64,000 nucleotides of DNA from Solitalea canadensis DSM 3403 (lineage in GTDB: Bacteria > Bacteroidota > Bacteroidia > Sphingobacteriales > Sphingobacteriaceae): positions 1,500,669 through 1,564,668 of the forward strand of contig NC_017770.1 in NCBI RefSeq assembly GCF_000242635.2, read 5' to 3'. Made by a program: the position numbers and the translations under genes. This document shows, one piece after another, positions 1-64,000 of this stretch. Position 1 is the stretch's first letter; each line of letters starts with the position of its first letter. The notes under the pieces are model-generated. The model did not search any database, was not told the origin of the DNA, and saw only the letters and a program-made list of their open reading frames with translations.

Positions 1-170
1 ATTATTGCGCAATCAATTCCTGCTTTTGTAAAGTAATATCCACACAGCGCTCCGCTGATACCGCCGCCCAGAATGAGGATATCTGTTCTTAAGTCTTTTT
101 CAAGTTTTGGGAAGTTAAAAGGCAGTCCGTTTTTTATTAACCAATAAGGTATTCCTGAGCGTAAATCCAT
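1..170 (-). CDS. FAD-dependent oxidoreductase, N-terminal part (cut by window edge)
   Basis: Only the first 56 codons are present; the gene runs off the left edge on the minus strand. The start is the ATG at 168-170. After about 30 residues the protein shows a beta-strand followed by GGGISG (TDILILGGGISGALCGY), the dinucleotide-binding Rossmann loop that opens DAO-type FAD oxidoreductases. The leading segment (DLRSGIPYWLIKNGLPFNFP) resembles the lead-in of DadA/GlpD-like 'NAD(P)/FAD-dependent oxidoreductases' of Bacteroidota, which I know only by recall. The substrate cannot be told from this fragment. It reads away from the topoisomerase gene, with 208 bp between them. Confidence 0.75.
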   Translation of the reverse strand, partial: MDLRSGIPYWLIKNGLPFNFPKLEKDLRTDILILGGGISGALCGYYFTKAGIDCAI

Positions 171-378
171 AGAAATAAAATAGTTACATAAAAGTTACTC
201 CTGAGTTACTTAATATAATGTAATTGGCATTAGAATGGAACAGTGTTAACTATATAGCCTGAAGTGGCGTATAAACATAGAGATTCAGGAATATTATAGT
301 CACACATTGTCACTGGCATAAACATTCTTTCAGAGCAAAAACTGAAGACCGGATCAATAGGTCTGACCCAGCAGGTTT

Positions 379-1437
379 TCACCTGCCTTCCTTTCGTAAA
401 AAGTTGAGTAACACCCGTTCTTCGGTTTTTTGCATTTTAGATTTTACACTGCCTTCATTTAAGTTCGAAAGCTTCTTTAAGTAAATAAATAACCTTCCTT
501 CTTCATAAGCACCAAGCAATGCCGGATGAACATAATATTTCTTACAAACAGTTCGGGTATTTCCTAATTGGAGCGCTACAAAATCTAATGCTTCATTAAT
601 ATTTCTTTTTGCTTCAGTAGCCGATTCAAATGGCTTTTTGCCGGAAAGATAGACCAAGGCATTAACGGTTCCGGCCCATGTTCTAAAATCCTTTGCCGTA
701 AAATCATTGCCGGTGTATTGCCGGATGTAATCATTAACCATTCCGGAATCGATTGAATTTCTGGAACCATCAGCTTCGAGATATTGGAAAAGTTCTTGTC
801 CGGGCAGATCACGTAATTTTTTCATCAATTTAGCAAGCCGTAAATGACTTACTTCAATGTCTTGTATAATACCTTTTTTGCCTGTGAAGGAAAGCCTGAA
901 TTTACTTCCGTTTATTTTAATATGTTTATTTCGTAGCGTAGTTAAACCGTGGCTGTTATACTTTTTCGCATAAGCATCATTGCCAATTCTGATAAAAGTG
1001 TGCTCCAATAGGCTTAAAGCAAGTGCAATCACTTTTTCTTTTGATAACTGTTTTTTGCGAAGATCTTTCTCGAGTTGTTTTCTTAACTGTGGAATTGCAA
1101 CGCCAAACTCAAGCATTCGGTCGTGTTTCTTCTCATTTCTGATTAGCGACCAATTGGTATGATAACGATATTGTTTTCTTCCTAATTTGTCAAATCCGGT
1201 AGCCTGCAAATGACCATTAGGTTTGGTGCAAATCCATACGTTTTGCCAGGCAGGCGGCAAAACTAACCCACGTAAGCGCTTAAGTGTATCTTCATCAGTT
1301 ATTTCATGTCCGTCACAGTCAAAAAAAGTGACAGCGTTTTTTACCAATAACCGGCTATACCCGATAGTTTTATCAGTTACATAGATCAACTTCATTTGAC
1401 GAGCTTCTGCCCGAAGATCGCTTAACTCTTTCTTCAT
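379..1437 (-). CDS. DNA topoisomerase IB (poxvirus type)
   Basis: A 352-aa type IB topoisomerase, which relaxes supercoils through a 3'-phosphotyrosyl intermediate. The N-terminal domain (LVLPPAWQNVWICTKPNGHLQATGFDKLGRKQYRYH) matches the bacterial/poxvirus family. The catalytic domain shows the usual residues: Arg in TFIRIGN, Lys in SFTGKKG, Arg in KDFRTWAGT, and the nucleophilic Tyr at about 302 in CKKYYVHP. Length is normal for bacterial TopIB (about 330-360 aa). All catalytic positions look intact, so it should be active. It stands alone, facing the 348-bp gap before the TauE gene. Bacterial TopIB is an accessory enzyme beside TopA and gyrase and has a patchy distribution. Confidence 0.93.
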   Translation of the reverse strand: MKKELSDLRAEARQMKLIYVTDKTIGYSRLLVKNAVTFFDCDGHEITDEDTLKRLRGLVLPPAWQNVWICTKPNGHLQATGFDKLGRKQYRYHTNWSLIRNEKKHDRMLEFGVAIPQLRKQLEKDLRKKQLSKEKVIALALSLLEHTFIRIGNDAYAKKYNSHGLTTLRNKHIKINGSKFRLSFTGKKGIIQDIEVSHLRLAKLMKKLRDLPGQELFQYLEADGSRNSIDSGMVNDYIRQYTGNDFTAKDFRTWAGTVNALVYLSGKKPFESATEAKRNINEALDFVALQLGNTRTVCKKYYVHPALLGAYEEGRLFIYLKKLSNLNEGSVKSKMQKTEERVLLNFLRKEGR

Positions 1438-1554
1438 CTTGCGAAAAGCTGTTGATGATTAGCAATTTACAAAATGTATGCCTTGTGATTAGAGGTAATT
1501 TGTGTGAAGTAGTGGTATTAGAAACATTACAGTAAGCATCGTGTATTGCTATAT

Positions 1555-1760
1555 GTTATTTCGTCGCTTTCCGCGAGACTTACTTTTTTCATGCAGTGTT
1601 TCATTCTAAAGGTATTCAAGAATGCTTCGCATGTTTTTCTACAGCGAAAAAAAGTAAGCAAAAAACGCCGCCGCTGCGTACAGATCTCCCGCAGTTAATG
1701 CAAGAACTTAATTAGACTCTGCCGAACTGTACAAGGCGCATTGATACTGTCGTTCCGATA
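1555..1760. repeat. Intergenic inverted-repeat element, possible dispersed repeat
   Basis: The 349-bp gap 1438-1786 has no supported gene. It holds an inverted repeat with arms at 1578-1590 (ACTTACTTTTTTC) and 1646-1658 (GAAAAAAAGTAAG), followed by a comparatively G+C-rich stretch (CAAAAAACGCCGCCGCTGCG). I recall similar AAAGTAAGCAAAAAACGCCGCCG sequences scattered between genes in Sphingobacteriales, but cannot confirm this. Extent is approximate. It could be a repeat-element remnant or the terminator of the TauE gene. Confidence 0.35.
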
Positions 1761-1786
1761 CTATTGAGTATGAAAAAGAGAGATAT

Positions 1787-2551
1787 TTACTTATAAAAAA
1801 CATCATAAGCATACCTGACAATCAGGATGCAAATAACCAGCAGGAAGAACTTTCTGATAAAATCATTACCCTTTGATAGGGCAAGTCTGCTACCAATTAA
1901 GCCGCCAGCCATATTGCAAACAGCCATTGGTAGAGCTACATGATATAATACTTGCTTGTTCCAGATGAAAGCCGCTAATGCAGAAACATTGGTAACGCAG
2001 TTGATCACTTTGGCGTATGCTGAAGCGTTTAAAAAATCGAATCCCAGTAAAACGATAAAGGCTAAAATAAAGAAACTACCGGTACCTGGCCCGAAAAAAC
2101 CGTCATAGAAGCCTACTATAAAACCAATCAATCCTCCATAAATCAGCATCTTTTTCTCAGGAATATCACGAGCTTCGGCACTTCCGAAATCCTTTTTTAC
2201 AAAGGTATAAATGGCAATAAGCACTAAAATGACTAGGATAAGGGGTTTAAGCAAATTGCTGTTTAATAAGCTGATCGTTTGAGCACCTAAATAAGCCGAT
2301 ACTAACGCACATCCGGCTGTTAATCCTAATACTTTATAATTAAAACTAACTTTTTTACTGTATTGCCATGCGGCGGCACTCGTTCCTGTTAATGCAGGAA
2401 TTTTTCCAGTTCCAAATAAAACTGGTACCGAAGTTTTAGGAAAGGTAAGTAGCAGGGCAGGCATCTGAATTAAGCCTCCGCCACCTACAATTGAATCAAT
2501 AAATCCTGCAATAAATGCAAAACAACATAAGATAACGATCTCCATTAGCAT
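1787..2551 (-). CDS. TauE/SafE-family (DUF81) membrane permease
   Basis: A 254-aa polytopic membrane protein with about eight hydrophobic segments. The N-terminal helix ends in FIAGFIDSIVGGGGLIQMPALL, the glycine-rich signature of the TauE/SafE (sulfite/sulfonate exporter) family. The mirrored motif GFYDGFFGPGTGSFF sits in the second half, as expected for the internal duplication of the family. I chose the ATG at 2551 (MLMEIV) because the upstream in-frame ATG at 2575 would add the polar stretch RACYRVD before the first helix. It is divergent from the SNF2 gene with only about 40 bp between them. Members move sulfur-containing anions or other organic anions; the substrate here is unknown. Confidence 0.88.
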   Translation of the reverse strand: MLMEIVILCCFAFIAGFIDSIVGGGGLIQMPALLLTFPKTSVPVLFGTGKIPALTGTSAAAWQYSKKVSFNYKVLGLTAGCALVSAYLGAQTISLLNSNLLKPLILVILVLIAIYTFVKKDFGSAEARDIPEKKMLIYGGLIGFIVGFYDGFFGPGTGSFFILAFIVLLGFDFLNASAYAKVINCVTNVSALAAFIWNKQVLYHVALPMAVCNMAGGLIGSRLALSKGNDFIRKFFLLVICILIVRYAYDVFYK

Positions 2552-2591
2552 ATCAACCCTATAACAGGCTCGCAAAAATGAGAATAATCGA

Positions 2592-5500
2592 TTGATTTTG
2601 ACGAATGCTTATAAATTGATTTATCAGGAGTTGTATTTTTACTCAACCAATATTAATTCAACCATTATATCCGTGTTCAAAATCATTAGTCATTCAGAAG
2701 AAAATAATTGCCTCCTAATAAAAGATGTTCATTTTGAATCTTTAGCAGAAATAATCATTCTTCAGCATGCCTCAAATGGAATATTTACGGATCACAAAAG
2801 TCTTCAATATATTTATCCCAAGACCCTTGAAATAAACCAGGGTATCTTTTCCAATCAATACAGTTCTGTTGTTTTTCCACAGGTTATTGTGGCAAAACAA
2901 GATGAATTATTATCTATCACATGCGAATGTAAGGCGATAAAAGGTCGGTTGTGTGAGCATCAGACTCAGGTTTTATTAGCAATTGCCAAAAGAGATGAGT
3001 TTCGGGTTTTCTTTGATAAGAACTATCGTTACGATCAATTGCGTAAAGCAGCCGCTGATTATGGATTGGCTTATGAAACTGATCTCGACAGCTTGTTCAA
3101 CTTAACGTATAGTAATAAAAAAATAACCATAACGCCTAAGTTGCAGGGCTTGTTAGCTGTTAACAAAGAAAGTTTGGGCAATTTAAAGCAAGTGATTGTT
3201 AAAGATTCAACTTTAAAAGTTGCTGATGCCGATCAAACAACTATTGTGATACTTAAGCAGCATAAGTACTATAAACATTTGATCATCGGTCTTTATCAAG
3301 CCAACATCACTAAAGATGGAAAGATTAAAAATCCGTTAAACCCAATTGCACCACTTGATAGGATCTGGCAAACGGAAGATCATCAGCAATTGAAATTTTT
3401 TACCGGAATTAACAGTTTTCAAGGCACCATAGATAAGGAAAAATCTGAAGCAGATATAGTTGCATTACGGGCTGTTATCAACAATCCGTTAAAGTTTACC
3501 TTTTATCTTCATGATAATAGGAAATCTGAAAATGTTACCGCAACAGCTGTTCTTCCGGTGGAAGTAAATTTACTTTCAGATGGTTTTAAGCTAACGGTAA
3601 CGCAGGCAGACCAGTTTTTTGAGCTTTCAGCAAATGCTCAGATCAATGGTATTGATTATGGAATAAACGACCTTCAACTTACACTTACCTATTTTCTTTT
3701 TATTGGTCAAACGCTTTTCCTGGTAGATAATCTTCAAATATTAAATGTTATTGAACTGCTGAAAAAGAATAATGGCCGATTACTGATCCATGTTTCTAAG
3801 TTCAAAGAATTTAAAACACAATTCCTAGGTGAATTGGAGGATAAAATAAAGGTTGATTATAAGCATGTAAAGCCAGCCACTACTTTACAATTAAAGCAAC
3901 AAGGTTTCGGTAATGAACCGGAAAAGATTATTTATCTATCTGATTTTGGTGATCAGGTAATGATCATTCCTGTGGTTAGTTATGGAGAAGTTGAAATTGC
4001 AATTCGAACCAAAAGGCAAATTTATGCAGTTGATAGTAAGGGAAAGGAGTTTATGGTTAAACGGGATAATGCTGTTGAAGATGGATTTATTGGTCTTATA
4101 ATAAAACAACACGCTTACTTTTTTGAACAACTGGAAAATGACCTTCATTATTTCTATCTGCATAAAAAACATTTTTTGAATGAAGATTGGTTCTTGAACG
4201 TATTTGATGAATGGCAGAGCAATAAAATTACTGTGCTTGGTTTTAATGAGCTGGAAAATAATAAGCTAAATCCGAATAAGGTTAAAATTAGCATCAAGAT
4301 ATTAAGCGGTATCAATTGGTTTAATGCCTTAATCAATGTACGCTTTGGTAAAAGCAAAGCGTCGTTGAAACAATTACATAAAGCAGTAAAAAATAAAAGT
4401 AAGTATGTTCAATTGGATGACGGTTCATTAGGGATTTTACCTGCGGACTGGATAGCGAAATTTGACGCTTATTTTAAAGCTGCTGAAATTGCAGATGAAG
4501 AAACATTGCAGATTCCAAAAGTTGCTTTTTCAACGGTTGAACAGCTGTATGAGGAGGAAATGTTGGATGGTTATGTAAAAGAGGAAATTAATGCCTACCG
4601 AAGAAAACTAAATGATTTTGACGCTGTACAACAAATTTCAGTTCCGGAAGGCTTAAATGCAACTTTGCGCTTTTATCAGCAACAAGGACTTAACTGGCTT
4701 AATTTTTTAGACGATTTTAATTTCGGTGGATGTTTAGCCGATGATATGGGGCTCGGAAAGTCATTGCAAATCATTGCCTTTATTTTACTTCAGCGCCAGA
4801 AATCTGCACATAATACCAATTTATTAGTTGTTCCAACTTCATTGGTTTTTAACTGGAAACATGAGATCGAAAAGTTTGCACCCTCCATTAACGTTCATAC
4901 GATAACCAGTAGCGATCCTGATAAAAACACGAATGATTGGGGTCAATATGAAGTTATATTGATTTCATACGGCACCTTGCTTTCGGCAGTTAACTTTTTG
5001 AAGAAGTATGAATTCAACTACATCTTCCTTGATGAATCTCAAAATATAAAGAATCCTGAATCGCAGCGTTATAAAGCAGCCCGTTTACTGCAAGCCCGAA
5101 ACCGGATCGTTATTACCGGAACTCCGATTGAGAATAATACGGTTGATTTATATGGCCAGCTTTCATTTGCTTGTCCGGGTTTATTGGGAAGCAAGCAATA
5201 CTTCAGAGATGTGTATTCTATTCCAATCGATCGCTTAAAAGAGCGAAGAAGAACACAGGAGTTGCAAAATAAGATCAAGCCTTTTATTCTGCGTAGAACC
5301 AAGCAGCAAGTAGCTGGTGAACTTCCGGAAAAAACAACTATGACACTTTATTGTGAAATGCAACCCGAACAGCGCAGAATTTATGATGCTTATGAAAAGG
5401 AGTTCAGAGAGTTTATTTCGGCTACAGATAATGAATTGCTGAAAAATCGATCCATGTATGTCCTTAAAGGTTTAACCAGATTGAGACAAATCTGTGATTC

Positions 5501-6044
5501 ACCTCAATTATTAGGTGAAGATCGGTTAAAAGGGGAGGCATCTGCAAAGATTGATTTATTGATGGAGCAGATAGAAAGCAAGATGACTCAGCATAAAATC
5601 CTGGTTTTTTCTCAATTTGTTTCCATGCTCGATCTTATTAGGGAACAGTTGGACGACAAAGGAATAGCTTATGTGATGTTAACAGGAAGCACAAGAAACC
5701 GGGATAGTGTTGTGAATGAATTTAAAACCAATAATAATATACGGGTTTTTCTGATCAGTTTAAAAGCCGGCGGAACGGGCCTGAATTTAACGGAAGCTGA
5801 TTACGTATATCTTGTTGATCCGTGGTGGAATCCGGCAGTAGAAAACCAGGCGATAGATCGTGTACACCGTATTGGTCAGCATAAAAACATCGTTGCTGTT
5901 CGATTAATTTGTGCAGGAACTGTAGAAGAAAAAATTATGAACCTACAGGAATCGAAGAAAGAATTGGCCAATAATATGATCAGCACAGATACCTCATTTC
6001 TGAGTTCGTTGTCAAAGAATGATTTAATGCGTCTGCTGAGTTAA
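2592..6044 (+). CDS. SWIM zinc finger plus SNF2-family DEAD/DEAH helicase
   Basis: About 1150 aa. The N-terminal third carries a SWIM zinc finger (ITCECKAIKGRLCEH, about 109-124). The C-terminal half is a complete Swi2/Snf2 ATPase: Walker A ADDMGLGKS (about 717-725), a DEAH-box variant DESQ (about 813), ITGTPIENN (motif III), SQFVSMLDLI, LKAGGTGLNLT and AIDRVHRIGQ (motif VI, about 1085). Such proteins are dsDNA translocases that remodel protein-DNA or RNA polymerase complexes; RapA is a distant relative. No in-frame ATG lies near the N-terminus, so the start is probably TTG, at 2592 or 2616. The last 75 bp (5970-6044) occur again at 9431-9505, so something has been inserted or duplicated just behind this gene. 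Confidence 0.93.
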   Translation: MILTNAYKLIYQELYFYSTNINSTIISVFKIISHSEENNCLLIKDVHFESLAEIIILQHASNGIFTDHKSLQYIYPKTLEINQGIFSNQYSSVVFPQVIVAKQDELLSITCECKAIKGRLCEHQTQVLLAIAKRDEFRVFFDKNYRYDQLRKAAADYGLAYETDLDSLFNLTYSNKKITITPKLQGLLAVNKESLGNLKQVIVKDSTLKVADADQTTIVILKQHKYYKHLIIGLYQANITKDGKIKNPLNPIAPLDRIWQTEDHQQLKFFTGINSFQGTIDKEKSEADIVALRAVINNPLKFTFYLHDNRKSENVTATAVLPVEVNLLSDGFKLTVTQADQFFELSANAQINGIDYGINDLQLTLTYFLFIGQTLFLVDNLQILNVIELLKKNNGRLLIHVSKFKEFKTQFLGELEDKIKVDYKHVKPATTLQLKQQGFGNEPEKIIYLSDFGDQVMIIPVVSYGEVEIAIRTKRQIYAVDSKGKEFMVKRDNAVEDGFIGLIIKQHAYFFEQLENDLHYFYLHKKHFLNEDWFLNVFDEWQSNKITVLGFNELENNKLNPNKVKISIKILSGINWFNALINVRFGKSKASLKQLHKAVKNKSKYVQLDDGSLGILPADWIAKFDAYFKAAEIADEETLQIPKVAFSTVEQLYEEEMLDGYVKEEINAYRRKLNDFDAVQQISVPEGLNATLRFYQQQGLNWLNFLDDFNFGGCLADDMGLGKSLQIIAFILLQRQKSAHNTNLLVVPTSLVFNWKHEIEKFAPSINVHTITSSDPDKNTNDWGQYEVILISYGTLLSAVNFLKKYEFNYIFLDESQNIKNPESQRYKAARLLQARNRIVITGTPIENNTVDLYGQLSFACPGLLGSKQYFRDVYSIPIDRLKERRRTQELQNKIKPFILRRTKQQVAGELPEKTTMTLYCEMQPEQRRIYDAYEKEFREFISATDNELLKNRSMYVLKGLTRLRQICDSPQLLGEDRLKGEASAKIDLLMEQIESKMTQHKILVFSQFVSMLDLIREQLDDKGIAYVMLTGSTRNRDSVVNEFKTNNNIRVFLISLKAGGTGLNLTEADYVYLVDPWWNPAVENQAIDRVHRIGQHKNIVAVRLICAGTVEEKIMNLQESKKELANNMISTDTSFLSSLSKNDLMRLLS
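5970..6044 (+). repeat. 75-bp direct repeat, copy 1 (3' end of the SNF2 gene)
   Basis: The last 25 codons of the SNF2 gene including TAA. The same 75 bp recur in the same orientation at 9431-9505 with one substitution (G at 6035, A at 9496, a synonymous change in a Leu codon). Identity starts abruptly at 5970/9431 and stops exactly at the stop codon. The two copies are 3461 bp apart and enclose the nuclease/STAND gene. Confidence 0.97.
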
Positions 6045-6086
6045 TGGCTATTTGTTAAGGGGAGAAAGAGAAAGAATATAAAATGA

Positions 6087-6110
6087 AAAGCCAATCGTCT
6101 GATCGGCTTT
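6087..6110 (+). terminator. Hairpin behind the SNF2 gene, related to the tRNA-array terminator
   Basis: The arms AAAGCCAATC and GATCGGCTTT enclose a GTCT loop. The hairpin and its flanks (about 6077-6115) closely match the region 10099-10138 next to tRNA-Leu: both read TATAAAA, an A-run, the same hairpin, then GTAC. It could terminate the SNF2 transcript; the matching copy at 10109-10134 terminates the tRNA array on the other strand. Confidence 0.6.
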
Positions 6111-6320
6111 AGTACTTTTAATGGTTTATATTTCACATATTTCTAAAATGATCTGCAACTTCTTATCATACGATAATAGAAAACGATATCTAATATAATA
6201 GATTCCTGTAACATCATTTATTTTTTAAAATTCATCTAAAAATCGTTTATAAATAAAATCTCTGAGTATTTGTATTTTAGGCATGGGAATCCTTATTCAA
6301 ACAAAAGGGTAGATTTTATA

Positions 6321-9293
6321 ATGATACTGATGAATGAAGAAGAAATCAGAGGCAAGCTACTTTTACCATATTTAAATGACCTGGGGCTTGACCTTTCTGA
6401 AATTTCGTTGGAAACTTCATTTACAATTAGACTTGGAAAGTCTCAGCATACTATAAATGGCAGATCGGACATTCTATGTAAAAGAAACGGAAAGAACCTC
6501 TTTATTGTTGAACTGAAAGCCGATTCAGTAGCCATCTCACAAAAGGATATAGACCAAGGAATTTCATACGCAAGAGCACTCATTGATGATATCGCACCCT
6601 TCGTGGTAATTACGAATGGAAAAACAACAATGATTTTTGACTCTATATCAAAAGTAAATCTTACGGGTAGACAAATTTCTGAACAATCAGACTTTTGGAA
6701 AAATGGCTATACTCTTTCCACAGACGAAGAATTAAGGGTTAGATATGAAGCTCTTAAAAACTTCGTGTCTTTTTCAGGCGAAAATTTAAGAAACTTCTGT
6801 AAAAGCCAAGTGCAGGATAGAATGGGGCCAATTGTTGGCAACATTGATGAGCCAACTTCTAAGTTTATTAAAGATCTGTACGTTCAAAGAAATGATTTGC
6901 AGTCTTCCTTCAATAACTTTATCAAAGATAAAGCCTCTTTTTTCGCTGTAGTTGGTACAGCTGGTGTCGGTAAAACGAATACTATATGTTCACTAGCACT
7001 TCAATGCTTGGAAAACAATTTTGTTTTCTTCTACAATGCCGCAATCATTAGTAAATCACCTTTAGAACATATCGCACAGGACTTAAATGGAGTTTTTTCT
7101 AGTAAAAGCGAAAGTAATCTTGTTTTGAAAAGACTTGATGAATTAGGGAGATTTTTAGATAAAACCGTGTTCTTATTCATTGATGCAGTTGATGAAAGTA
7201 TCAATACAAATATATCACTTGAATTAAGTGAACTTGCAATGGCAACGAAAAACTTAAACAAGATTAAAATTTGCATTAGCTGTAAATCCAATATTTGGGA
7301 AAATATTTTAAAAGTAAATGACACACCTAACCACTTATTTGAAGAACTCGATAAGTTTCATGAACGAATTTTAAAGTTAGGGAACAATCCGGGATTTCTA
7401 CTGGAAGATTTTAGTGAAGAAGAGTTGAAGGAAATAATTCCTTTATACAGGAAAGTTTTCGGTTTTAGAGGGGAAATTTCTGGTACCCTTTTAAAAGAAT
7501 TACGGAATGGTTTCTTCTTGAGAATATTCAGCGAAGTCTATAGCCACAAACAAATACCAGAAAAAATTGACGATAAAAACCTGATAAAAACTTACCTAAA
7601 GCAATCCTTTGAAAAGTCTAATATTGACTTTCAAACTGGCATGAGAATTCTTTCAAAAATTGGTATAGTATTAATAAATCATAAATACAGTGAATTGGAT
7701 GCATTCTATGATGATGGTTTAGAAATTGAAACTCTGCTGGAAAATTTAAATTTTTCATTAAACGAGTCTTTGCCAGAGGATTTATTTGCCAGAAACATAC
7801 TTACAAAGTCGAATAAGGAAGATTCCTACAACATATCTTTTTACTACTCTAAAATTAGGGACTATGTTATATGTTTCCATTCTTACAAATTAGATCAGCT
7901 CAGCGATAATGAATTTTATAATATTCTTGACGATTTCTACGGCAACTACATTGGTCAAAGTGCAATTGAGTTTTACTTAAATAATGCGAGTGAAGGCCAT
8001 AAGTATACGTTGATAAACTACAAAAAAAGTAAGGCCCTTGCATATGTAGAAAACTATAATTCATATTTGGAAGAAAATTTTAAAAATTCAAAGAAGCTAT
8101 ATCTTCCGAAGACAGATGATGAAATTGGCATTGTGTTGCCAACTGATCTGATAAAAAAAGATGGCTATGCACTATTTCGTATAAAACCTGGAGAATCTGA
8201 AAAAATATTATATGAAAATCTTGAAGATGCCTTTTCAGGTGACCATTGGAGTAGTCGAATGTATGAAATTGGAGTAAGCACCATTTATAGTAGTAATCAT
8301 TCATTATTAGTTCCTGATCTCAGTAAAGTTGTTAAGAAGGAGATTTTTAAACAGTTAAAAGGTATAATTCAAAAAGGTAGGCTTAATGCGTACAACTCTG
8401 ATATACTGATAATGGAGCAAGTGTCTCTCATTGTCTATTATTATCAAAAACAGCTTGGATACAATGGCTGCCTGGATGATCTTTATATGCCAAGATTTGA
8501 ACAAATTTATCCGATAGATTTAAAAGATCTGCAAAATAGAATATATCGGTTTATAGCTTATGAGTACTACAGAGGAATTGACTATAACATTCCATCGAGC
8601 ACAGTCCATCGTATGGTTGAAGAAGCAGTCCAAAACAACCTTTATATCCCAAAGCTGAATATTACAGGAGATTTCCCTCCTTTTGAGGAACTATCAAAAA
8701 TCGTTACCATACTACAAGAGAAAGGATTTCAAAAGCTAGAGAAGCATCATCTGCCTTATCCTAACAAATCATTAATAGAGGTCAGGAGTTTCTTCCAGAA
8801 AAATAATATTCAAGATATCGAAGAATGCAGATGTTTTCAATACACCGCAGATCAAGCTAAATTATATATTGAATGCTTCTTCAGACATTTAGAGAACTGT
8901 TACAAAGATTTTATTGAATATCTTTTTCCAACATTTAAGAATGAATTAACATTTTTTAACGGCATGCCCTACGAATACTTCTTTTATATGAAAGACGCAG
9001 ATGTCCTAAAATGGGGGATGTTTGGCTATCGTTCGTCAAAAGATGGCCAGACAAAATTCAATTTCCGGGAAAGTGTTCCAATGGAAAAAGCCTTTAAAGA
9101 AGATAGGATAAAGAGCTTGCAGGGATTTTCACTTGAGGATATACTACGTAGTGATTATCATAACGATATAAGAACCATCGATAAATTTAATACATCAAAA
9201 GTAGATGACTTTTGTGTCATTAGGAATTGGGTCTACAAATTGCTCAAAGATGATATGCGTGACATTCTCAAGGAATACAATGAGTATATTTAA
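6321..9293 (+). CDS. PD-(D/E)XK nuclease - STAND NTPase fusion, putative anti-phage defence protein
   Basis: A 990-aa protein. Residues about 1-150 resemble the N-terminal domain of type I restriction HsdR subunits (HSDR_N), with a PD-(D/E)XK core: Asp50 in GRSDILC and Glu64-x-Lys66 in IVELKAD. Residues 212-219 (GTAGVGKT) are a Walker A and 284-293 (FLFIDAVDES) a Walker B ending in a STAND/NACHT-like acidic run. About 420-990 is probably a mainly helical sensor region with no domain I recognise; there is no HsdR helicase core. Nuclease effector, STAND switch and large C-terminal sensor is the arrangement of Avs-type defence proteins, but this protein is shorter. I chose ATG 6321 (MILMNEEEIRGK) over an upstream TTG. 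It stands alone, flanked by the 75-bp direct repeat, and appears A+T-rich by eye. Defence function is inference. Confidence 0.75.
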   Translation: MILMNEEEIRGKLLLPYLNDLGLDLSEISLETSFTIRLGKSQHTINGRSDILCKRNGKNLFIVELKADSVAISQKDIDQGISYARALIDDIAPFVVITNGKTTMIFDSISKVNLTGRQISEQSDFWKNGYTLSTDEELRVRYEALKNFVSFSGENLRNFCKSQVQDRMGPIVGNIDEPTSKFIKDLYVQRNDLQSSFNNFIKDKASFFAVVGTAGVGKTNTICSLALQCLENNFVFFYNAAIISKSPLEHIAQDLNGVFSSKSESNLVLKRLDELGRFLDKTVFLFIDAVDESINTNISLELSELAMATKNLNKIKICISCKSNIWENILKVNDTPNHLFEELDKFHERILKLGNNPGFLLEDFSEEELKEIIPLYRKVFGFRGEISGTLLKELRNGFFLRIFSEVYSHKQIPEKIDDKNLIKTYLKQSFEKSNIDFQTGMRILSKIGIVLINHKYSELDAFYDDGLEIETLLENLNFSLNESLPEDLFARNILTKSNKEDSYNISFYYSKIRDYVICFHSYKLDQLSDNEFYNILDDFYGNYIGQSAIEFYLNNASEGHKYTLINYKKSKALAYVENYNSYLEENFKNSKKLYLPKTDDEIGIVLPTDLIKKDGYALFRIKPGESEKILYENLEDAFSGDHWSSRMYEIGVSTIYSSNHSLLVPDLSKVVKKEIFKQLKGIIQKGRLNAYNSDILIMEQVSLIVYYYQKQLGYNGCLDDLYMPRFEQIYPIDLKDLQNRIYRFIAYEYYRGIDYNIPSSTVHRMVEEAVQNNLYIPKLNITGDFPPFEELSKIVTILQEKGFQKLEKHHLPYPNKSLIEVRSFFQKNNIQDIEECRCFQYTADQAKLYIECFFRHLENCYKDFIEYLFPTFKNELTFFNGMPYEYFFYMKDADVLKWGMFGYRSSKDGQTKFNFRESVPMEKAFKEDRIKSLQGFSLEDILRSDYHNDIRTIDKFNTSKVDDFCVIRNWVYKLLKDDMRDILKEYNEYI

Positions 9294-9430
9294 AAATAAA
9301 TTGTAAATTTTTGTCTATAAAGTAACCATTCTTAAGCTATTCTATTTTTGTTGATATTACTAATGAATTCTAATTATCGTGACACTGTTCTGCAAAAGGT
9401 AACAATAAGAATAATAAGAGTTTTCGATAT

Positions 9431-9505
9431 AATAATATGATCAGCACAGATACCTCATTTCTGAGTTCGTTGTCAAAGAATGATTTAATGCGTCTACTGA
9501 GTTAA
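9431..9505 (+). repeat. 75-bp direct repeat, copy 2 (detached SNF2 3' end)
   Basis: This duplicates 5970-6044 with a single mismatch and keeps the SNF2 frame from NNMISTDTSF to the stop. Nothing upstream (9294-9430) continues the SNF2 frame, so it is a detached gene end and not an expressed gene. It marks the right border of the inserted or duplicated segment. The rest of 9294-9610 is A+T-rich with no gene that I can support, apart from a TAACTTTA promoter-like motif just before 9611. Confidence 0.95.
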
Positions 9506-9610
9506 ACACGATTTCTTAAAATCTAGCATGGAATAAGTAAAACAGTTTTTAACAGCTTACTGACATACAGTTGTCAATGGTCAATTGTAACTTTACAAAA
9601 AGTCACGAAA

Positions 9611-10024
9611 ATGAAAGTACATACCACAAACTACTTTGATACATTTATAATAGTTGCAGATGATTGTCCGGCAGGAGTAGGGGAAATGCCGCCATTGAAA
9701 GGCGATAAAAGGACTGTTGCAAATATCCAATTCGAGTTGGTAAAGAATAATCCTTACAAATACACTTCTGATGAGGTATTATTTCAAGTGTATGCCGATC
9801 GTAATGATCTAACCGAATCAGAATATGAGGAGGCAAAGGAAAAATTCTTCTCCAAGGGACAGGCATGTTTTAGGGCATCGCCTTTAGGAAAACGATATGG
9901 TTGGGGGGTGCACAGTAATAAAGAAGGTAAAATCGCTATTTATGGTTGTGAAACGGAGATGTATCAAAAGATGTTAGATGATAAAGCATTGACCGTGGTT
10001 AAGGCAATGAAAACAAGTAGATAG
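9611..10024 (+). CDS. DUF6157-like conserved protein
   Basis: A 137-aa soluble protein without signal peptide or membrane segment. The sequence (MKVHTTNYFDTFIIVADDCP, then GDKRTVANIQFELV, YTSDEVLFQVYADRN and SPLGKRYGWGVHSN) is what I remember of a family of about 140 residues often labelled DUF6157 in Bacteroidota and Firmicutes. The biochemical role is unknown. It begins with ATG 16 bp after a promoter-like TAACTTTA. It lies between the detached SNF2 3' end and the tRNA array. In an ancestor without the insertion it would probably have been the next gene after SNF2. Confidence 0.75.
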   Translation: MKVHTTNYFDTFIIVADDCPAGVGEMPPLKGDKRTVANIQFELVKNNPYKYTSDEVLFQVYADRNDLTESEYEEAKEKFFSKGQACFRASPLGKRYGWGVHSNKEGKIAIYGCETEMYQKMLDDKALTVVKAMKTSR

Positions 10025-10108
10025 ATAATTTTAGATCCGTCTCGTTGTCATCCCTTCAATGTTTCGGGTTGAAAACATAATTTCGAAGTCAAAAACCGTA
10101 TAAAACAA

Positions 10109-10134
10109 AAAAGCCGATCGTCTGATCGGCTTTT
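10109..10134 (-). terminator. Rho-independent terminator of the tRNA array
   Basis: A perfect 11-bp hairpin (AAAAGCCGATC / GATCGGCTTTT, 4-nt loop) lies directly behind the tRNA-Leu 3' end on the minus strand and is followed there by a T-run. A near-copy lies at 6087-6110. Confidence 0.8.
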
Positions 10135-10135
10135 G

Positions 10136-10220
10136 TACCTCAGGCGGGAATCGAACCCGCACGGCCTTAACGGCCACAGGATTTTAAGTCCTGCGTGTCT
10201 ACCAGTTCCACCACCAAGGC
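10136..10220 (-). tRNA. tRNA-Leu(UAA), copy 1
   Basis: Reading the minus strand gives an 85-nt class II tRNA. The acceptor stem GCCTTGG pairs with CTGAGGT using G-U pairs. The anticodon stem CAGGA/TCCTG encloses loop CTTAAAA, so the anticodon is TAA. A variable arm (GGCCGTTAAGGCC) and the T-loop GTTCGATTC are present. CCA is not encoded. The sequence is identical to 10469-10553. Confidence 0.96.
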
Positions 10221-10279
10221 ATCGGTGATTTTAAATCATTGCAAAGTTCGATAAAAATATAAAACTAAACAATAAGTAG

Positions 10280-10352
10280 AGCGAAAGACGAGATTCGAAC
10301 TCGCGACCCCAACCTTGGCAAGGTTGTGCTCTACCAACTGAGCTACTTTCGC
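10280..10352 (-). tRNA. tRNA-Gly(GCC), copy 1
   Basis: 73 nt on the minus strand: acceptor GCGAAAG/CTTTCGC, D-arm GCTCAGTTGGTAGAGC, anticodon stem CAACC/GGTTG with loop TTGCCAA (anticodon GCC), T-arm GCGAGTTCGAATCTCGT. No CCA encoded. Three identical copies occur in this array. Confidence 0.97.
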
Positions 10353-10468
10353 ATTAAAGAACTGTCTCTCAAGTTCTTTGTTAATATTTCAAAAATCTCC
10401 TCAAGAGATTAGTACGTTAAACATCCCGATCGTTATCAGGAAGCCTGCATGGCCTTAACATGCATTTG

Positions 10469-10553
10469 TACCTCAGGCGGGAATCGAACCCGCACGGCCT
10501 TAACGGCCACAGGATTTTAAGTCCTGCGTGTCTACCAGTTCCACCACCAAGGC
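10469..10553 (-). tRNA. tRNA-Leu(UAA), copy 2
   Basis: Identical to the tRNA-Leu at 10136-10220, including the terminal GGTA. The spacers on either side differ from those of copy 1. Confidence 0.96.
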
Positions 10554-10570
10554 AGCCTTTGTTAAAAGAG

Positions 10571-10643
10571 AGCGAAAGACGAGATTCGAACTCGCGACCC
10601 CAACCTTGGCAAGGTTGTGCTCTACCAACTGAGCTACTTTCGC
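10571..10643 (-). tRNA. tRNA-Gly(GCC), copy 2
   Basis: Same 73-nt sequence as 10280-10352, ending 17 bp before tRNA-Leu copy 2 on the minus strand. The Gly-Leu pair is repeated, pointing to tandem duplication. Confidence 0.97.
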
Positions 10644-10685
10644 TTTTTTAATTATTAAGACTTTTTAAAGAACATTTTCTTTTGG

Positions 10686-10758
10686 AGCGAAAGACGAGAT
10701 TCGAACTCGCGACCCCAACCTTGGCAAGGTTGTGCTCTACCAACTGAGCTACTTTCGC
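10686..10758 (-). tRNA. tRNA-Gly(GCC), copy 3 (first in the array)
   Basis: Same 73-nt sequence as the other two glycine tRNAs. It is the promoter-proximal member: on the minus strand the order is Gly, Gly, Leu, Gly, Leu, terminator. Confidence 0.97.
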
Positions 10759-10901
10759 AATAGTTATACCCCTTATTGCTTTGGGACTGCAAATATAGGG
10801 ATTATCTAATTGCTGTCAATAGTGAATTAATAAAAAATATAGGTTTTTGAGCAGCGAATGACGTAAGCGTTTTAAAATCAGCGCATGAATTTTTTTGTTT
10901 T

Positions 10902-11399
10902 TTATTTGATAGCCTTAGATTGTTCATTAATTATGGCCCAAACACTATCTCCTTCAAACCCTCGACTCATTAAATACTGTGCAATTTTATAATTTCGCTT
11001 ATAAGGATCGCGTTCTTTTTCCGATAAATCTTTCTTTTTCCAAGTATCTACGATTGTTTTCTCATAATCATCAGGGTCGATTCCTAATAAAGCTTTTTTT
11101 ATAAGGTTCTCCGGAACACCTTTCAACTTTAAGCCTTGTTTAATTTTATTCTTACCCCACTGCTTCATTCTAAATTTCCCTAATGCGTACATTCTCGCAA
11201 AACGTTCTTCACTTATGTAGTTGTTTTGAATAAGATCTGCAATGATCTCTTCAACCGCATCGGTCCACAACCCCCATTCATATAATTTACTTCGGACTTC
11301 CTGCTGACTGCGTTCCTGGTAAGCGCAAAATCGAGATGCTTTTTCTAATGCTACCTTAGGGTCGGTAATGCGTTTTTTTGTGAATTCTTCATCCTGCAT
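10902..11399 (-). CDS. recX: Regulatory protein RecX
   Basis: A 165-aa RecX-family protein, a modulator that limits RecA filament growth and activity. The repeated three-helix pattern is visible: ALEKASRFCAYQERSQQEVRSKLYEWGL, then IIADLIQNNYISEERFARMYALGKFRMKQWGKNKIKQGLKLKGV, then a C-terminal DPYKRNYKIAQYLMSRGFEGDSVWAII. I chose ATG 11399 (MQDEEFTKK) over the upstream ATG 11462. A TACATTTG promoter element lies at 11404-11411, so the upstream codons would not be transcribed from it. The gene is divergent from murF-alr. Confidence 0.92.
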   Translation of the reverse strand: MQDEEFTKKRITDPKVALEKASRFCAYQERSQQEVRSKLYEWGLWTDAVEEIIADLIQNNYISEERFARMYALGKFRMKQWGKNKIKQGLKLKGVPENLIKKALLGIDPDDYEKTIVDTWKKKDLSEKERDPYKRNYKIAQYLMSRGFEGDSVWAIINEQSKAIK

Positions 11400-11403
11400 A
11401 TCA

Positions 11404-11411
11404 CAAATGTA
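11404..11411 (-). promoter_or_regulatory. TAnnTTTG -7 element of recX, 4 nt before ATG
   Basis: The minus strand reads TACATTTG followed by four bases and the chosen ATG at 11399. It matches the Bacteroidota -7 consensus. The predicted transcription start coincides with the start codon, suggesting a leaderless message. Confidence 0.55.
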
Positions 11412-11557
11412 AAAAATATGCTTGCTAAAATGGAGACATGAAACTCCAAATGGAGTTTTCAAAATGTTTTTAATATAATACTCAATTCATAATGAAGAAC
11501 TTATTTTTGAGTAAACAAAAATGTTTTCAAAGCGTCCATTCCGATACGCACAATAAC

Positions 11558-11565
11558 TATATTTG
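11558..11565 (+). promoter_or_regulatory. TAnnTTTG -7 element of murF-alr, 7 nt before ATG
   Basis: TATATTTG lies 7 bp before ATG 11573. This supports the shorter start of the fusion protein and predicts a very short or absent 5' leader. Confidence 0.55.
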
Positions 11566-11572
11566 CGGTACT

Positions 11573-14035
11573 ATGCCTCTTACCCCATACACACTCCAAT
11601 ACATAAGTAATTTACTGAGTGCCAATGCACAAATAAATAATCCTCAATTGCCGGTTGAAACATTGGCTATCGACAGCCGGAAAATATTGAGTCCCGAAAT
11701 AACCTTATTCTTTGCATTAAAAGGTCAGCGAAACGGGCACAACTTTATTCCTGAACTTATTAATAAAGGAGTTAAAAGCTTTGTGATATCCGAAGACAAA
11801 TGGTCGGAAGCCTATCCGGGTATTAATTTTTTATTGGTGCCTGATACACTTAAAGCGTTACAATTAGTTGCGGCCAATCATCGCAAACAATTTAATTACC
11901 CGGTAATTGGAGTAACAGGCAGTAATGGAAAAACTATAGTAAAAGAATGGCTTTTTCAATTACTTTCGATTGATCATCATATTGTTAGAAGCCCGAAGAG
12001 TTATAACTCACAAATAGGAGTTCCTCTTTCGGTGTGGCAGATGAATGACATGGCCGACCTGGCTATTTTCGAAGCCGGAATCTCGATGCCAAATGAGATG
12101 TTAAACCTGGTAAATGTTATTCAACCTACCATTGGTGTTTTTACCAATATCGGTTCTGCACATAATGAAGGTTTTGAAAGCATTGAACAAAAGTTGACTG
12201 AGAAATTTAAACTGTTTGGAGATGTGAACACGTTCATTTATCCAAAAGATGAATTAACGGGTTTTGCAAATGAAATTCCAGGCAAACAGCAGATCAGTTG
12301 GTCGACAACAGATACATCTGCAACTGTTTTTGTAAAAGAAATTGAAAGAAAGTCACTACATACTAAAATAACAGGTGTTATTAAGGCACATGAGCATACA
12401 ATCGAAATTCCTTTTATTGATGAAGCATCAGTAAAAAATGCGATCACATGCTGGTGTGTGTTAATTGCATTAGAAATACCTCAAAATCAGGTCAAACAAC
12501 GGATGAAAGAGCTGGCGCCAATTGAAATGCGCCTGAAACTTCGCAAGGGAGTTAATAATTGCACTGTCATCAATGATAGCTACAACTCTGATTTAGGGTC
12601 GTTGCAAATTGCACTTGACTTTCTACAACAGCAACAGCAACATCCAAAACGTACATTAATACTGTCTGATATCTTTCAATCCGGAATTTCTTCCAAAGAA
12701 TTATATGCTAAAGTCGCACAGTTGTTAGCATCAGCGAAAGTAGATAGATTGATCGGCATTGGTCCGGAAATAGCTTCACAAGAACAGCTGTTTAATCTTG
12801 AGAAAGAGTTTTATGTTAATACCGATGCTTTTCTTGCTGAATTTTCAGGAGCTAAGTTTAATAATGAAAACATTTTACTGAAAGGTTCCCGCTTATTTGA
12901 GTTTGAACAAATTAGTAAACTCCTTGAGCAGAAAGTTCACGAAACCGTTTTTGAAATTAATCTGAATGGGTTGATACAGAATCTGAACTATTATAAATCG
13001 ATGCTACAACCTGAAACTAAATTAATGGCAATGGTAAAGGCTTTTTCATATGGAAGTGGAAGCTTTGAGATTGCCAATGTATTGCAGTTTCATAAAGTTG
13101 ATTATTTGGCGGTGGCTTATGTAGATGAAGGTGTTGAACTACGAAAAGCAGGAATTAAATTACCAATAATGGTTATGAGTCCTGACGTTTTTGCTTTTGA
13201 AAGTCTGCTTCGGTCTAACCTGGAACCTGAGCTATACAATTTCAGAATATTGAATGAGTTTGTTTCTTTTCTGCATACTCATCATAGTCAGGAATATAAA
13301 ATTCACCTGAAAATAGATACAGGCATGCATCGTTTAGGTTTTCAGGAAGAAGATATAGATAAACTGGTTTCCATTTTAAAAGCCAACCCACATATTAAAG
13401 TAGCATCGGTGTTTTCCCATTTGGCTGCCAGCGAAGATGCGGAAGAAGACGGGTTTACACAAAAACAGCTTGATTTGTTTTTAAGGGTGGCTGATAAACT
13501 AAAGCAATTGTTAGGTTATAGTTTTATCAGGCATATTTGTAATTCGGCAGGTATTGTAAGACACCCCGAGGCTCATTTAGACATGGTTCGGTTAGGCCTG
13601 GGACTTTATGGCATTGATAGTGCTGTGAAAAATAATCGTTTGTTACAGCCGATTGGTACATTAAAAACTACGATCACACAAATTAAGGAGTTAGCGCCGG
13701 GTGAAACGGTGAGTTATAATCGAAGAGGAAAAATAAATGTACCTTCAAAGATTGCAACCGTTAAGCTGGGTTATGCAGACGGATTAAGCCGTAAGTTAGG
13801 AAATGGCGTGGGTGAAATGCTTGTAAACGGTAAAAGAGCACCAATTATTGGCAGTGTATGCATGGATATGACCATGTTAAACGTAACCGAAATTGATTGT
13901 AAGGAAACGGATGAAGTTATTGTTTTTAATGAAGAACTTCGGGTTGAAGAATTGGCCGAAAAAATCGGAACAATTCCATATGAGGTGCTTACAGGGATTT
14001 CTCAGCGTGTAAAACGTGTGTATGTATATGAATAG
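11573..14035 (+). CDS. murF/alr: Bifunctional MurF (UDP-MurNAc-tripeptide:D-Ala-D-Ala ligase) / alanine racemase
   Basis: An 820-aa fusion of two cell-wall enzymes. The first half is a Mur ligase: Mur N-terminal domain, ATP-binding VIGVTGSNGKT (about 112-120), FTNIGSAHNEGF, and C-terminal VINDSYNSDLGS. From about residue 460 it is a fold-type III alanine racemase: PLP-binding MVKAFSYGSG (about 487), KIDTGMHRLGF, VRLGLGLYGID, the second catalytic Tyr in TVSYNRRGK (about 713), and VCMDMTML. One chain thus makes D-alanine and adds D-Ala-D-Ala to the peptidoglycan precursor. The fusion is typical of Bacteroidota. I used ATG 11573, not 11492, because of the promoter at 11558 and the usual MurF N-terminus. 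Confidence 0.95.
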   Translation: MPLTPYTLQYISNLLSANAQINNPQLPVETLAIDSRKILSPEITLFFALKGQRNGHNFIPELINKGVKSFVISEDKWSEAYPGINFLLVPDTLKALQLVAANHRKQFNYPVIGVTGSNGKTIVKEWLFQLLSIDHHIVRSPKSYNSQIGVPLSVWQMNDMADLAIFEAGISMPNEMLNLVNVIQPTIGVFTNIGSAHNEGFESIEQKLTEKFKLFGDVNTFIYPKDELTGFANEIPGKQQISWSTTDTSATVFVKEIERKSLHTKITGVIKAHEHTIEIPFIDEASVKNAITCWCVLIALEIPQNQVKQRMKELAPIEMRLKLRKGVNNCTVINDSYNSDLGSLQIALDFLQQQQQHPKRTLILSDIFQSGISSKELYAKVAQLLASAKVDRLIGIGPEIASQEQLFNLEKEFYVNTDAFLAEFSGAKFNNENILLKGSRLFEFEQISKLLEQKVHETVFEINLNGLIQNLNYYKSMLQPETKLMAMVKAFSYGSGSFEIANVLQFHKVDYLAVAYVDEGVELRKAGIKLPIMVMSPDVFAFESLLRSNLEPELYNFRILNEFVSFLHTHHSQEYKIHLKIDTGMHRLGFQEEDIDKLVSILKANPHIKVASVFSHLAASEDAEEDGFTQKQLDLFLRVADKLKQLLGYSFIRHICNSAGIVRHPEAHLDMVRLGLGLYGIDSAVKNNRLLQPIGTLKTTITQIKELAPGETVSYNRRGKINVPSKIATVKLGYADGLSRKLGNGVGEMLVNGKRAPIIGSVCMDMTMLNVTEIDCKETDEVIVFNEELRVEELAEKIGTIPYEVLTGISQRVKRVYVYE

Positions 14036-14156
14036 GCTTAATTAACGTACAAAGAGTAAGATTTTTAAGAGAAGTGAATAATAAATGATAGAAGAACAAA
14101 GGGAACTATCTCATCGTTTTTTCCTTGATTATGCTATCATTAATTAATAATGAAAT

Positions 14157-14762
14157 ATGGAAGATATAAGTAAGTTACGTAGAAAGGTAAGAGCTAAAAA
14201 TGTGTGGCAAACAATTTTCGGATTCTTTATAAAAGGATTATTGTTTGTAATTCCTTTGGCTTTAACCTTTTATATTATTGCTAGTGGTATTACATTCGTC
14301 GATGGATTGCTTTCATCACGGATTCCAATTTTGAGTCTGGTACCTGGTTCCGGTTTAGTAATCGTATTGATTTCTATTACGTTTATCGGGGTATTGGCTA
14401 ATTATTTAATTACGGAACCCATTTCAAATTGGTTTTTGGGGTTATTGGATCGTGTTCCTTTATTAAAACTTATCTATTCGTCGATTCGCGACTTTATGGA
14501 GAGTTTTTTCGGAGAGAAAAAGAAGTTCAATGAACCGGTAATTGTTCAAATCAATGATTACGGCTTAAAAAGAGTGGGATTTATTACTCAAAAAGACCTT
14601 TCAAAATTTGATTTGGAAGGGGAGGTAGGTGTTTATTTTCCTAATTCATACGGTATTATGGGTGAGTATTACATCATTCCGGCTGATAAAGTTAAGCCGT
14701 TAAATATGAATTCTGCCGATGTGATGAAATATGTGGTGTCCGGTGGAGTTAGTGATATCTAA
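14157..14762 (+). CDS. DUF502 family membrane protein
   Basis: A 201-aa inner-membrane protein. Two hydrophobic helices, about 19-46 (IFGFFIKGLLFVIPLALTF) and 63-85 (GLVIVLISITFIGVLANYLI), are followed by VPLLKLIYSSIRDFMESFFGEKK and a beta-rich soluble domain (VGFITQKDL, VGVYFPNSYGIMGEYYIIP). This is the layout of DUF502 proteins (about 200 aa), whose function is unknown. It lies 121 bp after murF-alr on the same strand and 90 bp before the patatin gene. The downstream gap holds one arm of an ATTACACCGATT-type word. Confidence 0.9.
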   Translation: MEDISKLRRKVRAKNVWQTIFGFFIKGLLFVIPLALTFYIIASGITFVDGLLSSRIPILSLVPGSGLVIVLISITFIGVLANYLITEPISNWFLGLLDRVPLLKLIYSSIRDFMESFFGEKKKFNEPVIVQINDYGLKRVGFITQKDLSKFDLEGEVGVYFPNSYGIMGEYYIIPADKVKPLNMNSADVMKYVVSGGVSDI

Positions 14763-14852
14763 TTCCTTTAACACGACAAGAAATCCAAATCATTATCTAA
14801 TCGATCTCAAAGTAAATCTGTGTAATCCAATTAAATCGGTGCAATCATACAA

Positions 14853-15773
14853 ATGAAGAAGGTTTGTTTAGTATTAGGGAGTGGGGGAGCAAGAGGGGTT
14901 TCGCAAATTGGTGTTATTGAAGAGCTTGAACGTAGAGGTTTTACTATTTCCCGTATTGCAGGTTGTTCAATGGGTGCATTGATTGGCGGAATTTATTGCG
15001 CCGGACATTTACCAACGTATAAAAAGTGGTTGGTAAACCTGGAGAAAATGGATGTTTTTAAACTGCTTGATTTTACTTGGTCGGGTGCCGGTTTTGTACG
15101 TGGCGATCGGGTTTTGAATGCAATTGAAGAGTTGATCGGATCTCATAATATTGAAGAGTTTTCTATTCCGTTTACGGCAGTTGCCACAGATTTAAATTCT
15201 CAACAGGAGATTTATTTTAAAAGTGGCAATTTATTTAAGGCTATCAGGGCTTCTATCGCTATTCCAACAGTATTAACACCTGTAATTGATGAAGGCAAGG
15301 TTTTACTCGACGGTGGATTACTAAATCCATTACCAATTGCAGTAGCACAGCGTCAACCTGATGAGTTGTTGGTTGCTGTAAATGTAAATTCGAGTATCCA
15401 ACCATTAGTATTGCCATCTCCTACAGAACAAGAGATCTTAGCACGCAAAATAGGAAAGAGTCGTTGGGACACTTTTGTTTCTTCAATTCTAAGAATCGAT
15501 ACCCGTAGCAATGAAACCTCTGAGAGGATTGGCATGTTTGGCTTGCTTAATCGCTCATTTGATTTATTACAAGATCGATTAACCCAGGTTATGCTTGAAA
15601 CTTATAAACCGGATATTTTAGTAAATGTCTCAAGAAATGCTTGTGGAAGTTTTGAGTTTTACCGGGCCTCTGAATTGATTGAAGTCGGCCGTTTGAGCTT
15701 TGAAAACGCGTATGCGGAGTACGAGAAGAGTTCGGAGTCTGGAGTTCTGAGTCAGGAGTCAAAGGGTTCATAG
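14853..15773 (+). CDS. Patatin-like phospholipase (RssA/NTE type)
   Basis: A 306-aa patatin-domain acyl hydrolase. The oxyanion-hole loop GSGGARG is at 9-15, the nucleophile elbow GCSMG at 38-42, and the Asp of the Ser-Asp dyad in LLDGGLLNP at about 152. All catalytic positions are present, so lipid acyl hydrolase activity is expected; the natural substrate is unknown. The protein is cytosolic with no signal peptide. The last 16 residues (EKSSESGVLSQESKGS) are encoded by the start of the intergenic word-repeat array (GAGTTCGGAGTCTGGAGTTC), so the C-terminus has probably been replaced or lengthened by repeat DNA. The transcript would end at the hairpin 15882-15941. Confidence 0.92.
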   Translation: MKKVCLVLGSGGARGVSQIGVIEELERRGFTISRIAGCSMGALIGGIYCAGHLPTYKKWLVNLEKMDVFKLLDFTWSGAGFVRGDRVLNAIEELIGSHNIEEFSIPFTAVATDLNSQQEIYFKSGNLFKAIRASIAIPTVLTPVIDEGKVLLDGGLLNPLPIAVAQRQPDELLVAVNVNSSIQPLVLPSPTEQEILARKIGKSRWDTFVSSILRIDTRSNETSERIGMFGLLNRSFDLLQDRLTQVMLETYKPDILVNVSRNACGSFEFYRASELIEVGRLSFENAYAEYEKSSESGVLSQESKGS

Positions 15774-16205
15774 ATGATGATAGTTCATAGTTTATAGATG
15801 ATAGTTCATAGTTCATAGATTTGTCCATAGTCCATAGACCATGGTCCATAGTATTTGCTTGATCCATAAACTTTACTAAATAAAAAGATCAGGGTTAATA
15901 GTTTATAGTTTTTGCTATAATCTATTAACCCTGATCTTTTTAAGATCTTCAATCAGAACTCCTGACTAAGACTATAATCCATGCTATGATCTATTTGGCT
16001 CAGACTCAGAACTATGATCTATGAACCATTTGACTCCAGACTCAAACTCTCGACTCAGAACCATGATCTATGAACTTTTTGACTCCTGACTCAGAACTCC
16101 CGACTCAGTACTATGATCCATGAACCATGATCCATGAACTATTTGACTCCAGACTCAGAACTCTCGACTCAGAACTATGAACTCCAGACTCAAGACCCTC
16201 GACTC
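15715..16205. repeat. Quasi-palindromic word array R1 (GAGTC/CATAG words)
   Basis: About 490 bp built from two words. On the left are GGAGTCTGGAGTTCTGAGTC, then repeats of GTTCATAG and GTCCATAG. In the centre is a long hairpin (15882-15941). On the right the reverse complements appear in reverse orientation: CTATGATC, CTATGAAC and GACTCAGAACTC several times. It fills the space between the convergent patatin and LOG genes and invades the patatin 3' end. No gene is supported inside. Confidence 0.9.
15882..15941. terminator. Long bidirectional hairpin terminator
   Basis: 20-bp perfect arms AAAAAGATCAGGGTTAATAG and its complement enclose a TATAG/CTATA inner stem, with A-run and T-run at the ends. 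It lies between convergent genes and sits at the centre of word array R1. Confidence 0.8.
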
Positions 16206-16209
16206 AAGA

Positions 16210-16926
16210 CTAAAAATTCGGCTTAATAACGTATTTATTATAGAAGCGGATAATGTGCTCAACAGCCTCGTCGGCCGTATCTACCAAACGGAATAGATTC
16301 ATATCTTCCGCTGAAATGTAACCACCTTCGATTAGTTGTTTTTCGATCCATTCAAATAATCCGCTCCAGTATGAAGTACCCACTAATACAATCGGGAAAC
16401 GGGCAACTTTACCGGTTTGAATTAAGGTTAAGGCTTCAAAAAGCTCATCCATGGTTCCGAAACCTCCGGGCATCACCACAAATCCTTGTGAATACTTAAC
16501 AAACATCACTTTACGAACAAAGAAATAGTCGTAAGTCATCAATTTGTCTTTGTCGATATATTGATTATGGAATTGTTCATGGGGCAACTCTATATTTAAC
16601 CCTACAGATTTACCACCCGTAGAATGAGCACCTTTATTGGCTGCTTCCATAACTCCGGGACCTCCACCAGAAATAATACCGTATCCTTTTAAGGTAAGCT
16701 GACGAGCAATTTCAACAGCCATTTCATAGTATTCGGTGCCCTGTTTAATGCGTGCTGAACCAAAGATGGATACACATGGTCCAATGCGGGCCATGGTTTC
16801 GAATCCTTTTACAAATTCAGCCATTATTTTAAAGATCTGCCATGAGTCGGTAACTTTTACCTCTGGCCAATCTTTATTTGCAAACGCTTCACGTATTCTT
16901 TCGTCGTCTATTAGATTATCATTCAT
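16210..16926 (-). CDS. LOG family (TIGR00730) protein, nucleotide phosphoribohydrolase-like
   Basis: A 238-aa Rossmann-fold protein. It shows GPCVSIFGSARIKQG, ISGGGPGVMEAANKGA (about 85-100) and VVMPGGFGTMDELFEALTLIQTGK (about 150-173). The last is the PGGxGTxxE catalytic signature of LOG proteins, which cleave cytokinin-type or other nucleoside 5'-monophosphates to base plus ribose 5-phosphate. Older annotations say 'lysine decarboxylase', which is misleading. The N-terminal 40 residues (DDERIREAFANKDWPEVKVTDSW) are an extension typical of the long bacterial group. It stands 103 bp downstream of the symporter gene on the same strand. Confidence 0.9.
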   Translation of the reverse strand: MNDNLIDDERIREAFANKDWPEVKVTDSWQIFKIMAEFVKGFETMARIGPCVSIFGSARIKQGTEYYEMAVEIARQLTLKGYGIISGGGPGVMEAANKGAHSTGGKSVGLNIELPHEQFHNQYIDKDKLMTYDYFFVRKVMFVKYSQGFVVMPGGFGTMDELFEALTLIQTGKVARFPIVLVGTSYWSGLFEWIEKQLIEGGYISAEDMNLFRLVDTADEAVEHIIRFYNKYVIKPNF

Positions 16927-17029
16927 TGTAATTTCTCTTTTTTAGGTCGGATCAGGCTATCCCTGATCCTGAAAATTGTATGCTAAGTTGCTTGAATAAT
17001 GTTTAAAACAAGTAACTGGCTTATGCGAG

Positions 17030-18565
17030 CTATACAGCCATTTCTTTGCCAGCTTTTATTTCATTTACCGTAGGAGAAGATTTGGAAGATGAAAAGATAA
17101 GCAACCCAATAAAGGTTATTAAACCATTTACCAAAATTAGCTCATTGTCGAAAACATATCCACCTAACAACTTTGCTGAGTATAAGTTTAAAAAATAACA
17201 GATAGCAGGTGATAAAACGCAAATTACAGGTACTAAAATATCATTAACCTGCCTGGTTTTAGCAAATAAACCAAAAGCATATAAGCCCAATAATGGACCG
17301 TAGGTATAAGAGGCAACTGTAAATATGGCACTTACCACAGCGGCATCATTAATTGAGTTGAACACAATTATCACCAGGAACATTAGTAATGAAAAGCCAA
17401 TGTGAACCCAATGGCGGGTGCGAACCATTTGAGCCGATTGTTCCGGCTTTTTGTCAAAATGTAAAAAGTCTACACAAAAGGAAGTGGTTAAGGCCGTTAA
17501 TGCTGAATCTGTAGTGGCAAAAGTGGCTGCTGTTAATCCGAGCATAAAGATTATAGCAGGTAGAGTACTTAAATAGTTTAACGCAATTTCAGGGAATAAG
17601 AAGTCTGTACGAGGTTTGCCTGTAATTGCATCAATTGGTATTGCAATGCCATTTTTTGTTGCATACAGGTATAATAAAGCACCTACACTTAAAAAGAATA
17701 AATTAATAACCACAAAGAAACCCGTAAAGGTTAGCATGTTTTTTTGAGCTTCCCCAATGTTCTTGCAGCTTAAATTCTTTTGCATTAAATCCTGATCTAA
17801 GCCAACCATCGCTATAGTAACAAACATACCCCCAATTAGTTGTTTAGAAACGTGAAACTTGCTTGTTACAAAGTCTTCTACAAAGAAGATTTTTGAATAA
17901 CCACTGTTTTTGACAGCTTCAAAAGCCTGAGGAATGTTAAAGTCAAGAGTACTGCAGATAAAGTAAATCGTGAGAAATACTGAAGTAACCAAAAACAAGG
18001 TTTGTAGGGTATCGGTAATAATAATGGTTTTTAAGCCACCTTTGTAGGTGTATGACCAAATAAGTCCCAGTGAGATTAGTACTGTAAGCCAGAAAGGAAT
18101 GTGATAGGTATCAAAAATGAATCGCTGTAAAACTATTACAACCAGATATAATCTAAATGCAGAACCGATTGTACGACTCATCAGGAAAATACCTGCAGCT
18201 GTTTTATAACTTACGGGGCCAAGCGCTTTTTCAATATATTCATAAATGGAAGTCAATTTCATCCGGTAGTAGAGTGGCAGCAGCACTAATGCGACCACTA
18301 AAAACCCTAATGCATTACCCAATACAAACTGAAAATACGCAAACTGATCACCTCCTGGGGCACCAACTTTTCCGGGAACAGAAATAAAGGTTACTCCACT
18401 TAATGCTGTACCGACCATTCCAAAAGCCACCAAATACCATTTAGAGTTTCGGTTAGCAATAAAGAAGGTGGAGTTGTCTGATGATTTACGCGAAGTCAGG
18501 TACGCAATAACTAACAATACCAAAAAGTATGTTATAATAAATGAGAGTAATATGCCCGGTGCCAT
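17030..18565 (-). CDS. Sodium:solute symporter (SSS family)
   Basis: A 511-aa inner-membrane protein with about 13 hydrophobic helices. The N-terminus (ILLSFIITYFLVLLVIAYLTSRKS, then FFIANRNSKWYLVAFGMVGTALSGVTFISVPG) is the SSS/LeuT-fold pattern, and IWSYTYKGGLKTIIITDTLQTLFL is the conserved TM6 region. Length is normal for the family (about 480-580 aa). It should couple Na+ entry to uptake of a small solute. I cannot name the substrate; some Bacteroidota relatives take up sugars or sialic acid. It is divergent from recR across word array R2. Confidence 0.9.
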   Translation of the reverse strand: MAPGILLSFIITYFLVLLVIAYLTSRKSSDNSTFFIANRNSKWYLVAFGMVGTALSGVTFISVPGKVGAPGGDQFAYFQFVLGNALGFLVVALVLLPLYYRMKLTSIYEYIEKALGPVSYKTAAGIFLMSRTIGSAFRLYLVVIVLQRFIFDTYHIPFWLTVLISLGLIWSYTYKGGLKTIIITDTLQTLFLVTSVFLTIYFICSTLDFNIPQAFEAVKNSGYSKIFFVEDFVTSKFHVSKQLIGGMFVTIAMVGLDQDLMQKNLSCKNIGEAQKNMLTFTGFFVVINLFFLSVGALLYLYATKNGIAIPIDAITGKPRTDFLFPEIALNYLSTLPAIIFMLGLTAATFATTDSALTALTTSFCVDFLHFDKKPEQSAQMVRTRHWVHIGFSLLMFLVIIVFNSINDAAVVSAIFTVASYTYGPLLGLYAFGLFAKTRQVNDILVPVICVLSPAICYFLNLYSAKLLGGYVFDNELILVNGLITFIGLLIFSSSKSSPTVNEIKAGKEMAV

Positions 18566-18601
18566 AGTTTATTGTTGTTCGGCTAACCTACAGTTTTTTT
18601 T

Positions 18602-18712
18602 TTAGATATGAGATATGGGATATGAGATATGAGATTTTATAAAACGGAGTTAATGATTACTCATCTCAAAAAGCCTCTCATATCTCCAATCTAACATCTC
18701 ATATCTATTTCA
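18602..18712. repeat. Quasi-palindromic word array R2 (GATATGAG words)
   Basis: The left side repeats AGATATGAGATATGGGATATGAG. After a 40-bp middle the right side repeats CTCATATCTCC and ATCTCATATC, its reverse complement. It lies between the divergent symporter and recR genes, so unlike most others it occupies a promoter region. Confidence 0.85.
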
Positions 18713-18720
18713 TATTTTTG
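18713..18720 (+). promoter_or_regulatory. TAnnTTTG -7 element of recR, 4 nt before ATG
   Basis: TATTTTTG is followed by TAAG and ATG 18725. No clear -33 TTTG is visible because the space is filled by word array R2. A leaderless recR message is predicted. Confidence 0.5.
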
Positions 18721-18724
18721 TAAG

Positions 18725-19342
18725 ATGCAGTTTTCGTCAAAATTACTGGAAGAAGCAGTAAACGAGTTTTCTAAATTACCTGGCATTGGTTCTAAAACGG
18801 CTTTACGTTTGGTTTTACACCTGTTAAACCAAAAAACAGATGAAGTGGAGCATTTTGGAACTACCATGATTAAACTTCGACAAAACATTCGTTTTTGTTC
18901 CGACTGTGGTAATATTTCCGACACTCCTGTATGTGAGATATGTGCTCATCCCAAGCGTGACCGCTCTTTATTATGTGTGGTTGAAGACAGCAGGGATGTA
19001 ATGGCCATTGAGAACACCCAACAATTTAATGGCTTGTATCATGTTTTAAATGGACTTATTTCTCCGATGGAGGGAATTGGACCGTCTGATTTAAATATTG
19101 ATCGTTTAATCCAACGCGTGGCATCGGGTGAACCTGTAGAAATTATTCTTGCCTTAAATCCTACAATGGAAGGTGATACCACCATTTTCTATCTCTACAA
19201 AAAACTGAAAGATTTTAATATCAAAATAACAACCATAGCACGGGGTATCTCTTTTGGAGGAGAAATTGAATATGCTGATGAAATGACATTGGGAAGATCA
19301 ATCGTTACTCGTGTTGTTTATGAGAATACGCTTTTGAAATAG
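18725..19342 (+). CDS. recR: Recombination mediator RecR
   Basis: A 205-aa RecR that helps load RecA on SSB-coated gaps in the RecFOR pathway. It shows the N-terminal helix-hairpin-helix ([20 protein letters not shown]), the four-Cys zinc finger [16 protein letters not shown] (about 58-73), and the Toprim domain ([17 protein letters not shown], then [16 protein letters not shown]). Length matches the family (about 200 aa). The start follows a -7 element by 4 bp. The next gene begins 171 bp downstream. Confidence 0.97.
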
Positions 19343-19513
19343 AGAGGGGTAAGGAATGACCAAGAAGTACTACGTCCCGACGATTAAAATCGACTGTACA
19401 TAAATCGATATTTTTTTTCATTTTTGACACCGATTAAATCTTTATCCGGGTATATTTTAGTTGGTACTATTCTGGCTTTAGATTTCATTTCCAAACCTTA
19501 TAACCATAAATTC

Positions 19514-20329
19514 ATGTCATTAAAAGGAAAAGTTGTAATCATTACAGGCGCTTCATCAGGAATTGGAAAAGCTTGTGCTGAAGAATTTGCAAAGCAAGGA
19601 GCTAACCTTGTTCTGGGGGCACGTCAGTATGTTGCTTTATGTGAAATTGGTCAACAGTTAGAGACTCAATATGGTGTACGCGTTGTTGCGGTTGCTTGTG
19701 ATGTAACACAAGAAGATCATTGTAGAACACTTATCGGTCAGGCAAAACTTACTTTCGGAAAGATCGATGTTTTAGTTAATAATGCGGGAATATCCATGCG
19801 TGCACTTTTTAAAGATCTTGACCTGAATGTGTTAAGACAAGTGATGGATATCAATTTTTGGGGAACGGTTTACTGTACTAAATATGCGTTGCCTGATATC
19901 ATAACGAGTCAGGGTTCAATAGTAGGAGTTTCTTCAATTGCCGGTTATAAAGGATTACCAGGACGAACAGGTTATTCAGCCTCTAAGTTTGCCATGCAAG
20001 GGTTTATGGAATCACTGCGCGTCGAAAACTTAAAGAATAATGTTCATGTGATGGTTGCGTGTCCGGGCTTTACTGCTTCGAACATACGTAATGTAGCTTT
20101 GAATAAAAATAATGAGCAACAAGGCGAAACATCAATGGATGAAGGTAAAATGATGTCGGCAGATGAAGTGGCGAAGATCATCGTAAAAGGCGTAGAAAAA
20201 CGTAAACGCGATTTGATCATTACCGGACAGGGAAAACTAACCGTTTGGTTAAGCCGCTGGTTCCCTGCATTAACCGATAAATTGGTGTATAATCATTTCA
20301 CAAAAGAGAAGGATCCGTTGCTTAAATAG
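19514..20329 (+). CDS. Short-chain dehydrogenase/reductase (SDR)
   Basis: A 271-aa classical SDR. It shows the NAD(P)-binding TGASSGIG (about 11-18), VNNAGIS, catalytic Ser in VGVSSIAGYKG, and YSASK for the Tyr/Lys pair. The C-terminus (GKLTVWLSRWFPALTDKLVYNHFTKEKD) resembles DltE/YqjQ-like SDRs that end in a membrane-associating helix. An in-frame TTG at 19424 would add 30 residues not typical of the family, so I chose ATG 19514 (MSLKGKVVIIT). The substrate is unknown. Word array R3 follows the stop codon. Confidence 0.9.
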   Translation: MSLKGKVVIITGASSGIGKACAEEFAKQGANLVLGARQYVALCEIGQQLETQYGVRVVAVACDVTQEDHCRTLIGQAKLTFGKIDVLVNNAGISMRALFKDLDLNVLRQVMDINFWGTVYCTKYALPDIITSQGSIVGVSSIAGYKGLPGRTGYSASKFAMQGFMESLRVENLKNNVHVMVACPGFTASNIRNVALNKNNEQQGETSMDEGKMMSADEVAKIIVKGVEKRKRDLIITGQGKLTVWLSRWFPALTDKLVYNHFTKEKDPLLK

Positions 20330-20332
20330 TTT

Positions 20333-20412
20333 TTTAGTCTTGAGTCCAAAGTCTAGAGTTCCAAGTTTTTAATTATTGACTCAAGACTCCGGACTCAAGA
20401 CTCTCAATTTTT
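20333..20412. repeat. Quasi-palindromic word array R3 (GTCTTGAGTCC words)
   Basis: Left word AGTCTTGAGTCCAAAGTC, then about 30 bp, then GACTCAAGACTCCGGACTC as the inverted word. It is short enough to fold as one hairpin between the SDR and the esterase gene. Confidence 0.85.
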
Positions 20413-20421
20413 GACTAAACT

Positions 20422-21249
20422 ATGCTTGCTTTAATTGCTACATTATCTGCTTCCTTTACATCTGCTGATGTAAAAAAGGTTAAGGAAATTCCGTACGTAG
20501 AAACTGACGATTTCGATGATGAAAGGAATCGCTTGGATGTGTATGCTCCGGCGAATGCTCAAAATGCTGATGTGCTGATTTTTGTGCATGGAGGTGAGTG
20601 GGATACGGGGAATAAAAATATCTATGGTCGTTTGGGAATCAATTTTGCCAAAAGGAATATCGTTTTTGTGGCTATCAATTATCGACTTGCACCAACGTTT
20701 AGTTATGAAGACATGGGTCTTGATGTGGCAAGGGCGATAAAATGGGTGTACAATAATATTGAGAATTATGGTGGAAATGCGTCACGTATTTTCTTATCCG
20801 GACACTCAGCTGGGGGCTACCTTTCGGCGTTAACAGGTTTGGATAACAGGTACTTTCAGCAAGCAAAGATCGGAAACCCGCTTAAAGGATTAATTCTTAT
20901 TGATAGTTTCTTGCTCGATTTGTATGAGTTTTTTACCATAAACGGGATTGAGTTTGGTAAAAAGTATTATCCGATTTTTGGTGATCATGAACAAAGCTGG
21001 AAAAAGGCGACACCAATCAATTATCTGAAAAATTGTAAACTTCCGATCCAGGCATTTTTAGGTTCATTAACCTATCCGGGAATTTTAATCGGAACTGAAA
21101 GGTTAAGAAAACAGTGCGAGCTTGAAGGAGTAAAGCTTGAGTTTAATATTATCTGGAAAAAAGCGCATCGGGCAATGATATCACAAATGTTCATGTCAAA
21201 AAATCCAATGTATAATTACATAATTGATTTCATGAAAAGAACTGGCTAA
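20422..21249 (+). CDS. Secreted alpha/beta-hydrolase (esterase/lipase, HSL-like)
   Basis: A 275-aa alpha/beta-hydrolase. The short hydrophobic N-terminus (MLALIATLSASFTSADV) may be a signal peptide. The oxyanion-hole HGG is in LIFVHGGEWDTG (about 53-64), the nucleophile elbow in LSGHSAGGYLSA (about 130-141), and a late His in WKKAHRAMI completes the triad. This matches the carboxylesterase/BD-FAE (kynurenine formamidase-like) group. The start sits 10 bp after word array R3. Its stop codon overlaps the stop codon of the convergent Kir gene by 3 bp. Confidence 0.85.
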   Translation: MLALIATLSASFTSADVKKVKEIPYVETDDFDDERNRLDVYAPANAQNADVLIFVHGGEWDTGNKNIYGRLGINFAKRNIVFVAINYRLAPTFSYEDMGLDVARAIKWVYNNIENYGGNASRIFLSGHSAGGYLSALTGLDNRYFQQAKIGNPLKGLILIDSFLLDLYEFFTINGIEFGKKYYPIFGDHEQSWKKATPINYLKNCKLPIQAFLGSLTYPGILIGTERLRKQCELEGVKLEFNIIWKKAHRAMISQMFMSKNPMYNYIIDFMKRTG

Positions 21250-22226
21250 TGTTCTTCCGATTTTAGAATAACCAATGGCAATGCAACTTCTTCATGGTGA
21301 TTGAGCTTATCCAGTTCGATTAATGCATGTCCGTTTTGTTTCTTTATCATAGGAATAAAACGAGCTCCCCAAACAATATCCTCTGTAATATAAGAATAAC
21401 GGGCATAGACGGTCTGCGAGTAGATTTCATCAAAGGATTTTAGGGATACCAGCAGCTCCATATCGCTCTCTTTTAACATTTGAGCTGTGTAACCATAAAT
21501 TAAGCTGTTTTCATCAAACGGATGAACAACCGTCCAGCTCATTGGGAAGAAATTGACCTTTGTACGCTCTAATGGTAGTTCAAAAAAACGCCTGACCATT
21601 TGCCCATTTTCTTCTACCATTAGCGATAGAATCACCAATAGTTCAGTTTCAATTAGCTGCGTTTTGCGGCCATTCACCATTCTGAACATTAATCCTTGTC
21701 CGCCTTTGTAGGGTGCTACTAATAAATTATCACTAAAAAGAATCTTAGCTGCAGGGCGGGAGAAACGCCCATATAGAAGTCCGGTTGCTAAAGCAAAGCC
21801 TAATAGACCTAATAAACACTCAAAAGCGGCAACACCACTCATCCAATAGTTGCTGGGACTTAAATGACCGTAACCAACTGTTGACAGGGTTTGTGCACTA
21901 AAGAAAAAACAATCAAGGAATTGCTCTAGTAGTTCATGACCACGGGCGCCGTTCAAATATTCGGTGCCAAGCATCAAATAAAGACAGGCAAAGAACGTGT
22001 TTATTAAGATAAACCAAAGGAGAATTACAACGCTAAATTTACTCCAGCTCATCGTAATGAGCGAATTGTAAACATCCTCAAGGGTTAGGCGCTCATGGCC
22101 ACTATGTTTAACGTTAAAGCTGCCATCTGTATTTAAAGAGCGATTATTGCCGGTAAGCTTTTCGCTAAACCCCAAATCGTGTAGCTCGTCTTTCACAAAC
22201 CGTTGCTTTATCCTGGCAAATTTCAT
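21246..22226 (-). CDS. Inward-rectifier type potassium channel (KirBac-like)
   Basis: A 326-aa channel. Two membrane helices (FSVVILLWFILINTFFACLYLML and GVAAFECLLGLLGFALATGLLYGRF) flank a pore loop with the K+ selectivity filter TVGYGH. The cytosolic C-terminal half (PYKGGQGLMFRMVNGRKTQLIETELLVILSL, then LPLERTKVNFFPMSWTVVHPFDENS) is the beta-rich Kir domain. KirBac channels are tetramers gated by cytosolic ligands and lipids. It lies 9 bp after yitT on the same strand, so the two are probably co-transcribed. Confidence 0.92.
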   Translation of the reverse strand: MKFARIKQRFVKDELHDLGFSEKLTGNNRSLNTDGSFNVKHSGHERLTLEDVYNSLITMSWSKFSVVILLWFILINTFFACLYLMLGTEYLNGARGHELLEQFLDCFFFSAQTLSTVGYGHLSPSNYWMSGVAAFECLLGLLGFALATGLLYGRFSRPAAKILFSDNLLVAPYKGGQGLMFRMVNGRKTQLIETELLVILSLMVEENGQMVRRFFELPLERTKVNFFPMSWTVVHPFDENSLIYGYTAQMLKESDMELLVSLKSFDEIYSQTVYARYSYITEDIVWGARFIPMIKKQNGHALIELDKLNHHEEVALPLVILKSEEH

Positions 22227-22235
22227 GATGTCTTG

Positions 22236-23126
22236 TTAATGTAAAGGTCTGCGCTTAATCATACCACCTTTTGTTTCATTGATACTGTGCATGATCACAA
22301 ATGCACGCGGATCAATACGCTCAATTTCAGAATTTAATTTAGAAACTTCCAAACGTGTAATAACGGTGAAAATAATGTCAATTTCTTTGCTTTGGTATAC
22401 ATTTCCTCCAAAACCTCTTTCGCCTTTATAAATGGTTACGCCGCGGCCTAATTTTTGAATGATGGCTTCTTTAATGTCATCACTTTTAATAGAAATGATG
22501 GTTACACCAGTATATTCTTCAATACCCTGAATAATAAAGTCAATCGTTTTTGCTGCCGACAGGTAGGTTAAAATAGAATACATGGCAGTTTCAATACCAA
22601 GTAAAAATGCCGCCAGGGCGAAAATCATGATATTTATGATAAGGATAATATCGCCTATCGTTAATGAAGATTTACGTGTAAGATAGACGGCCATAATTTC
22701 TGTTCCATCAATTACTGCACCACCTCTTACAGCCATTCCAATACCTCCACCCAATAAAAAACCACCAAAAATGGAAATGAGCAGTTTATCGGTAGTAACT
22801 ACCGGAAATTTAAAAGTAGAAAGGATGATAGCTAAACCGGCAATAGCCAATAAGGTCATTAACGCGAATTTTTTTCCAATTTGCTTATAACCCAATATTA
22901 CAAAGGGAATGTTTAAGACAAAGATTAGTAAAGAAATAGGGATCCCGAAAACATGATTAGCAAGCAGCGACAAACCGGTAACACCACCATCAATAAATCC
23001 ATTTGGAATCAGGAAACTTTCAAGCCCGAAAGCGGCAGAGAAAATTCCAAGTATAATAAGGGCAATATTTATAAGGTTTTTTCGGGCACTTAGGCGACGG
23101 ACAGTTTTACTTTTACTTACAGGCAT
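22236..23126 (-). CDS. YitT family membrane protein (DUF161/DUF2179)
   Basis: A 296-aa protein. About five membrane helices form the YitT domain (INIALIILGIFSAAFGLESFLIPNGFIDGGVTG, FGGFLLGGGIGMAVRGGAVIDGTEIMA). The cytosolic DUF2179 domain follows (GVTIISIKSDDIKEAIIQKLGRGVTIYKGERGF, then VITRLEVSKLNSEIERIDPRAFVIM). Function is not established. I chose ATG 23126 (MPVSKSK) over 23204, because a TATTTTTG -7 element (23132-23139) lies 5 nt before it and a terminator-like hairpin lies further upstream. Confidence 0.9.
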   Translation of the reverse strand: MPVSKSKTVRRLSARKNLINIALIILGIFSAAFGLESFLIPNGFIDGGVTGLSLLANHVFGIPISLLIFVLNIPFVILGYKQIGKKFALMTLLAIAGLAIILSTFKFPVVTTDKLLISIFGGFLLGGGIGMAVRGGAVIDGTEIMAVYLTRKSSLTIGDIILIINIMIFALAAFLLGIETAMYSILTYLSAAKTIDFIIQGIEEYTGVTIISIKSDDIKEAIIQKLGRGVTIYKGERGFGGNVYQSKEIDIIFTVITRLEVSKLNSEIERIDPRAFVIMHSINETKGGMIKRRPLH

Positions 23127-23131
23127 ACTAA

Positions 23132-23139
23132 CAAAAATA
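23132..23139 (-). promoter_or_regulatory. TAnnTTTG -7 element of yitT-kir, 5 nt before ATG
   Basis: The minus strand reads TATTTTTG, five bases, then ATG 23126. It predicts a leaderless yitT-kir message and decides the start. Confidence 0.5.
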
Positions 23140-23186
23140 TTGGATTCAAATTGTAAAACATAATTGTGATGAAGAATAAAAGCCCA

Positions 23187-23219
23187 ATCCTGCTGTTTAA
23201 ACAAGACAGGGCCTTAAAA
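23187..23219 (-). terminator. Imperfect hairpin behind the GH144-like gene
   Basis: On the minus strand AAGGCCCTGTCTTGTTT pairs imperfectly with AACAGCAGGATTGGGCTT and is followed by a T-rich run. It lies between the GH144-like stop and the yitT promoter. Confidence 0.5.
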
Positions 23220-23262
23220 AAGCAAATCAAATAGTTGGTCAAATAAGTTTAATTAGTAAAAG

Positions 23263-24597
23263 CTAATTTACTGTATAGGTGAAACCTAACTTCGTTAATC
23301 CGGCCTGAATTTCAGGAGCACTCATGAATAATTTCCACAGCAAACCTGTTCTGTAATTTTCTATCATAGGAGCGACGGTACATTGGTCAATCGCTAAATA
23401 TCCATCAGAATACCAGTTGTCGGTTTCGCTAAATGCATCATAAAACCCATAAGGCCCCCATAATTTATCTCCTTTTTGGTGATAGAAGTATTTAAGCGCC
23501 TGCATAGATTCTTTAGAGGTGTAAGGAAAACTAGATAATGCAGCAGTTGGTGTTATTACACCAAGATCGTTATTGGGAGCATGTGCAGAATAACCTTTGG
23601 GCGAATAACTTGCTGTTAGTCCCCAACAACTATCACTATATCCTTTAAAATGTTTAGGGTTAGCAACACAGTAAGCGAAATCGGATAAAGCATGGTTTTT
23701 GGTTACTTCCCAATAATCAGCATATTTATCCTTTGATCCTTTTGGACAAAAACCGATGTAGGAATAATGTGCCCAGAAAAGAGGACCTCCGGTTTCTTCT
23801 GCATAATTATGTTTAAGGTATAATTTATATCCGTAAGGAGCAGCATCAGAAACGATTGTACCTTTTCTGGCCCAGCCATTATGATAAGCACTTGCCGGAA
23901 TGGGATAAGTAGGGGATGAAGCTGCCAGTATATAGGTAATTAAACATTCATTATAGCCTTCAAGCGGAAAATTCATTTGCCATTGATACTTTGGTGACCA
24001 GTGCCAGTATAATACATCTTTACCTTGCTGATAAAATGAAAACTCCATTTCTCTCCATAACTTATCAATTTTTGCTGCCAGTTCTTTTTCACGTTCGTTA
24101 CCATTTTGAAAATATTGACGCGCGCAAATCAATCCTTGCATTAAGAATGAACTCTCTACTAAATCTCCTCCGTCGTCTTTGGTGCCAAAAGGTTTTACTT
24201 TCCCCGTTGGTCCATCGATCCAATGTGACCATACACCATGAAATCGATCTGCTTTTGCCAGATAATCCACTATTTTGTGAAACCGTTCAACGCCTTGCTT
24301 CCGGTCAATGAATTTCCGGTCTATGCCAACAATAAGCCCCATAATACCAAAACCAGAGCCACCAGTGGTAACCACATCTTTATCATTCAAAGGATAATCA
24401 CCCTTAGGATGAATTCGTTCCGGAGCAAGTCCGGAAGTAGATTCAGCGCCATTCCACATATAGTTTAAATGTACTTTCTGTATGGAATCTAAAAAAGCAT
24501 CCTCAGAAGCAAAAGTTTGGGGTCGGTTTTCTTTTTTGGATGTGCATGCACATATCAAAGGGGCTATAAGTGATAGTAGAAGTAATATCTTTTTCAT
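23263..24597 (-). CDS. Glucoamylase-like lipoprotein (GH144 endo-beta-1,2-glucanase type)
   Basis: A 444-aa secreted lipoprotein with signal peptide MKKILLLLSLIAPLICAC and lipobox Cys at about 18. The body matches the 'glucoamylase family' (PF10091): YMWNGAESTSGLAPERIH, TTGGSGFGIMGLIVGIDR, DGGDLVESSFLMQGLICARQYF, ECLITYILAASSPTYPIPASAYHNGW, GLTASYSPKGYSAHAPNNDLGVITPTAALSSFPYT. A Chitinophaga protein of this family is, as I recall, the founding GH144 endo-beta-1,2-glucanase. The enzyme would act in the periplasm or at the cell surface. No SusC/SusD pair is adjacent, so it is not in a standard polysaccharide utilization locus. Confidence 0.87.
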   Translation of the reverse strand: MKKILLLLSLIAPLICACTSKKENRPQTFASEDAFLDSIQKVHLNYMWNGAESTSGLAPERIHPKGDYPLNDKDVVTTGGSGFGIMGLIVGIDRKFIDRKQGVERFHKIVDYLAKADRFHGVWSHWIDGPTGKVKPFGTKDDGGDLVESSFLMQGLICARQYFQNGNEREKELAAKIDKLWREMEFSFYQQGKDVLYWHWSPKYQWQMNFPLEGYNECLITYILAASSPTYPIPASAYHNGWARKGTIVSDAAPYGYKLYLKHNYAEETGGPLFWAHYSYIGFCPKGSKDKYADYWEVTKNHALSDFAYCVANPKHFKGYSDSCWGLTASYSPKGYSAHAPNNDLGVITPTAALSSFPYTSKESMQALKYFYHQKGDKLWGPYGFYDAFSETDNWYSDGYLAIDQCTVAPMIENYRTGLLWKLFMSAPEIQAGLTKLGFTYTVN

Positions 24598-24698
24598 TAG
24601 AGGTATCTTGAAAAGATAAAAATACGATGTACAATTTAGTACAAATCAAACTAAAATCAGTTTTTGTTGATTAGTTGACAGGTTGTCATTAAACTACA

Positions 24699-24723
24699 AA
24701 ACCCGGTATGTTTAACCGGGTTC
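24699..24723 (-). terminator. Terminator of the PepSY-like gene
   Basis: Arms AACCCGGT and ACCGGGTT, followed on the minus strand by TTTTGTAGTTT, 23 bp behind the stop codon at 24746. Confidence 0.7.
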
Positions 24724-24745
24724 GTAAGAGAGCATGGTTATACCA

Positions 24746-25297
24746 TTATTTAACTTTTATTAATTTATTGTTCTCGTCGAAATACAACTTTTTCTTATCC
24801 GTTCCCTTGGTAATAGCTACCTCGTAAATGGCCTTTTTCTGATTGTTTTTATACCATTTCTGAATTTCATCTGATTTTACTGCATATCCAGGATAGGTGT
24901 TTGCGATATAAGTTGGTATTGCTCTAGGGAGCTTACCATTTGTTATGTATTCTTTTGCAGTAAGTAATTTGCCCTTGCTATCATAAGTTGCGTCCATTGA
25001 AATTTCTTTACCACTCATTTTCAATGAATAGTATTGGATGTCCATACTTTTGGGAACAGGATTTTTGGTGATAACCTGCCAATCGGATTCATAAACACTA
25101 GCTGGGATTGAATAAACCTCTTTTAAGCTGGCGTTCGGAAAATCCTTTTTCACGGATGCTACCACTGCTGCTGGTAATTCTTTTTGATCTACCTTTTTGG
25201 CATCAAATAATACTTTTGAAGATTGTTCTGACTGTGCGAATGCGGAGCCAGAAAATACGATGGAAATTAAAGTTAAAAGTCGGAGCGTAGTTTTCAT
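24746..25297 (-). CDS. Secreted PepSY-like protein
   Basis: A 183-aa protein with signal peptide MKTTLRLLTLISIVFSGSAFAQ. The mature part has two similar segments: LPAAVVASVKKDFPNASLKEVYSI and IPTYIANTYPGYAVKSDEIQKWYKNNQKKAIYEVAIT. Both have the 'helix then xYPxAxx' pattern of PepSY-like (BLIP-like, DUF2874) periplasmic domains of Bacteroidota. The C-terminus YFDENNKLIKVK is typical. Function is unknown; these proteins are thought to bind ligands or inhibit proteases. It is divergent from the trp leader. Confidence 0.78.
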   Translation of the reverse strand: MKTTLRLLTLISIVFSGSAFAQSEQSSKVLFDAKKVDQKELPAAVVASVKKDFPNASLKEVYSIPASVYESDWQVITKNPVPKSMDIQYYSLKMSGKEISMDATYDSKGKLLTAKEYITNGKLPRAIPTYIANTYPGYAVKSDEIQKWYKNNQKKAIYEVAITKGTDKKKLYFDENNKLIKVK

Positions 25298-25463
25298 ATT
25301 GTATGTTTTTTTGTTTAGAGTTACTTTAAGTTATCGAAATTTTACCTAAAACAAAAAAATAAGCACATATTTAAATCTAAGGCTATTAATACTGATTTTA
25401 AACACTTTGGATATAATATAACTGGACACCCAGCAAGAAAATCAATTATTTTTCACATCATTA

Positions 25464-25495
25464 TTTGCATTTAAAAAATACATTTCTCATTTTTG
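25464..25495 (+). promoter_or_regulatory. Promoter of the trp leader
   Basis: TTTG at 25464-25467 (-33) and CATTTTTG at 25488-25495 (-7, one mismatch from TAnnTTTG) are 20 bp apart, the usual Bacteroidota arrangement. The leader-peptide ATG follows 13 bp later. Confidence 0.6.
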
Positions 25496-25508
25496 GGCAA
25501 ATCGAAAA

Positions 25509-25568
25509 ATGAAACAAACAGTATTAAATAACAATTGGTGGTGGCGTAGCATAACTTGCATACGGTAG
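25509..25568 (+). CDS. trpL: trp operon leader peptide with three consecutive Trp codons
   Basis: A 19-residue ORF, MKQTVLNNNWWWRSITCIR, with TGG TGG TGG at 25536-25544 and TAG at 25566-25568. It lies 41 bp before a strong terminator and 160 bp before trpD. This is the layout of a ribosome-mediated attenuation leader: stalling at the Trp codons reports low charged tRNA-Trp. Three Trp in 19 residues directly ahead of trp genes is very unlikely by chance. The peptide itself should have no other role. Confidence 0.9.
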   Translation: MKQTVLNNNWWWRSITCIR

Positions 25569-25639
25569 CCTCCCTGTTATTTAATTTACCATCAAGATAT
25601 TTTATGAAGGGTTGCCGTATTCCGGCAACCCTTTTTTTT
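25523..25639 (+). promoter_or_regulatory. trp attenuator: mutually exclusive RNA structures
   Basis: Three helices are visible. (a) Protector: ATTAAATAACA (25523-25533) pairs perfectly with TGTTATTTAAT (25575-25585), with the Trp codons in its loop. (b) Antiterminator: 25560-25574 pairs with 25609-25620, 12 bp with two G-U pairs and a 3-nt bulge. (c) Terminator: 25609-25631. A ribosome stalled on the Trp codons would break (a) and leave 25560-25574 free to form (b), so trpDFBA is read. A ribosome reaching the stop codon at 25566 covers that arm, so (c) forms and transcription stops. The pairings are seen; the mechanism follows from known trp and his attenuators. Confidence 0.85.
25609..25639 (+). 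terminator. Attenuator terminator before trpD
   Basis: A 9-bp stem GGGTTGCCG / CGGCAACCC with a 5-nt loop, followed by eight T residues. It lies inside the leader, 89 bp ahead of the trpD start. Confidence 0.93.
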
Positions 25640-25727
25640 GTGTTTGCCCCCACAAAAAAAGTGAACCGGAAAAGGTAGCGTGTAATTTATAACTCAAACA
25701 ACAAATCATAAGGGGAATAAATGAAAT

Positions 25728-26729
25728 ATGAAAACTATACTGAAACACTTATTTGAAGGACAAACGTTTTCAAAAGAAGAATCAAAACAGGTGCTTGTTG
25801 ATTTGGCTTTAGGAAAATACAATACTTCGCAAATGGCCGCATTTATGACTGCTTATTGTATGCGAAGCATTACGGTAGACGAGTTAGAAGGTTTCCGCGA
25901 CGGGATGCTTGAATTATGTTTGCAGGTATCGCTTCCATCTGATCAATTGATCGACTTGTGTGGTACAGGTGGCGATGGCAAAGACACTTTTAATATTTCT
26001 ACTTTATCGTCGTTTGTTGTTGCCGGAGCGGGATATAAAGTATCCAAACACGGTAACTACGGGGTGTCATCAACCTGTGGTTCATCTAACGTAATGGAAT
26101 ACTTGGGATATCGTTTTGTAAATGACCAGGATAGTTTAAATCGTTCCTTAGACGAAGCCAATATTTGTTTTCTTCATGCTCCATTATTCCATCCAGCAAT
26201 GAAAACCGTTGCCCCAATCCGTAAAGAATTAGGTGTAAAAACGTTCTTTAATATGTTAGGGCCAATGGTAAATCCGGCTAAACCTAAGTTTCAATCGGTG
26301 GGTGTTTTTAGTCTTGAATTAGCACGTTTATATGCATATCTCTATCAGAAAACCGATAAACATTATATGATCATCCATACGCTATCTGGCTACGATGAGA
26401 TTTCTTTAACAGATCCATTTAAGGTATTTTCCAATAATGGAGAAGCATTGTATAATCCTGAAGTTTTTGGTGGAACATTAAATGCCCAAGATTTGACCGG
26501 AGGTGAAACCATTGCTGAATCGGCAACAATATTTATGAACGTTCTGAATACTGAATGTACACTGGCTCAACAAAAAGCAGTTTTAGCAAATTCTGCAATG
26601 TCGATTAAATGCCTTGAAGAAGGTAAAACACTTGAAGAGTGTTATGCAATTGCAGAAGATTCATTGCTTGGAAAAAAAGCCCTGGACAGTTTTAAAAAAT
26701 TACTGAATAGTCAACCTGTAACGGCTTAA
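25728..26729 (+). CDS. trpD: Anthranilate phosphoribosyltransferase
   Basis: A 333-aa TrpD, which joins anthranilate to PRPP to give phosphoribosylanthranilate. The glycine-rich PRPP site LCGTGGDGKDTFNIST (about 79-94) and KHGNYGVSSTCGSSNVMEYLG (about 104-124) are intact, as is RKELGVKTFFNMLGPMVNPA. It is the first structural gene behind the attenuator. No trpE or trpG precedes it, so anthranilate synthase must be encoded elsewhere. trpF follows immediately. Confidence 0.97.
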   Translation: MKTILKHLFEGQTFSKEESKQVLVDLALGKYNTSQMAAFMTAYCMRSITVDELEGFRDGMLELCLQVSLPSDQLIDLCGTGGDGKDTFNISTLSSFVVAGAGYKVSKHGNYGVSSTCGSSNVMEYLGYRFVNDQDSLNRSLDEANICFLHAPLFHPAMKTVAPIRKELGVKTFFNMLGPMVNPAKPKFQSVGVFSLELARLYAYLYQKTDKHYMIIHTLSGYDEISLTDPFKVFSNNGEALYNPEVFGGTLNAQDLTGGETIAESATIFMNVLNTECTLAQQKAVLANSAMSIKCLEEGKTLEECYAIAEDSLLGKKALDSFKKLLNSQPVTA

Positions 26730-27356
26730 ATGATGAAAATAAAAATATGCGGCATGAAACACCGTGATAATATTATTGAAGTAGCTACACTGCAGCCGGA
26801 TTATTTGGGCTTTATATTTCATCCCGGCTCTCCACGCTTTGTGGATGATCTTTCCGTATTAAAAGCTGTTCCAGCTTCTATAAAGAAGGTGGCCGTATTT
26901 GTAAATGAAAGCCTCGAAAAGGTAATGGATTTGGTGGCTCAATATGATTTTGATGCTGTACAACTTCACGGATCTGAAAAACCGGATTATTGCTCGCAAT
27001 TAAAATCGCCAACAGTGGAAGTTATTAAAGCTTTTGGAGTGGATGAATCATTTGACTTTAATCAGTTAAAAAGATATAAAGATGCATGTGATGCATTCTT
27101 GTTCGATACAAAATCAGCTCAATATGGTGGTACGGGGCTGGCTTTTAATTGGCAATTATTAAAACAATATGACCAGTCAAAGCCGTATTTTTTAAGTGGT
27201 GGCTTAGGAATTGAAAATAGTAACGATATAGCATCATTTAACAGTTCCGGTGGAAATATCGGCACGCTAGATTTTAATAGCAAGTTAGAGGTATCTCCCG
27301 GACTAAAGGATGTGGAGAAAGTAAGAGAAGTAATTAATAAAATGAGAAATCTATAA
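26730..27356 (+). CDS. trpF: Phosphoribosylanthranilate isomerase
   Basis: A 208-aa TIM-barrel isomerase converting phosphoribosylanthranilate to CdRP. The N-terminal KICGMKHRDNI carries the catalytic Cys. LGFIFHPGSPRFV, VQLHGSEKPDYC, FLFDTKSAQYGGTGLAFNW (catalytic Asp) and FLSGGLG are family signatures. The ATG follows the trpD stop codon directly, so the genes are co-transcribed. trpC, usually between trpD and trpF, is absent here; this protein is not a TrpC-TrpF fusion. Confidence 0.96.
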   Translation: MMKIKICGMKHRDNIIEVATLQPDYLGFIFHPGSPRFVDDLSVLKAVPASIKKVAVFVNESLEKVMDLVAQYDFDAVQLHGSEKPDYCSQLKSPTVEVIKAFGVDESFDFNQLKRYKDACDAFLFDTKSAQYGGTGLAFNWQLLKQYDQSKPYFLSGGLGIENSNDIASFNSSGGNIGTLDFNSKLEVSPGLKDVEKVREVINKMRNL

Positions 27357-27398
27357 TTGTTAAATCTAATGCAGGTTTACAATTAAACATATAAAAAC

Positions 27399-28595
27399 AT
27401 GGGAAATACCAAGATCAATTATTACGTCGACGAACGCGGTTATTACGGTGAATTTGGAGGGGCTTATATTCCGGAAATGTTATACCCTAACGTTGAAGAA
27501 TTACGTCAAAACTACCTAAACATCATCAATGATCCGGATTTTCAAAAAGAATTTAAGGAACTGCTAACTGATTATGTTGGACGCGAAACGCCATTGTTCT
27601 TTGCTAAACGTTTATCAGATCGTTACGGGGCTAATGTTTATTTAAAACGTGAAGACCTTAATCATACGGGTGCTCATAAAGTAAACAATACAATCGGTCA
27701 GATCTTGTTGGCTGAGCGTCTTGGAAAGAAACGTATTATCGCAGAAACTGGTGCAGGCCAGCACGGAGTAGCAACAGCAACTGTTTGTGCCTTACGAGGT
27801 CTGGAATGCGTTGTTTACATGGGAGAGATCGATATAAAACGCCAGGCGCCAAATGTGGCTCGTATGAAAATGCTAGGCGCAACTGTAAAGCCAGCAACTT
27901 CAGGAAGTAAAACGCTAAAAGACGCTACCAATGAGGCTATGCGTGATTGGATCAATAATCCGGTGGATACTCATTATATTATTGGTTCGGTGGTAGGGCC
28001 TCATCCTTATCCGGATATGGTTGCCCGTTTTCAATCGGTAATAAGCGCTGAGGTAAAAAGTCAGTTAAAAGCAAAGATCGGTACAGAATTGCCAGATTAT
28101 GTATTGGCGTGTGTGGGTGGTGGAAGTAATGCCATGGGTGCATTTTATCATTTTTTGAATGATGAATCAGTAAAATTAATTGCTGCCGAAGCCGCAGGAC
28201 ATGGTGTAGATTCCGGAAAGTCTGCTGCAACTACAATTTTAGGGAAAGAAGGTGTGCTTCATGGAAGTCGTTCATTATTGATGCAAACTGAAGACGGTCA
28301 GGTGGTGGAACCTCACTCTATTTCAGCCGGTTTGGATTACCCAGGAATTGGTCCTCAGCACGCTCATTTATTTAAAACTGGCAGAGGAACTTATGTCGCA
28401 GTTACCGATGATGAAGCTATGCAAGCGGGCAAACTGCTAGCTCAGTTGGAAGGAATAATTCCGGCTATAGAATCATCTCATGCATTAGCTTATCTTGAAA
28501 AAATGAACTTCAAAGGAGGCGAAAATGTAGTAGTTTGTTTATCGGGCCGCGGCGACAAAGATTTACAAACCTATATGGATTATTTTGGATTTTAA
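27399..28595 (+). CDS. trpB: Tryptophan synthase beta chain
   Basis: A 398-aa PLP enzyme joining indole and serine. It shows [13 protein letters not shown] near the N-terminus, [20 protein letters not shown] with the PLP Lys (about 91), [14 protein letters not shown], the phosphate-binding [10 protein letters not shown], and the C-terminal [10 protein letters not shown]. Length is normal. It starts 42 bp after trpF. Word array R4, not a simple spacer, separates it from trpA. Confidence 0.98.
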
Positions 28596-28605
28596 GGGAT
28601 GGAGT

Positions 28606-28772
28606 GTTATAGGTTACGTGTTGCGGGTTTCGGGTTACGAGTTGATAACAAAATAGGAATTAATTGTTAATTAACATATTGTAAATCAATTAATTATCGG
28701 TTTTATATTCAATATTTAACTCGGAACTCGCAACTCGCAACCCGTAACTCGCAATCCGCAACCCTCAACCCA
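28606..28772. repeat. Quasi-palindromic word array R4 (CGGGTTACGAGTT words) between trpB and trpA
   Basis: The left arm (28606-28650) repeats GGTTACG, TTGCGGG and GGGTTACGAG. The right arm (about 28717-28770) repeats CTCGCAACCCGTAACTCGC and similar inverted words. The middle is A+T-rich. It sits inside the trp operon, where a hairpin could modulate read-through to trpA or stabilise the mRNA. Confidence 0.88.
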
Positions 28773-28789
28773 TAATTAAATTAAAAAAC

Positions 28790-29563
28790 ATGAACAATCG
28801 ACTGATCGAACTATTCAAACATAAAAATAAAGACCTGCTTTCTGTTTATTTTACAGCAGGTTATCCGCAGTTAAATGATACGCTCACCATTGCTAAAGCG
28901 CTTGAAAAAGCTGGAGCTGATTTTTTGGAGATTGGGTTTCCTTATTCGGATCCGGTAGCTGACGGTCCAACTATTCAGAACAGCAGCCAAAAGGCATTAG
29001 AAAATGGAATGACATTGAAGGTATTGTTCCAACAACTGGAGAATCTACGTAAGGAAATTTCAATACCTATTATTTTAATGGGTTATGTAAATCCTGTTAT
29101 TCAGTATGGTGTTGGACGTTTTTGTGAAGACGCTGCCAAAGTAGGAGTGGATGGAGTTATTGTCCCGGATTTGCCAATGTATGAGTATGAAGAACTGTAC
29201 AGAAATACATTTGAACAAAATAATTTAAGTAATATCTTCCTGATAACCCCACAAAGCTCAGATGAGCGTATTCGTAAAATTGATGAATTAAGCACCGGAT
29301 TTATTTACGCCCTATCGTCTTCATCTACAACAGGTAATAAATTACAAGTTGATGGTTCGCAAATAGATGCGTATTTTGATCGTCTTAAAGGACTTCAGCT
29401 TAAAAATCCTTTAATGATTGGCTTTGGGATTAATGACCGTAAAAGCTTTGAAAAAGCCTGTACATCGGCTAACGGAGCAATTATTGGTAGCGCTTTCGTT
29501 AAAATTTTGGACAACGGGTTCAACGAGCAACAAATCAGTGATTTTGTAAAGGCAATCAAGTAG
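28790..29563 (+). CDS. trpA: Tryptophan synthase alpha chain
   Basis: A 257-aa TIM-barrel subunit that cleaves indole-3-glycerol phosphate and passes indole to TrpB. The catalytic Glu is in ADFLEIGFPYSDPVADGPTIQ (about 44-64). The second acid is in GVIVPDLPMYEYEE; FIYALSSSSTTG and the phosphate loop GFGIND and GAIIGSAFVK are all present. It is separated from trpB by 194 bp filled by array R4. nhaA follows 39 bp later and may receive read-through. Confidence 0.97.
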   Translation: MNNRLIELFKHKNKDLLSVYFTAGYPQLNDTLTIAKALEKAGADFLEIGFPYSDPVADGPTIQNSSQKALENGMTLKVLFQQLENLRKEISIPIILMGYVNPVIQYGVGRFCEDAAKVGVDGVIVPDLPMYEYEELYRNTFEQNNLSNIFLITPQSSDERIRKIDELSTGFIYALSSSSTTGNKLQVDGSQIDAYFDRLKGLQLKNPLMIGFGINDRKSFEKACTSANGAIIGSAFVKILDNGFNEQQISDFVKAIK

Positions 29564-29601
29564 CTGAAACAGTTATCAAAAATCTACGTTCAATAAAAAA
29601 T

Positions 29602-30825
29602 ATGACCTTATTACAGAGCACCATTAAAAAACGTTTATTTAATCCCTTTACCGCCTTTCTTAAAACAGAACAGGCATCAGGTATCATTCTTATCGTTTGT
29701 ACACTTGTTTCCATTATTGTGAGTAATACGCAATGGGGAGAAGCCTATATTCATTTTTGGCATGAGAAAATTGGTGTAGCCGGTTTTGGCGCTGAATTTA
29801 AATTGAGTGTAGAACATTGGATTAACGACGGTTTAATGGTTGTTTTCTTTTTGGTCGTTGGACTCGAAATAAAACGTGAACTCTTAACTGGAGAGTTGTC
29901 TTCTGTTAAAAAAGCGTCATTGCCATTAATAGCTGCCTTAGGTGGAATGGTGGTACCTGCCATTATCTATTTTGCTATTAATAAAGGAACTCCAACCGAA
30001 CACGGATGGGGGATTCCAATGGCTACAGATATTGCGTTTGCATTAGGAATACTATCCTTGTTAGGTAAACGAGTGCCGGTAAGCTTAAAGGTGTTCTTAA
30101 CAGCATTGGCCGTTGTTGATGATTTGGGGGCAATTTTAGTGATCGCAGTTGTTTATACGCAAACTGTGGTTTTACAAAGTTTATATATAGCATTAGGCAT
30201 ATTCGTTTTTCTATTGGTGTTAAATCGATTAAAGGTGGCTAATATTTTCATTTATTTGCTCGGAGGAGCATTCATGTGGTATTTTATGCTAAAGTCGGGG
30301 GTACATGCAACCATAGCAGGTGTTTTATTGGCAGCCGCTATCCCAATGAACTCTCCTTATTCCAATCATTCACCTGCCGAATTGCTTGAACATAGCCTGC
30401 ATCAGTTTTCTTCATTTGTTATTATGCCACTATTTGCATTGGCTAATACATGCATAGTCTTTAATACCAATGTTTTTTCTATTTATGGTACCGAGCTTGG
30501 CTTGGGTATTATCTTAGGTTTATTGTTAGGGAAACCGTTAGGCATTGCAGGGTTCTCATTTCTGGCTGTAAAAACTAAAATTGCGTCGTTACCTGCTAAT
30601 GCTGGTTTCAAAAAAGTTATTGGAATTGGATTTTTAGGAGGGATTGGGTTTACCATGTCTATATTTATTTCAATATTGGCCTTCAAGGAAATAGAAATAC
30701 AAACATTTTCTAAAATTGCTGTTTTAACCGGGTCAATGCTCTCGGGCTTGCTCGGCTACATTTTGATCTACATGGGAATAAATAAAAAGCAGGTGGATGT
30801 AGCAACAGAAGAATTAACAGAATAA
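29602..30825 (+). CDS. nhaA: Na+/H+ antiporter NhaA
   Basis: A 407-aa antiporter with about 12 membrane helices. It shows the NhaA signature VEHWINDGLMVVFFLVVGLEIKRELLTGEL and the double-Asp ion site in LAVVDDLGAILVIA, plus TDIAFALGILSLLG and GGIGFTMSIFISILAF. It expels Na+ in exchange for protons for pH and salt homeostasis. Its own strong terminator (30824-30863) overlaps the stop codon. Its placement 39 bp behind trpA is probably incidental. Confidence 0.96.
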   Translation: MTLLQSTIKKRLFNPFTAFLKTEQASGIILIVCTLVSIIVSNTQWGEAYIHFWHEKIGVAGFGAEFKLSVEHWINDGLMVVFFLVVGLEIKRELLTGELSSVKKASLPLIAALGGMVVPAIIYFAINKGTPTEHGWGIPMATDIAFALGILSLLGKRVPVSLKVFLTALAVVDDLGAILVIAVVYTQTVVLQSLYIALGIFVFLLVLNRLKVANIFIYLLGGAFMWYFMLKSGVHATIAGVLLAAAIPMNSPYSNHSPAELLEHSLHQFSSFVIMPLFALANTCIVFNTNVFSIYGTELGLGIILGLLLGKPLGIAGFSFLAVKTKIASLPANAGFKKVIGIGFLGGIGFTMSIFISILAFKEIEIQTFSKIAVLTGSMLSGLLGYILIYMGINKKQVDVATEELTE

Positions 30826-30863
30826 AAAGATCCCCGATAACCTAAATTATCGGGGATCTTTTT
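30824..30863. terminator. Bidirectional terminator nhaA / HPP
   Basis: A 17-bp perfect hairpin (AAAAAGATCCCCGATAA and its complement, loop CCTAAA) with A- and T-runs at its ends, between two convergent genes. Confidence 0.9.
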
Positions 30864-31374
30864 ATAACCAATATCTTGGATAGCGCCTTTTACTACTCAG
30901 ATTATTAAATATCAGTGCAATTGCTACTAAAGTAACAGATCCGACTAAAATAGGGCTGAATATAAAATTCCATTTGGCTCCGGTAAGAATAATTACCAAC
31001 GGATTGGCTCCTGCAGGAGGGTGAATGGTTCGGGTCATCTGCATAACTGCAATTGAAATGCTTACTCCCAAGGCTAGTGAATACCAAGTGTTCCCCATTA
31101 AATAAAAACAGCATAAACCTATAACAGCAGCAATTAAATGTCCTCCAATGATGTTTCTTGGTTGAGCCAATGGACTATCGGGAACGCCAAATGCCAATAC
31201 ACATGTTGCTCCGAATGGTGCAATAAGTAATGGAGTAGCAGTTGAATGTGATAATAAAGTGATTAATGAAATGGCGAGCAATCCACCTAAAAGTGAATAA
31301 ATAGCGTGTGAGACATGTGGTGCACTTGGGCTTCGTTCAGCTGTTTTAAATTTAGCAATATACTTTCTGGGCAT
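30862..31374 (-). CDS. HPP family membrane protein
   Basis: A 170-aa protein with about four to five membrane helices. The name-giving HPP motif is in RTIHPPAGANPLVIIL (about 115-130), preceded by LIAPFGATCVLAFGVPDSPLAQPRNIIGGHLIAAVIG, also typical of the family. Some HPP proteins of cyanobacteria and plants transport nitrite; the function in Bacteroidota is not established. It starts at ATG 31374 and ends inside the bidirectional terminator region. Confidence 0.88.
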   Translation of the reverse strand: MPRKYIAKFKTAERSPSAPHVSHAIYSLLGGLLAISLITLLSHSTATPLLIAPFGATCVLAFGVPDSPLAQPRNIIGGHLIAAVIGLCCFYLMGNTWYSLALGVSISIAVMQMTRTIHPPAGANPLVIILTGAKWNFIFSPILVGSVTLVAIALIFNNLSSKRRYPRYWL

Positions 31375-31479
31375 TAATTAATACGTTGAGTGCTTTTTAA
31401 TGTAAGAACTTGTTTTTTTGGCCTGCAAAAATATTTTATAAGTCCTTAACATCAAAGTTTTGTTTTTGTTTGAAATAAT

Positions 31480-32817
31480 TTAATATTTCAATTCTAACAC
31501 TTTATTAGCAATTGCTAAACCTCCGGATTTACCGATTTCACTATCAAACTGATAATGAATGCCTCCATAAACTCTGGATATTGCAGCCTCATCTGCCATA
31601 CTGTTAAAGCTTGTAAACGACCTGGGACTAAAGCCATCGTCTATTTTTTGATTATCGGTAAACGCATAACTTTCACCGAAATAATCTGCCAACAGTATGC
31701 TTGTTGCACTGGTAAACGACGCATTTTCAGAAAAATAGGAAGGAAAAGGAGGTGTACCAATTAAAGGCATCCAATTTGAATCTATATATCGCTGGATATA
31801 ACTAACGGGTCTGATCAGGTTATCCCTATATTTAACTTGCCAGCACAAGATTCCGGCGTCGTTTAATGCAATACCCACTTTAGCAAATAGTTGCGAAGCT
31901 TTATCTAAGCTTAAATTATTATCCTTTATCAATTGTGAAGTAATGGCGATCATATGTCCCGGAGGTGTAAATGTTCCGGTTCCGTCGGCCCAATATCTTG
32001 CAATAATGGTTTCTTCAGAAGTTAAGGTATTCCCCTTTTGATAAACCGCATCGGCACTTTGATAAAAAGCAGAACCCGAAGTTGCAGAGAATGCAGGTGC
32101 GGCGGCAATTTGACCAGCCACTTGTTTGTTGGCTTTGATCAAATAACGGTTTTTACCCCAATAGGGAAGCATAGCACTTTGAAACAATGGCGGAGTAGGA
32201 ATCCAAAGTCCGGCACCTTGCGGAGGGGTATAATTAATGGGGAAATTATTAAGATAAGCTCCTTGTCCGCCATCAGATGCACCCCATAAATAGATTGCAT
32301 TGGCCATCAGTTTTCCAAACTGAATCGAACGGTCAATTTCTTCCTGACTAAAATCGGTTGTAGATAACTCAAGCAGATTTTCTGTTTCCAGGGCATCAAT
32401 CATATCCAGGTGTTCCTGAGAAGCATTGCCAAAAAGACTTCTGATAACATCTGCCATGGCTGCATTGGCTGCAATGGCCCAGTTGTACCTGAGATTTTCT
32501 TCATGCGACGGAAGATAGGCTAGTCCATCAAGCTGACCACTTAGCGAAGTGCCATTCTCCATTCCTCGCACTACCGTTTCATGTAAAGTTATTCCGGTGT
32601 AAGCTATTGCTCGAGCAGCAATAGGAGGGGTAAAGCCTGGAGTTTCTTTCAATAATTTAAGTTCCATATTGTACCAGGATACAGGAACAAAAGACCCCCA
32701 TTGGGATGCATCAATCTTTACTGGTCCCGGATTTCCACCCTCATCTTTTTTACAAGATTGAACCACTAATAAAAAAATGAATACAAAAAAATAGACACGT
32801 AAACTTGTAAACTTCAT
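31480..32817 (-). CDS. Vanadium-haloperoxidase/PAP2-like lipoprotein with altered catalytic motif
   Basis: A 445-aa lipoprotein (signal peptide to VVQSC, Cys at about 22) with the fold pattern of Bacteroidota vanadium-dependent haloperoxidases. Domain 1 of the phosphate/vanadate site is KYRDNLIRPVSYI (about 328-340). Domain 3 is SRVYGGIHY with its His. Domain 2, normally PSGHxxF with the acid-base His, reads FSENASF (about 361-367): both Gly and His are replaced. The tertiary site may therefore bind vanadate or phosphate without normal catalysis. It stands alone on the minus strand. Confidence 0.82.
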   Translation of the reverse strand: MKFTSLRVYFFVFIFLLVVQSCKKDEGGNPGPVKIDASQWGSFVPVSWYNMELKLLKETPGFTPPIAARAIAYTGITLHETVVRGMENGTSLSGQLDGLAYLPSHEENLRYNWAIAANAAMADVIRSLFGNASQEHLDMIDALETENLLELSTTDFSQEEIDRSIQFGKLMANAIYLWGASDGGQGAYLNNFPINYTPPQGAGLWIPTPPLFQSAMLPYWGKNRYLIKANKQVAGQIAAAPAFSATSGSAFYQSADAVYQKGNTLTSEETIIARYWADGTGTFTPPGHMIAITSQLIKDNNLSLDKASQLFAKVGIALNDAGILCWQVKYRDNLIRPVSYIQRYIDSNWMPLIGTPPFPSYFSENASFTSATSILLADYFGESYAFTDNQKIDDGFSPRSFTSFNSMADEAAISRVYGGIHYQFDSEIGKSGGLAIANKVLELKY

Positions 32818-32943
32818 ATGAGCGTAATAGGTTATTAAATAAATATAAGCTTTCTGAGCGATAGATACTACCCCAAAATGATAGATTTTCGCAACTTATT
32901 TTTTAAAAATACCTATTACAAATATGTGATGCTGAAGGTATTA

Positions 32944-33510
32944 TTATTGAGCAATACCTATTTGTTTTAATAATGTTTGATTGTCCCAGAATAATGATTC
33001 TTCTATCATTTTGCCATCTTTCCAATGGCCAATTGTGCACATTGCCAGTTTAAAGGATTTGCCGGTTGGAGGAATTGTCTTACCATTTCCTATTGGCATT
33101 GGCTGTGAAAAAGTACCGGTAATATATCCGGTTACGCACGTCCAATCGCCTGAGCCAAATTTTATCGGATGTTCTGTAATCTTCGTATCGGGAGCAAATA
33201 CAAACATCGGCTTTAAAGCTGTAATATGGGTTGCAATGTCCTTGGTTTGACTTCCGTCGGGGTAAGTTACCAGGATATTATTGTCATGGCTGATATTCAA
33301 CAAGTCCCACTTTTGGTTGCTATAAACATCAAAATCCAATGAATCGAAACGGGTGAGATACAGTTGTGTCTTTTCCTTATCCTCTTTGTACATGGTCAGT
33401 TCTTTTTCCAAAGAATCTACCTTAGCTTGTAAATTAGCTTGACCACCTGGTGATTTTGAACAAGCATAAATAGCCATCGTTACCAGGAATAATGAAACGA
33501 ACGTTTTCAT
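32944..33510 (-). CDS. SnoaL-like/NTF2-fold lipoprotein
   Basis: A 188-aa lipoprotein (MKTFVSLFLVTMAIYAC, Cys at 17). A short heptad-like helix (LQAKVDSLEKELTMYKEDKE) comes first, then a SnoaL/ester-cyclase-like domain: LLNISHDNNILVTYPDGSQTKD, GDWTCVTGYITGTFSQPM, FKLAMCTIGHWKDGKMIEESLFWDNQTLLKQIGI. These domains bind small hydrophobic ligands; the role is unknown. AAGGAGG at 33515-33521 lies 4 bp before the ATG, a true Shine-Dalgarno sequence and unusual for this window. Confidence 0.78.
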   Translation of the reverse strand: MKTFVSLFLVTMAIYACSKSPGGQANLQAKVDSLEKELTMYKEDKEKTQLYLTRFDSLDFDVYSNQKWDLLNISHDNNILVTYPDGSQTKDIATHITALKPMFVFAPDTKITEHPIKFGSGDWTCVTGYITGTFSQPMPIGNGKTIPPTGKSFKLAMCTIGHWKDGKMIEESLFWDNQTLLKQIGIAQ

Positions 33511-33514
33511 AATG

Positions 33515-33521
33515 CCTCCTT
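33515..33521 (-). promoter_or_regulatory. Shine-Dalgarno sequence AAGGAGG (unusual here)
   Basis: The minus strand reads AAGGAGG followed by four bases and the ATG of the SnoaL-like gene. I noticed no comparable sequence before the other genes whose starts I examined. Confidence 0.6.
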
Positions 33522-33594
33522 TTTATAAAAGTTATGATCGTTATTTGGGTAAGAAAAGCAGAAGATAACTAAAGTTAACAAAAAAAACGGAAGG

Positions 33595-34209
33595 TTAAAT
33601 GGATAAAATTCCCTTACCCTGACGAACAATCTCCATCTCTCCGTCAGTGCAATCTACTACTGTTGAGGCTTCATTGCCTCCATATCCTCCATCGATAACG
33701 ATATCAACTAAATCCTGGTATTTCTCATAAATAAGCTCTGGATCTGTTGAATATTCCAAAATTTCGTCGTCATCATGAATTGAAGTTGAAACAATCGGGT
33801 TTCCAAGCTGATTGACGATTTCACGAGCTATGTTGTTATCCGGAACGCGAATACCAACCGTTTTCTTTTTACTATTTAAAAGTTTAGGGACCTGGCCGCT
33901 GGCATTGAATATAAAAGTAAAAGGTCCCGGCAAATGGCTTTTTAGTACTCTGAACAGCGTTGTGTCAACCGGTTTGGTGTAATTACTCAAATGACTGAGA
34001 TCATAACAGATAAAGGATAAATTAGCTTTTTCAGGCTTTAGTCCCCTTATCTGGCAAACTCGTTCAATCGCTTTTTGATTTGTAATATCACAGCCCAGCC
34101 CATATACAGTATCTGTAGGGTAAATAATAACACCGCCTTTTTTTAAGCATTCAACTACTTGTTCAATTGCTCTGGGATTTGGATTTTCAGGATAGATTTT
34201 TAATAACAT
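33595..34209 (-). CDS. Sua5/YciO/YrdC-family L-threonylcarbamoyladenylate synthase
   Basis: A 204-aa YrdC-domain protein. It shows KGGVIIYPTDTVYGLGCDITNQKAIERVCQIRGL (about 29-62), KSHLPGPFTFIF, KTVGIRVPDN and NPIVSTSIH. These form the RNA/ATP-binding pocket that makes threonylcarbamoyl-AMP for the t6A37 modification of tRNA. The C-terminal Sua5 domain is missing, as in YrdC/TsaC and YciO proteins. YciO paralogues look alike, so assignment to the t6A pathway itself is probable, not certain. It lies 63 bp downstream of the GNAT gene on the same strand. Confidence 0.88.
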   Translation of the reverse strand: MLLKIYPENPNPRAIEQVVECLKKGGVIIYPTDTVYGLGCDITNQKAIERVCQIRGLKPEKANLSFICYDLSHLSNYTKPVDTTLFRVLKSHLPGPFTFIFNASGQVPKLLNSKKKTVGIRVPDNNIAREIVNQLGNPIVSTSIHDDDEILEYSTDPELIYEKYQDLVDIVIDGGYGGNEASTVVDCTDGEMEIVRQGKGILSI

Positions 34210-34272
34210 GTTATAAACGGAGTAATTCTAGCTTAAAATGAAGCCGCTAATGAAAAAGCTAAAATTAACCAT

Positions 34273-34782
34273 TTACTTTAGTTTTACATATTGAACTGTT
34301 GGTCCAATATCATATTCCATTTCTTTCTCGAAAGATAATCCTGCTTTTTCAAGTACTCTGATCGATGCATGATTGTCAACATGGGCGCGACCCACAATTC
34401 GATCCATATTAAGGTGGTTGAAACCATAACTAAGTGTAGCTTTACTTGCTTCAGTAGCCATGCCTTGACCCCAATATTTTCTTAAAAAGCGGTATCCTAA
34501 ATCAATATCCATGTATTCCGGAATGTACTTTAACCCGCACCAACCAAGGTACTCATTGGTATCTTTTAATAAGACAGTCCAGCGTCCGTAGCCACGGTCC
34601 TGGTATTGGGTATAATTTGTAATAAATGATCGGGCTTCATCGATTGAATTAAAAGGAGCGTCGCCGGTAAATTTTAAAACTTCCGGAGCTAGATTCAACT
34701 CAAACATTCCTCGAGCGTCTTCAGGTGTAAATTCTCTGAATAATAAACGATCGGATTCAAAAAGGATTGGAGCGTTGTTCAT
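34273..34782 (-). CDS. GNAT N-acetyltransferase (RimJ/RimL type)
   Basis: A 169-aa acetyltransferase. The N-terminal ESDRLLFREFTPEDARGMFELN, the central YLGWCGLKYIPEYMDIDLGYRFLRKYWGQGMATEAS (acetyl-CoA-binding RxxxGQGxAxEA, about 98-117) and HVDNHASIRVLEKAGLSFEKEM match the Acetyltransf_3 group. Relatives acetylate ribosomal proteins or small amines; the substrate here is unknown. It is divergent from the EcsC gene and probably co-transcribed with the Sua5/YrdC-like gene. Confidence 0.9.
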   Translation of the reverse strand: MNNAPILFESDRLLFREFTPEDARGMFELNLAPEVLKFTGDAPFNSIDEARSFITNYTQYQDRGYGRWTVLLKDTNEYLGWCGLKYIPEYMDIDLGYRFLRKYWGQGMATEASKATLSYGFNHLNMDRIVGRAHVDNHASIRVLEKAGLSFEKEMEYDIGPTVQYVKLK

Positions 34783-35002
34783 GACGAAATTATTTTATGT
34801 TGTTGTTAAATTACAAAAAATAACAAATCTTACAAGTTAATTCGGAATAAAAGATTGATTTTATGCAAGTATTTGAAATATATAATTGAATAAAGTAAAA
34901 ATAGTTAATTTAAATTTTGTGTATATTGAGTGAGATAGGTTTGGGTCAATAAGAATCTCAATAGGTGATTGTGCCCTTCTGCTTTTTCGTTATTTTTCCA
35001 TT

Positions 35003-35749
35003 ATGAATAATTATGATCAGTTGGCAATGCATGAATTAGAGGTTTGGAAACGAAATATGCAACGTAAGCCCTCCATTACTGATCGCCTTTCAAAATCTGT
35101 TCAAATTCGCATGAACAGATTAATTCCGGAAAAAGTTCATCATACAATTACCCTTGCTATAAAACAAATGATGAGGGGCGTTCTAACAGGAGCTGAATTT
35201 GTTAATCCGAAACCTAAAGGAGAGGGGACTTTACAACAGCTAGAAGAAAAGGTAATGGAGCGTATCAATTTTTATAGTAAAACTGCCGCAGCAGAAGGAG
35301 CCATAACGGGAGCAGGTGGTATTTTACTGGGTTTGGCTGATTTTCCGATTTGGCTGAGCATTAAAATAAAGATGTTGTTTGAAATAACGGCTCTGTATGG
35401 TTATGACGTAAGCAATTTTAAGGAACGTATTTATATCCTGCATATTTTTCAATTGACTTTTTCAAGTCAGCAACATAGGAGGGAAGTCTATAAGATTATT
35501 GAGGACTGGCCCAATTACAGTAAGTATTTACCTGAGGATATTCACCAATTTGATTGGAGAAACTTTCAGCAGGAATATCGTGATTATATTGATCTTTCCA
35601 AGTTATTGCAGTTAGTTCCGGGCATTGGTGCAATAACCGGCGCTTATGTTAACCACCGTTTGACCAATAAATTGGGAGTAACAGCGATGAATGCTTATCG
35701 GATGCGAATAAATAAATCGTTGGCTATTGATGGCAAGATGCTGAATTAA
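35003..35749 (+). CDS. EcsC family protein
   Basis: A 248-aa protein of the EcsC family. It shows LAMHELEVWKRNMQRKPSITDRLSKSVQIRMNRLIPEKVH, TAAAEGAITGAGGILLGLADFPIWLSIKIKMLFEIT (about 92-127, weakly hydrophobic) and the C-terminal LLQLVPGIGAITGAYVNHRLTNKLG. The family is named after the third gene of the Bacillus ecs operon; function is unknown, but proteins associate with membranes. TATTTTTC at 34991-34998, one mismatch from the -7 consensus, ends 4 nt before the ATG. Confidence 0.88.
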   Translation: MNNYDQLAMHELEVWKRNMQRKPSITDRLSKSVQIRMNRLIPEKVHHTITLAIKQMMRGVLTGAEFVNPKPKGEGTLQQLEEKVMERINFYSKTAAAEGAITGAGGILLGLADFPIWLSIKIKMLFEITALYGYDVSNFKERIYILHIFQLTFSSQQHRREVYKIIEDWPNYSKYLPEDIHQFDWRNFQQEYRDYIDLSKLLQLVPGIGAITGAYVNHRLTNKLGVTAMNAYRMRINKSLAIDGKMLN

Positions 35750-35890
35750 AAAGTGTCAGGTTGAAAAGTAAATGATATTTTTCAAGAAGCTCCAAAGATG
35801 TTGTATCCGGCTGATTCTCAAAATGAATATAGCTATAGAAGAGACTCCATCGCCGTCTGTCTTCAGCTGACGATATAAATTAGAATAAAT

Positions 35891-35937
35891 GAAAAGAGCT
35901 GTCTCATCAGGTTAAACCAGGACGGGACAGCTCTTTC
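35891..35937. terminator. Bidirectional terminator EcsC / asnS
   Basis: Arms GAAAAGAGCTGTCTC and GGGACAGCTCTTTC between the convergent EcsC and asnS genes. The remaining intergenic bases hold nothing else that I can support. Confidence 0.75.
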
Positions 35938-35963
35938 ACTATTGAATTGATCAAGAAAAAATC

Positions 35964-37400
35964 TTAAAACTCTGCATTTTTAGGTGTACGAGGGAAGGCA
36001 ATTACGTCACGGATGTTTGTCATTCCTGTAGTAAATAATACCAAACGCTCAAATCCTAAACCAAAGCCTGCGTGCTCAGCACTACCGAATCTACGTGTAT
36101 CTAAATACCACCATAATTCTTCTGCAGGTATACCCATATCTTTCATGCGGGCTGTGAGTTTATCTAAACGCTCTTCACGTTGAGAACCTCCAACTAGCTC
36201 GCCAATTCCAGGAACCAATATATCCATTGCTCTTACCGTTTTACCGTCTTCATTTAAGCGCATGTAGAACGACTTAATGTCTTTAGGATAATCAGTAAGA
36301 ATTACCGGTTTTTTGAAATGCTTTTCTACCAGGTAACGCTCATGCTCCGATTGAAGATCTGCTCCCCATTCTTCTATGATGTACTGGAATTTTTTGTTTT
36401 TATTTTGTTTAGAGTTCTTCAGAATATCGATCGCTTCTGTATAAGTAATACGCTCGAAATCGTTGTTGGTAACAAACTCTAATTTTTCGATCAAACCTAA
36501 TTCGCTACGTTCGTTTTGAGGTTTTTGTTTTTCCTCTTCAGCCAAACGTTGTCCAAGGAATTCTAAATCTTCACGGTTGTTTTTAAGTACATAGCCAATA
36601 ACATATTTAATGAACTCTTCTGCAAGGTTCATGTTATCAACTAAATCATAAAACGCCATTTCAGGCTCAATCATCCAAAACTCCGCTAAGTGGCGGGTAG
36701 TATTTGAATTTTCTGCACGGAAAGTAGGACCGAAAGTGTAGATTTCTCCGAATGCCATAGCGGCTAATTCTCCCTCTAACTGACCAGAAACGGTTAAATT
36801 GGTCGCGCGTCCAAAGAAATCTTGTTTATAATCGATTTCTCCTTCTTCGTTGCGTGGTGGATTTCCAATATCAAAAGTAGTTACTTTGAACATTTCACCA
36901 GCTCCTTCGGCGTCTGAAGCCGTTAGGATAGGAGTGTGCATGTACACAAATCCTTTTTGGTTAAAGAATTCATGAACAGCAAATGCTAAAGCATGACGTA
37001 CACGAAAAACTGCACCAAAAGTATTAGTACGGAAACGTAAGTGGGCATTTTCACGTAAAAACTCCAGGCTGTGTTTTTTAGGTTGGATAGGATATTCTTC
37101 CGGATCACAATCACCTAAAATTTCAATACTCTTTACCTTAACCTCTACCTTTTGGCCTTTGCCAAGCGATTCAATTAATTCGCCAGTAACAGAAACAGCC
37201 GCACCGGTGGTAATGCGTTTCAGCAACGATTCATCGGTATTATTAAAATCAACAACAGCTTGTATATTATTAATAGTCGACCCGTCATTGAGCGCGATGA
37301 ATTGGTTGTTGCGGAAAGTGCGCACCCAACCTTTGATAGTCACCTCCGATCCAAAAGCTGTGGATTCAAGGACTTCTTTGATGCGTGTTCTTTTTACCAT
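35964..37400 (-). CDS. asnS: Asparaginyl-tRNA synthetase
   Basis: A 478-aa class IIb synthetase. The N-terminal OB-fold anticodon-binding domain ([23 protein letters not shown]) is followed by the catalytic core. Motif 2 is [30 protein letters not shown] and motif 3 is [12 protein letters not shown] at the C-terminus. [42 protein letters not shown] is the region typical of AsnRS over AspRS. It charges tRNA-Asn. Word array R5 fills the gap to the upstream sucC gene. Confidence 0.98.
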
Positions 37401-37417
37401 TGTAAATTTATATGTAA

Positions 37418-37574
37418 ATAGTTAATGGTTAATAGTTCATTGATCATAGCAATATGCTATATCTATTAACCAGCAACAGCAGTTATAGCTTTTACTATAA
37501 CTGCTGTTAAATATTTATTGAAGTTATAGCCATAGTATTGCAACTATGAACTATTAACCATGATCTATGAACTG
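37418..37574. repeat. Quasi-palindromic word array R5 (AATAGTTCAT words)
   Basis: Left: GTTAATGGTTAATAGTTCAT. Centre: a 14-bp hairpin (AACAGCAGTTATAG and its complement, 37475-37508). Right: CTATGAACTATTAACCATG and ATCTATGAACTG, the inverted words. It lies between the same-strand genes sucC and asnS and touches the sucC stop codon. Confidence 0.88.
37474..37509. terminator. Hairpin at the centre of R5 (sucC terminator)
   Basis: 14-bp perfect arms with a short loop, 65 bp behind the sucC stop codon on the minus strand. The T-run is weak. Confidence 0.55.
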
Positions 37575-38765
37575 TTACGCTAAAACCTTAGTAACAAGTT
37601 CAGCAGCGTCTTTTAATTGAATAGCCGAATAAACCTTCAATCCAGATTCGTCGATTAATTTTTTAGCTTCAACAGCGTTAGTTCCTTGTAAACGAACAAT
37701 GATTGGAACCGGAATATTGCCAATGTTTTGATAAGCGTCAATAACACCTTGAGCAACACGGTCGCAACGAACGATACCACCGAAAATGTTGATAAGGATC
37801 GCTTTAACGTTAGGGTCTTTCAAAATGATATGAAAAGCCGCTTCAACAGTTTTAGCAGAAGCAGTACCACCTACGTCAAGGAAGTTAGCAGGCTCACCAC
37901 CAGCTAATTTGATGATATCCATAGTAGCCATTGCTAAACCAGCTCCGTTAACCATACAACCCACGTTACCATCTAATTTAACGTAGTTAAGGCTAGATTT
38001 ACCAGCTTCCACTTCAGTAGGATCTTCTTCTGATTCATCACGCATAGCAGCGATATCAGCATGACGGTACAATGCGTTCTCGTCAAGATTTACTTTAGCG
38101 TCAACAGCTAAGATTTTATTATCAGAGGTTTTAAGAACAGGGTTGATCTCAAACATTGATGAATCTGTTGCCTCGTAAGCTTTATATAAAGCAGCAACAA
38201 ACTTAACCATGTCTTTGTGAGCATCACCGCTTAAACCTAAGTTGAAAGCAATTTTACGAGCTTGGAAACCTTGTAAACCTACTTTAGGATCGATTTCTTC
38301 TTTGAAGATTTTCTCAGGCGTGTGTTCAGCCACTTCTTCGATATCCATACCACCTTCGGTAGAATACATGATGATGTTACGACCTTTAGCGCGATCTAAC
38401 AAAACACTCATGTAAAACTCTGAGGTTTTGCTTTCGCCAGGGTAATAAACATCCTGCGCAATTAACACCTTATTTACTTTTTTACCCTGAGGACCGGTTT
38501 GAGGAGTAATCAACTGCATTCCGATAATTTGTTCAGACAGTGATTTAACATCATCTAGCGATTTAGCCAACTTAACACCTCCGCCTTTACCGCGGCCTCC
38601 GGCATGGATTTGGGCTTTAACAACCCACCAGCCTGTACCGGTTTCGGCTTGTAATTGTTTTGCTGCTTCAACGGCTTGTTCAGGAGTATCGGCTACGATG
38701 CCTTCCTGAATTCGAACTCCAAAACTCTTCAGAATGGATTTCCCCTGGTATTCGTGAATGTTCAT
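37575..38765 (-). CDS. sucC: Succinyl-CoA synthetase, ADP-forming, beta subunit
   Basis: A 396-aa SucC: MNIHEYQGKSILKSFGV, the ATP-grasp core (WVVKAQIHAGGRGKGGGVKLAKS), and the C-terminal ligase domain GNVGCMVNGAGLAMATMDIIKLAGGEPANFLDVGGTA, NIFGGIVRCD and VRLQGTNAVEAKKLIDES. It pairs with SucD to make ATP and succinate from succinyl-CoA in the TCA cycle. I chose ATG 38765 because the 13 extra residues from 38804 (LRYFRKKKIYPQ) are absent from the family. sucD is not adjacent. Confidence 0.97.
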   Translation of the reverse strand: MNIHEYQGKSILKSFGVRIQEGIVADTPEQAVEAAKQLQAETGTGWWVVKAQIHAGGRGKGGGVKLAKSLDDVKSLSEQIIGMQLITPQTGPQGKKVNKVLIAQDVYYPGESKTSEFYMSVLLDRAKGRNIIMYSTEGGMDIEEVAEHTPEKIFKEEIDPKVGLQGFQARKIAFNLGLSGDAHKDMVKFVAALYKAYEATDSSMFEINPVLKTSDNKILAVDAKVNLDENALYRHADIAAMRDESEEDPTEVEAGKSSLNYVKLDGNVGCMVNGAGLAMATMDIIKLAGGEPANFLDVGGTASAKTVEAAFHIILKDPNVKAILINIFGGIVRCDRVAQGVIDAYQNIGNIPVPIIVRLQGTNAVEAKKLIDESGLKVYSAIQLKDAAELVTKVLA

Positions 38766-38987
38766 TTGCGGATAAATTTTCTTTTTTCGGAAATAGCGCA
38801 ACAAAACGGCGCTTTTCTTATTGTGCCGTAAAAGTAGTATTTATAGCTAAGTTTTAAAACCTGTGATTGAATTTTTAAGGCTATTTTTACTATTAAAATA
38901 TACACACGCTCAGTGTATTGGTGAAGTGCTATTTGTAATTGTTTGTTAAATAGGAAGATAGATGCTTTAAATCAGTTTTTTATTCAG

Positions 38988-39788
38988 TTAAATTGATAAG
39001 GAACCGCTTTTATAAACAAGCCTTTCATAGCCTTTAATATTTTCATAAGACCATTGAATATCTAGTTTTTTCCCTTTATACGCCTGAGGATTTGCTTTCA
39101 GTTTTTTAATCAACTCATCTGCTTTTATAATATGAAGAATTACTTTGTAACTGTTAGCATCAGCCTTTCCCAAAATAAGGTATTCATTGTTTCCTGATTT
39201 TTTAATCTCCATGAAAGGTAAATCAAACACTCCGCTACAGTCAATGGCATTTTTTAGAAAATCAGCTTTTGCTGCAAAACCTAATGTATCTGCAACAAAT
39301 GGCGTAAATGGTTTCTCAGTCAGTTTACTTTCTAAATTGCTTTTTCGCTCTTCTGCTTTAATTACTTTGAGATCGTTTAAATAAACCTTTGCTTCCGTAA
39401 ATTGGTTATTGCTTCCCATTGAAGTTTTTTCAGCTAGTTCAGCAAACACAGGTTTATCATTTTCCAAGAAAACATTCAGACGTCTGTATCCAACCTCCCC
39501 ACTGTGACCTTCTTCAAATAATGCTACTTGCTTATTGTCCTTGTAATAAACACTAACATCAAAGGTATAATCGCCCAAACTATATTGTAAGCTTCTTTTG
39601 TAATTGAGTGTTGGAATCGCTGATTTGATGGAAGCAACATATTTATCTATGGCTGAAGTGACAGCTTTATCATCTATTGCTTTTACTTGTACGGAATCCA
39701 TTGGAGTGGTTTTATCTTTTTTCTTTTGTTCTCCTGTACAAGCGATTGCTAGTAGTGCCAAACTTGTTAAAATGATCAGTTTTTTCAT
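38988..39788 (-). CDS. Hypothetical lipoprotein
   Basis: A 266-aa lipoprotein (MKKLIILTSLALLAIAC, Cys at 17) with a charged linker (TGEQKKKDKTTPMDS) after the anchor. The mature part is soluble and mixed alpha/beta, for example SLQYSLGDYTFDVSVYYKDNKQVALFEEGHSGEVGYRRLNVFLENDKP and YLILGKADANSYKVILHI. I recognise no family and no catalytic motif. It is probably on the periplasmic face of the inner or outer membrane. It is monocistronic, between sucC and the divergent DUF5916 gene. Confidence 0.8.
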   Translation of the reverse strand: MKKLIILTSLALLAIACTGEQKKKDKTTPMDSVQVKAIDDKAVTSAIDKYVASIKSAIPTLNYKRSLQYSLGDYTFDVSVYYKDNKQVALFEEGHSGEVGYRRLNVFLENDKPVFAELAEKTSMGSNNQFTEAKVYLNDLKVIKAEERKSNLESKLTEKPFTPFVADTLGFAAKADFLKNAIDCSGVFDLPFMEIKKSGNNEYLILGKADANSYKVILHIIKADELIKKLKANPQAYKGKKLDIQWSYENIKGYERLVYKSGSLSI

Positions 39789-39955
39789 AAAACTAAGGTG
39801 TTGTGCACTTAAAAATACTTATTTCCTTATATAAAAAGGCAAGTATTTAGTGGATTCATGAATGTAATTGTAATCAGAATTTTGTCATTTTGTACTAAAC
39901 TTATTGCATTTATCTATGTATTCTCGTGCAACATTTTACATAAAATTGAGTCTGT

Positions 39956-42532
39956 ATGCCACAGGGCTTTATGACTTTTTATTCACATTTATCAGGTGTT
40001 AATTCTTTTGTTTTAGCATTTCGCAGCTTAAACATTGCTTCATTTCTTTTTTGTAAGCTATATGTGTGCCTTTTTTTAATTATAGGTTTAACAAGTAGGG
40101 TGTATTCGCAAAAAACGTTGTCGCCTGGTGATATACCTAAAAAAACGCTTCAGGCGTTGAGAGTTGAAAAAGCACCAAGAATTGATGGCGTTTTGGACGA
40201 AGAAATTTGGCTCAGAGCCATACCGGCTACTGATTTTATTCAAACACAGCCTACTGAAAATACTAAAGCTTCCTTTGCTACCGAAGTTCGTATTGCCTAT
40301 GATAATACAGCGATTTACATTGCAGCCTTGATGCATGATCCATCACCAGATAGTATCCTTCATGAGTTTACTAAAAGAGATGAAAATGGCAATGCTGATG
40401 AAGTTTATTTTTCGTTTGATACTTATTTTAATCAGCAGAATGCGGTAACATTTGGTGTTTCTGCGGCCGGAATACAGATAGATGAGCGAATTGGGACCTC
40501 AAGCGCTACCAATAATAATAATAACACGGGAAGGGTGTTTGATGTTGTTTGGGACAGTTATGTAAAGATTAATGATAAAGGCTGGGTGGCCGAATTACGG
40601 ATTCCTTATTCAGCATTGCGCTTTCCTAAAAGTAAAGACCAGAAATGGGGCTTGGAGATTCAGCGTAATATTCGTCGTACGCGTGAACAGGATTTATGGC
40701 AGTACATTCCTCAGAATACACAAAACAGTATACCTTATTATGGAATTCTGGAAGGGATCACTGATGTTGAACCTCCGCTTCGTTTATCTTTTACTCCTTA
40801 TCTGGGAACTACATTCAGCCATTTTCCACTAAATACTGCTGGTAAAAATAACCTGAGTAAGTCTTATAATGCAGGAATGGATTTTAAGTTGGGCTTAAAT
40901 GAAAACTTTACGTTGGATGCAACATTAGCCCCTGATTTCGGACAAGTTGCTTCGGATAATAGGATATTAAATTTATCAGCGTTTGAAACGGAGTTTGCCG
41001 AACAACGACCTTTTTTTAAGGAAGGGATGGAGTTGTTTACGCTTGGCGGGTTATTTTATCCGCGAAGGATTGGAGCCCAACCGCGTAAGTTTTATGAAGT
41101 GGATGATATGGAAGATAATGAAGGGGTAAGAATCATTGAAAATCCGGCTCAATCGCAAATGTTAAATGCAACCAAGATATCTGGTCGTACTCAGAAAGGA
41201 TTGGGAATAGGTTTGTTTAACGCAATTACCAATTCAATGTATGCGGTGGTGGAAGATAATAAAGGAAACAGAAAGGAAATCAGAACCGAACCATTGACCA
41301 ATTATAATATCATTGCAATTGATCAGACGTTGCCTCATAATTCGTCGGTTAGTTTTATTAATACAAATGTTAATCGTTTTGATGTTCGTGATGATGCTAA
41401 TGTTACTGGTTTAGGCTTTAAGCTGGGTACAAAAAGTAATAAATACCAGATCGATGGTTTTGGGGCCTACAGTCATAAAACATTGCCTGATGATAGTATT
41501 AGCAATGGTTATCGGTATGCTGTAAATGTGGCTAAGATTTCAGGTAATTTTAAATTTAGACTTACCCAACTGGTTGAAAGTGATAAATACAATCCGAACG
41601 ACTTGGGGCTTTTATTTAGTGCCAATGAGTTTACGCATTCATTTTTTACTTCCTATGAACAGTTTAAGCCTAAAAATAAGAATGTGCAAAACTGGGGCTT
41701 ATACAGTTTTAATCAATATTCAAACACGTACAAAACAAAGGAGTTTCAATACTTTCTGACTAATCTTGAATATGACATTCTGTTTAAAAGTCGGTTCTTC
41801 TCGTTTTTCTTTGTTGAATACAAATCTGATTTTAATGATTTTTATGAGGCACGCACTCCGGGAAGAGTTTATAAAGGTCCGGGTTATATAGGTGGAATTG
41901 TCGGAATATCAACAGATTATCGTAAGCGTTTGGCTGCTGATGCAAGAATTGCTTATTTCGATACGCACGAATTTGATATGCCTTATTATGAATTTAAGCT
42001 ATTTCCTCGCTTTCGTTTTAATGATCATTTATCAGTGTTTTATGAATTTATTTACAGTGATGATTATAGCAGGGGATATGCAGGTAAAAGCGATGATGAA
42101 CAATCAATCTATTTTGGTGATCGGAAAATTTATACTTATACCAATGCTTTAACCGGACAATACGTATTTAATCAGAATATGTCCCTTAATCTGAAAGCTC
42201 GTCATTATTGGTCGACTGTCAATTATTTGAAGTTCTTCGATTTAACTAATGATGGTTACATAACGCCTAATCAAAGTGGTTATTCTACCGATAATCAAAA
42301 TGTAAATTTCTTTAACATTGACATGGTTTATACCTGGCGTTTTGCTCCGGGTAGTGATGTGGTATTGGTTTATAAACAAGCAATTGAGAAAAATGATGCG
42401 ATACAGTCGACTAGTTTTTTCAGGAACTTTGGAAATGTAATGAGAGCTGATAAATTGAATACGGTAAGCTTAAAAGTACTTTATTTTCTCGATTACCAGA
42501 GCTTAAAGAAAAAACATAAAGTCAAAGCCTGA
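39956..42532 (+). CDS. DUF5916 protein: CBM9-like domain plus predicted outer-membrane beta-barrel
   Basis: An 858-aa secreted protein. A long N-terminus ends in a signal peptide (CKLYVCLFLIIGLTSRVYSQ, about 35-54). Residues about 65-230 form a CBM9-like domain: LRVEKAPRIDGVLDEEIWLRA, TEVRIAYDNTAIYIAALMHDP and GWVAELRIPYSALRFP. The rest is DUF5916: alternating amphipathic strands, NENFTLDATLAPDFGQVASDN and EQRPFFKEGMELF, and probably a barrel in the outer membrane. Such proteins are common in Bacteroidota, without known function; ligand binding at the surface is inferred. The true start could be a later Met (for example residue 6). Confidence 0.9.
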   Translation: MPQGFMTFYSHLSGVNSFVLAFRSLNIASFLFCKLYVCLFLIIGLTSRVYSQKTLSPGDIPKKTLQALRVEKAPRIDGVLDEEIWLRAIPATDFIQTQPTENTKASFATEVRIAYDNTAIYIAALMHDPSPDSILHEFTKRDENGNADEVYFSFDTYFNQQNAVTFGVSAAGIQIDERIGTSSATNNNNNTGRVFDVVWDSYVKINDKGWVAELRIPYSALRFPKSKDQKWGLEIQRNIRRTREQDLWQYIPQNTQNSIPYYGILEGITDVEPPLRLSFTPYLGTTFSHFPLNTAGKNNLSKSYNAGMDFKLGLNENFTLDATLAPDFGQVASDNRILNLSAFETEFAEQRPFFKEGMELFTLGGLFYPRRIGAQPRKFYEVDDMEDNEGVRIIENPAQSQMLNATKISGRTQKGLGIGLFNAITNSMYAVVEDNKGNRKEIRTEPLTNYNIIAIDQTLPHNSSVSFINTNVNRFDVRDDANVTGLGFKLGTKSNKYQIDGFGAYSHKTLPDDSISNGYRYAVNVAKISGNFKFRLTQLVESDKYNPNDLGLLFSANEFTHSFFTSYEQFKPKNKNVQNWGLYSFNQYSNTYKTKEFQYFLTNLEYDILFKSRFFSFFFVEYKSDFNDFYEARTPGRVYKGPGYIGGIVGISTDYRKRLAADARIAYFDTHEFDMPYYEFKLFPRFRFNDHLSVFYEFIYSDDYSRGYAGKSDDEQSIYFGDRKIYTYTNALTGQYVFNQNMSLNLKARHYWSTVNYLKFFDLTNDGYITPNQSGYSTDNQNVNFFNIDMVYTWRFAPGSDVVLVYKQAIEKNDAIQSTSFFRNFGNVMRADKLNTVSLKVLYFLDYQSLKKKHKVKA

Positions 42533-42614
42533 TCGTTTGTCGAATGTCATTTTTTCGATTGAAACTTCATTGCTACAGTTTCTGTGATTAATATTGCGGC
42601 AAACTGTTGCAATC

Positions 42615-42938
42615 ATGATTAAAAAATACGGACAAAGCCTGATCGGTCGATTCAGAGCAATTGCTTTCTTAGAAGGAGTTTCATTCCTGTTATTGATGTT
42701 TATCGCAATGCCAATTAAATACCTTTTGGATTACCCGCAAGTAGTTAAAGTTTGCGGTTGGTTCCATGGATTATTATTTATTGCTTATATTTTACTATTG
42801 ATTCAAGTAGTTATTGAATATCAATGGAAATTCGGGCGTTCGTTTTGGGCATTCATTGCTTCATTATTGCCATTTGGCACGTTTGTATTAGATCACAAAG
42901 TGCTAAGCAAGGAGCATGAGTTAGTTCAGAGATCATAG
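42615..42938 (+). CDS. DUF3817 membrane protein
   Basis: A 107-aa protein with three hydrophobic helices: RAIAFLEGVSFLLLMFIAMPIKYLL, GLLFIAYILLLIQVVIEY and FWAFIASLLPFGTFVLDHKVL. FRAIAFLEGVSFLLL, CGWFHGLLFI and LPFGTFVLDHK are signatures of DUF3817 (YdzA-like, also seen fused to MFS transporters). Function is unknown. I chose ATG 42615 (MIKKYGQSLIGRFRA) over a TTG 21 bp upstream. The stop codon falls just where word array R6 begins. Confidence 0.88.
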   Translation: MIKKYGQSLIGRFRAIAFLEGVSFLLLMFIAMPIKYLLDYPQVVKVCGWFHGLLFIAYILLLIQVVIEYQWKFGRSFWAFIASLLPFGTFVLDHKVLSKEHELVQRS

Positions 42939-43210
42939 TTGATAGTTGATAGTTGATAGTTCATGGTTCATAGTTCATAGTTCATGGTTCATAGTTCATA
43001 GAGAGGTCCATAGTCCATAGACCATAGACCATAGTTTTAGATAGCTAAAGAAATTATACTTTTTACTAATAAGTTAATTTATAATGGCAAATGTTCTATA
43101 CGCTATAGACCCTGAACTATCAACTATGAACCAGTTTACGCAAATGCTATTGACTATGGACCATGGTCTAAAAAAACTATGAACTATCAACTATGAACCA
43201 TCCGCTATGA
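42928..43210. repeat. Quasi-palindromic word array R6 (GTTCATAG words) with shared core
   Basis: The left half repeats ATAGTTGATAG, GGTTCATAG and GTCCATAGACCATAG about a dozen times. The right half carries CTATGAAC, CTATCAACTATG and ACTATGGACCATGG. The middle (about 43030-43080; GCTAAAGAAATTATACTTTT) and GCAAATGCTAT...GACTATGGACCATGG are closely similar to the middle of array R8, so these two are copies of one element. It lies directly upstream of lolD. Confidence 0.9.
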
Positions 43211-43219
43211 TTTTTTAAC

Positions 43220-43227
43220 TAAATTTG
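43220..43227 (+). promoter_or_regulatory. TAnnTTTG -7 element of lolD, 4 nt before ATG
   Basis: TAAATTTG, then GCAT, then ATG 43232. The spacing is the same as at recR and recX; a leaderless operon transcript is predicted. Confidence 0.5.
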
Positions 43228-43231
43228 GCAT

Positions 43232-43909
43232 ATGCTAAAAGCGCAAAATCTTCATAAATCTTACGGAAAGTTAGAGATATTAAAAGGCGTTGATCTTCAT
43301 GTAAAAACAGGAGAGGTTGTATCAATTGTAGGGGCATCTGGTGCTGGTAAAAGTACATTACTGCATATTGTTGGTACACTTGATAATGCCGATAATGGTT
43401 CTTTAATTATTGATAACATTGATGTTTCAAAACTGAATTCAAGGAAAATCAGTGAATTTAGGAATCAAAAAATCGGTTTTATCTTCCAGTTTCATCACCT
43501 TTTACCAGAATTTACGGCACTTGAGAATGTGTGTATTCCGGCATTTATAGCCAAACAATCTCGCAAAGAAGCCGAAAAATATGCACATGAATTACTTGAA
43601 TTACTAGGTTTAAGTCATCGCTTACAACATAAGCCAACGGAACTTTCAGGAGGAGAACAACAACGAGTGGCTGTTGCCCGTGCATTAATCAATAAGCCAG
43701 CTATTTTACTTGCTGACGAACCTTCCGGTAACCTTGATTCTGCAAATGCAAAAGAACTTCATCAGTTATTTTTTGATTTAAGGGATCGCTTTAACCAAAC
43801 AATTGTAGTAGTAACACACAACGAAGAATTAGCCGGTATGGCCGACCGTGAGTTGCTAATGAAAGATGGGAAAATTGTTTATTCGCATGAAACAGTAATT
43901 GATCAATAA
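43232..43909 (+). CDS. lolD: ABC transporter ATP-binding protein, LolD-like
   Basis: A 225-aa ABC ATPase of the MacB/LolD group. It shows Walker [10 protein letters not shown] (about 35-43), Q-loop [18 protein letters not shown], signature [15 protein letters not shown], Walker [13 protein letters not shown], and the switch His in VVVTHNEEL. LolD powers LolCE, which extracts lipoproteins from the inner membrane for sorting to the outer membrane. No permease gene is adjacent; in Bacteroidota lolD often stands apart. It begins a three-gene set with the ATP-grasp-like and HAD genes (gaps of 14 and 1 bp). Confidence 0.88.
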
Positions 43910-43923
43910 ACTGTTATTTATTA

Positions 43924-44796
43924 ATGCAAACCAACTTATTACTTACCGGGGCCTCATTGCCCCAAACAGAAAGATTTTATACGGTGCTTAATTCAGCACA
44001 TAAGATATACCTTTCCGATTCATTAGCACTATCAGGAGATACATTTATACAAATCCCATTATCGGATGATGGGGCATTCGCTCATAAGATTCTGAAAATC
44101 TGTCTGGATCATGATATAAAAGTGGTTGTTCCTCAATTAAAACAAGAACTGGAAGCTTTAGCATCTGCTAAAACACTGTTTTCAGAATATGGAATAGCCG
44201 TCTTATGTCCATCAAAAAATATTCTTGACTTACTTAATGATAAATCCAGGTTGTACAATAGACTAGAGTCAGAGGGCTTTGCAGTTCCTGCTATTAGTAA
44301 GCTCGACAAGTTTGATTCTTTTGTTTCAACAATGCTAAAACTGGGATACCCATCAAAAAAGATTAAGGTAGAACCTATTTCGAAAAGATTGAATAGCGAT
44401 TTTAGAATAGTTGATGATAGTGTTGATGCTTACAGTTCCCTATTTCCAAATTTGCAAAATCCGTTAATATCGTATACTCAATTGTCGAAATTGCTATCAG
44501 CTGATAACTTTCCTGAGTTATTATTATCAGTATGCATTGATGGTGCATTACAATCACAGATCGGTTATTATGAAAAGGGTACTTGCAAAACAAATACGTA
44601 CGAAGATCCGGAGCCACTGAACATGATCTTAATGCAGTTGTCATCTTCCATTGCTGACGTTTTAAATTTAAATGGAAGTTATCAGTTAGATTTTGTTCAA
44701 ACGGAGGCAGGTTTTTATTTTACCGATTTAAAATGGATGATGGAGGAGGAATACCTCTTAGTATCTATAAAGAATGAATTAGCACAATTGGATTAA
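43924..44796 (+). CDS. Degenerate ATP-grasp (CarB-like) protein
   Basis: A 290-aa protein I read as a divergent ATP-grasp enzyme. The pre-ATP-grasp part is a Rossmann half (NLLLTGASLPQTERFYTVL, VVVPQLKQELEALASAKTLFSEYGIAVLCPSKNILDLLNDKSRLYNRLESEGFAVP). Then comes LGYPSKKIKVEPISKRLNSDFRIVDDS, aligned by recall with LGYPxKxxxFKPPxSxGxRGFRIL of CarB-like proteins. The Gly-rich loop is lost, and the metal-binding ExNPR near the end is replaced by FTDLKWMM. It may be inactive or have a different role. It is tightly coupled to the HAD gene (1 bp). Confidence 0.6.
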   Translation: MQTNLLLTGASLPQTERFYTVLNSAHKIYLSDSLALSGDTFIQIPLSDDGAFAHKILKICLDHDIKVVVPQLKQELEALASAKTLFSEYGIAVLCPSKNILDLLNDKSRLYNRLESEGFAVPAISKLDKFDSFVSTMLKLGYPSKKIKVEPISKRLNSDFRIVDDSVDAYSSLFPNLQNPLISYTQLSKLLSADNFPELLLSVCIDGALQSQIGYYEKGTCKTNTYEDPEPLNMILMQLSSSIADVLNLNGSYQLDFVQTEAGFYFTDLKWMMEEEYLLVSIKNELAQLD

Positions 44797-44797
44797 G

Positions 44798-45406
44798 ATG
44801 CAGCAGATTATTGATAAATATCCTTCTAAAACAACCTTTGTTTTCGATTTAGACAATACTATATTTCCTTCCAAAGATTATGACCTGCAGGTTTATTACC
44901 TGTTTGGTGAGTTTATGGAATACACCCAACCGGGAATACAGGAAGGCAAGCGAATTTTAAATTACCTGGCGCAAAAGCAGGGCACCACAGATCGTGCGGA
45001 GTTGATCGATGCAACCATTGATCACTTTGCTATGGATCCAATGTTCAAAGAGAATTTTGAACGATTGTTTCGTATTGCCCGAGTTCCTCTTAAGTTGTTA
45101 ATGTACCAGCAAACACTGGAGTTTATGCAAACATTAGTAGCGGACCGCAAGCGATTGTTTATTCTTACTGCCGGTGATCCGGAGGAACAGCTAAATAAAA
45201 TTAAGCAGATCGAATGGAATGGACTCGAAAAGTATTTAACAGTTTATTTTACCGAAGAATCGGAAGATAAATCAGTTAAAACAACGCTTGATAAATTATC
45301 GAAAGAATATAATTTAACCAATGACGAGATGCTGCTTGTTGGCAATGAGTCATTCAAGGTTAGCGGTATAGATCTGTTACTTGTAGGAGATCTGGTAAAA
45401 ATTTAA
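44798..45406 (+). CDS. HAD-superfamily hydrolase
   Basis: A 202-aa HAD phosphatase. Motif I is FVFDLDNTIF with the nucleophile Asp at about 17. Motif II is LFILTAGDPEEQLNKIKQI and motif IV is DEMLLVGNESF. A helical cap lies between about 25 and 105. The substrate is unknown. It begins 1 bp after the ATP-grasp-like gene, so the two are surely co-translated. In Bacteroidota I recall CarB-like ATP-grasp and HAD genes occurring together. The transcript ends at the hairpin 45413-45433. Confidence 0.87.
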   Translation: MQQIIDKYPSKTTFVFDLDNTIFPSKDYDLQVYYLFGEFMEYTQPGIQEGKRILNYLAQKQGTTDRAELIDATIDHFAMDPMFKENFERLFRIARVPLKLLMYQQTLEFMQTLVADRKRLFILTAGDPEEQLNKIKQIEWNGLEKYLTVYFTEESEDKSVKTTLDKLSKEYNLTNDEMLLVGNESFKVSGIDLLLVGDLVKI

Positions 45407-45412
45407 AAATAG

Positions 45413-45442
45413 ACCCTGCCGATTGAGCAGGGTTTATTTTTA
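45413..45442 (+). terminator. Terminator of the lolD-HAD operon
   Basis: ACCCTGC / GCAGGGT stem with a 7-nt loop, followed by TTATTTTTATT. It also faces the convergent small gene at 45440. Confidence 0.8.
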
Positions 45443-45640
45443 TTGTTTGAAATGATTTATAATCATTGTTTCTGATTCCTCTTCTGTATTTTCCTTTAGT
45501 TCAACCGTTACTTCAAGTACAGAATTTTCTTTATTTCTGGGTAAAACAGGAGCTGCTCCACTAATTCCTACGCCTAAACAAGCTATAATAATTAATAGTG
45601 ATAGACCGACCAGCTTTAACCCTTTTTTAAGTTTTTGCAT
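45440..45640 (-). CDS. Small single-span membrane protein
   Basis: A 66-aa protein: a basic N-terminus (MQKLKKGLKLVG), one hydrophobic helix (LSLLIIIACLGVGISGAAPVL), then an acidic tail (ELKENTEEESET). I recall similar short 'GVGISGAAPV' membrane proteins in Sphingobacteriales, but no name. It could be an envelope small protein. The TAA-proximal end abuts the operon terminator. It lies 74 bp downstream of the 128-aa gene on the same strand. Confidence 0.6.
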   Translation of the reverse strand: MQKLKKGLKLVGLSLLIIIACLGVGISGAAPVLPRNKENSVLEVTVELKENTEEESETMIINHFKQ

Positions 45641-45714
45641 AAACTCAAAAGATTAAGCATTCTTATGGTTAGGATAATAAAATAAATAGCCGAAGGGCTA
45701 AAATAGGGGAGAGA

Positions 45715-46101
45715 TTAAACTTCTGTTTCGTTCTTGAAGCTTTGAGGAATTGTTTTGATGTGGTTTAGATCGATTTTATTGGTTTCAATAATTAGGTTTT
45801 TAAAGGAAGCATGTTGTACCTTAACGAGGTTGTTGAACGAGAACAGGTTCATTAACTGTACTTTTCTGTTGGTTAAAGTGAATGAGTTTTTTGACCAATA
45901 TGAATAATAGGCGCTTTTAAAGGAAAGAGTTCGTTTTAACTGAGGATTTGGAGCAACAATTAATTCGGTAGTTGTACCTGTAGAGGAAACGGAAGAAGAA
46001 CCGACTGCAAAACCTTGAAAAGTAAATAAACTAAGTAAAAGGGTGATTGAAAATACCCATTGAAATAGTTTATTCTTAGACGGTTTGCGTTGATCCATCA
46101 T
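45715..46101 (-). CDS. Hypothetical secreted protein
   Basis: A 128-aa protein with a basic start and a signal sequence (LFQWVFSITLLLSLFTFQGFA, about 12-32). The rest has no motif that I recognise; NPQLKRTLSFKSAYYSYWSKNSFTLTNRKVQLMNLF is polar with aromatic residues. It begins 7 bp after the ferredoxin gene stop, so it is probably co-transcribed with it. It is likely real because of the signal peptide and tight spacing. Confidence 0.6.
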   Translation of the reverse strand: MMDQRKPSKNKLFQWVFSITLLLSLFTFQGFAVGSSSVSSTGTTTELIVAPNPQLKRTLSFKSAYYSYWSKNSFTLTNRKVQLMNLFSFNNLVKVQHASFKNLIIETNKIDLNHIKTIPQSFKNETEV

Positions 46102-46108
46102 TTTGGCG

Positions 46109-46339
46109 TTATATCTTACTAACTTTTATAATTCGAACGGGGCAAGCATTAGCTGCAATTTCTACCTGTTCAAAAACAAAATCATGCGGTAAACGAACGG
46201 TATGAAATCCCTTTTTATCTATGGAATGAAGCAAATTAGATTTTCCGTCTTTTTTCGACATGCGAAAATGCTCCGGATCCAATTCCGCACAATAATTACA
46301 CCCGATACATTTTTCCCGCTGAAGAGTTACGATTACCAT
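46109..46339 (-). CDS. Single-cluster ferredoxin
   Basis: A 76-aa protein with CIGCNYC (about 11-17) and a distal Cys in ANACPVRIIKV. This gives C-x2-C-x2-C...C-P ligands for one [4Fe-4S] or [3Fe-4S] cluster, as in ferredoxins of the Fer4_15/monocluster type. It is cytosolic. The redox partner is not evident. It lies between the U32 gene and the 128-aa gene on one strand, and array R7 separates it from U32. U32 proteins carry Fe-S-type Cys sets, so a link is possible but unproven. Confidence 0.87.
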   Translation of the reverse strand: MVIVTLQREKCIGCNYCAELDPEHFRMSKKDGKSNLLHSIDKKGFHTVRLPHDFVFEQVEIAANACPVRIIKVSKI

Positions 46340-46344
46340 TCTTA

Positions 46345-46420
46345 ATATTACGAGTTTCGGGTTGTGAGTTTCGGGTTATAAATTAATAAATCGTAACCCG
46401 AAACCCTCAACCCGAAATTT
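46345..46420. repeat. Quasi-palindromic word array R7 (GTTTCGGGTT words)
   Basis: Left: GAGTTTCGGGTTGTGAGTTTC and GGGTTATA. Right: TAACCCGAAACCCTCAACCCG. It is the same kind of word as in R4. It can fold into one hairpin between the U32 and ferredoxin genes. Confidence 0.87.
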
Positions 46421-46424
46421 ATAG

Positions 46425-47660
46425 CTATGCTTCTACTAACTTATATAATTTATCAGACTTACGGATTTTGAATTCAAGTGGTAATGTGATCTGGTCTCCT
46501 TTAACAGCTTGTTCCGCGAATACGTCATTTACCATTAATTTATCCACTTCAAACTCTTTAACACCTGTTGTAGGGCCGGTAATCAACATTTTATCGCCAA
46601 TTTTGATATCAAATGCTTCCAGTTTAAACTGAGCGATACCTGCTTTGGTGAAGTAATGTTCTCCGGTTCCAACAAAGAGTTTCTTGCGGGTAGCATGTGA
46701 CCCTGGATGATCTTTTGTCCACTCGCCTAATTCCTGACCCAAGTAGTAGCCGCTCCAGAAACCACGGTTATAAACGGTTGCCAAACACTCCATCCAGTCT
46801 TCAACTTTTTCTTTTGAATAAGTACCTTCTTTATAGGAATCGATTGCCTCACGGTAGCATTTAATGGTAGTGGCTACATAATCTGCAGCACGACCGCGAC
46901 CTTCGATCTTTAACACACTAACGCCTGCGTCTAATACTTTATCAAGGAAATTGATGGTACATAAATCCTGTGGCGACATGATATATTCGTTGTCGATTTC
47001 TAATTGGATTCCATCTTCATCTGTAACCGTATATTTTTTACGACAGTTTTGGCGACAAGCGCCACGGTTAGCAGATGAGTTATGTGTATGTAAGCTTAGG
47101 TAACATTTACCTGAAACCGCCATGCATAAGGCTCCATGACCAAAAATTTCAATTTCGACCAATTTACCTGAAGGACCTTTAACTTGTTCCTTCTCAATTG
47201 CTTCGGTGATTTTTTTGATCTGATTAAGGCTCAGCTCACGACTCAATACAACTGTATCAGCAAATAAAGCGTAGAATTTTACCGTTTCAACATTGGTAAC
47301 GTTTACCTGTGTTGAAATATGCACTTCCATACCAATGCTGCGTGCAAACGCAATAACAGCATGGTCGGCCGCAATAATAGCCGTAATATCATGTTTTTTG
47401 GCCTCAGACACAATGTTCTTAACCATGTTCATGTCATGGTCGTAAACAATTGTGTTAAGCGTAATATACGTTCGGATACCTTTGGGTTTACAACGTGCAA
47501 CAATTTCAGGAATATCTTCTAAAACGAAGTTTATAGAAGATACAGCACGCATATTTAACTGTTCAACACCAAAATAAACAGAATCAGCACCATTGTCGAT
47601 AGCAGCCTGCAGCGATTCAAAATTACCGGCTGGAGCCATCAGTTCTATATAACGGTTCAT
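46425..47660 (-). CDS. U32 family peptidase-like protein (TrhP/YegQ type)
   Basis: A 411-aa U32 protein. It shows LMAPAGNFESLQAAIDNGADSVYFGVEQLNMRA at the N-terminus, ISTQVNVTN, the central EIFGHGALCMAVSGKCYLSLHTHNSSANRGACRQNCRKKY with four Cys (about 175-213), and VLKIEGRGRAADYV. A C-terminal beta-barrel follows (about 335-411). YegQ/TrhP makes prephenate-dependent 5-hydroxyuridine in tRNA wobble positions; the 'peptidase' name is historical for this subgroup. TATTTTTG at 47672-47679 lies 11 nt before the ATG. Confidence 0.92.
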   Translation of the reverse strand: MNRYIELMAPAGNFESLQAAIDNGADSVYFGVEQLNMRAVSSINFVLEDIPEIVARCKPKGIRTYITLNTIVYDHDMNMVKNIVSEAKKHDITAIIAADHAVIAFARSIGMEVHISTQVNVTNVETVKFYALFADTVVLSRELSLNQIKKITEAIEKEQVKGPSGKLVEIEIFGHGALCMAVSGKCYLSLHTHNSSANRGACRQNCRKKYTVTDEDGIQLEIDNEYIMSPQDLCTINFLDKVLDAGVSVLKIEGRGRAADYVATTIKCYREAIDSYKEGTYSKEKVEDWMECLATVYNRGFWSGYYLGQELGEWTKDHPGSHATRKKLFVGTGEHYFTKAGIAQFKLEAFDIKIGDKMLITGPTTGVKEFEVDKLMVNDVFAEQAVKGDQITLPLEFKIRKSDKLYKLVEA

Positions 47661-47671
47661 ATTGTCAATTA

Positions 47672-47679
47672 CAAAAATA
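47672..47679 (-). promoter_or_regulatory. -7 element of the U32-ferredoxin operon
   Basis: The minus strand reads TATTTTTG, 11 nt, then ATG 47660. A second match, TATCTTTG, lies at 47687-47694. Confidence 0.45.
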
Positions 47680-47709
47680 AAGCTTGCAAAGATACCGTTT
47701 TTAGGGGAG

Positions 47710-48014
47710 AGTTCATAGGTGGTTTAGTCGGGAGTCTGTAGTTGGGAGTTCTGAGTCAGTTTTGGGCCATAGTTCATAGTTCTTGGATCATAGTTCATAG
47801 TTTTGAACCATAGTCGATAGTCCATAGATCATAGTTCTAGATGGCTAAAGAGATTATGTCCTTTACACGTTTTTACTAGTAGCGTAGATTCCATCACGCA
47901 AATGCTATAGACTATGGACCATGGTCTATGGACAAAAACACCGCTATGAACTATGATCCATGATCCATGAACTAAAAAAACTCAAGACTCAGAACTTTGG
48001 ACTCAAGACTAAAA
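47710..48014. repeat. Quasi-palindromic word array R8 with shared core
   Basis: The left part has GGGAGTCTG/GTTCTGAGTC words, then GTTCATAG and GTCCATAG words. The core (about 47835-47925; GGCTAAAGAGATTATG, then GCAAATGCTATAGACTATGG) resembles the core of R6. On the right are CTATGAACTATGATCCATG, then CTCAAGACTCAGAACT. It nests both words in mirror order: GAGTC, CATAG, core, CTATG, GACTC. No gene is supported inside. Confidence 0.9.
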
Positions 48015-48019
48015 AAAAG

Positions 48020-48508
48020 CTACTTACTCTTAAAATCAACTCCTGGATTTGCTGTTTGTATTTGCTGCTGAATGCCTGTTGCCCAGCTAACAATTGCATC
48101 TTTCTGTTGTTGGGTAAGTTTCGCGTCTGTATGGATCCATAGATAGGAATCTAGTGGCATCCAACCTTCGTGTTGTGATTCGATTACTTCATCAAGCTTA
48201 TGATTTGCCTTTTTTGGTGTATAAGTTGTAAACTCCGAAAAGTTTAGATGACGTTTTCCATCGTTCACATGTTTTTGGAGCCACCAACCCACCGGTTGAA
48301 TATTTGTATACCAAGGATAATTAGTATTGTTACTATGGCAATCCATACAGGCAATGTCCAATGATTGCTGTACATCGGCTGGAACTGAATATTGGGTTGC
48401 TATTGAGTTTGTAGAAGGAGTTTCTGCCTTGTTTTTTGAAGGACGAATAAATTGGATGATCACTAATAACGCAAGTAAACCATACAGAATCTTTTTCTTC
48501 TTTGTCAT
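48020..48508 (-). CDS. Haem-binding domain protein (c-type, CxxCH)
   Basis: A 162-aa protein with an N-terminal membrane anchor (ILYGLLALLVIIQFI). The body matches the Haem_bd family (PF14376): DIACMDCHSNNTNYPWYTNIQPVGWWLQKHVNDGKRHLNFSEF. CMDCH is a CxxCH haem c attachment site, so the protein should be in the periplasm. The C-terminal part (LWIHTDAKLTQQQKDAIVSWATGIQQ) is cytochrome-like. It is probably an electron carrier or sensor. A CATCTTTG -7-like element lies about 30 nt before the start. Confidence 0.88.
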   Translation of the reverse strand: MTKKKKILYGLLALLVIIQFIRPSKNKAETPSTNSIATQYSVPADVQQSLDIACMDCHSNNTNYPWYTNIQPVGWWLQKHVNDGKRHLNFSEFTTYTPKKANHKLDEVIESQHEGWMPLDSYLWIHTDAKLTQQQKDAIVSWATGIQQQIQTANPGVDFKSK

Positions 48509-48610
48509 GATTAGTTGTTAATTAAGGTGTAAAGCAAAGATGTTTAATTGCTTTTGAAGAATCAATTCAAATAACAAATGTCAACCATAGTTGATCACCG
48601 GAAAAACAAT

Positions 48611-48618
48611 AACTTTGA
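48611..48618 (+). promoter_or_regulatory. -7 element of the YhcH gene
   Basis: TAACTTTG, a full TAnnTTTG match, 21 nt before ATG 48640, with TTGA about 16 nt further upstream. Confidence 0.5.
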
Positions 48619-48639
48619 AGCCTTAATAAAGACAGAGAA

Positions 48640-49095
48640 ATGATTATTGACTTAATACAGAACGCCGACAGGTATGCTCATTTAGGAGAGTTATTTATAA
48701 AAGGGTTTGATTATCTACGGAAAACGGATTTTCAATCACTTGAAAATGGCAAATACGAAATAGAAGGAGATCGATTGTTTGCGATCGTAAATGAATACGA
48801 TACAATTGATGCTGCTAATGAAAAAATGGAAGCTCATCGCAAGTACATCGATATTCAGTACTGGGTTTCGGGAGAAGAAAAAGTTGGTCATGATATTTTA
48901 AAAGACCAGCCATTATTTAAGGAGTACGATGAAGAAAATGATTTTCTTTTAGCAGCTCACCAACCCCAATATTTCACCTTGATGCAAGCCGGAATGTTTG
49001 CCGTTTACTTCCCAACAGATCTGCATATGCCTTGCCTTACAAATGAAAAAATAGGAAGAGTGAAGAAAGTGGTTTTAAAAGTAGCGGTGATCTAG
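48640..49095 (+). CDS. YhcH/YjgK/YiaL family protein
   Basis: A 151-aa cupin-like protein. It shows GKYEIEGDRLFAIVNEYDT, EAHRKYIDIQYWVSGEEKVGH (His and Glu metal ligands) and GMFAVYFPTDLHMPCL with a late His. This is the family also called 'beta-galactosidase subunit beta' (EbgC-like, DUF386), thought to act on sugar anomers or sialic acids. Length is typical (about 150 aa). It is monocistronic. An inverted repeat (ATTTGGCTTT at 49139-49148 / AAAGCCAAAT at 49188-49197) follows it and may act as terminator. Confidence 0.9.
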   Translation: MIIDLIQNADRYAHLGELFIKGFDYLRKTDFQSLENGKYEIEGDRLFAIVNEYDTIDAANEKMEAHRKYIDIQYWVSGEEKVGHDILKDQPLFKEYDEENDFLLAAHQPQYFTLMQAGMFAVYFPTDLHMPCLTNEKIGRVKKVVLKVAVI

Positions 49096-49371
49096 ATGCT
49101 TAGATTTATAGCAGTGTAAATACCGTATTCTTAGATTGATTTGGCTTTTAATGCTTTTATGTATAATTTTAAATTGCAGATCGTGTTAAAGCCAAATATT
49201 CCACATTCATTACAGTAAGAAAGTCTCATTTATTGTTCATTAACAATTGTATTGACTGTTTTTTATAAAATAGATTACGAGCCTTTTCTATAATATTTTC
49301 AAATCGACTATTTATTCTGTTAAATTTCCTTCCTGATTGGCGGAGGTACTATTTTTTCTTTATTGAGGCAA

Positions 49372-49521
49372 CTATTTAATTAATCGTTCCGTATTATCAT
49401 TTGAAGGGAAAGCCAGACCATATTTCATCAAAAGCACTTCATTATTATTACCTATCAATAATTCAAACCATTTAAGGTTGTGTACCATTTCATCACTTAG
49501 GCATTTTAAAGTAAACATCAT
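49372..49521 (-). CDS. Possible small ORF or gene remnant
   Basis: The gap 49096-49548 (453 bp) holds no clear gene. One 49-codon frame on the minus strand (MMFTLKCLSDEMVHNLKWF..., ending in LAFPSNDNTERLIK) has a protein-like composition and no low-complexity bias. It has no recognisable domain. It could be a real small protein, the degraded end of a lost gene, or chance. Confidence 0.25.
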   Translation of the reverse strand: MMFTLKCLSDEMVHNLKWFELLIGNNNEVLLMKYGLAFPSNDNTERLIK

Positions 49522-49548
49522 TGTTTTTTATTATTAAAGCCAATAAAA

Positions 49549-50679
49549 ATGAAAATCGCAACAAAGAAATTCATGAGTATCCAGAAGGGTATTAATGGAC
49601 GGTATAATTTCTATTTACCAGGTTTCTTTATCGTTTTACTGTTTTTTATCATTGCAGACCTTGGCTGTCAGAAGGATGCTGCTCTATCGGATGCACCCCC
49701 TGATGCTACGGGTTACCAAGAGATTGATCTGGTTGCAGATACTACATGTAATTCTGCAATAATTGATGAGAACCTTAAGAATGCATGGGGAATTGCAATC
49801 GGGCCTACAGGTGCATTTTGGGTTGTTGCAAATCAAACAGGGCTTTCAACTATTTATGATAGAAATGGCGCGGAACTGTTGGCTCCTGTTACGATTCCGT
49901 TCAATGGTGTGCCTAATGGAGGCTCGCCTACAGGCGTTATTGTTAATACCACAACCGATTTTGTGATCCCTGCTAATCAGCAGGCAAGTAAATTTATTTT
50001 TGTGGCGGAAGATGGAACGGTTACAGCATGGAGCTCCGGAAGCTCCGCTTCAACAGTTGCAGATCGGTCGTCAGACGAAGCAGTGTATAAAGGCGTGGCA
50101 ATGGCAAATGATGGCGGTCAAAATTTTCTGTATGCAGCTAACTTCAAGGGAGGCAGCATTGATGTATTTGACAAGTCATTCAATGAGGTAACAACTAAGC
50201 CATTTGTTGATCCAACAATTCCTGCCGGCTTCGCACCATTCAATATTCAAAACATTGGTGGTATGTTGTATGTAACGTATGCCAAACAATTAGGTCCAGA
50301 TAATGAAGATGATGAGAGAGGTTTAGGTAACGGGTATGTAGATATTTTTAAGCCAGATGGTTCTTTTGTAAAACGATTTGCTTCTAATGGAACTTTGAAT
50401 TCACCTTGGGGAATGGCGCTTGCTCCAGATGGTTTCGGACTAGGCCAGAACATGATTCTTATAGGAAACTTTGGAGATGGCAAAATCAATATCTATGATA
50501 GTAACGGATCTTATCAAGGTCAATTAAAAGATGGAAGTACGGTTATTGCTATTGATGGTTTATGGGAAATCATTTTTCCGAAGAATAATATTCCCGCCGG
50601 AGATCAAAATCAGCTTTTCTTTGCAGCTGGACCGGATGATGAACGACATGGGCTCTTCGGATATATAAAGATGAGATAA
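49549..50679 (+). CDS. TIGR03118-family secreted protein (beta-propeller-like lipoprotein)
   Basis: A 376-aa protein. The N-terminal segment ends in a hydrophobic helix and lipobox (FIVLLFFIIADLGC, Cys at about 40). The body is the TIGR03118 pattern: LVADTTCNSAIIDENLKNAWGIAIGPTGAFWVVANQTGLSTIYD, GGSPTGVIVNTT, FIFVAEDGTVTAWSSG, YAANFKGGSIDVFDKSF, NGTLNSPWGMALAPDGFG, ILIGNFGDGKINIYD. NHL-like repeats suggest a six-bladed propeller. Function is unknown; it is exported. A strong terminator follows. Confidence 0.88.
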   Translation: MKIATKKFMSIQKGINGRYNFYLPGFFIVLLFFIIADLGCQKDAALSDAPPDATGYQEIDLVADTTCNSAIIDENLKNAWGIAIGPTGAFWVVANQTGLSTIYDRNGAELLAPVTIPFNGVPNGGSPTGVIVNTTTDFVIPANQQASKFIFVAEDGTVTAWSSGSSASTVADRSSDEAVYKGVAMANDGGQNFLYAANFKGGSIDVFDKSFNEVTTKPFVDPTIPAGFAPFNIQNIGGMLYVTYAKQLGPDNEDDERGLGNGYVDIFKPDGSFVKRFASNGTLNSPWGMALAPDGFGLGQNMILIGNFGDGKINIYDSNGSYQGQLKDGSTVIAIDGLWEIIFPKNNIPAGDQNQLFFAAGPDDERHGLFGYIKMR

Positions 50680-50708
50680 TCAAATTGCAAAACCTCCTTA
50701 ATAAAAAT

Positions 50709-50750
50709 CAAGCGACTGCTGTGAGTTCATAGCGGTCGCTTGTGCTTTTT
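50709..50750 (+). terminator. Terminator of the TIGR03118 gene
   Basis: 12-bp arms CAAGCGACTGCT and AGCGGTCGCTTG (one G-U pair) with a 10-nt loop, followed by TGCTTTTTATTG. Confidence 0.85.
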
Positions 50751-50803
50751 ATTGTTTGATTATTAAACATCAATGTTAGTTATAGATGTCTTTCAATCAG
50801 GAT

Positions 50804-51229
50804 TTATAGCTCATTTAAAATAGCTTCAAATTCATTAGGCGGAATGATTTTTGTTTTTTTATAATTATCAAGTATTAACAAATCATTGTCTCCAGTAATT
50901 AAATAATCAGCTTTTGATGAGTCACACAAAACAAGGAGAAAATTATCCTTTGCATCTCTACATACATCAATAGTTGTAGTAAGTACGTAAGACTCTCCAA
51001 TTGTTGAAAGCAACTTTAATAGATCAGCAACTTTATTTGAAGGAAAATATTTTGAAAGTTTAGGACGAGATGTTACAATTAAAATTTCTTGCAAAAGTTG
51101 ATCACATACAGCAAGAATAACCTTTCGTTCGACTAATAAATTTGCAAGAGAACTTAGTTTTTTACCAATTAGAAAGCTTATCCAAATATTTGTATCGATG
51201 ACAACTCTAACTTCATTTTTCTTTGGCAT
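50804..51229 (-). CDS. PIN-domain toxin of a type II toxin-antitoxin pair
   Basis: A 141-aa PIN nuclease of the 'putative toxin-antitoxin system toxin component, PIN family' type. Acidic metal ligands are visible: VVIDTNIWIS (Asp12), LLQEILIVTSRPKL, DVCRDAKDNFLL and YLITGDNDLL. Such toxins cleave RNA. The start overlaps the end of the antitoxin gene by 17 bp, the usual translational coupling. All active-site positions appear intact. The pair lies between the TIGR03118 gene and smc. Confidence 0.9.
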   Translation of the reverse strand: MPKKNEVRVVIDTNIWISFLIGKKLSSLANLLVERKVILAVCDQLLQEILIVTSRPKLSKYFPSNKVADLLKLLSTIGESYVLTTTIDVCRDAKDNFLLVLCDSSKADYLITGDNDLLILDNYKKTKIIPPNEFEAILNEL

Positions 51230-51443
51230 ATAAGTCTGTTCTAACAGCTTCTACTTCCTCATTAATCGTATCCTCATCTAATTCATTTGTATTAAAAGCC
51301 GTCAGGATAGTTGTCAATTGAGAGTTAATAGCTTCTTTTTCTAACTCTTTAGAAAGTTTGATCTTTTCTTTTATTGGTAATTGCCGAACCAAATCAAGTA
51401 TTTGATTGAAATTAAGTGATATACTAAATGTTTCTGCTTTCAT
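51213..51443 (-). CDS. Antitoxin of the PIN pair
   Basis: A 76-aa protein encoded directly upstream of and overlapping the PIN toxin. The sequence (FSISLNFNQILDLVRQLPIKEKIKLSKELEKEAINSQLTTIL) has the 'LxxQLPxxEKxxLxxEL' helix that I recall from short antitoxins paired with PIN toxins in Bacteroidota and Cyanobacteria. It is expected to bind the toxin and repress the operon. TAAATTTG at 51463-51470 is a full -7 element, 20 nt before the ATG. Confidence 0.8.
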   Translation of the reverse strand: MKAETFSISLNFNQILDLVRQLPIKEKIKLSKELEKEAINSQLTTILTAFNTNELDEDTINEEVEAVRTDLYAKEK

Positions 51444-51462
51444 TATTCTCTTGCTATATCTC

Positions 51463-51470
51463 CAAATTTA
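51463..51470 (-). promoter_or_regulatory. -7 element of the toxin-antitoxin operon
   Basis: TAAATTTG on the minus strand, 20 nt before ATG 51443. It lies in the 86-bp gap behind the smc stop codon. Confidence 0.45.
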
Positions 51471-51529
51471 CTAAATAAATAACAATTGCTAAGACTCGTA
51501 ATCTTAGCAATTATTATCCTTAAATTTCC

Positions 51530-54500
51530 TTATGCAACTCCCTCAACACTTCTCATATCCACCGGAACAACCCTTGAAATACCTTGTTCAACCATTGTAA
51601 CACCGTAAATAATATCTGTACTTGCAATGGTACGTTTGTTATGGGAAACGATGATAAACTGTGACTGATCCGAGAATTTACGGATAATGTTGTTGAACTT
51701 ATCAATATTGGTATCGTCCAAAGGAGCATCCACCTCGTCAAAAATGCAGAATGGAGCAGGTTTCAATAAGTATAGCGAGAACAGAATGGCTGTTGCTGTT
51801 AACGTTTTTTCACCACCCGAAAGCTGGTTGATTGTTAAAGGGCGTTTGCCTTTAGGACGGGCAATAATATCAATATCTGACTCTAATGGATCATTAGGGT
51901 CCACTAGCACCAAGTCACACGAATCTTCTTCATTAAATAATGAACGGAATACCTTCTGGAAGTTATCACGTATTTGTGTAAAAGCTTCAAAGAATTGTGT
52001 TTTGGCAGTTTCATCAATCTCACTGATGGTATCCATCAACGAGTTTTTAGCATCGATTAAATCCTGTTTCTGCGTTAAGATGAACAGGTAACGCTCATTC
52101 ATTTCTGTATATGCTTCCATCGCCATAGGGTTGATAGCGCCGAAATTATCTAACTGATTTTTAACCTTATCAGTTTTTTGTTTCAACTCGTCTTCACCCT
52201 CTTCCGGTAACGGTTGTTCCATCAGATCATCGATCTCAATGTTAAACTCAACCGATAAACGTTCCTTTAACGCATTCATGTCGATCATTAAATGCGTTTT
52301 TTTCTCACGGAACTGATTGATGATGGTTTCAAGATTATCCTTTTTCCGACGAAGTTCATTCAGCAATGATTCTTGCTCATTGATCTTACCTTTCGATTTG
52401 TAATAATCTTCTTCCGCCTCGGCCAATGCTTTTTCGAGCTCTTCTTTTTGCTCGTACATAGCTAACAGGTTCTCATCACCTTCATCGGTGTTTTGCAGTA
52501 ATTCAGCAATTTTAGCTTTAGCTTCCGCAAGTTCAGTATGATTTTTCTCGATACGTTCAGATGCAACCTTTGATTGACTGTTTTTGTATTCGATGTCTTT
52601 CAGAATTACAGAAAGCTTGTTTTGCTGCTGATGGAAAGCAATATTCTGATTATTGAAATTGCTTGAATATTTAGTTACACTTTCAGAAATGATGTTAAAC
52701 TCATACTGAAGCGTATTTAACCTTTTTAATGTTTCCTCTTTTTGAACAGAAAGTTCTTCCACCTGCGGATTGATCTCTGCCAATTGTTTGCGGTAACTAT
52801 TGATTTTTTGTTCAATGTCTTCTTTACGCAAGTTAGAATTGTTGATAAAGTTCTTGTGCTGTTCCTGACGAGCCTCAAGCGTTACCAATTCATTGTTTAA
52901 TTTGTTGAGTTCTTGTCGCAATTGAGCGATCACCCCTGATTTAGTGCTGCCTTTTAAGCGCTGCACATCTTCAGTTAAAAAATCTGTTTTACCTTTTAGT
53001 TCCGCAATAAGTGCCTGCAGCTTGGTGATCTCTTTTTGTAAGACTTCAAGATTCTTAGCACGACCGATACGTTTACCTTCAAATAATCCAACCGATCCAC
53101 CTGCCATGCTAAAACGGGTTTTAGCGTATTTTCCCGATTTACTCAATACAACAAACTCACTGGCTGAGTTGGCTTTTACCACATTTTCCTCATCTTTTTC
53201 AGCCATAAAAACATTGTTCAACAAGAAAGAACATAGCTTTTGATACTTTTCTTCTGATTCGATGATGGATAATGCCGTGATACAGTTTTCGGGAGTGGCT
53301 TTGTTGTCAGTTGCTTCATAATTAGCAAAAGCATCTAAAACGAAAAAATTAGCACGACCGCGAGCTGCATCACTCAATAATTTAATAGCCGCTAAAGCCT
53401 CGTTGTGGTTTTGCACCACATAGTAATTCATGTAAGGCTCCAGGTAATTCTCAATTGCTATACGATAATCCTCCTTACAGAAGAAAACATCCGATAGGAG
53501 AGGCGCATTTTTAGCCCAGCTGGCATTTTTGCGAAGAAATTTGATCGACTCAGGATAGCCTTCTAAATTGTCGACCAAACTCTTTGTTAAGTTATATTCA
53601 TTTTGCTTCGCATCGAGTGTTCGACCTTCCTGTGAAATTTTATCTTTCGTTTGCTGTAATTCAGATTCAGTTTCAACGATTCTAGCCTGAAGGGCTTCTT
53701 CCTCGGCAATGGTTTTATTCAATTCATCCTCTTTACCCGCAAACGACTCTTGGGTGCGCTTAATGGCAGAATTAAACTCATCTAATTCCTGCTGTTTTAA
53801 TTGCGCTTCACCTTCATTACGGTTCAATTCCTGTTGTAACGATTCAAATTGAATTTCCAGAATATCCCGCTCTTTCTCGATCTTATAGATATCATCTTGC
53901 AAACTTCTATTTTTGGTAGTAAGACTGTCGACTTGCGTTTTGAGTTCTGTTTGTTCAGTTTTTTTATCTTCTAACTCAAATTTGAGATCTTCTAAAATCC
54001 GTTGAATGGTTGTCAAGGTTTCTTGTTCAGTCGCCCTGTTATCTTCCAATTGTCGAAGGGTTTCTTTGGCTCCTTCCAACCAGTTTCTGTCATTTACCAG
54101 CTCCGCCGATAAGCGAGCTTCTTTTTCTTGTAAATATTTTAGCTGTTCGTTTTTTACCTTCTTCTCATTTTCATACTGGCGAATACCGTTTACATAATCG
54201 TTAGTAGCTTTTTGTTGGATAGAAAGGTTTTTCTCCTTAACCAACGTTTCCGCTTTTTCAGCTTGTAAATGAGCCTCAACTTTATCGCTTTCAGTTTGAA
54301 AACCAATACGCTGGTCATTATGACTCACTTCTTGTTTTTCAATCTCTTCCAAAGAAGACTTAAATGATTGAATGCGGAAAGTAGCTAATTGGGTACTGAC
54401 TTCTTTATATTGATCTTTCAGTCGGTAATAACGTTCAGTTTTCTTCGCCTGCGTTTCTAATGTCTTAAGTTGTTTCTCAATCTCGAATAAAATATCTTCA

Positions 54501-55072
54501 ACGCGATTAAGATCTGCTTCGGTATCTTTTAATTTATTGAATGTCTGTTTTTTCCGGATTTTGTATTTAGAAATACCAGAAGCTTCTTCAAATAATGCAC
54601 GTCGTGAGCCTTCTTTGTTACTCAACATTTCCTCAATCATCTTTAATTCAATGATCGAATAAGAGTCAGGTCCGATACCTGTATCCAGGAACAGATCGGT
54701 AATATCCTTTAATCGACAGGCAACGTCATTCAAACGGTATTCACTTTCACCGGTTCTGTATAGTTTACGGGTAATAGTTACCGAACTAAAATCGGTAGGA
54801 AGAACATTCTTGGTATTGTCAAATGTTAGCGAAACTTCAGCAAGGTTACTTGGTTTTCTACTTTTCGATCCGTTAAAAATGATGTTTTCCATTTTATCAG
54901 ATCGCAGATATTTTGCACTCTGCTCGCCCAAAACCCACCTGATAGAGTCAACAACATTCGACTTACCACAGCCGTTAGGCCCCACAATGGCGGTAACTCC
55001 TTCGTCGAAATTGATGGTGATCTTATCTCCGAAACTTTTAAAACCTCGTACCTCGAGCTTAGTTAACTTCAT
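51530..55072 (-). CDS. smc: Chromosome segregation protein SMC
   Basis: An 1180-aa SMC ATPase, normal full length. It shows N-terminal Walker A IVGPNGCGKSNVVDSIRW (about 30-47), long coiled coils about 170-500 and 670-1000, and the hinge about 510-660 with its glycine pair near RFSMAGGSVGLFEG. The C-terminal head has signature NQLSGGEKTLTATAILF and Walker B PAPFCIFDEVDAPLDD. Dimers with ScpAB compact and resolve chromosomes. The gene is monocistronic. Confidence 0.98.
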   Translation of the reverse strand: MKLTKLEVRGFKSFGDKITINFDEGVTAIVGPNGCGKSNVVDSIRWVLGEQSAKYLRSDKMENIIFNGSKSRKPSNLAEVSLTFDNTKNVLPTDFSSVTITRKLYRTGESEYRLNDVACRLKDITDLFLDTGIGPDSYSIIELKMIEEMLSNKEGSRRALFEEASGISKYKIRKKQTFNKLKDTEADLNRVEDILFEIEKQLKTLETQAKKTERYYRLKDQYKEVSTQLATFRIQSFKSSLEEIEKQEVSHNDQRIGFQTESDKVEAHLQAEKAETLVKEKNLSIQQKATNDYVNGIRQYENEKKVKNEQLKYLQEKEARLSAELVNDRNWLEGAKETLRQLEDNRATEQETLTTIQRILEDLKFELEDKKTEQTELKTQVDSLTTKNRSLQDDIYKIEKERDILEIQFESLQQELNRNEGEAQLKQQELDEFNSAIKRTQESFAGKEDELNKTIAEEEALQARIVETESELQQTKDKISQEGRTLDAKQNEYNLTKSLVDNLEGYPESIKFLRKNASWAKNAPLLSDVFFCKEDYRIAIENYLEPYMNYYVVQNHNEALAAIKLLSDAARGRANFFVLDAFANYEATDNKATPENCITALSIIESEEKYQKLCSFLLNNVFMAEKDEENVVKANSASEFVVLSKSGKYAKTRFSMAGGSVGLFEGKRIGRAKNLEVLQKEITKLQALIAELKGKTDFLTEDVQRLKGSTKSGVIAQLRQELNKLNNELVTLEARQEQHKNFINNSNLRKEDIEQKINSYRKQLAEINPQVEELSVQKEETLKRLNTLQYEFNIISESVTKYSSNFNNQNIAFHQQQNKLSVILKDIEYKNSQSKVASERIEKNHTELAEAKAKIAELLQNTDEGDENLLAMYEQKEELEKALAEAEEDYYKSKGKINEQESLLNELRRKKDNLETIINQFREKKTHLMIDMNALKERLSVEFNIEIDDLMEQPLPEEGEDELKQKTDKVKNQLDNFGAINPMAMEAYTEMNERYLFILTQKQDLIDAKNSLMDTISEIDETAKTQFFEAFTQIRDNFQKVFRSLFNEEDSCDLVLVDPNDPLESDIDIIARPKGKRPLTINQLSGGEKTLTATAILFSLYLLKPAPFCIFDEVDAPLDDTNIDKFNNIIRKFSDQSQFIIVSHNKRTIASTDIIYGVTMVEQGISRVVPVDMRSVEGVA

Positions 55073-55285
55073 GTAAAATAATAGTAAATGGCTGATGTTT
55101 AGTGGCTAATGAAATAAATAGAGCTGTAGGAATGACATCATTCCTATCTAAACACTATTTACGTTTCACTGCTCTATTACTCATCAAAGTAATTTGCGAA
55201 TTTAACAGAATGATTTTGCCTGTTCAAAGGGTTTAAATATATTTACTAATTAAATTTTAGCCCAATTTTTTTATACACATTACTG

Positions 55286-55855
55286 ATGGATTCATTAAAG
55301 GAGTTTTTACCGTTTTTAGTTTTTGCAGCCATAGCTATCATTAAGGGAATAAGTGAAGCAAATAAGAATAAAAAGTCAGAGGCTCCTAAAAAACAAGTGA
55401 ATCAGCAACCCCAACAACCTCAACGTCAAACTTGGTCTGTTCCGGCCGGACAAAATGAGCGTAAGCAAACAACAGGTTCTCCTTATGAAAAGGTGGGCCC
55501 GTCGCCAGCAAAAAAATCTCCGTTTGAAATTTTAATGGAAGAATTTATGGAGATCAAGCCTCAGCCAGAACAATCGGAGCCTCAATATAAACGTAACTAT
55601 CAGGAACCTCGTTATGAAAAACCGGTAGTTAAAGTTGAAACAAACGAAACTAAACCTGCAAAAGTAATTGCGTCAGACCTTAAAAATGTTGAACAACTAC
55701 CGGAGGAAGTAGTAAAGGCGAGGGCGGCTCATGCAAAACATGGTCATGGCTACGAACGAATCGGTATGTTTCAAGAAGAACATGAACATGAAGTAGAGTT
55801 TGATCTGCGTGATGCTGTTATTAAATCGGTTATTTTAGAACGTTATAGCTCCTAG
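55286..55855 (+). CDS. Hypothetical membrane-anchored, Gln/Pro-rich protein
   Basis: A 189-aa protein. One N-terminal hydrophobic segment (LKEFLPFLVFAAIAIIKGI, about 4-22) precedes a long polar region rich in Lys, Gln and Pro (QQPQQPQRQTWSV, PSPAKKSPFEILMEEFMEIKPQPEQSEPQ). It is probably disordered and cytosolic. The C-terminus is more ordered: EFDLRDAVIKSVILERYS. I recall similar short proteins across Sphingobacteriales without a function. It is divergent from smc. Confidence 0.75.
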   Translation: MDSLKEFLPFLVFAAIAIIKGISEANKNKKSEAPKKQVNQQPQQPQRQTWSVPAGQNERKQTTGSPYEKVGPSPAKKSPFEILMEEFMEIKPQPEQSEPQYKRNYQEPRYEKPVVKVETNETKPAKVIASDLKNVEQLPEEVVKARAAHAKHGHGYERIGMFQEEHEHEVEFDLRDAVIKSVILERYSS

Positions 55856-56283
55856 TAATTATTCAAGTTTCTTATCAACTGTGTTTTCTTGACGTTTGCC
55901 AACGAAACACTATAATTAGGATCATTCCTTGATCCATAACTATTCATAGTTGAATAGATTTCATACTATAATGCCACTGCTTTTTTGAAATTTATTTATT
56001 TGTGATTAATCCAACGTGCTATTTTCCAAAGGCTGCTAAATGGTAATTCATTCTCTTCTCTCACCTCTTAAATAGTGTAATCAACAATATTTAGTGTAGT
56101 GTAAGGGTAATTGCTGATTAAGTTGTCGTATTCCTAAAAGGGAACAAACCAAGAAATGAATTAACTGGTTGTCATGTTATTTATGCACTACATCCTGTTT
56201 TATTGAATAATAATAGGAGGATTGGTTACTTCGGTCGTAATAACGGATTTGTTCAAAATTTACTTATTTATCATTAGCTCATT
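55856..56283. other. 428-bp intergenic region, no gene seen
   Basis: A+T-rich. I see no credible ORF, tRNA or repeat array, only short imperfect inverted words (ACTATTCATAGTTGAATAG at about 55940). It presumably holds the promoter of the acyltransferase gene, but no good TAnnTTTG is obvious near 56284. Confidence 0.5.
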
Positions 56284-57288
56284 ATGATTCAGAGAAATTA
56301 TCAGGCACAAGTAACCACCATTGATTCGAAACAACGCGATAAAAGTTATTTTGAAGTACTAGAACCTCGCATATGGTCAAATTTTAATGCATTAATTGCT
56401 TATCCTATTGTATGTATTTATCACACCCTGCACCAACTTCTGTATAAAATCATTTATTTGTTAAGCATGTTGCCATTAGGTGTATTGAATGTGATTGAGC
56501 GGATTCTTTATTTCCTTGTTTTCAACGTATTCCATTACCGTAATAATATTGTATTACAAAACCTATCCCGTTCATTTCCTGAAAAATCATATGCCGAAAT
56601 AAATGAAATCAGCAAAGGTTTTTATAAGTATTTTTTAACCCTGTTTATGGAAATGTTTAAAATGATATCCATTTCCGAAAAACAAATGTTAAAACAATTG
56701 CATGTAATTAACCCTCAATTGTTAGATGAATACAGTAGTCAGGGAAGAAATATCATCCTAATGTTAGGTCATTATGGAAATTGGGAAAGCCTTAATATTT
56801 TACCAAAATACTTTTCACTCGACTTTTATGCAGTATATAAACCGCTATCGAATAAGTTTTTTGATAATGTAATCAAACGCATGCGTTCACGTTTTGGAAT
56901 GAAATTGCTTCCAATGGATCAGGCAGCACGTTTTATGTTGTTAAATAAAGAGCAATCAAATGCTTATATTCTGATTTCGGATCAATCTCCTACTGCAGAA
57001 GCGAAATACAGTTCAGTTTTTTTGAATCAACCTACTTATTTATTTACAGGAGTAGAAAGGCTGGCTAAGGCTATCAATGCAGTAGTTATTTATGCAGAGT
57101 TAAATAATACTAAAAAAGCACATTGCTGGGAGGTTTCCTTTTCTGTATTAACAGAAACTCCAATGGAAGAAGAATCATTTGGAATAACACAAAAGTTCAC
57201 GAAACGCCTTGAGCAAACGATTAACAATAATCCTTCGTACTGGTTATGGTCGCACAAAAGGTGGAAACACAAACCCCAGTTATCATAA
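56284..57288 (+). CDS. Lipid A biosynthesis acyltransferase (LpxL/HtrB family)
   Basis: A 334-aa inner-membrane acyltransferase. It has an N-terminal hydrophobic region (about 45-80), and the HX4E-type catalytic motif GHYGNWES at about 160-167. YAVYKPLSNKFFDNVIKRMRSRFGMKLLP, LISDQSPTA (normally DQ.P) and the C-terminal NPSYWLWSHKRWKHKP complete the pattern. These enzymes add secondary acyl chains to lipid A or ornithine lipids. The N-terminus is about 40 residues longer than in typical LpxL, and an internal Met is possible as the start. Confidence 0.9.
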   Translation: MIQRNYQAQVTTIDSKQRDKSYFEVLEPRIWSNFNALIAYPIVCIYHTLHQLLYKIIYLLSMLPLGVLNVIERILYFLVFNVFHYRNNIVLQNLSRSFPEKSYAEINEISKGFYKYFLTLFMEMFKMISISEKQMLKQLHVINPQLLDEYSSQGRNIILMLGHYGNWESLNILPKYFSLDFYAVYKPLSNKFFDNVIKRMRSRFGMKLLPMDQAARFMLLNKEQSNAYILISDQSPTAEAKYSSVFLNQPTYLFTGVERLAKAINAVVIYAELNNTKKAHCWEVSFSVLTETPMEEESFGITQKFTKRLEQTINNNPSYWLWSHKRWKHKPQLS

Positions 57289-57330
57289 AGGGAGACTTAC
57301 TTAGACGGATCAACGTTAGTATCAGCTTTA

Positions 57331-58515
57331 TTAAGCATGTACTTTTACATTGATCCGGCTTATTACAAAAACTAATACTCCACAAACAGCAATAACCGAC
57401 ATCATGGGTATGGGAGTTCCATTATGTAATGCACTGATAGAAGCTGATGCTAGCACTCCAAAGAACATTTGCATAGCTCCCAATAGGGCTGAGGCAAAAC
57501 CGGCATTTTTAATAAAAGGCGATAAGGCAATGGCAGAAGCATTTGGATTGATAAAACCATAACATCCTACAAAGAAAAATAGAATGATAAGTACCAGTAT
57601 AAAATGAGCAGATAAAGAAACGGCTACGATAAGGGAAATGCCACAGGAAATCATTGCAATAGAAGCGGTTTTTATGATTTTTACTCCTTCAAACCATCTC
57701 AATAATAATCGGTTTAACTGGCTGCCTCCGATGATCCCAACTGCATTTAGTCCGAATAGAATTCCATAGTTTTCAGGTGAAATGTGATAAACATCCATGG
57801 CTAGGAAAGGGGAGCCTGAAATATAAGAAAATAAGCCTGCCGACATTAAGCTTCCCAATACACAAAATTTTAAGAAAACTGGATTCTTTAATACGAGGAA
57901 ATATTCTTGCAGAATTGGGATAAGTTTGATCTGAATGGTCTTGTCTGCCGGCTTACTTTCGGGTAAGAAAATGATGACCATTATAAAAATGGCCAGTGAA
58001 ATAGCTGCCATTGTTATAAAAATGGATTGCCAGCCACCCAGTTTTAGCATAAAACCACCAACTGTTGGTGCTATAATCGGAGCAATACCCATTACAAGCA
58101 TCAACATTGAAAATACTTTTGCTGATTCAGTGAGCGGGAATATATCTCGCACCATGGCTCTCGAAACAACCATTCCGGCGCATGCTCCAAAGGCTTGTAA
58201 AAAACGCAATAATATTAATTGTTCAGCCGAATGTACCAGTAAACAACCCAATGAAGTAAGCATGTAAACCAGCATTCCTAATATCAATGGTTTTTTTCTT
58301 CCAAAACGATCAGTAAATGGACCGTAAATTAATTGCCCGATAGAGATTCCAATGAAGAAGCTTGTTAGTGAAAGCTGTATAGTTTCTATATTGCTGTTAA
58401 ATGACTTTGCTAACGACGGGAACGCCGGTAGGTACATATCAATTGAGAACGGACCGATTGCTGTTAATAATCCAAGTGTTAAAACAACTAAGAATTCTTT
58501 GCGTTTAAATTGCAT
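57331..58515 (-). CDS. Multidrug efflux MFS transporter, Bcr/CflA family
   Basis: A 394-aa 12-helix transporter. It shows FSIDMYLPAFPSLAKSF in TM1, GPFTDRFGRKKPLILG (MFS motif A, loop 2-3), RFLQAFGACAGMVVSRAMVRDIF (Bcr/CflA signature in TM4) and GIAPIIAPTVGGFML in TM5. Such proteins export drugs (bicyclomycin, chloramphenicol) or sulfonamides using the proton gradient. Its substrate here is unknown. It is convergent with the acyltransferase gene with a 42-bp gap. Confidence 0.92.
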   Translation of the reverse strand: MQFKRKEFLVVLTLGLLTAIGPFSIDMYLPAFPSLAKSFNSNIETIQLSLTSFFIGISIGQLIYGPFTDRFGRKKPLILGMLVYMLTSLGCLLVHSAEQLILLRFLQAFGACAGMVVSRAMVRDIFPLTESAKVFSMLMLVMGIAPIIAPTVGGFMLKLGGWQSIFITMAAISLAIFIMVIIFLPESKPADKTIQIKLIPILQEYFLVLKNPVFLKFCVLGSLMSAGLFSYISGSPFLAMDVYHISPENYGILFGLNAVGIIGGSQLNRLLLRWFEGVKIIKTASIAMISCGISLIVAVSLSAHFILVLIILFFFVGCYGFINPNASAIALSPFIKNAGFASALLGAMQMFFGVLASASISALHNGTPIPMMSVIAVCGVLVFVISRINVKVHA

Positions 58516-58678
58516 TTGTTATGAATGTTCTTTACAGAAGTGTGCAAAGGTAATTAATCAAAGCTCAGGTGATACAACAAATATTAATTCGTTAGCTTTA
58601 AAATAATATCAGAGAATGATATTAAACTATTGACATAATAACTAAGAATACCTTACAATTGAATAACAATTTTAAATT

Positions 58679-59662
58679 ATGGAATACAGAAAATTAGGTA
58701 ATTCGGGCTTGCAAGTAAGTGCACTATCTTTTGGAACCTGGCTAACCTTCGGAAAACAAATAGACGATAAAACGGCTGATTCATTATTAAGCGTAGCCTA
58801 TGAAAATGGAGTTAACTTTTTTGACGGTGCAGAGACATATGCAAGAGGGAAAGCTGAAGAAGTTTTAGGTAAAATCTTAAAGTCTAAAGACTGGTCGAGG
58901 AGCTCTTATATTGTTTCGAGTAAAGTGTTTTTTGGTTGGGAAAAGGATCTTCCAAACCAAAGAGGTCTATCGAGAAAGCATATTTTTGAAGCCTGTGATG
59001 CAGCCTTAAAACGGTTTGGATTAGATTATCTTGATCTTTTTTTCTGTCACAGACCCGATAAAAATACGCCTATTGAAGAAACCGTTCAGGCGATGAATAC
59101 TTTAATACAACAAGGTAAAATTTTGTATTGGGGAACATCAGAGTGGAGTGGGATAGAGATTGCATTGGCTCATTATTACGCCGCTAAAAATGGATTAATT
59201 GGTCCGTTAATGGAACAGCCTCAATACAATATGTTTGAAAGGGAGAAAATGGAGAAAGATTATCAACTGCTTTTCCGTGATTTTAAAATGGGAACAACGA
59301 TCTGGTCGCCATTAGCTTCTGGATTATTATCTGGTAAATACAATAATGCCAGTCCGCAGGACACCCGGTTATTTATTGAAGGCATGGATTGGTTGAAGAA
59401 CAGAACATTGGCAAAAGATCGCATTGAAAAAGCAAAACGCTTAGGTCAGCTTGCCGATAGATTAGAAATTCCAATGCCACTTTTAGGACTCGCATGGTGT
59501 CTGAAAAATCCAAATGTAAGTACAGTAATTCTGGGCGCTTCAAAAGTAGATCAGTTGAAGCAAAATCTTCAGGCTCTAGATGTTGTGCCGAGGCTAACAG
59601 ATAAAGTGATGAACAGCATAGAAAATATATTACGTAATAAACCTGTATTGCCGGAGTATTAG
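58679..59662 (+). CDS. Aldo/keto reductase (Kv-beta-like)
   Basis: A 327-aa NADPH-dependent reductase. It shows MEYRKLGNSGLQVSALSFGTWLTFG, the catalytic Asp/Tyr in FFDGAETYARGKAEEVLG (about 48-65), Lys in IVSSKVFFGW and His in LFFCHRPDKNTP. The C-terminal cofactor pocket is VSTVILGASKVDQLKQNLQAL. It groups with YghZ/Kv-channel beta-subunit-like AKRs by the ETYARGKAEEVLG and RKHIFEACDAALKRFGLDYLDL patterns. The substrate is unknown. Array R9 follows the stop codon. Confidence 0.93.
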   Translation: MEYRKLGNSGLQVSALSFGTWLTFGKQIDDKTADSLLSVAYENGVNFFDGAETYARGKAEEVLGKILKSKDWSRSSYIVSSKVFFGWEKDLPNQRGLSRKHIFEACDAALKRFGLDYLDLFFCHRPDKNTPIEETVQAMNTLIQQGKILYWGTSEWSGIEIALAHYYAAKNGLIGPLMEQPQYNMFEREKMEKDYQLLFRDFKMGTTIWSPLASGLLSGKYNNASPQDTRLFIEGMDWLKNRTLAKDRIEKAKRLGQLADRLEIPMPLLGLAWCLKNPNVSTVILGASKVDQLKQNLQALDVVPRLTDKVMNSIENILRNKPVLPEY

Positions 59663-59663
59663 A

Positions 59664-59947
59664 TTTTTTGATGATTACACCGATTATAGTTTTGGATTAC
59701 ACCGATTATTTTGATGATTACACCGATTGAGGTTGGATTAATGGATAGCGCGTAGGGGATTACTACAAACAATAAAGCCTTCTTGCATTAACAAGAAGGC
59801 TTTAATTATATTTAGGATAATGTTAATCAGTCAAAGATCAATTAATCCAAAAATTATCAAGAATCCACTTAATCAATGAAATCACAGACCATCTGCGTAA
59901 TCAAATAAAATCGGTGTAATCTCAAAATAATCAGTGTAATCCCCAAA
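59664..59947. repeat. Quasi-palindromic word array R9 (ATTACACCGATT words)
   Basis: Left: GATTACACCGATT occurs three times within 60 bp (59671-59730). Centre: terminator hairpin 59774-59803. Right: TCAATTAATCC, ACTTAATCAATG, then AATCGGTGTAATCTC and AATCAGTGTAATCCCC, the inverted words. A related single arm lies at 14800-14850. It occupies the whole space between the aldo/keto reductase and GAPDH genes. Confidence 0.9.
59774..59810. terminator. Bidirectional terminator at the centre of R9
   Basis: 12-bp arms AAAGCCTTCTTG and CAAGAAGGCTTT with a 6-nt loop, then T-rich sequence. It serves the convergent aldo/keto reductase and GAPDH genes. Confidence 0.8.
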
Positions 59948-59949
59948 AA

Positions 59950-61395
59950 CTAATAATACCTCAAGCGAATAACACCTGAAATATGTTTAGCTAAGCGAAT
60001 AACCTGACGAGTGTAACCGTACTCATTGTCATACCATACATAAAGAACAACCGATTTTCCATCTTTAGAAACGATGGTTGCAGGGCCGTCTACGATGGAA
60101 GCATGAGAATTGCCGATCATATCACTTGAAACTGATTCATCTGAAATAGAGAATTCAATTTGTTCTACTAATTCTCCGTGAAATGACTCATATTTCAAAG
60201 CATCGTTAATTTCGGCTTTGCTAACAGACTTCTCAAGAGTAAGATTAAGAATTGCCAACGAAACGTTAGGAGTTGGTACCCTAACTGCATTACCGGTTAA
60301 CTTGCCAGCTAACTGCGGCAATACCTTTGCAACAGCTTTATCTGCTCCGGTTTCAGTGATAACCAAATTTAATGCAGCTGAACGTCCACGGCGAGATTTT
60401 TTATGATAGTTATCCAGTAAGTTCTGATCGTTAGTATAAGAGTGAACCGTTTCAATATGGCCCTTCTCAATACCAAATTTTTCACTTACGAGTTTCAATA
60501 CCGGAACAATGGCATTAGTGGTACAGGAAGCTGCTGAAAAGATATTTTCCTGTCCGTTAAACTCCGCCTGGTTAACACCAAAAACAATGTTTGGAAGATC
60601 ACCTTTTCCAGGTGCTGTTAGTAATACTTTATTGGTACCTTTAGCTTTCAGGTGTTTTCCTAAACCTTCACGGTCGCGAGCGATACCGGTATTATCGATG
60701 ATTAAGGCATCATGAATATCATATTGCGTGTAATCAATTTCCGATGGATCTTTTGCCGCAATCATATTAATCGTTTGCCCGTTAATAATTAAGGCTTTAT
60801 TTTCAAGATCTTCCACAATGGTTCCTGAAAAAGGACCGTGAACAGAATCGGAGCGTAACAATTCAGCACGTTTGATGATGTCTTCATCAGAATTGCTACG
60901 GGTAACAATTGCACGCAAGCGTAATTGTTCACCTTTTCCGGCTTGTAAAATCAACTCACGAGCGGCAATACGTCCGATACGGCCAAAACCATATAGCACT
61001 ACATCCTTAGGTTTAAGATCGATTTTGTTTTTGCCGATGTGAGACGCAAGTTTTGCCTTAACAAAGCCACCCATGGTATCGAACCATTGCTTCTCTTCCA
61101 GCCATTCTTCAGCTAAACGACCCAAGTCGATTCTAGAAGGAGCCATCTCCACTTTTTCGATTTCTTTGGCTAACCCTAGTGTCTCGTCAATAGTGATAGG
61201 TTTTTGGGTAATTTCTTGTGCATACAAGTGACTTTTTAAAATTTCACTTGACCCCGTGTCGATAATGGGTTTACGGAAAATAACCAGCTCGATAGACTTA
61301 TCGTACCATAGTTTTCCGACGATACTGCTAAGCTCGATTGCCTTTTTTTCTTTTTGAATCCAGGCGTTGAGCTCTGACTCATACTTATGCTTCAT
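59950..61395 (-). CDS. gap: Glyceraldehyde-3-phosphate dehydrogenase, long form
   Basis: A 481-aa GAPDH with about 120 extra N-terminal residues. The dehydrogenase core begins at VVLYGFGRIGRIAARELI (about 128-145, NAD loop). The catalytic Cys is in FSAASCTTNAIVPVLKLV, followed by HIETVHSYTNDQNLLDNYHKKSRRGR, RVPTPNVSLAILNL and YVWYDNEYGYTRQVIRL. The extension (LNAWIQKEKKAIELSSIVGKLWYDKSIELVIFRKP) has no motif I know. Long GAPDHs of this length are found in Bacteroidota and some gammaproteobacteria. It acts in glycolysis or gluconeogenesis. Confidence 0.95.
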   Translation of the reverse strand: MKHKYESELNAWIQKEKKAIELSSIVGKLWYDKSIELVIFRKPIIDTGSSEILKSHLYAQEITQKPITIDETLGLAKEIEKVEMAPSRIDLGRLAEEWLEEKQWFDTMGGFVKAKLASHIGKNKIDLKPKDVVLYGFGRIGRIAARELILQAGKGEQLRLRAIVTRSNSDEDIIKRAELLRSDSVHGPFSGTIVEDLENKALIINGQTINMIAAKDPSEIDYTQYDIHDALIIDNTGIARDREGLGKHLKAKGTNKVLLTAPGKGDLPNIVFGVNQAEFNGQENIFSAASCTTNAIVPVLKLVSEKFGIEKGHIETVHSYTNDQNLLDNYHKKSRRGRSAALNLVITETGADKAVAKVLPQLAGKLTGNAVRVPTPNVSLAILNLTLEKSVSKAEINDALKYESFHGELVEQIEFSISDESVSSDMIGNSHASIVDGPATIVSKDGKSVVLYVWYDNEYGYTRQVIRLAKHISGVIRLRYY

Positions 61396-61436
61396 AATGC
61401 AAGGTAATATTGATTGATTGGTGCGTCAAAAATAAG

Positions 61437-61466
61437 AAAAGTCCTGATTGAACAATCAGGACTTTT
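61437..61466 (-). terminator. Terminator of the sigma factor gene
   Basis: 14-bp perfect arms AAAAGTCCTGATTG and CAATCAGGACTTTT with a 2-nt loop, 22 bp behind the sigma factor stop codon. Confidence 0.85.
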
Positions 61467-61488
61467 CAATATAAATGCCAAATAATCT

Positions 61489-62352
61489 TTAACCTAAGTA
61501 CGATTTCAAGATCTTGCTTCGTGATGTATGACGTAAACGTTGTAACGCCTTATCTTTAATTTGGCGAACACGCTCACGGGTCAAATTAAATTTCTCGCCA
61601 ATCTCTTCTAACGAAAGAGGATGGTTTGAACCTAATCCAAAAAATAATACGATAATTTCACGTTCACGTTCAGTTAAGGTTGATAAAGCACGTTTAATTT
61701 CTTCTGAAAGAGACTCACTTATCAACATACTGTCGGTTGCAGCGGTATCGGTGTTCTCTAAAACGTCCAATAAGGTATTTTCTTCACCTTGAACGAAAGG
61801 AGCATCCATTGACACATGACGACCTGAGTTACTTAACGTATCCGAGATTTTATCCACGGTTGTTTCTAAGATATCGGCCAATTCTTCCGGAGAAGGCTCA
61901 CGCTCGTATTCCTGTTCCAATTTTGAATATGCTTTGCTGATTTTGCTAAGCGAACCAACCTGGTTTAATGGCAAACGGACAATACGAGACTGCTCTGCAA
62001 TAGCCTGCAGAATTGACTGACGAATCCACCATACGGCGTATGAAATGAATTTAAAACCCTTAGTTTCATCAAAACGTTTAGCCGCTTTAATAAGGCCTAA
62101 GTTACCTTCATTAATTAAATCGCCAAGAGTTAATCCCTGGTTTTGGTACTGCTTGGCAACAGACACCACAAAACGTAAGTTTGTTTTTGTTAGCCTTTCT
62201 AAGGCCGCTTGATCGCCTTCGCGAATTTTTTGGGCAAGTATTACCTCCTCTTCGGCGGTAATCAGATCAACTTTCCCGATCTCATGTAAATACTTGTCTA
62301 AAGATTGACTTTCACGGTTAGTGATAGATTGAGTGATCTTTAGTTGTCTCAT
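61489..62352 (-). CDS. rpoD: Primary RNA polymerase sigma factor (RpoD/SigA, short Bacteroidota form)
   Basis: A 287-aa group 1 sigma factor without region 1.1 and the non-conserved insert, as is normal for Bacteroidota. Region 1.2 is [31 protein letters not shown]. Region 2 is [63 protein letters not shown]. Region 3 is [25 protein letters not shown], and region 4 is [19 protein letters not shown] and [28 protein letters not shown]. It recognises TTTG/TAnnTTTG promoters such as those listed here. A long leader region lies upstream. Confidence 0.96.
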
Positions 62353-62851
62353 TATGTGTCGTTAAGTGAATAAAAATGCTGATTTAGGCGTGGAAATCGC
62401 AATAAACAGTACATATCTTATACGACTGGGCGCAAAAAATGTTTTAAAAAAAGTTAAAAAAAATTAACGTAGAAGTTAAAGTCAGCAAACTTGATAAGGA
62501 ATGTAAGAGTTGAGAGCGCATTTCCAATTTTTTGCAAAATGCTAAAATTATAGGTAAAAATCAAATATTTTTCAAATTATTTGGGGTTTGACAGAATTAT
62601 AGTTGGTTTGGTTAATTTTTTATGATATAAAAAATGGTGAAAAATCTCGCTTAAACTCGGTTTTTAAGCCACTTTTGTATCAAAAATGATATAAATCATA
62701 AATGAAAAATATGCTCATTTAAAGATAAAGGCAAAGATAGTATTTAATTTTTAAGAAATAAATTTAATTATTCTTTTACTAAAGTTTTTTTGATGAAAGT
62801 GTTTTCGAGCTGTTTTTTTATGAAAAAGTAACAACCCGAAAACTATTTTCT
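62353..62851. other. 499-bp A+T-rich region upstream of the sigma factor gene
   Basis: This region is very A+T-rich with many homopolymer runs. It must contain the sigma factor promoter on the minus strand and the 3' end of the MBL gene transcript. I see no credible ORF, tRNA or strong hairpin. TATCAAAAATGATATAAATCAT near 62679-62700 has imperfect dyad symmetry and could be an operator. Confidence 0.5.
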
Positions 62852-63691
62852 TTATACTTCAGAAAGCATAAAAATATCTTTTACCCGAACACCTTTTTCT
62901 GTTTGCTGAAGTGTGCAGCATTCATTTACCGGATCATGCTCAAAGAATAAAATATAATCTTTTTCCGCAGCTTCATTTAAAAATGCTTTTTTTTCTTTTA
63001 TTGTTTCCAATGGACGAGTATCATAACCCATTACATAAGGAATAGGCAAGTGTCCGGTGGATGGAAGTAAATCTGCACAAAAAACGATTGTTTTCCCTTT
63101 GTAACTTAGTTGAGGAAGCATCATCGCATCTGTATGTCCGTACATAAATCGTATGCTGAAATCTTTAATTAACTCCACTCCATCTGTATGTTCAATAAAC
63201 TTCAGTTGTCCGCTTTCCTGGATTGGCAATATGTTTTCTTTTAAGAAAGAAGCTTTTTCACGATCGTTCGGGTATACGGCCCATTTCCAATGATCTTCAT
63301 TGCTCCAAAAGGTTGCATTCTTAAAAGCTGGGATCAATTGGTCTCCATTTCGTTCAATAGCTCCGCCACAATGATCAAAATGAAGGTGAGTAAGAAAAAC
63401 ATCTGTAATATCATCTCTATGGAATCCAAGCGATTTTAAAGAAGAATCAAGCGTATCGTTTCCATGAAGATAGTAATGACTGAAGAACTTATCATCTTGT
63501 TTGTTTCCAATACCTGTGTCGACTAAAATTAGTCGATTTCCATCTTCAATTAATAAGGAACGCATTGCCCAGGTACAAAGGTTGTTTTCGTCGGCAGGAT
63601 TGGTTCGTTGCCATATTGTTTTAGGAACCACACCAAACATTGCCCCGCCATCTAGTTTGAATAGTCCTGTATTGATAGTGTGTAATTTCAT
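62852..63691 (-). CDS. MBL-fold metallo-hydrolase
   Basis: A 279-aa metallo-beta-lactamase-fold hydrolase. The metal-binding HLHFDHCGG (about 101-109), an intermediate His in FMYGHTDAM (about 180) and the later Asp in IVFCADLLPSTGHLP give a two-metal site. The N-terminal TGLFKLDGGAMFGVVPKTIWQRTNPADENNLCTWAMRSLLIEDG is typical of the group with AHL lactonase-like members. The substrate is unknown; lactonase or thioester-type hydrolysis are options. TACTTTAG ends 4 nt before the ATG (63696-63703), one mismatch from the -7 consensus. Confidence 0.9.
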   Translation of the reverse strand: MKLHTINTGLFKLDGGAMFGVVPKTIWQRTNPADENNLCTWAMRSLLIEDGNRLILVDTGIGNKQDDKFFSHYYLHGNDTLDSSLKSLGFHRDDITDVFLTHLHFDHCGGAIERNGDQLIPAFKNATFWSNEDHWKWAVYPNDREKASFLKENILPIQESGQLKFIEHTDGVELIKDFSIRFMYGHTDAMMLPQLSYKGKTIVFCADLLPSTGHLPIPYVMGYDTRPLETIKEKKAFLNEAAEKDYILFFEHDPVNECCTLQQTEKGVRVKDIFMLSEV

Positions 63692-63714
63692 GTGGCTAAA
63701 GTAGGAGTTTAGGT

Positions 63715-64000
63715 TATTAGTTCATAGTTGATAGTTCTGAGTCCATAGTCCATAGTCGATGGTCCATAGTTGATAGATGGTTAATAGTTCATGGTTCATG
63801 GATCGTGGATCATGGTTTGGGTCCATAGTCCATTCATAGTTCATAGTTTTAAGTCGATAGTCTAGAGTGCCTACATAAAAGAAATAGGTTTTCACTTGTG
63901 AAAACCTATTTCTTCAATTTTATAAGAGACTATGGTCTATGGACCATGGACCATGGTCTAATTCTATGATCCGTGAACTATGATCTATGAACCAACAACG
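63715..64000. repeat. Quasi-palindromic word array R10 (GTCCATAG words)
   Basis: Left: GTTCATAG, GTTGATAG and GTCCATAG words, about fifteen copies. Centre: a perfect 16-bp hairpin (63880-63913). Right: ACTATGGTCTATGGACCATG and CTATGATC words as reverse complements. It runs to the window end. Confidence 0.9.
63880..63913. terminator. Hairpin at the centre of R10
   Basis: 16-bp arms AGAAATAGGTTTTCAC and GTGAAAACCTATTTCT with a 2-nt loop, T-rich on the right. Confidence 0.7.

Follow-up and report, generated by a model that had tools for sequence, protein, structure and literature searches.

A short open reading frame with three tandem Trp codons lies directly before trpD in Solitalea canadensis DSM 3403, within a stretch of 64,000 nucleotides that was analysed as a whole (the window). 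The question raised by this locus is whether the frame and the helices after it constitute a transcription attenuator of the classical ribosome-mediated type, through which charged tRNA-Trp would control trpDFBA, as an earlier note had claimed from the sequence alone. We consider this very probable, and comparative evidence lends strong support to the predicted ribosome-mediated attenuation.

Anatomy and folding of the trpD leader

The coordinates of the leader and the trp genes that follow it are collected in Table 1. The leader peptide of 19 residues contains control codons for the amino acid that the operon produces, which is one feature of the attenuator class. The protector is a perfect stem of 11 contiguous pairs and, by folding, sequesters segment 2 in the untranslated leader (-22.6 kcal/mol). 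The antiterminator comprises 12 pairs, three of which are G.U. The terminator also comprises 12 pairs (25606-25617 with 25623-25634, one G.U) around a loop of 5 nt, and 88 nt separate its T run from the ATG of trpD. The leader stop codon is a TAG at 25566-25568, and positions 25609-25617 are common to the antiterminator and the terminator, which share segment 3 and are mutually exclusive. The peptide with its Trp codons, the protector, the stop codon on the antiterminator arm, the mutual exclusion, the T8 tract and the order of the elements before trpD had all been described in the earlier note and are as stated there; its antiterminator was correct in the 12 pairs and the 3' arm, and its 5' arm (25560-25574) was 3 nt too long. 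A scan of the whole window identified no other attenuator-like leader.

Table 1. Positions of the promoter elements, leader features and trp genes in the window
Feature	Position	Strand	Basis or remark
Predicted -33 element TTTG, Bacteroidota primary-sigma promoter	25464-25467	+	second TTTG 24 nt on; 20 nt between boxes
Predicted -7 element CATTTTTG	25488-25495	+	7/8 to TANNTTTG, counting N
trp leader peptide ORF, 19 codons, MKQTVLNNNWWWRSITCIR then stop	25509-25568	+	sequence; conserved in relatives
Stall site, three tandem Trp codons (TGG TGG TGG)	25536-25544	+	sequence; WWW in nearly all orthologous leaders
Protector (1:2) stem, 5' arm	25523-25533	+	folding
Protector stem, 3' arm	25575-25585	+	folding
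Protector inner hairpin, directly 3' of the Trp codons	25545-25564	+	25545-25551 with 25557-25564
Antiterminator 5' arm (segment 2), ATACGGTAGCCT, contains the leader stop codon	25560-25571	+	folding, pairing tests
Antiterminator 3' arm (segment 3), GGGTTGCCGTAT, overlaps the terminator 5' arm	25609-25620	+	folding, pairing tests
Intrinsic terminator hairpin (3:4)	25606-25634	+	folding; covariation in relatives
Terminator T8 tract, overlaps the hairpin by three	25632-25639	+	sequence
trpD, anthranilate phosphoribosyltransferase	25728-26729	+	TIGR01245, 292.5 bits
trpF, phosphoribosylanthranilate isomerase	26730-27356	+	PF00697, 144 bits
trpB	27399-28595	+	TIGR00263, 591 bits
trpA	28790-29563	+	TIGR00262, 232.7 bits

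The whole leader folds with a z-score of -4.9, with none of 200 shuffles equally stable, and the antiterminator duplex has a z-score of -4.4. Exposure of the nascent chain behind a ribosome was modelled with computed energies and with footprint sizes taken from general knowledge. When the first 48 nt or so are hidden (free from 25557) and arm 4 has yet to be transcribed, the RNA folds into the antiterminator at -15.0 kcal/mol. With the ribosome at the stop codon, hiding the RNA up to 25569, the antiterminator is abolished (-4.9 kcal/mol) and the terminator then forms (-20.5 kcal/mol), so in this folding model translation to the leader end would favour termination, as the note had proposed. The protector and terminator of an untranslated leader are together very stable (-43.1 kcal/mol).

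The primary-sigma consensus of Bacteroidota is TTTG/TANNTTTG (PMC6847099), with the -7 box at -12 to -5 (PMC9723704). The boxes in Table 1 place the predicted transcription start near 25500, and the 5' UTR would be only about 9 nt long. A TTTG pair spaced 21-26 nt apart occurs just before the ATG in 41 of 73 leaders, compared to 0.5% in shuffles. The sequence before the leader ATG is A-rich and contains no Shine-Dalgarno. A scan for sigma-70 -35/-10 promoters was uninformative, with 34 found versus 40.6 expected.

Genes of the inward-rectifier K+ channel and YitT families are located near the trp operon on the minus strand (21246-23204), and the same families adjoin the trpD attenuator in several relatives, forming a conserved neighbourhood. 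Some matches to the Rfam family RF01692 appear to precede K+ channel and YitT genes; they are really on the minus strand before trpD, and the genes are divergent neighbours. Further away on the minus strand (10135-10758) are five tRNA genes, two for Leu(TAA) and three for Gly(GCC), which look recently tandem-duplicated.

Conservation in relatives and a probable second attenuator before trpEGC

Conservation of the Trp run in relatives had been named as a check on the attenuator, and the run is conserved. A TrpD protein search provided 80 named loci, nearly all from Sphingobacteriaceae (Mucilaginibacter, Pedobacter, Sphingobacterium, Olivibacter and others), which were scanned for a short ATG ORF with WW within 400 nt before trpD. 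Such a leader is present at 72 of the 80 loci. Among the controls, it occurs in 11 of 1600 Markov-shuffled regions (0.7%) and in 5 of 316 stretches nearby, and its WWW form in none of the 1600 shuffled upstream regions. Four of the eight exceptions carry a leader beyond the limits of the scan: that of L043 has a GTG start, those of L091 and L097 lie 518-540 nt upstream of trpD, and the L090 contig begins within the leader with WWW visible. L087 has just 183 nt of upstream sequence. Inspection of the upstream sequence revealed no leader before trpD in L095 or in L111 and L113 (Spirosoma, Rudanella), and that of L113 looks like the end of trpG, which fits an unsplit operon. WWW is kept in nearly all orthologous leaders while the residues outside the Trp run vary freely between genera, and the distance from the final Trp codon to the start of the antiterminator arm stays within 11-19 nt in all 73 leaders analysed.

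Of the helices, the terminator is conserved best by a wide margin, with 94% of cells paired across 49 sequences and five pairs changed on both sides, and is the sole one returned by RNAalifold. For the antiterminator, a plain MAFFT alignment gives 76% paired and seven pairs that change on both sides (as many in 3 of 500 shuffles). Its covariation score of 0.183 is no better than that of the shuffles (0.176, with 91 of 500 as high), so the alignment was not relied on alone. When segments 2 and 3 of each sequence are compared with a shuffled segment 2, the mean z-score is -2.4 and 49 of 73 leaders fall below -2; some relatives, such as Sphingobacterium, have weak antiterminators with z near -1. 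Swapping partners among 56 distinct leaders changes the mean energy from -12.7 for own arms to -12.0, with 7 of 5000 permutations as good, a comparison in which kinship is uncontrolled. Conservation is lowest for the protector (63% of cells paired overall), which is weakly conserved outside the genus and has a poorly conserved outer stem.

A second leader (MNKINSNNFAWWRCNN) is encoded in the same genome at 4046476-4046616, followed by trpE-trpG-trpC (8712-11612 of L034, the genomic interval 4038000-4056000). It is composed of a WW leader peptide, an antiterminator and a terminator, and has two Trp codons where the trpD leader has three. Its arms are GACAAG/CTTGTC, compared to GGTAGCC/GGGTTGCC in the trpD leader. 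Each leader pairs well with itself (-18.2 for trpD, -16.7 for trpE) and poorly crosswise (-5.9 and -8.2), and this comparison of own with cross pairing within one genome is the strongest case for the pairing. A WW leader also precedes trpE in 26 of 30 relatives. With one leader before trpDFBA and another before trpEGC, the split pathway would be under attenuation in both its halves. One genus (g3; L144, L146 and L153) carries a looser form of the switch, in which the Trp codons of the trpE leader are separated, for example MIDQNHINSWQKLPKREAGWCF, and a terminator is present. In one genome of this genus, G045, trpD lacks a WWW leader.

A third, subthreshold match in the genome (4761936-4762036; L118 1501-1601; E 8.6e-4) encodes a GTG ORF with WWW (MKIHIWWWSIENRLYKIYILNI) and a terminator and was judged to be chance. 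No trp gene follows it, its neighbours on both sides are minus-strand genes and no antiterminator is evident by eye; the stretch was not found in three genomes of the same genus.

A covariance model built from these leaders (R1, match threshold E <= 0.01) matches 294 of 301 family genomes; since the model contains the terminator, some of the weaker matches may be terminators only. Five of the seven genomes without a match, four of them in one small-genome genus, also have no trpD, so the element appears to accompany the pathway. In the other two, G010 and G045, trpD is present and the leader was not found.

Proposed mechanism and alternative readings

Under ample Trp, the ribosome would translate past the three Trp codons, arrive at the stop codon and cover the antiterminator arm; the 3:4 hairpin would then form and transcription would end at about 25639, giving a predicted RNA of about 140 nt. 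Under scarce charged tRNA-Trp, the ribosome would stall at the Trp codons, breaking the protector and leaving segment 2 free. Since 25560-25571 could then pair with 25609-25620, the terminator could not form and the operon would be transcribed. If the leader is not translated, the protector and terminator would form together, a default off state. We infer both the response to Trp and the efficiency of termination. With trpEGC under a second attenuator of the same design, the split pathway would be regulated as one.

The terminator could also be constitutive, with a Trp-rich ORF before it by chance and the other helices coincidental and non-regulatory. That it is conserved far better than the other helices, and that RNAalifold returns no other, fits this reading, which is nevertheless extremely unlikely given the frequency of WW leaders at the trpD loci (72 of 80) compared to shuffled regions (11 of 1600) and control stretches (5 of 316), the near-constant spacing from Trp codons to antiterminator, the second copy before trpE and the absence of the element together with trpD. 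A sensor other than the translating ribosome, such as a TRAP-like Trp-binding protein, a T-box or a riboswitch, is likewise highly improbable. Such mechanisms control trp genes in Firmicutes; here, profile searches of the genome in which the positive controls matched did not find TRAP (PF02081) or TrpR (PF01371), no T-box or riboswitch family reaches its gathering score within the window, and it is the Trp codons that are conserved, not a ligand-type structure.

The cis attenuator could also release a leader RNA or peptide with activity in trans, a behaviour described for Sinorhizobium rnTrpL/peTrpL (PMC7298713). The predicted terminated RNA has structure and occurs almost throughout the family, and the Sinorhizobium precedent is the one support for this addition. 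Since the peptide varies freely from genus to genus apart from WWW, it shows no sign of a conserved function, and we regard trans action as very unlikely. Conservation, linkage to trp genes, the second attenuator and the failure to find TrpR and TRAP therefore make classical attenuation by far the best explanation.

The kind of element is already catalogued; what is new is its near-universal distribution, the presence of one attenuator on each half of a split pathway and a UTR predicted to be only about 9 nt long. The most interesting remaining points are the two orthogonal attenuators and the predicted near-leaderless start. We tentatively suggest, as a possibility that we rate as rather doubtful, that each half of the pathway has its own attenuator with orthogonal arms and that both operate from near-leaderless leaders free of a Shine-Dalgarno. 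If true, ribosomes in this variant would be loaded by virtue of position at the 5' end, a role usually held by the Shine-Dalgarno. On the main reading, classical trp attenuation is near-universal in a large environmental family of Bacteroidota (Pedobacter, Mucilaginibacter, Sphingobacterium and kin), and the current Rfam cut-off misses most of the copies. The varied natural arms and the two copies in one cell that do not cross-pair are convenient for testing attenuation without a Shine-Dalgarno.

Relation to known trp leaders

The trpL leaders of E. coli and Salmonella feature tandem Trp codons, alternative 1:2, 2:3 and 3:4 helices and a stop codon beside segment 2, all of which have counterparts here. 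They differ from the trpD leader in having two Trp codons, not three; in addition, the window leader lacks a Shine-Dalgarno, its UTR is predicted to be about 9 nt long, it precedes a half operon starting at trpD, and no TrpR was found in the genome. The Rfam family Trp_leader is not among the matches listed in the window. Other Rfam matches over the terminator, including STnc390, BjrC1505 and SSRC38, are below their gathering scores and are generic matches to a hairpin plus T tract.

The closest known family is RF01692 ("Bacteroid-trp, Bacteroidete tryptophan peptide leader RNA"), in Rfam since Weinberg et al. 2010 (PMC2864571). It shares with the window leader the phylum, the core AUGAaaA...UGGuGGUGG, the 1:2 stem and a short tandem-Trp ORF before trp genes. 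The window match (25489-25616) covers all 131 model positions and scores 33.8 bits, below the gathering score of 49 bits (E 0.017; 0.103 in the genome-level search). Four loci of the same taxonomic family (L005-L008) score 49.4-53.7 bits, above the cut-off; L006-L008 carry WWW leaders immediately upstream of TrpD orthologues, and L005 has a WWW leader on a contig that ends before trpD could show. Judged by sequence, the window leader is an RF01692 element homologous to these members and not itself a scored member. It would function as they do, yet Rfam's own score would leave it unannotated. The cut-off is passed by 4 of 120 relatives, compared to the 294 of 301 family genomes matched by R1. 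The RF01692 model stops within the 5' arm of the terminator and so does not cover the antiterminator and terminator in full.

The earlier note had considered trp attenuation little documented in this phylum, a view that the existence of RF01692 and of reports from Flavobacterium contradicts. In Flavobacterium psychrophilum, Bacteroid-trp is named before the trp operon (PMC6414381), and the transcriptome provides strong clues for leader-peptide attenuation before amino-acid operons (PMC9723704). Within the literature searched, these transcriptome clues are the experimental support in the phylum, which is limited to Flavobacterium. By description, the Flavobacterium psychrophilum leaders share the phylum and the regulatory logic of the leader described here and belong to a different lineage.
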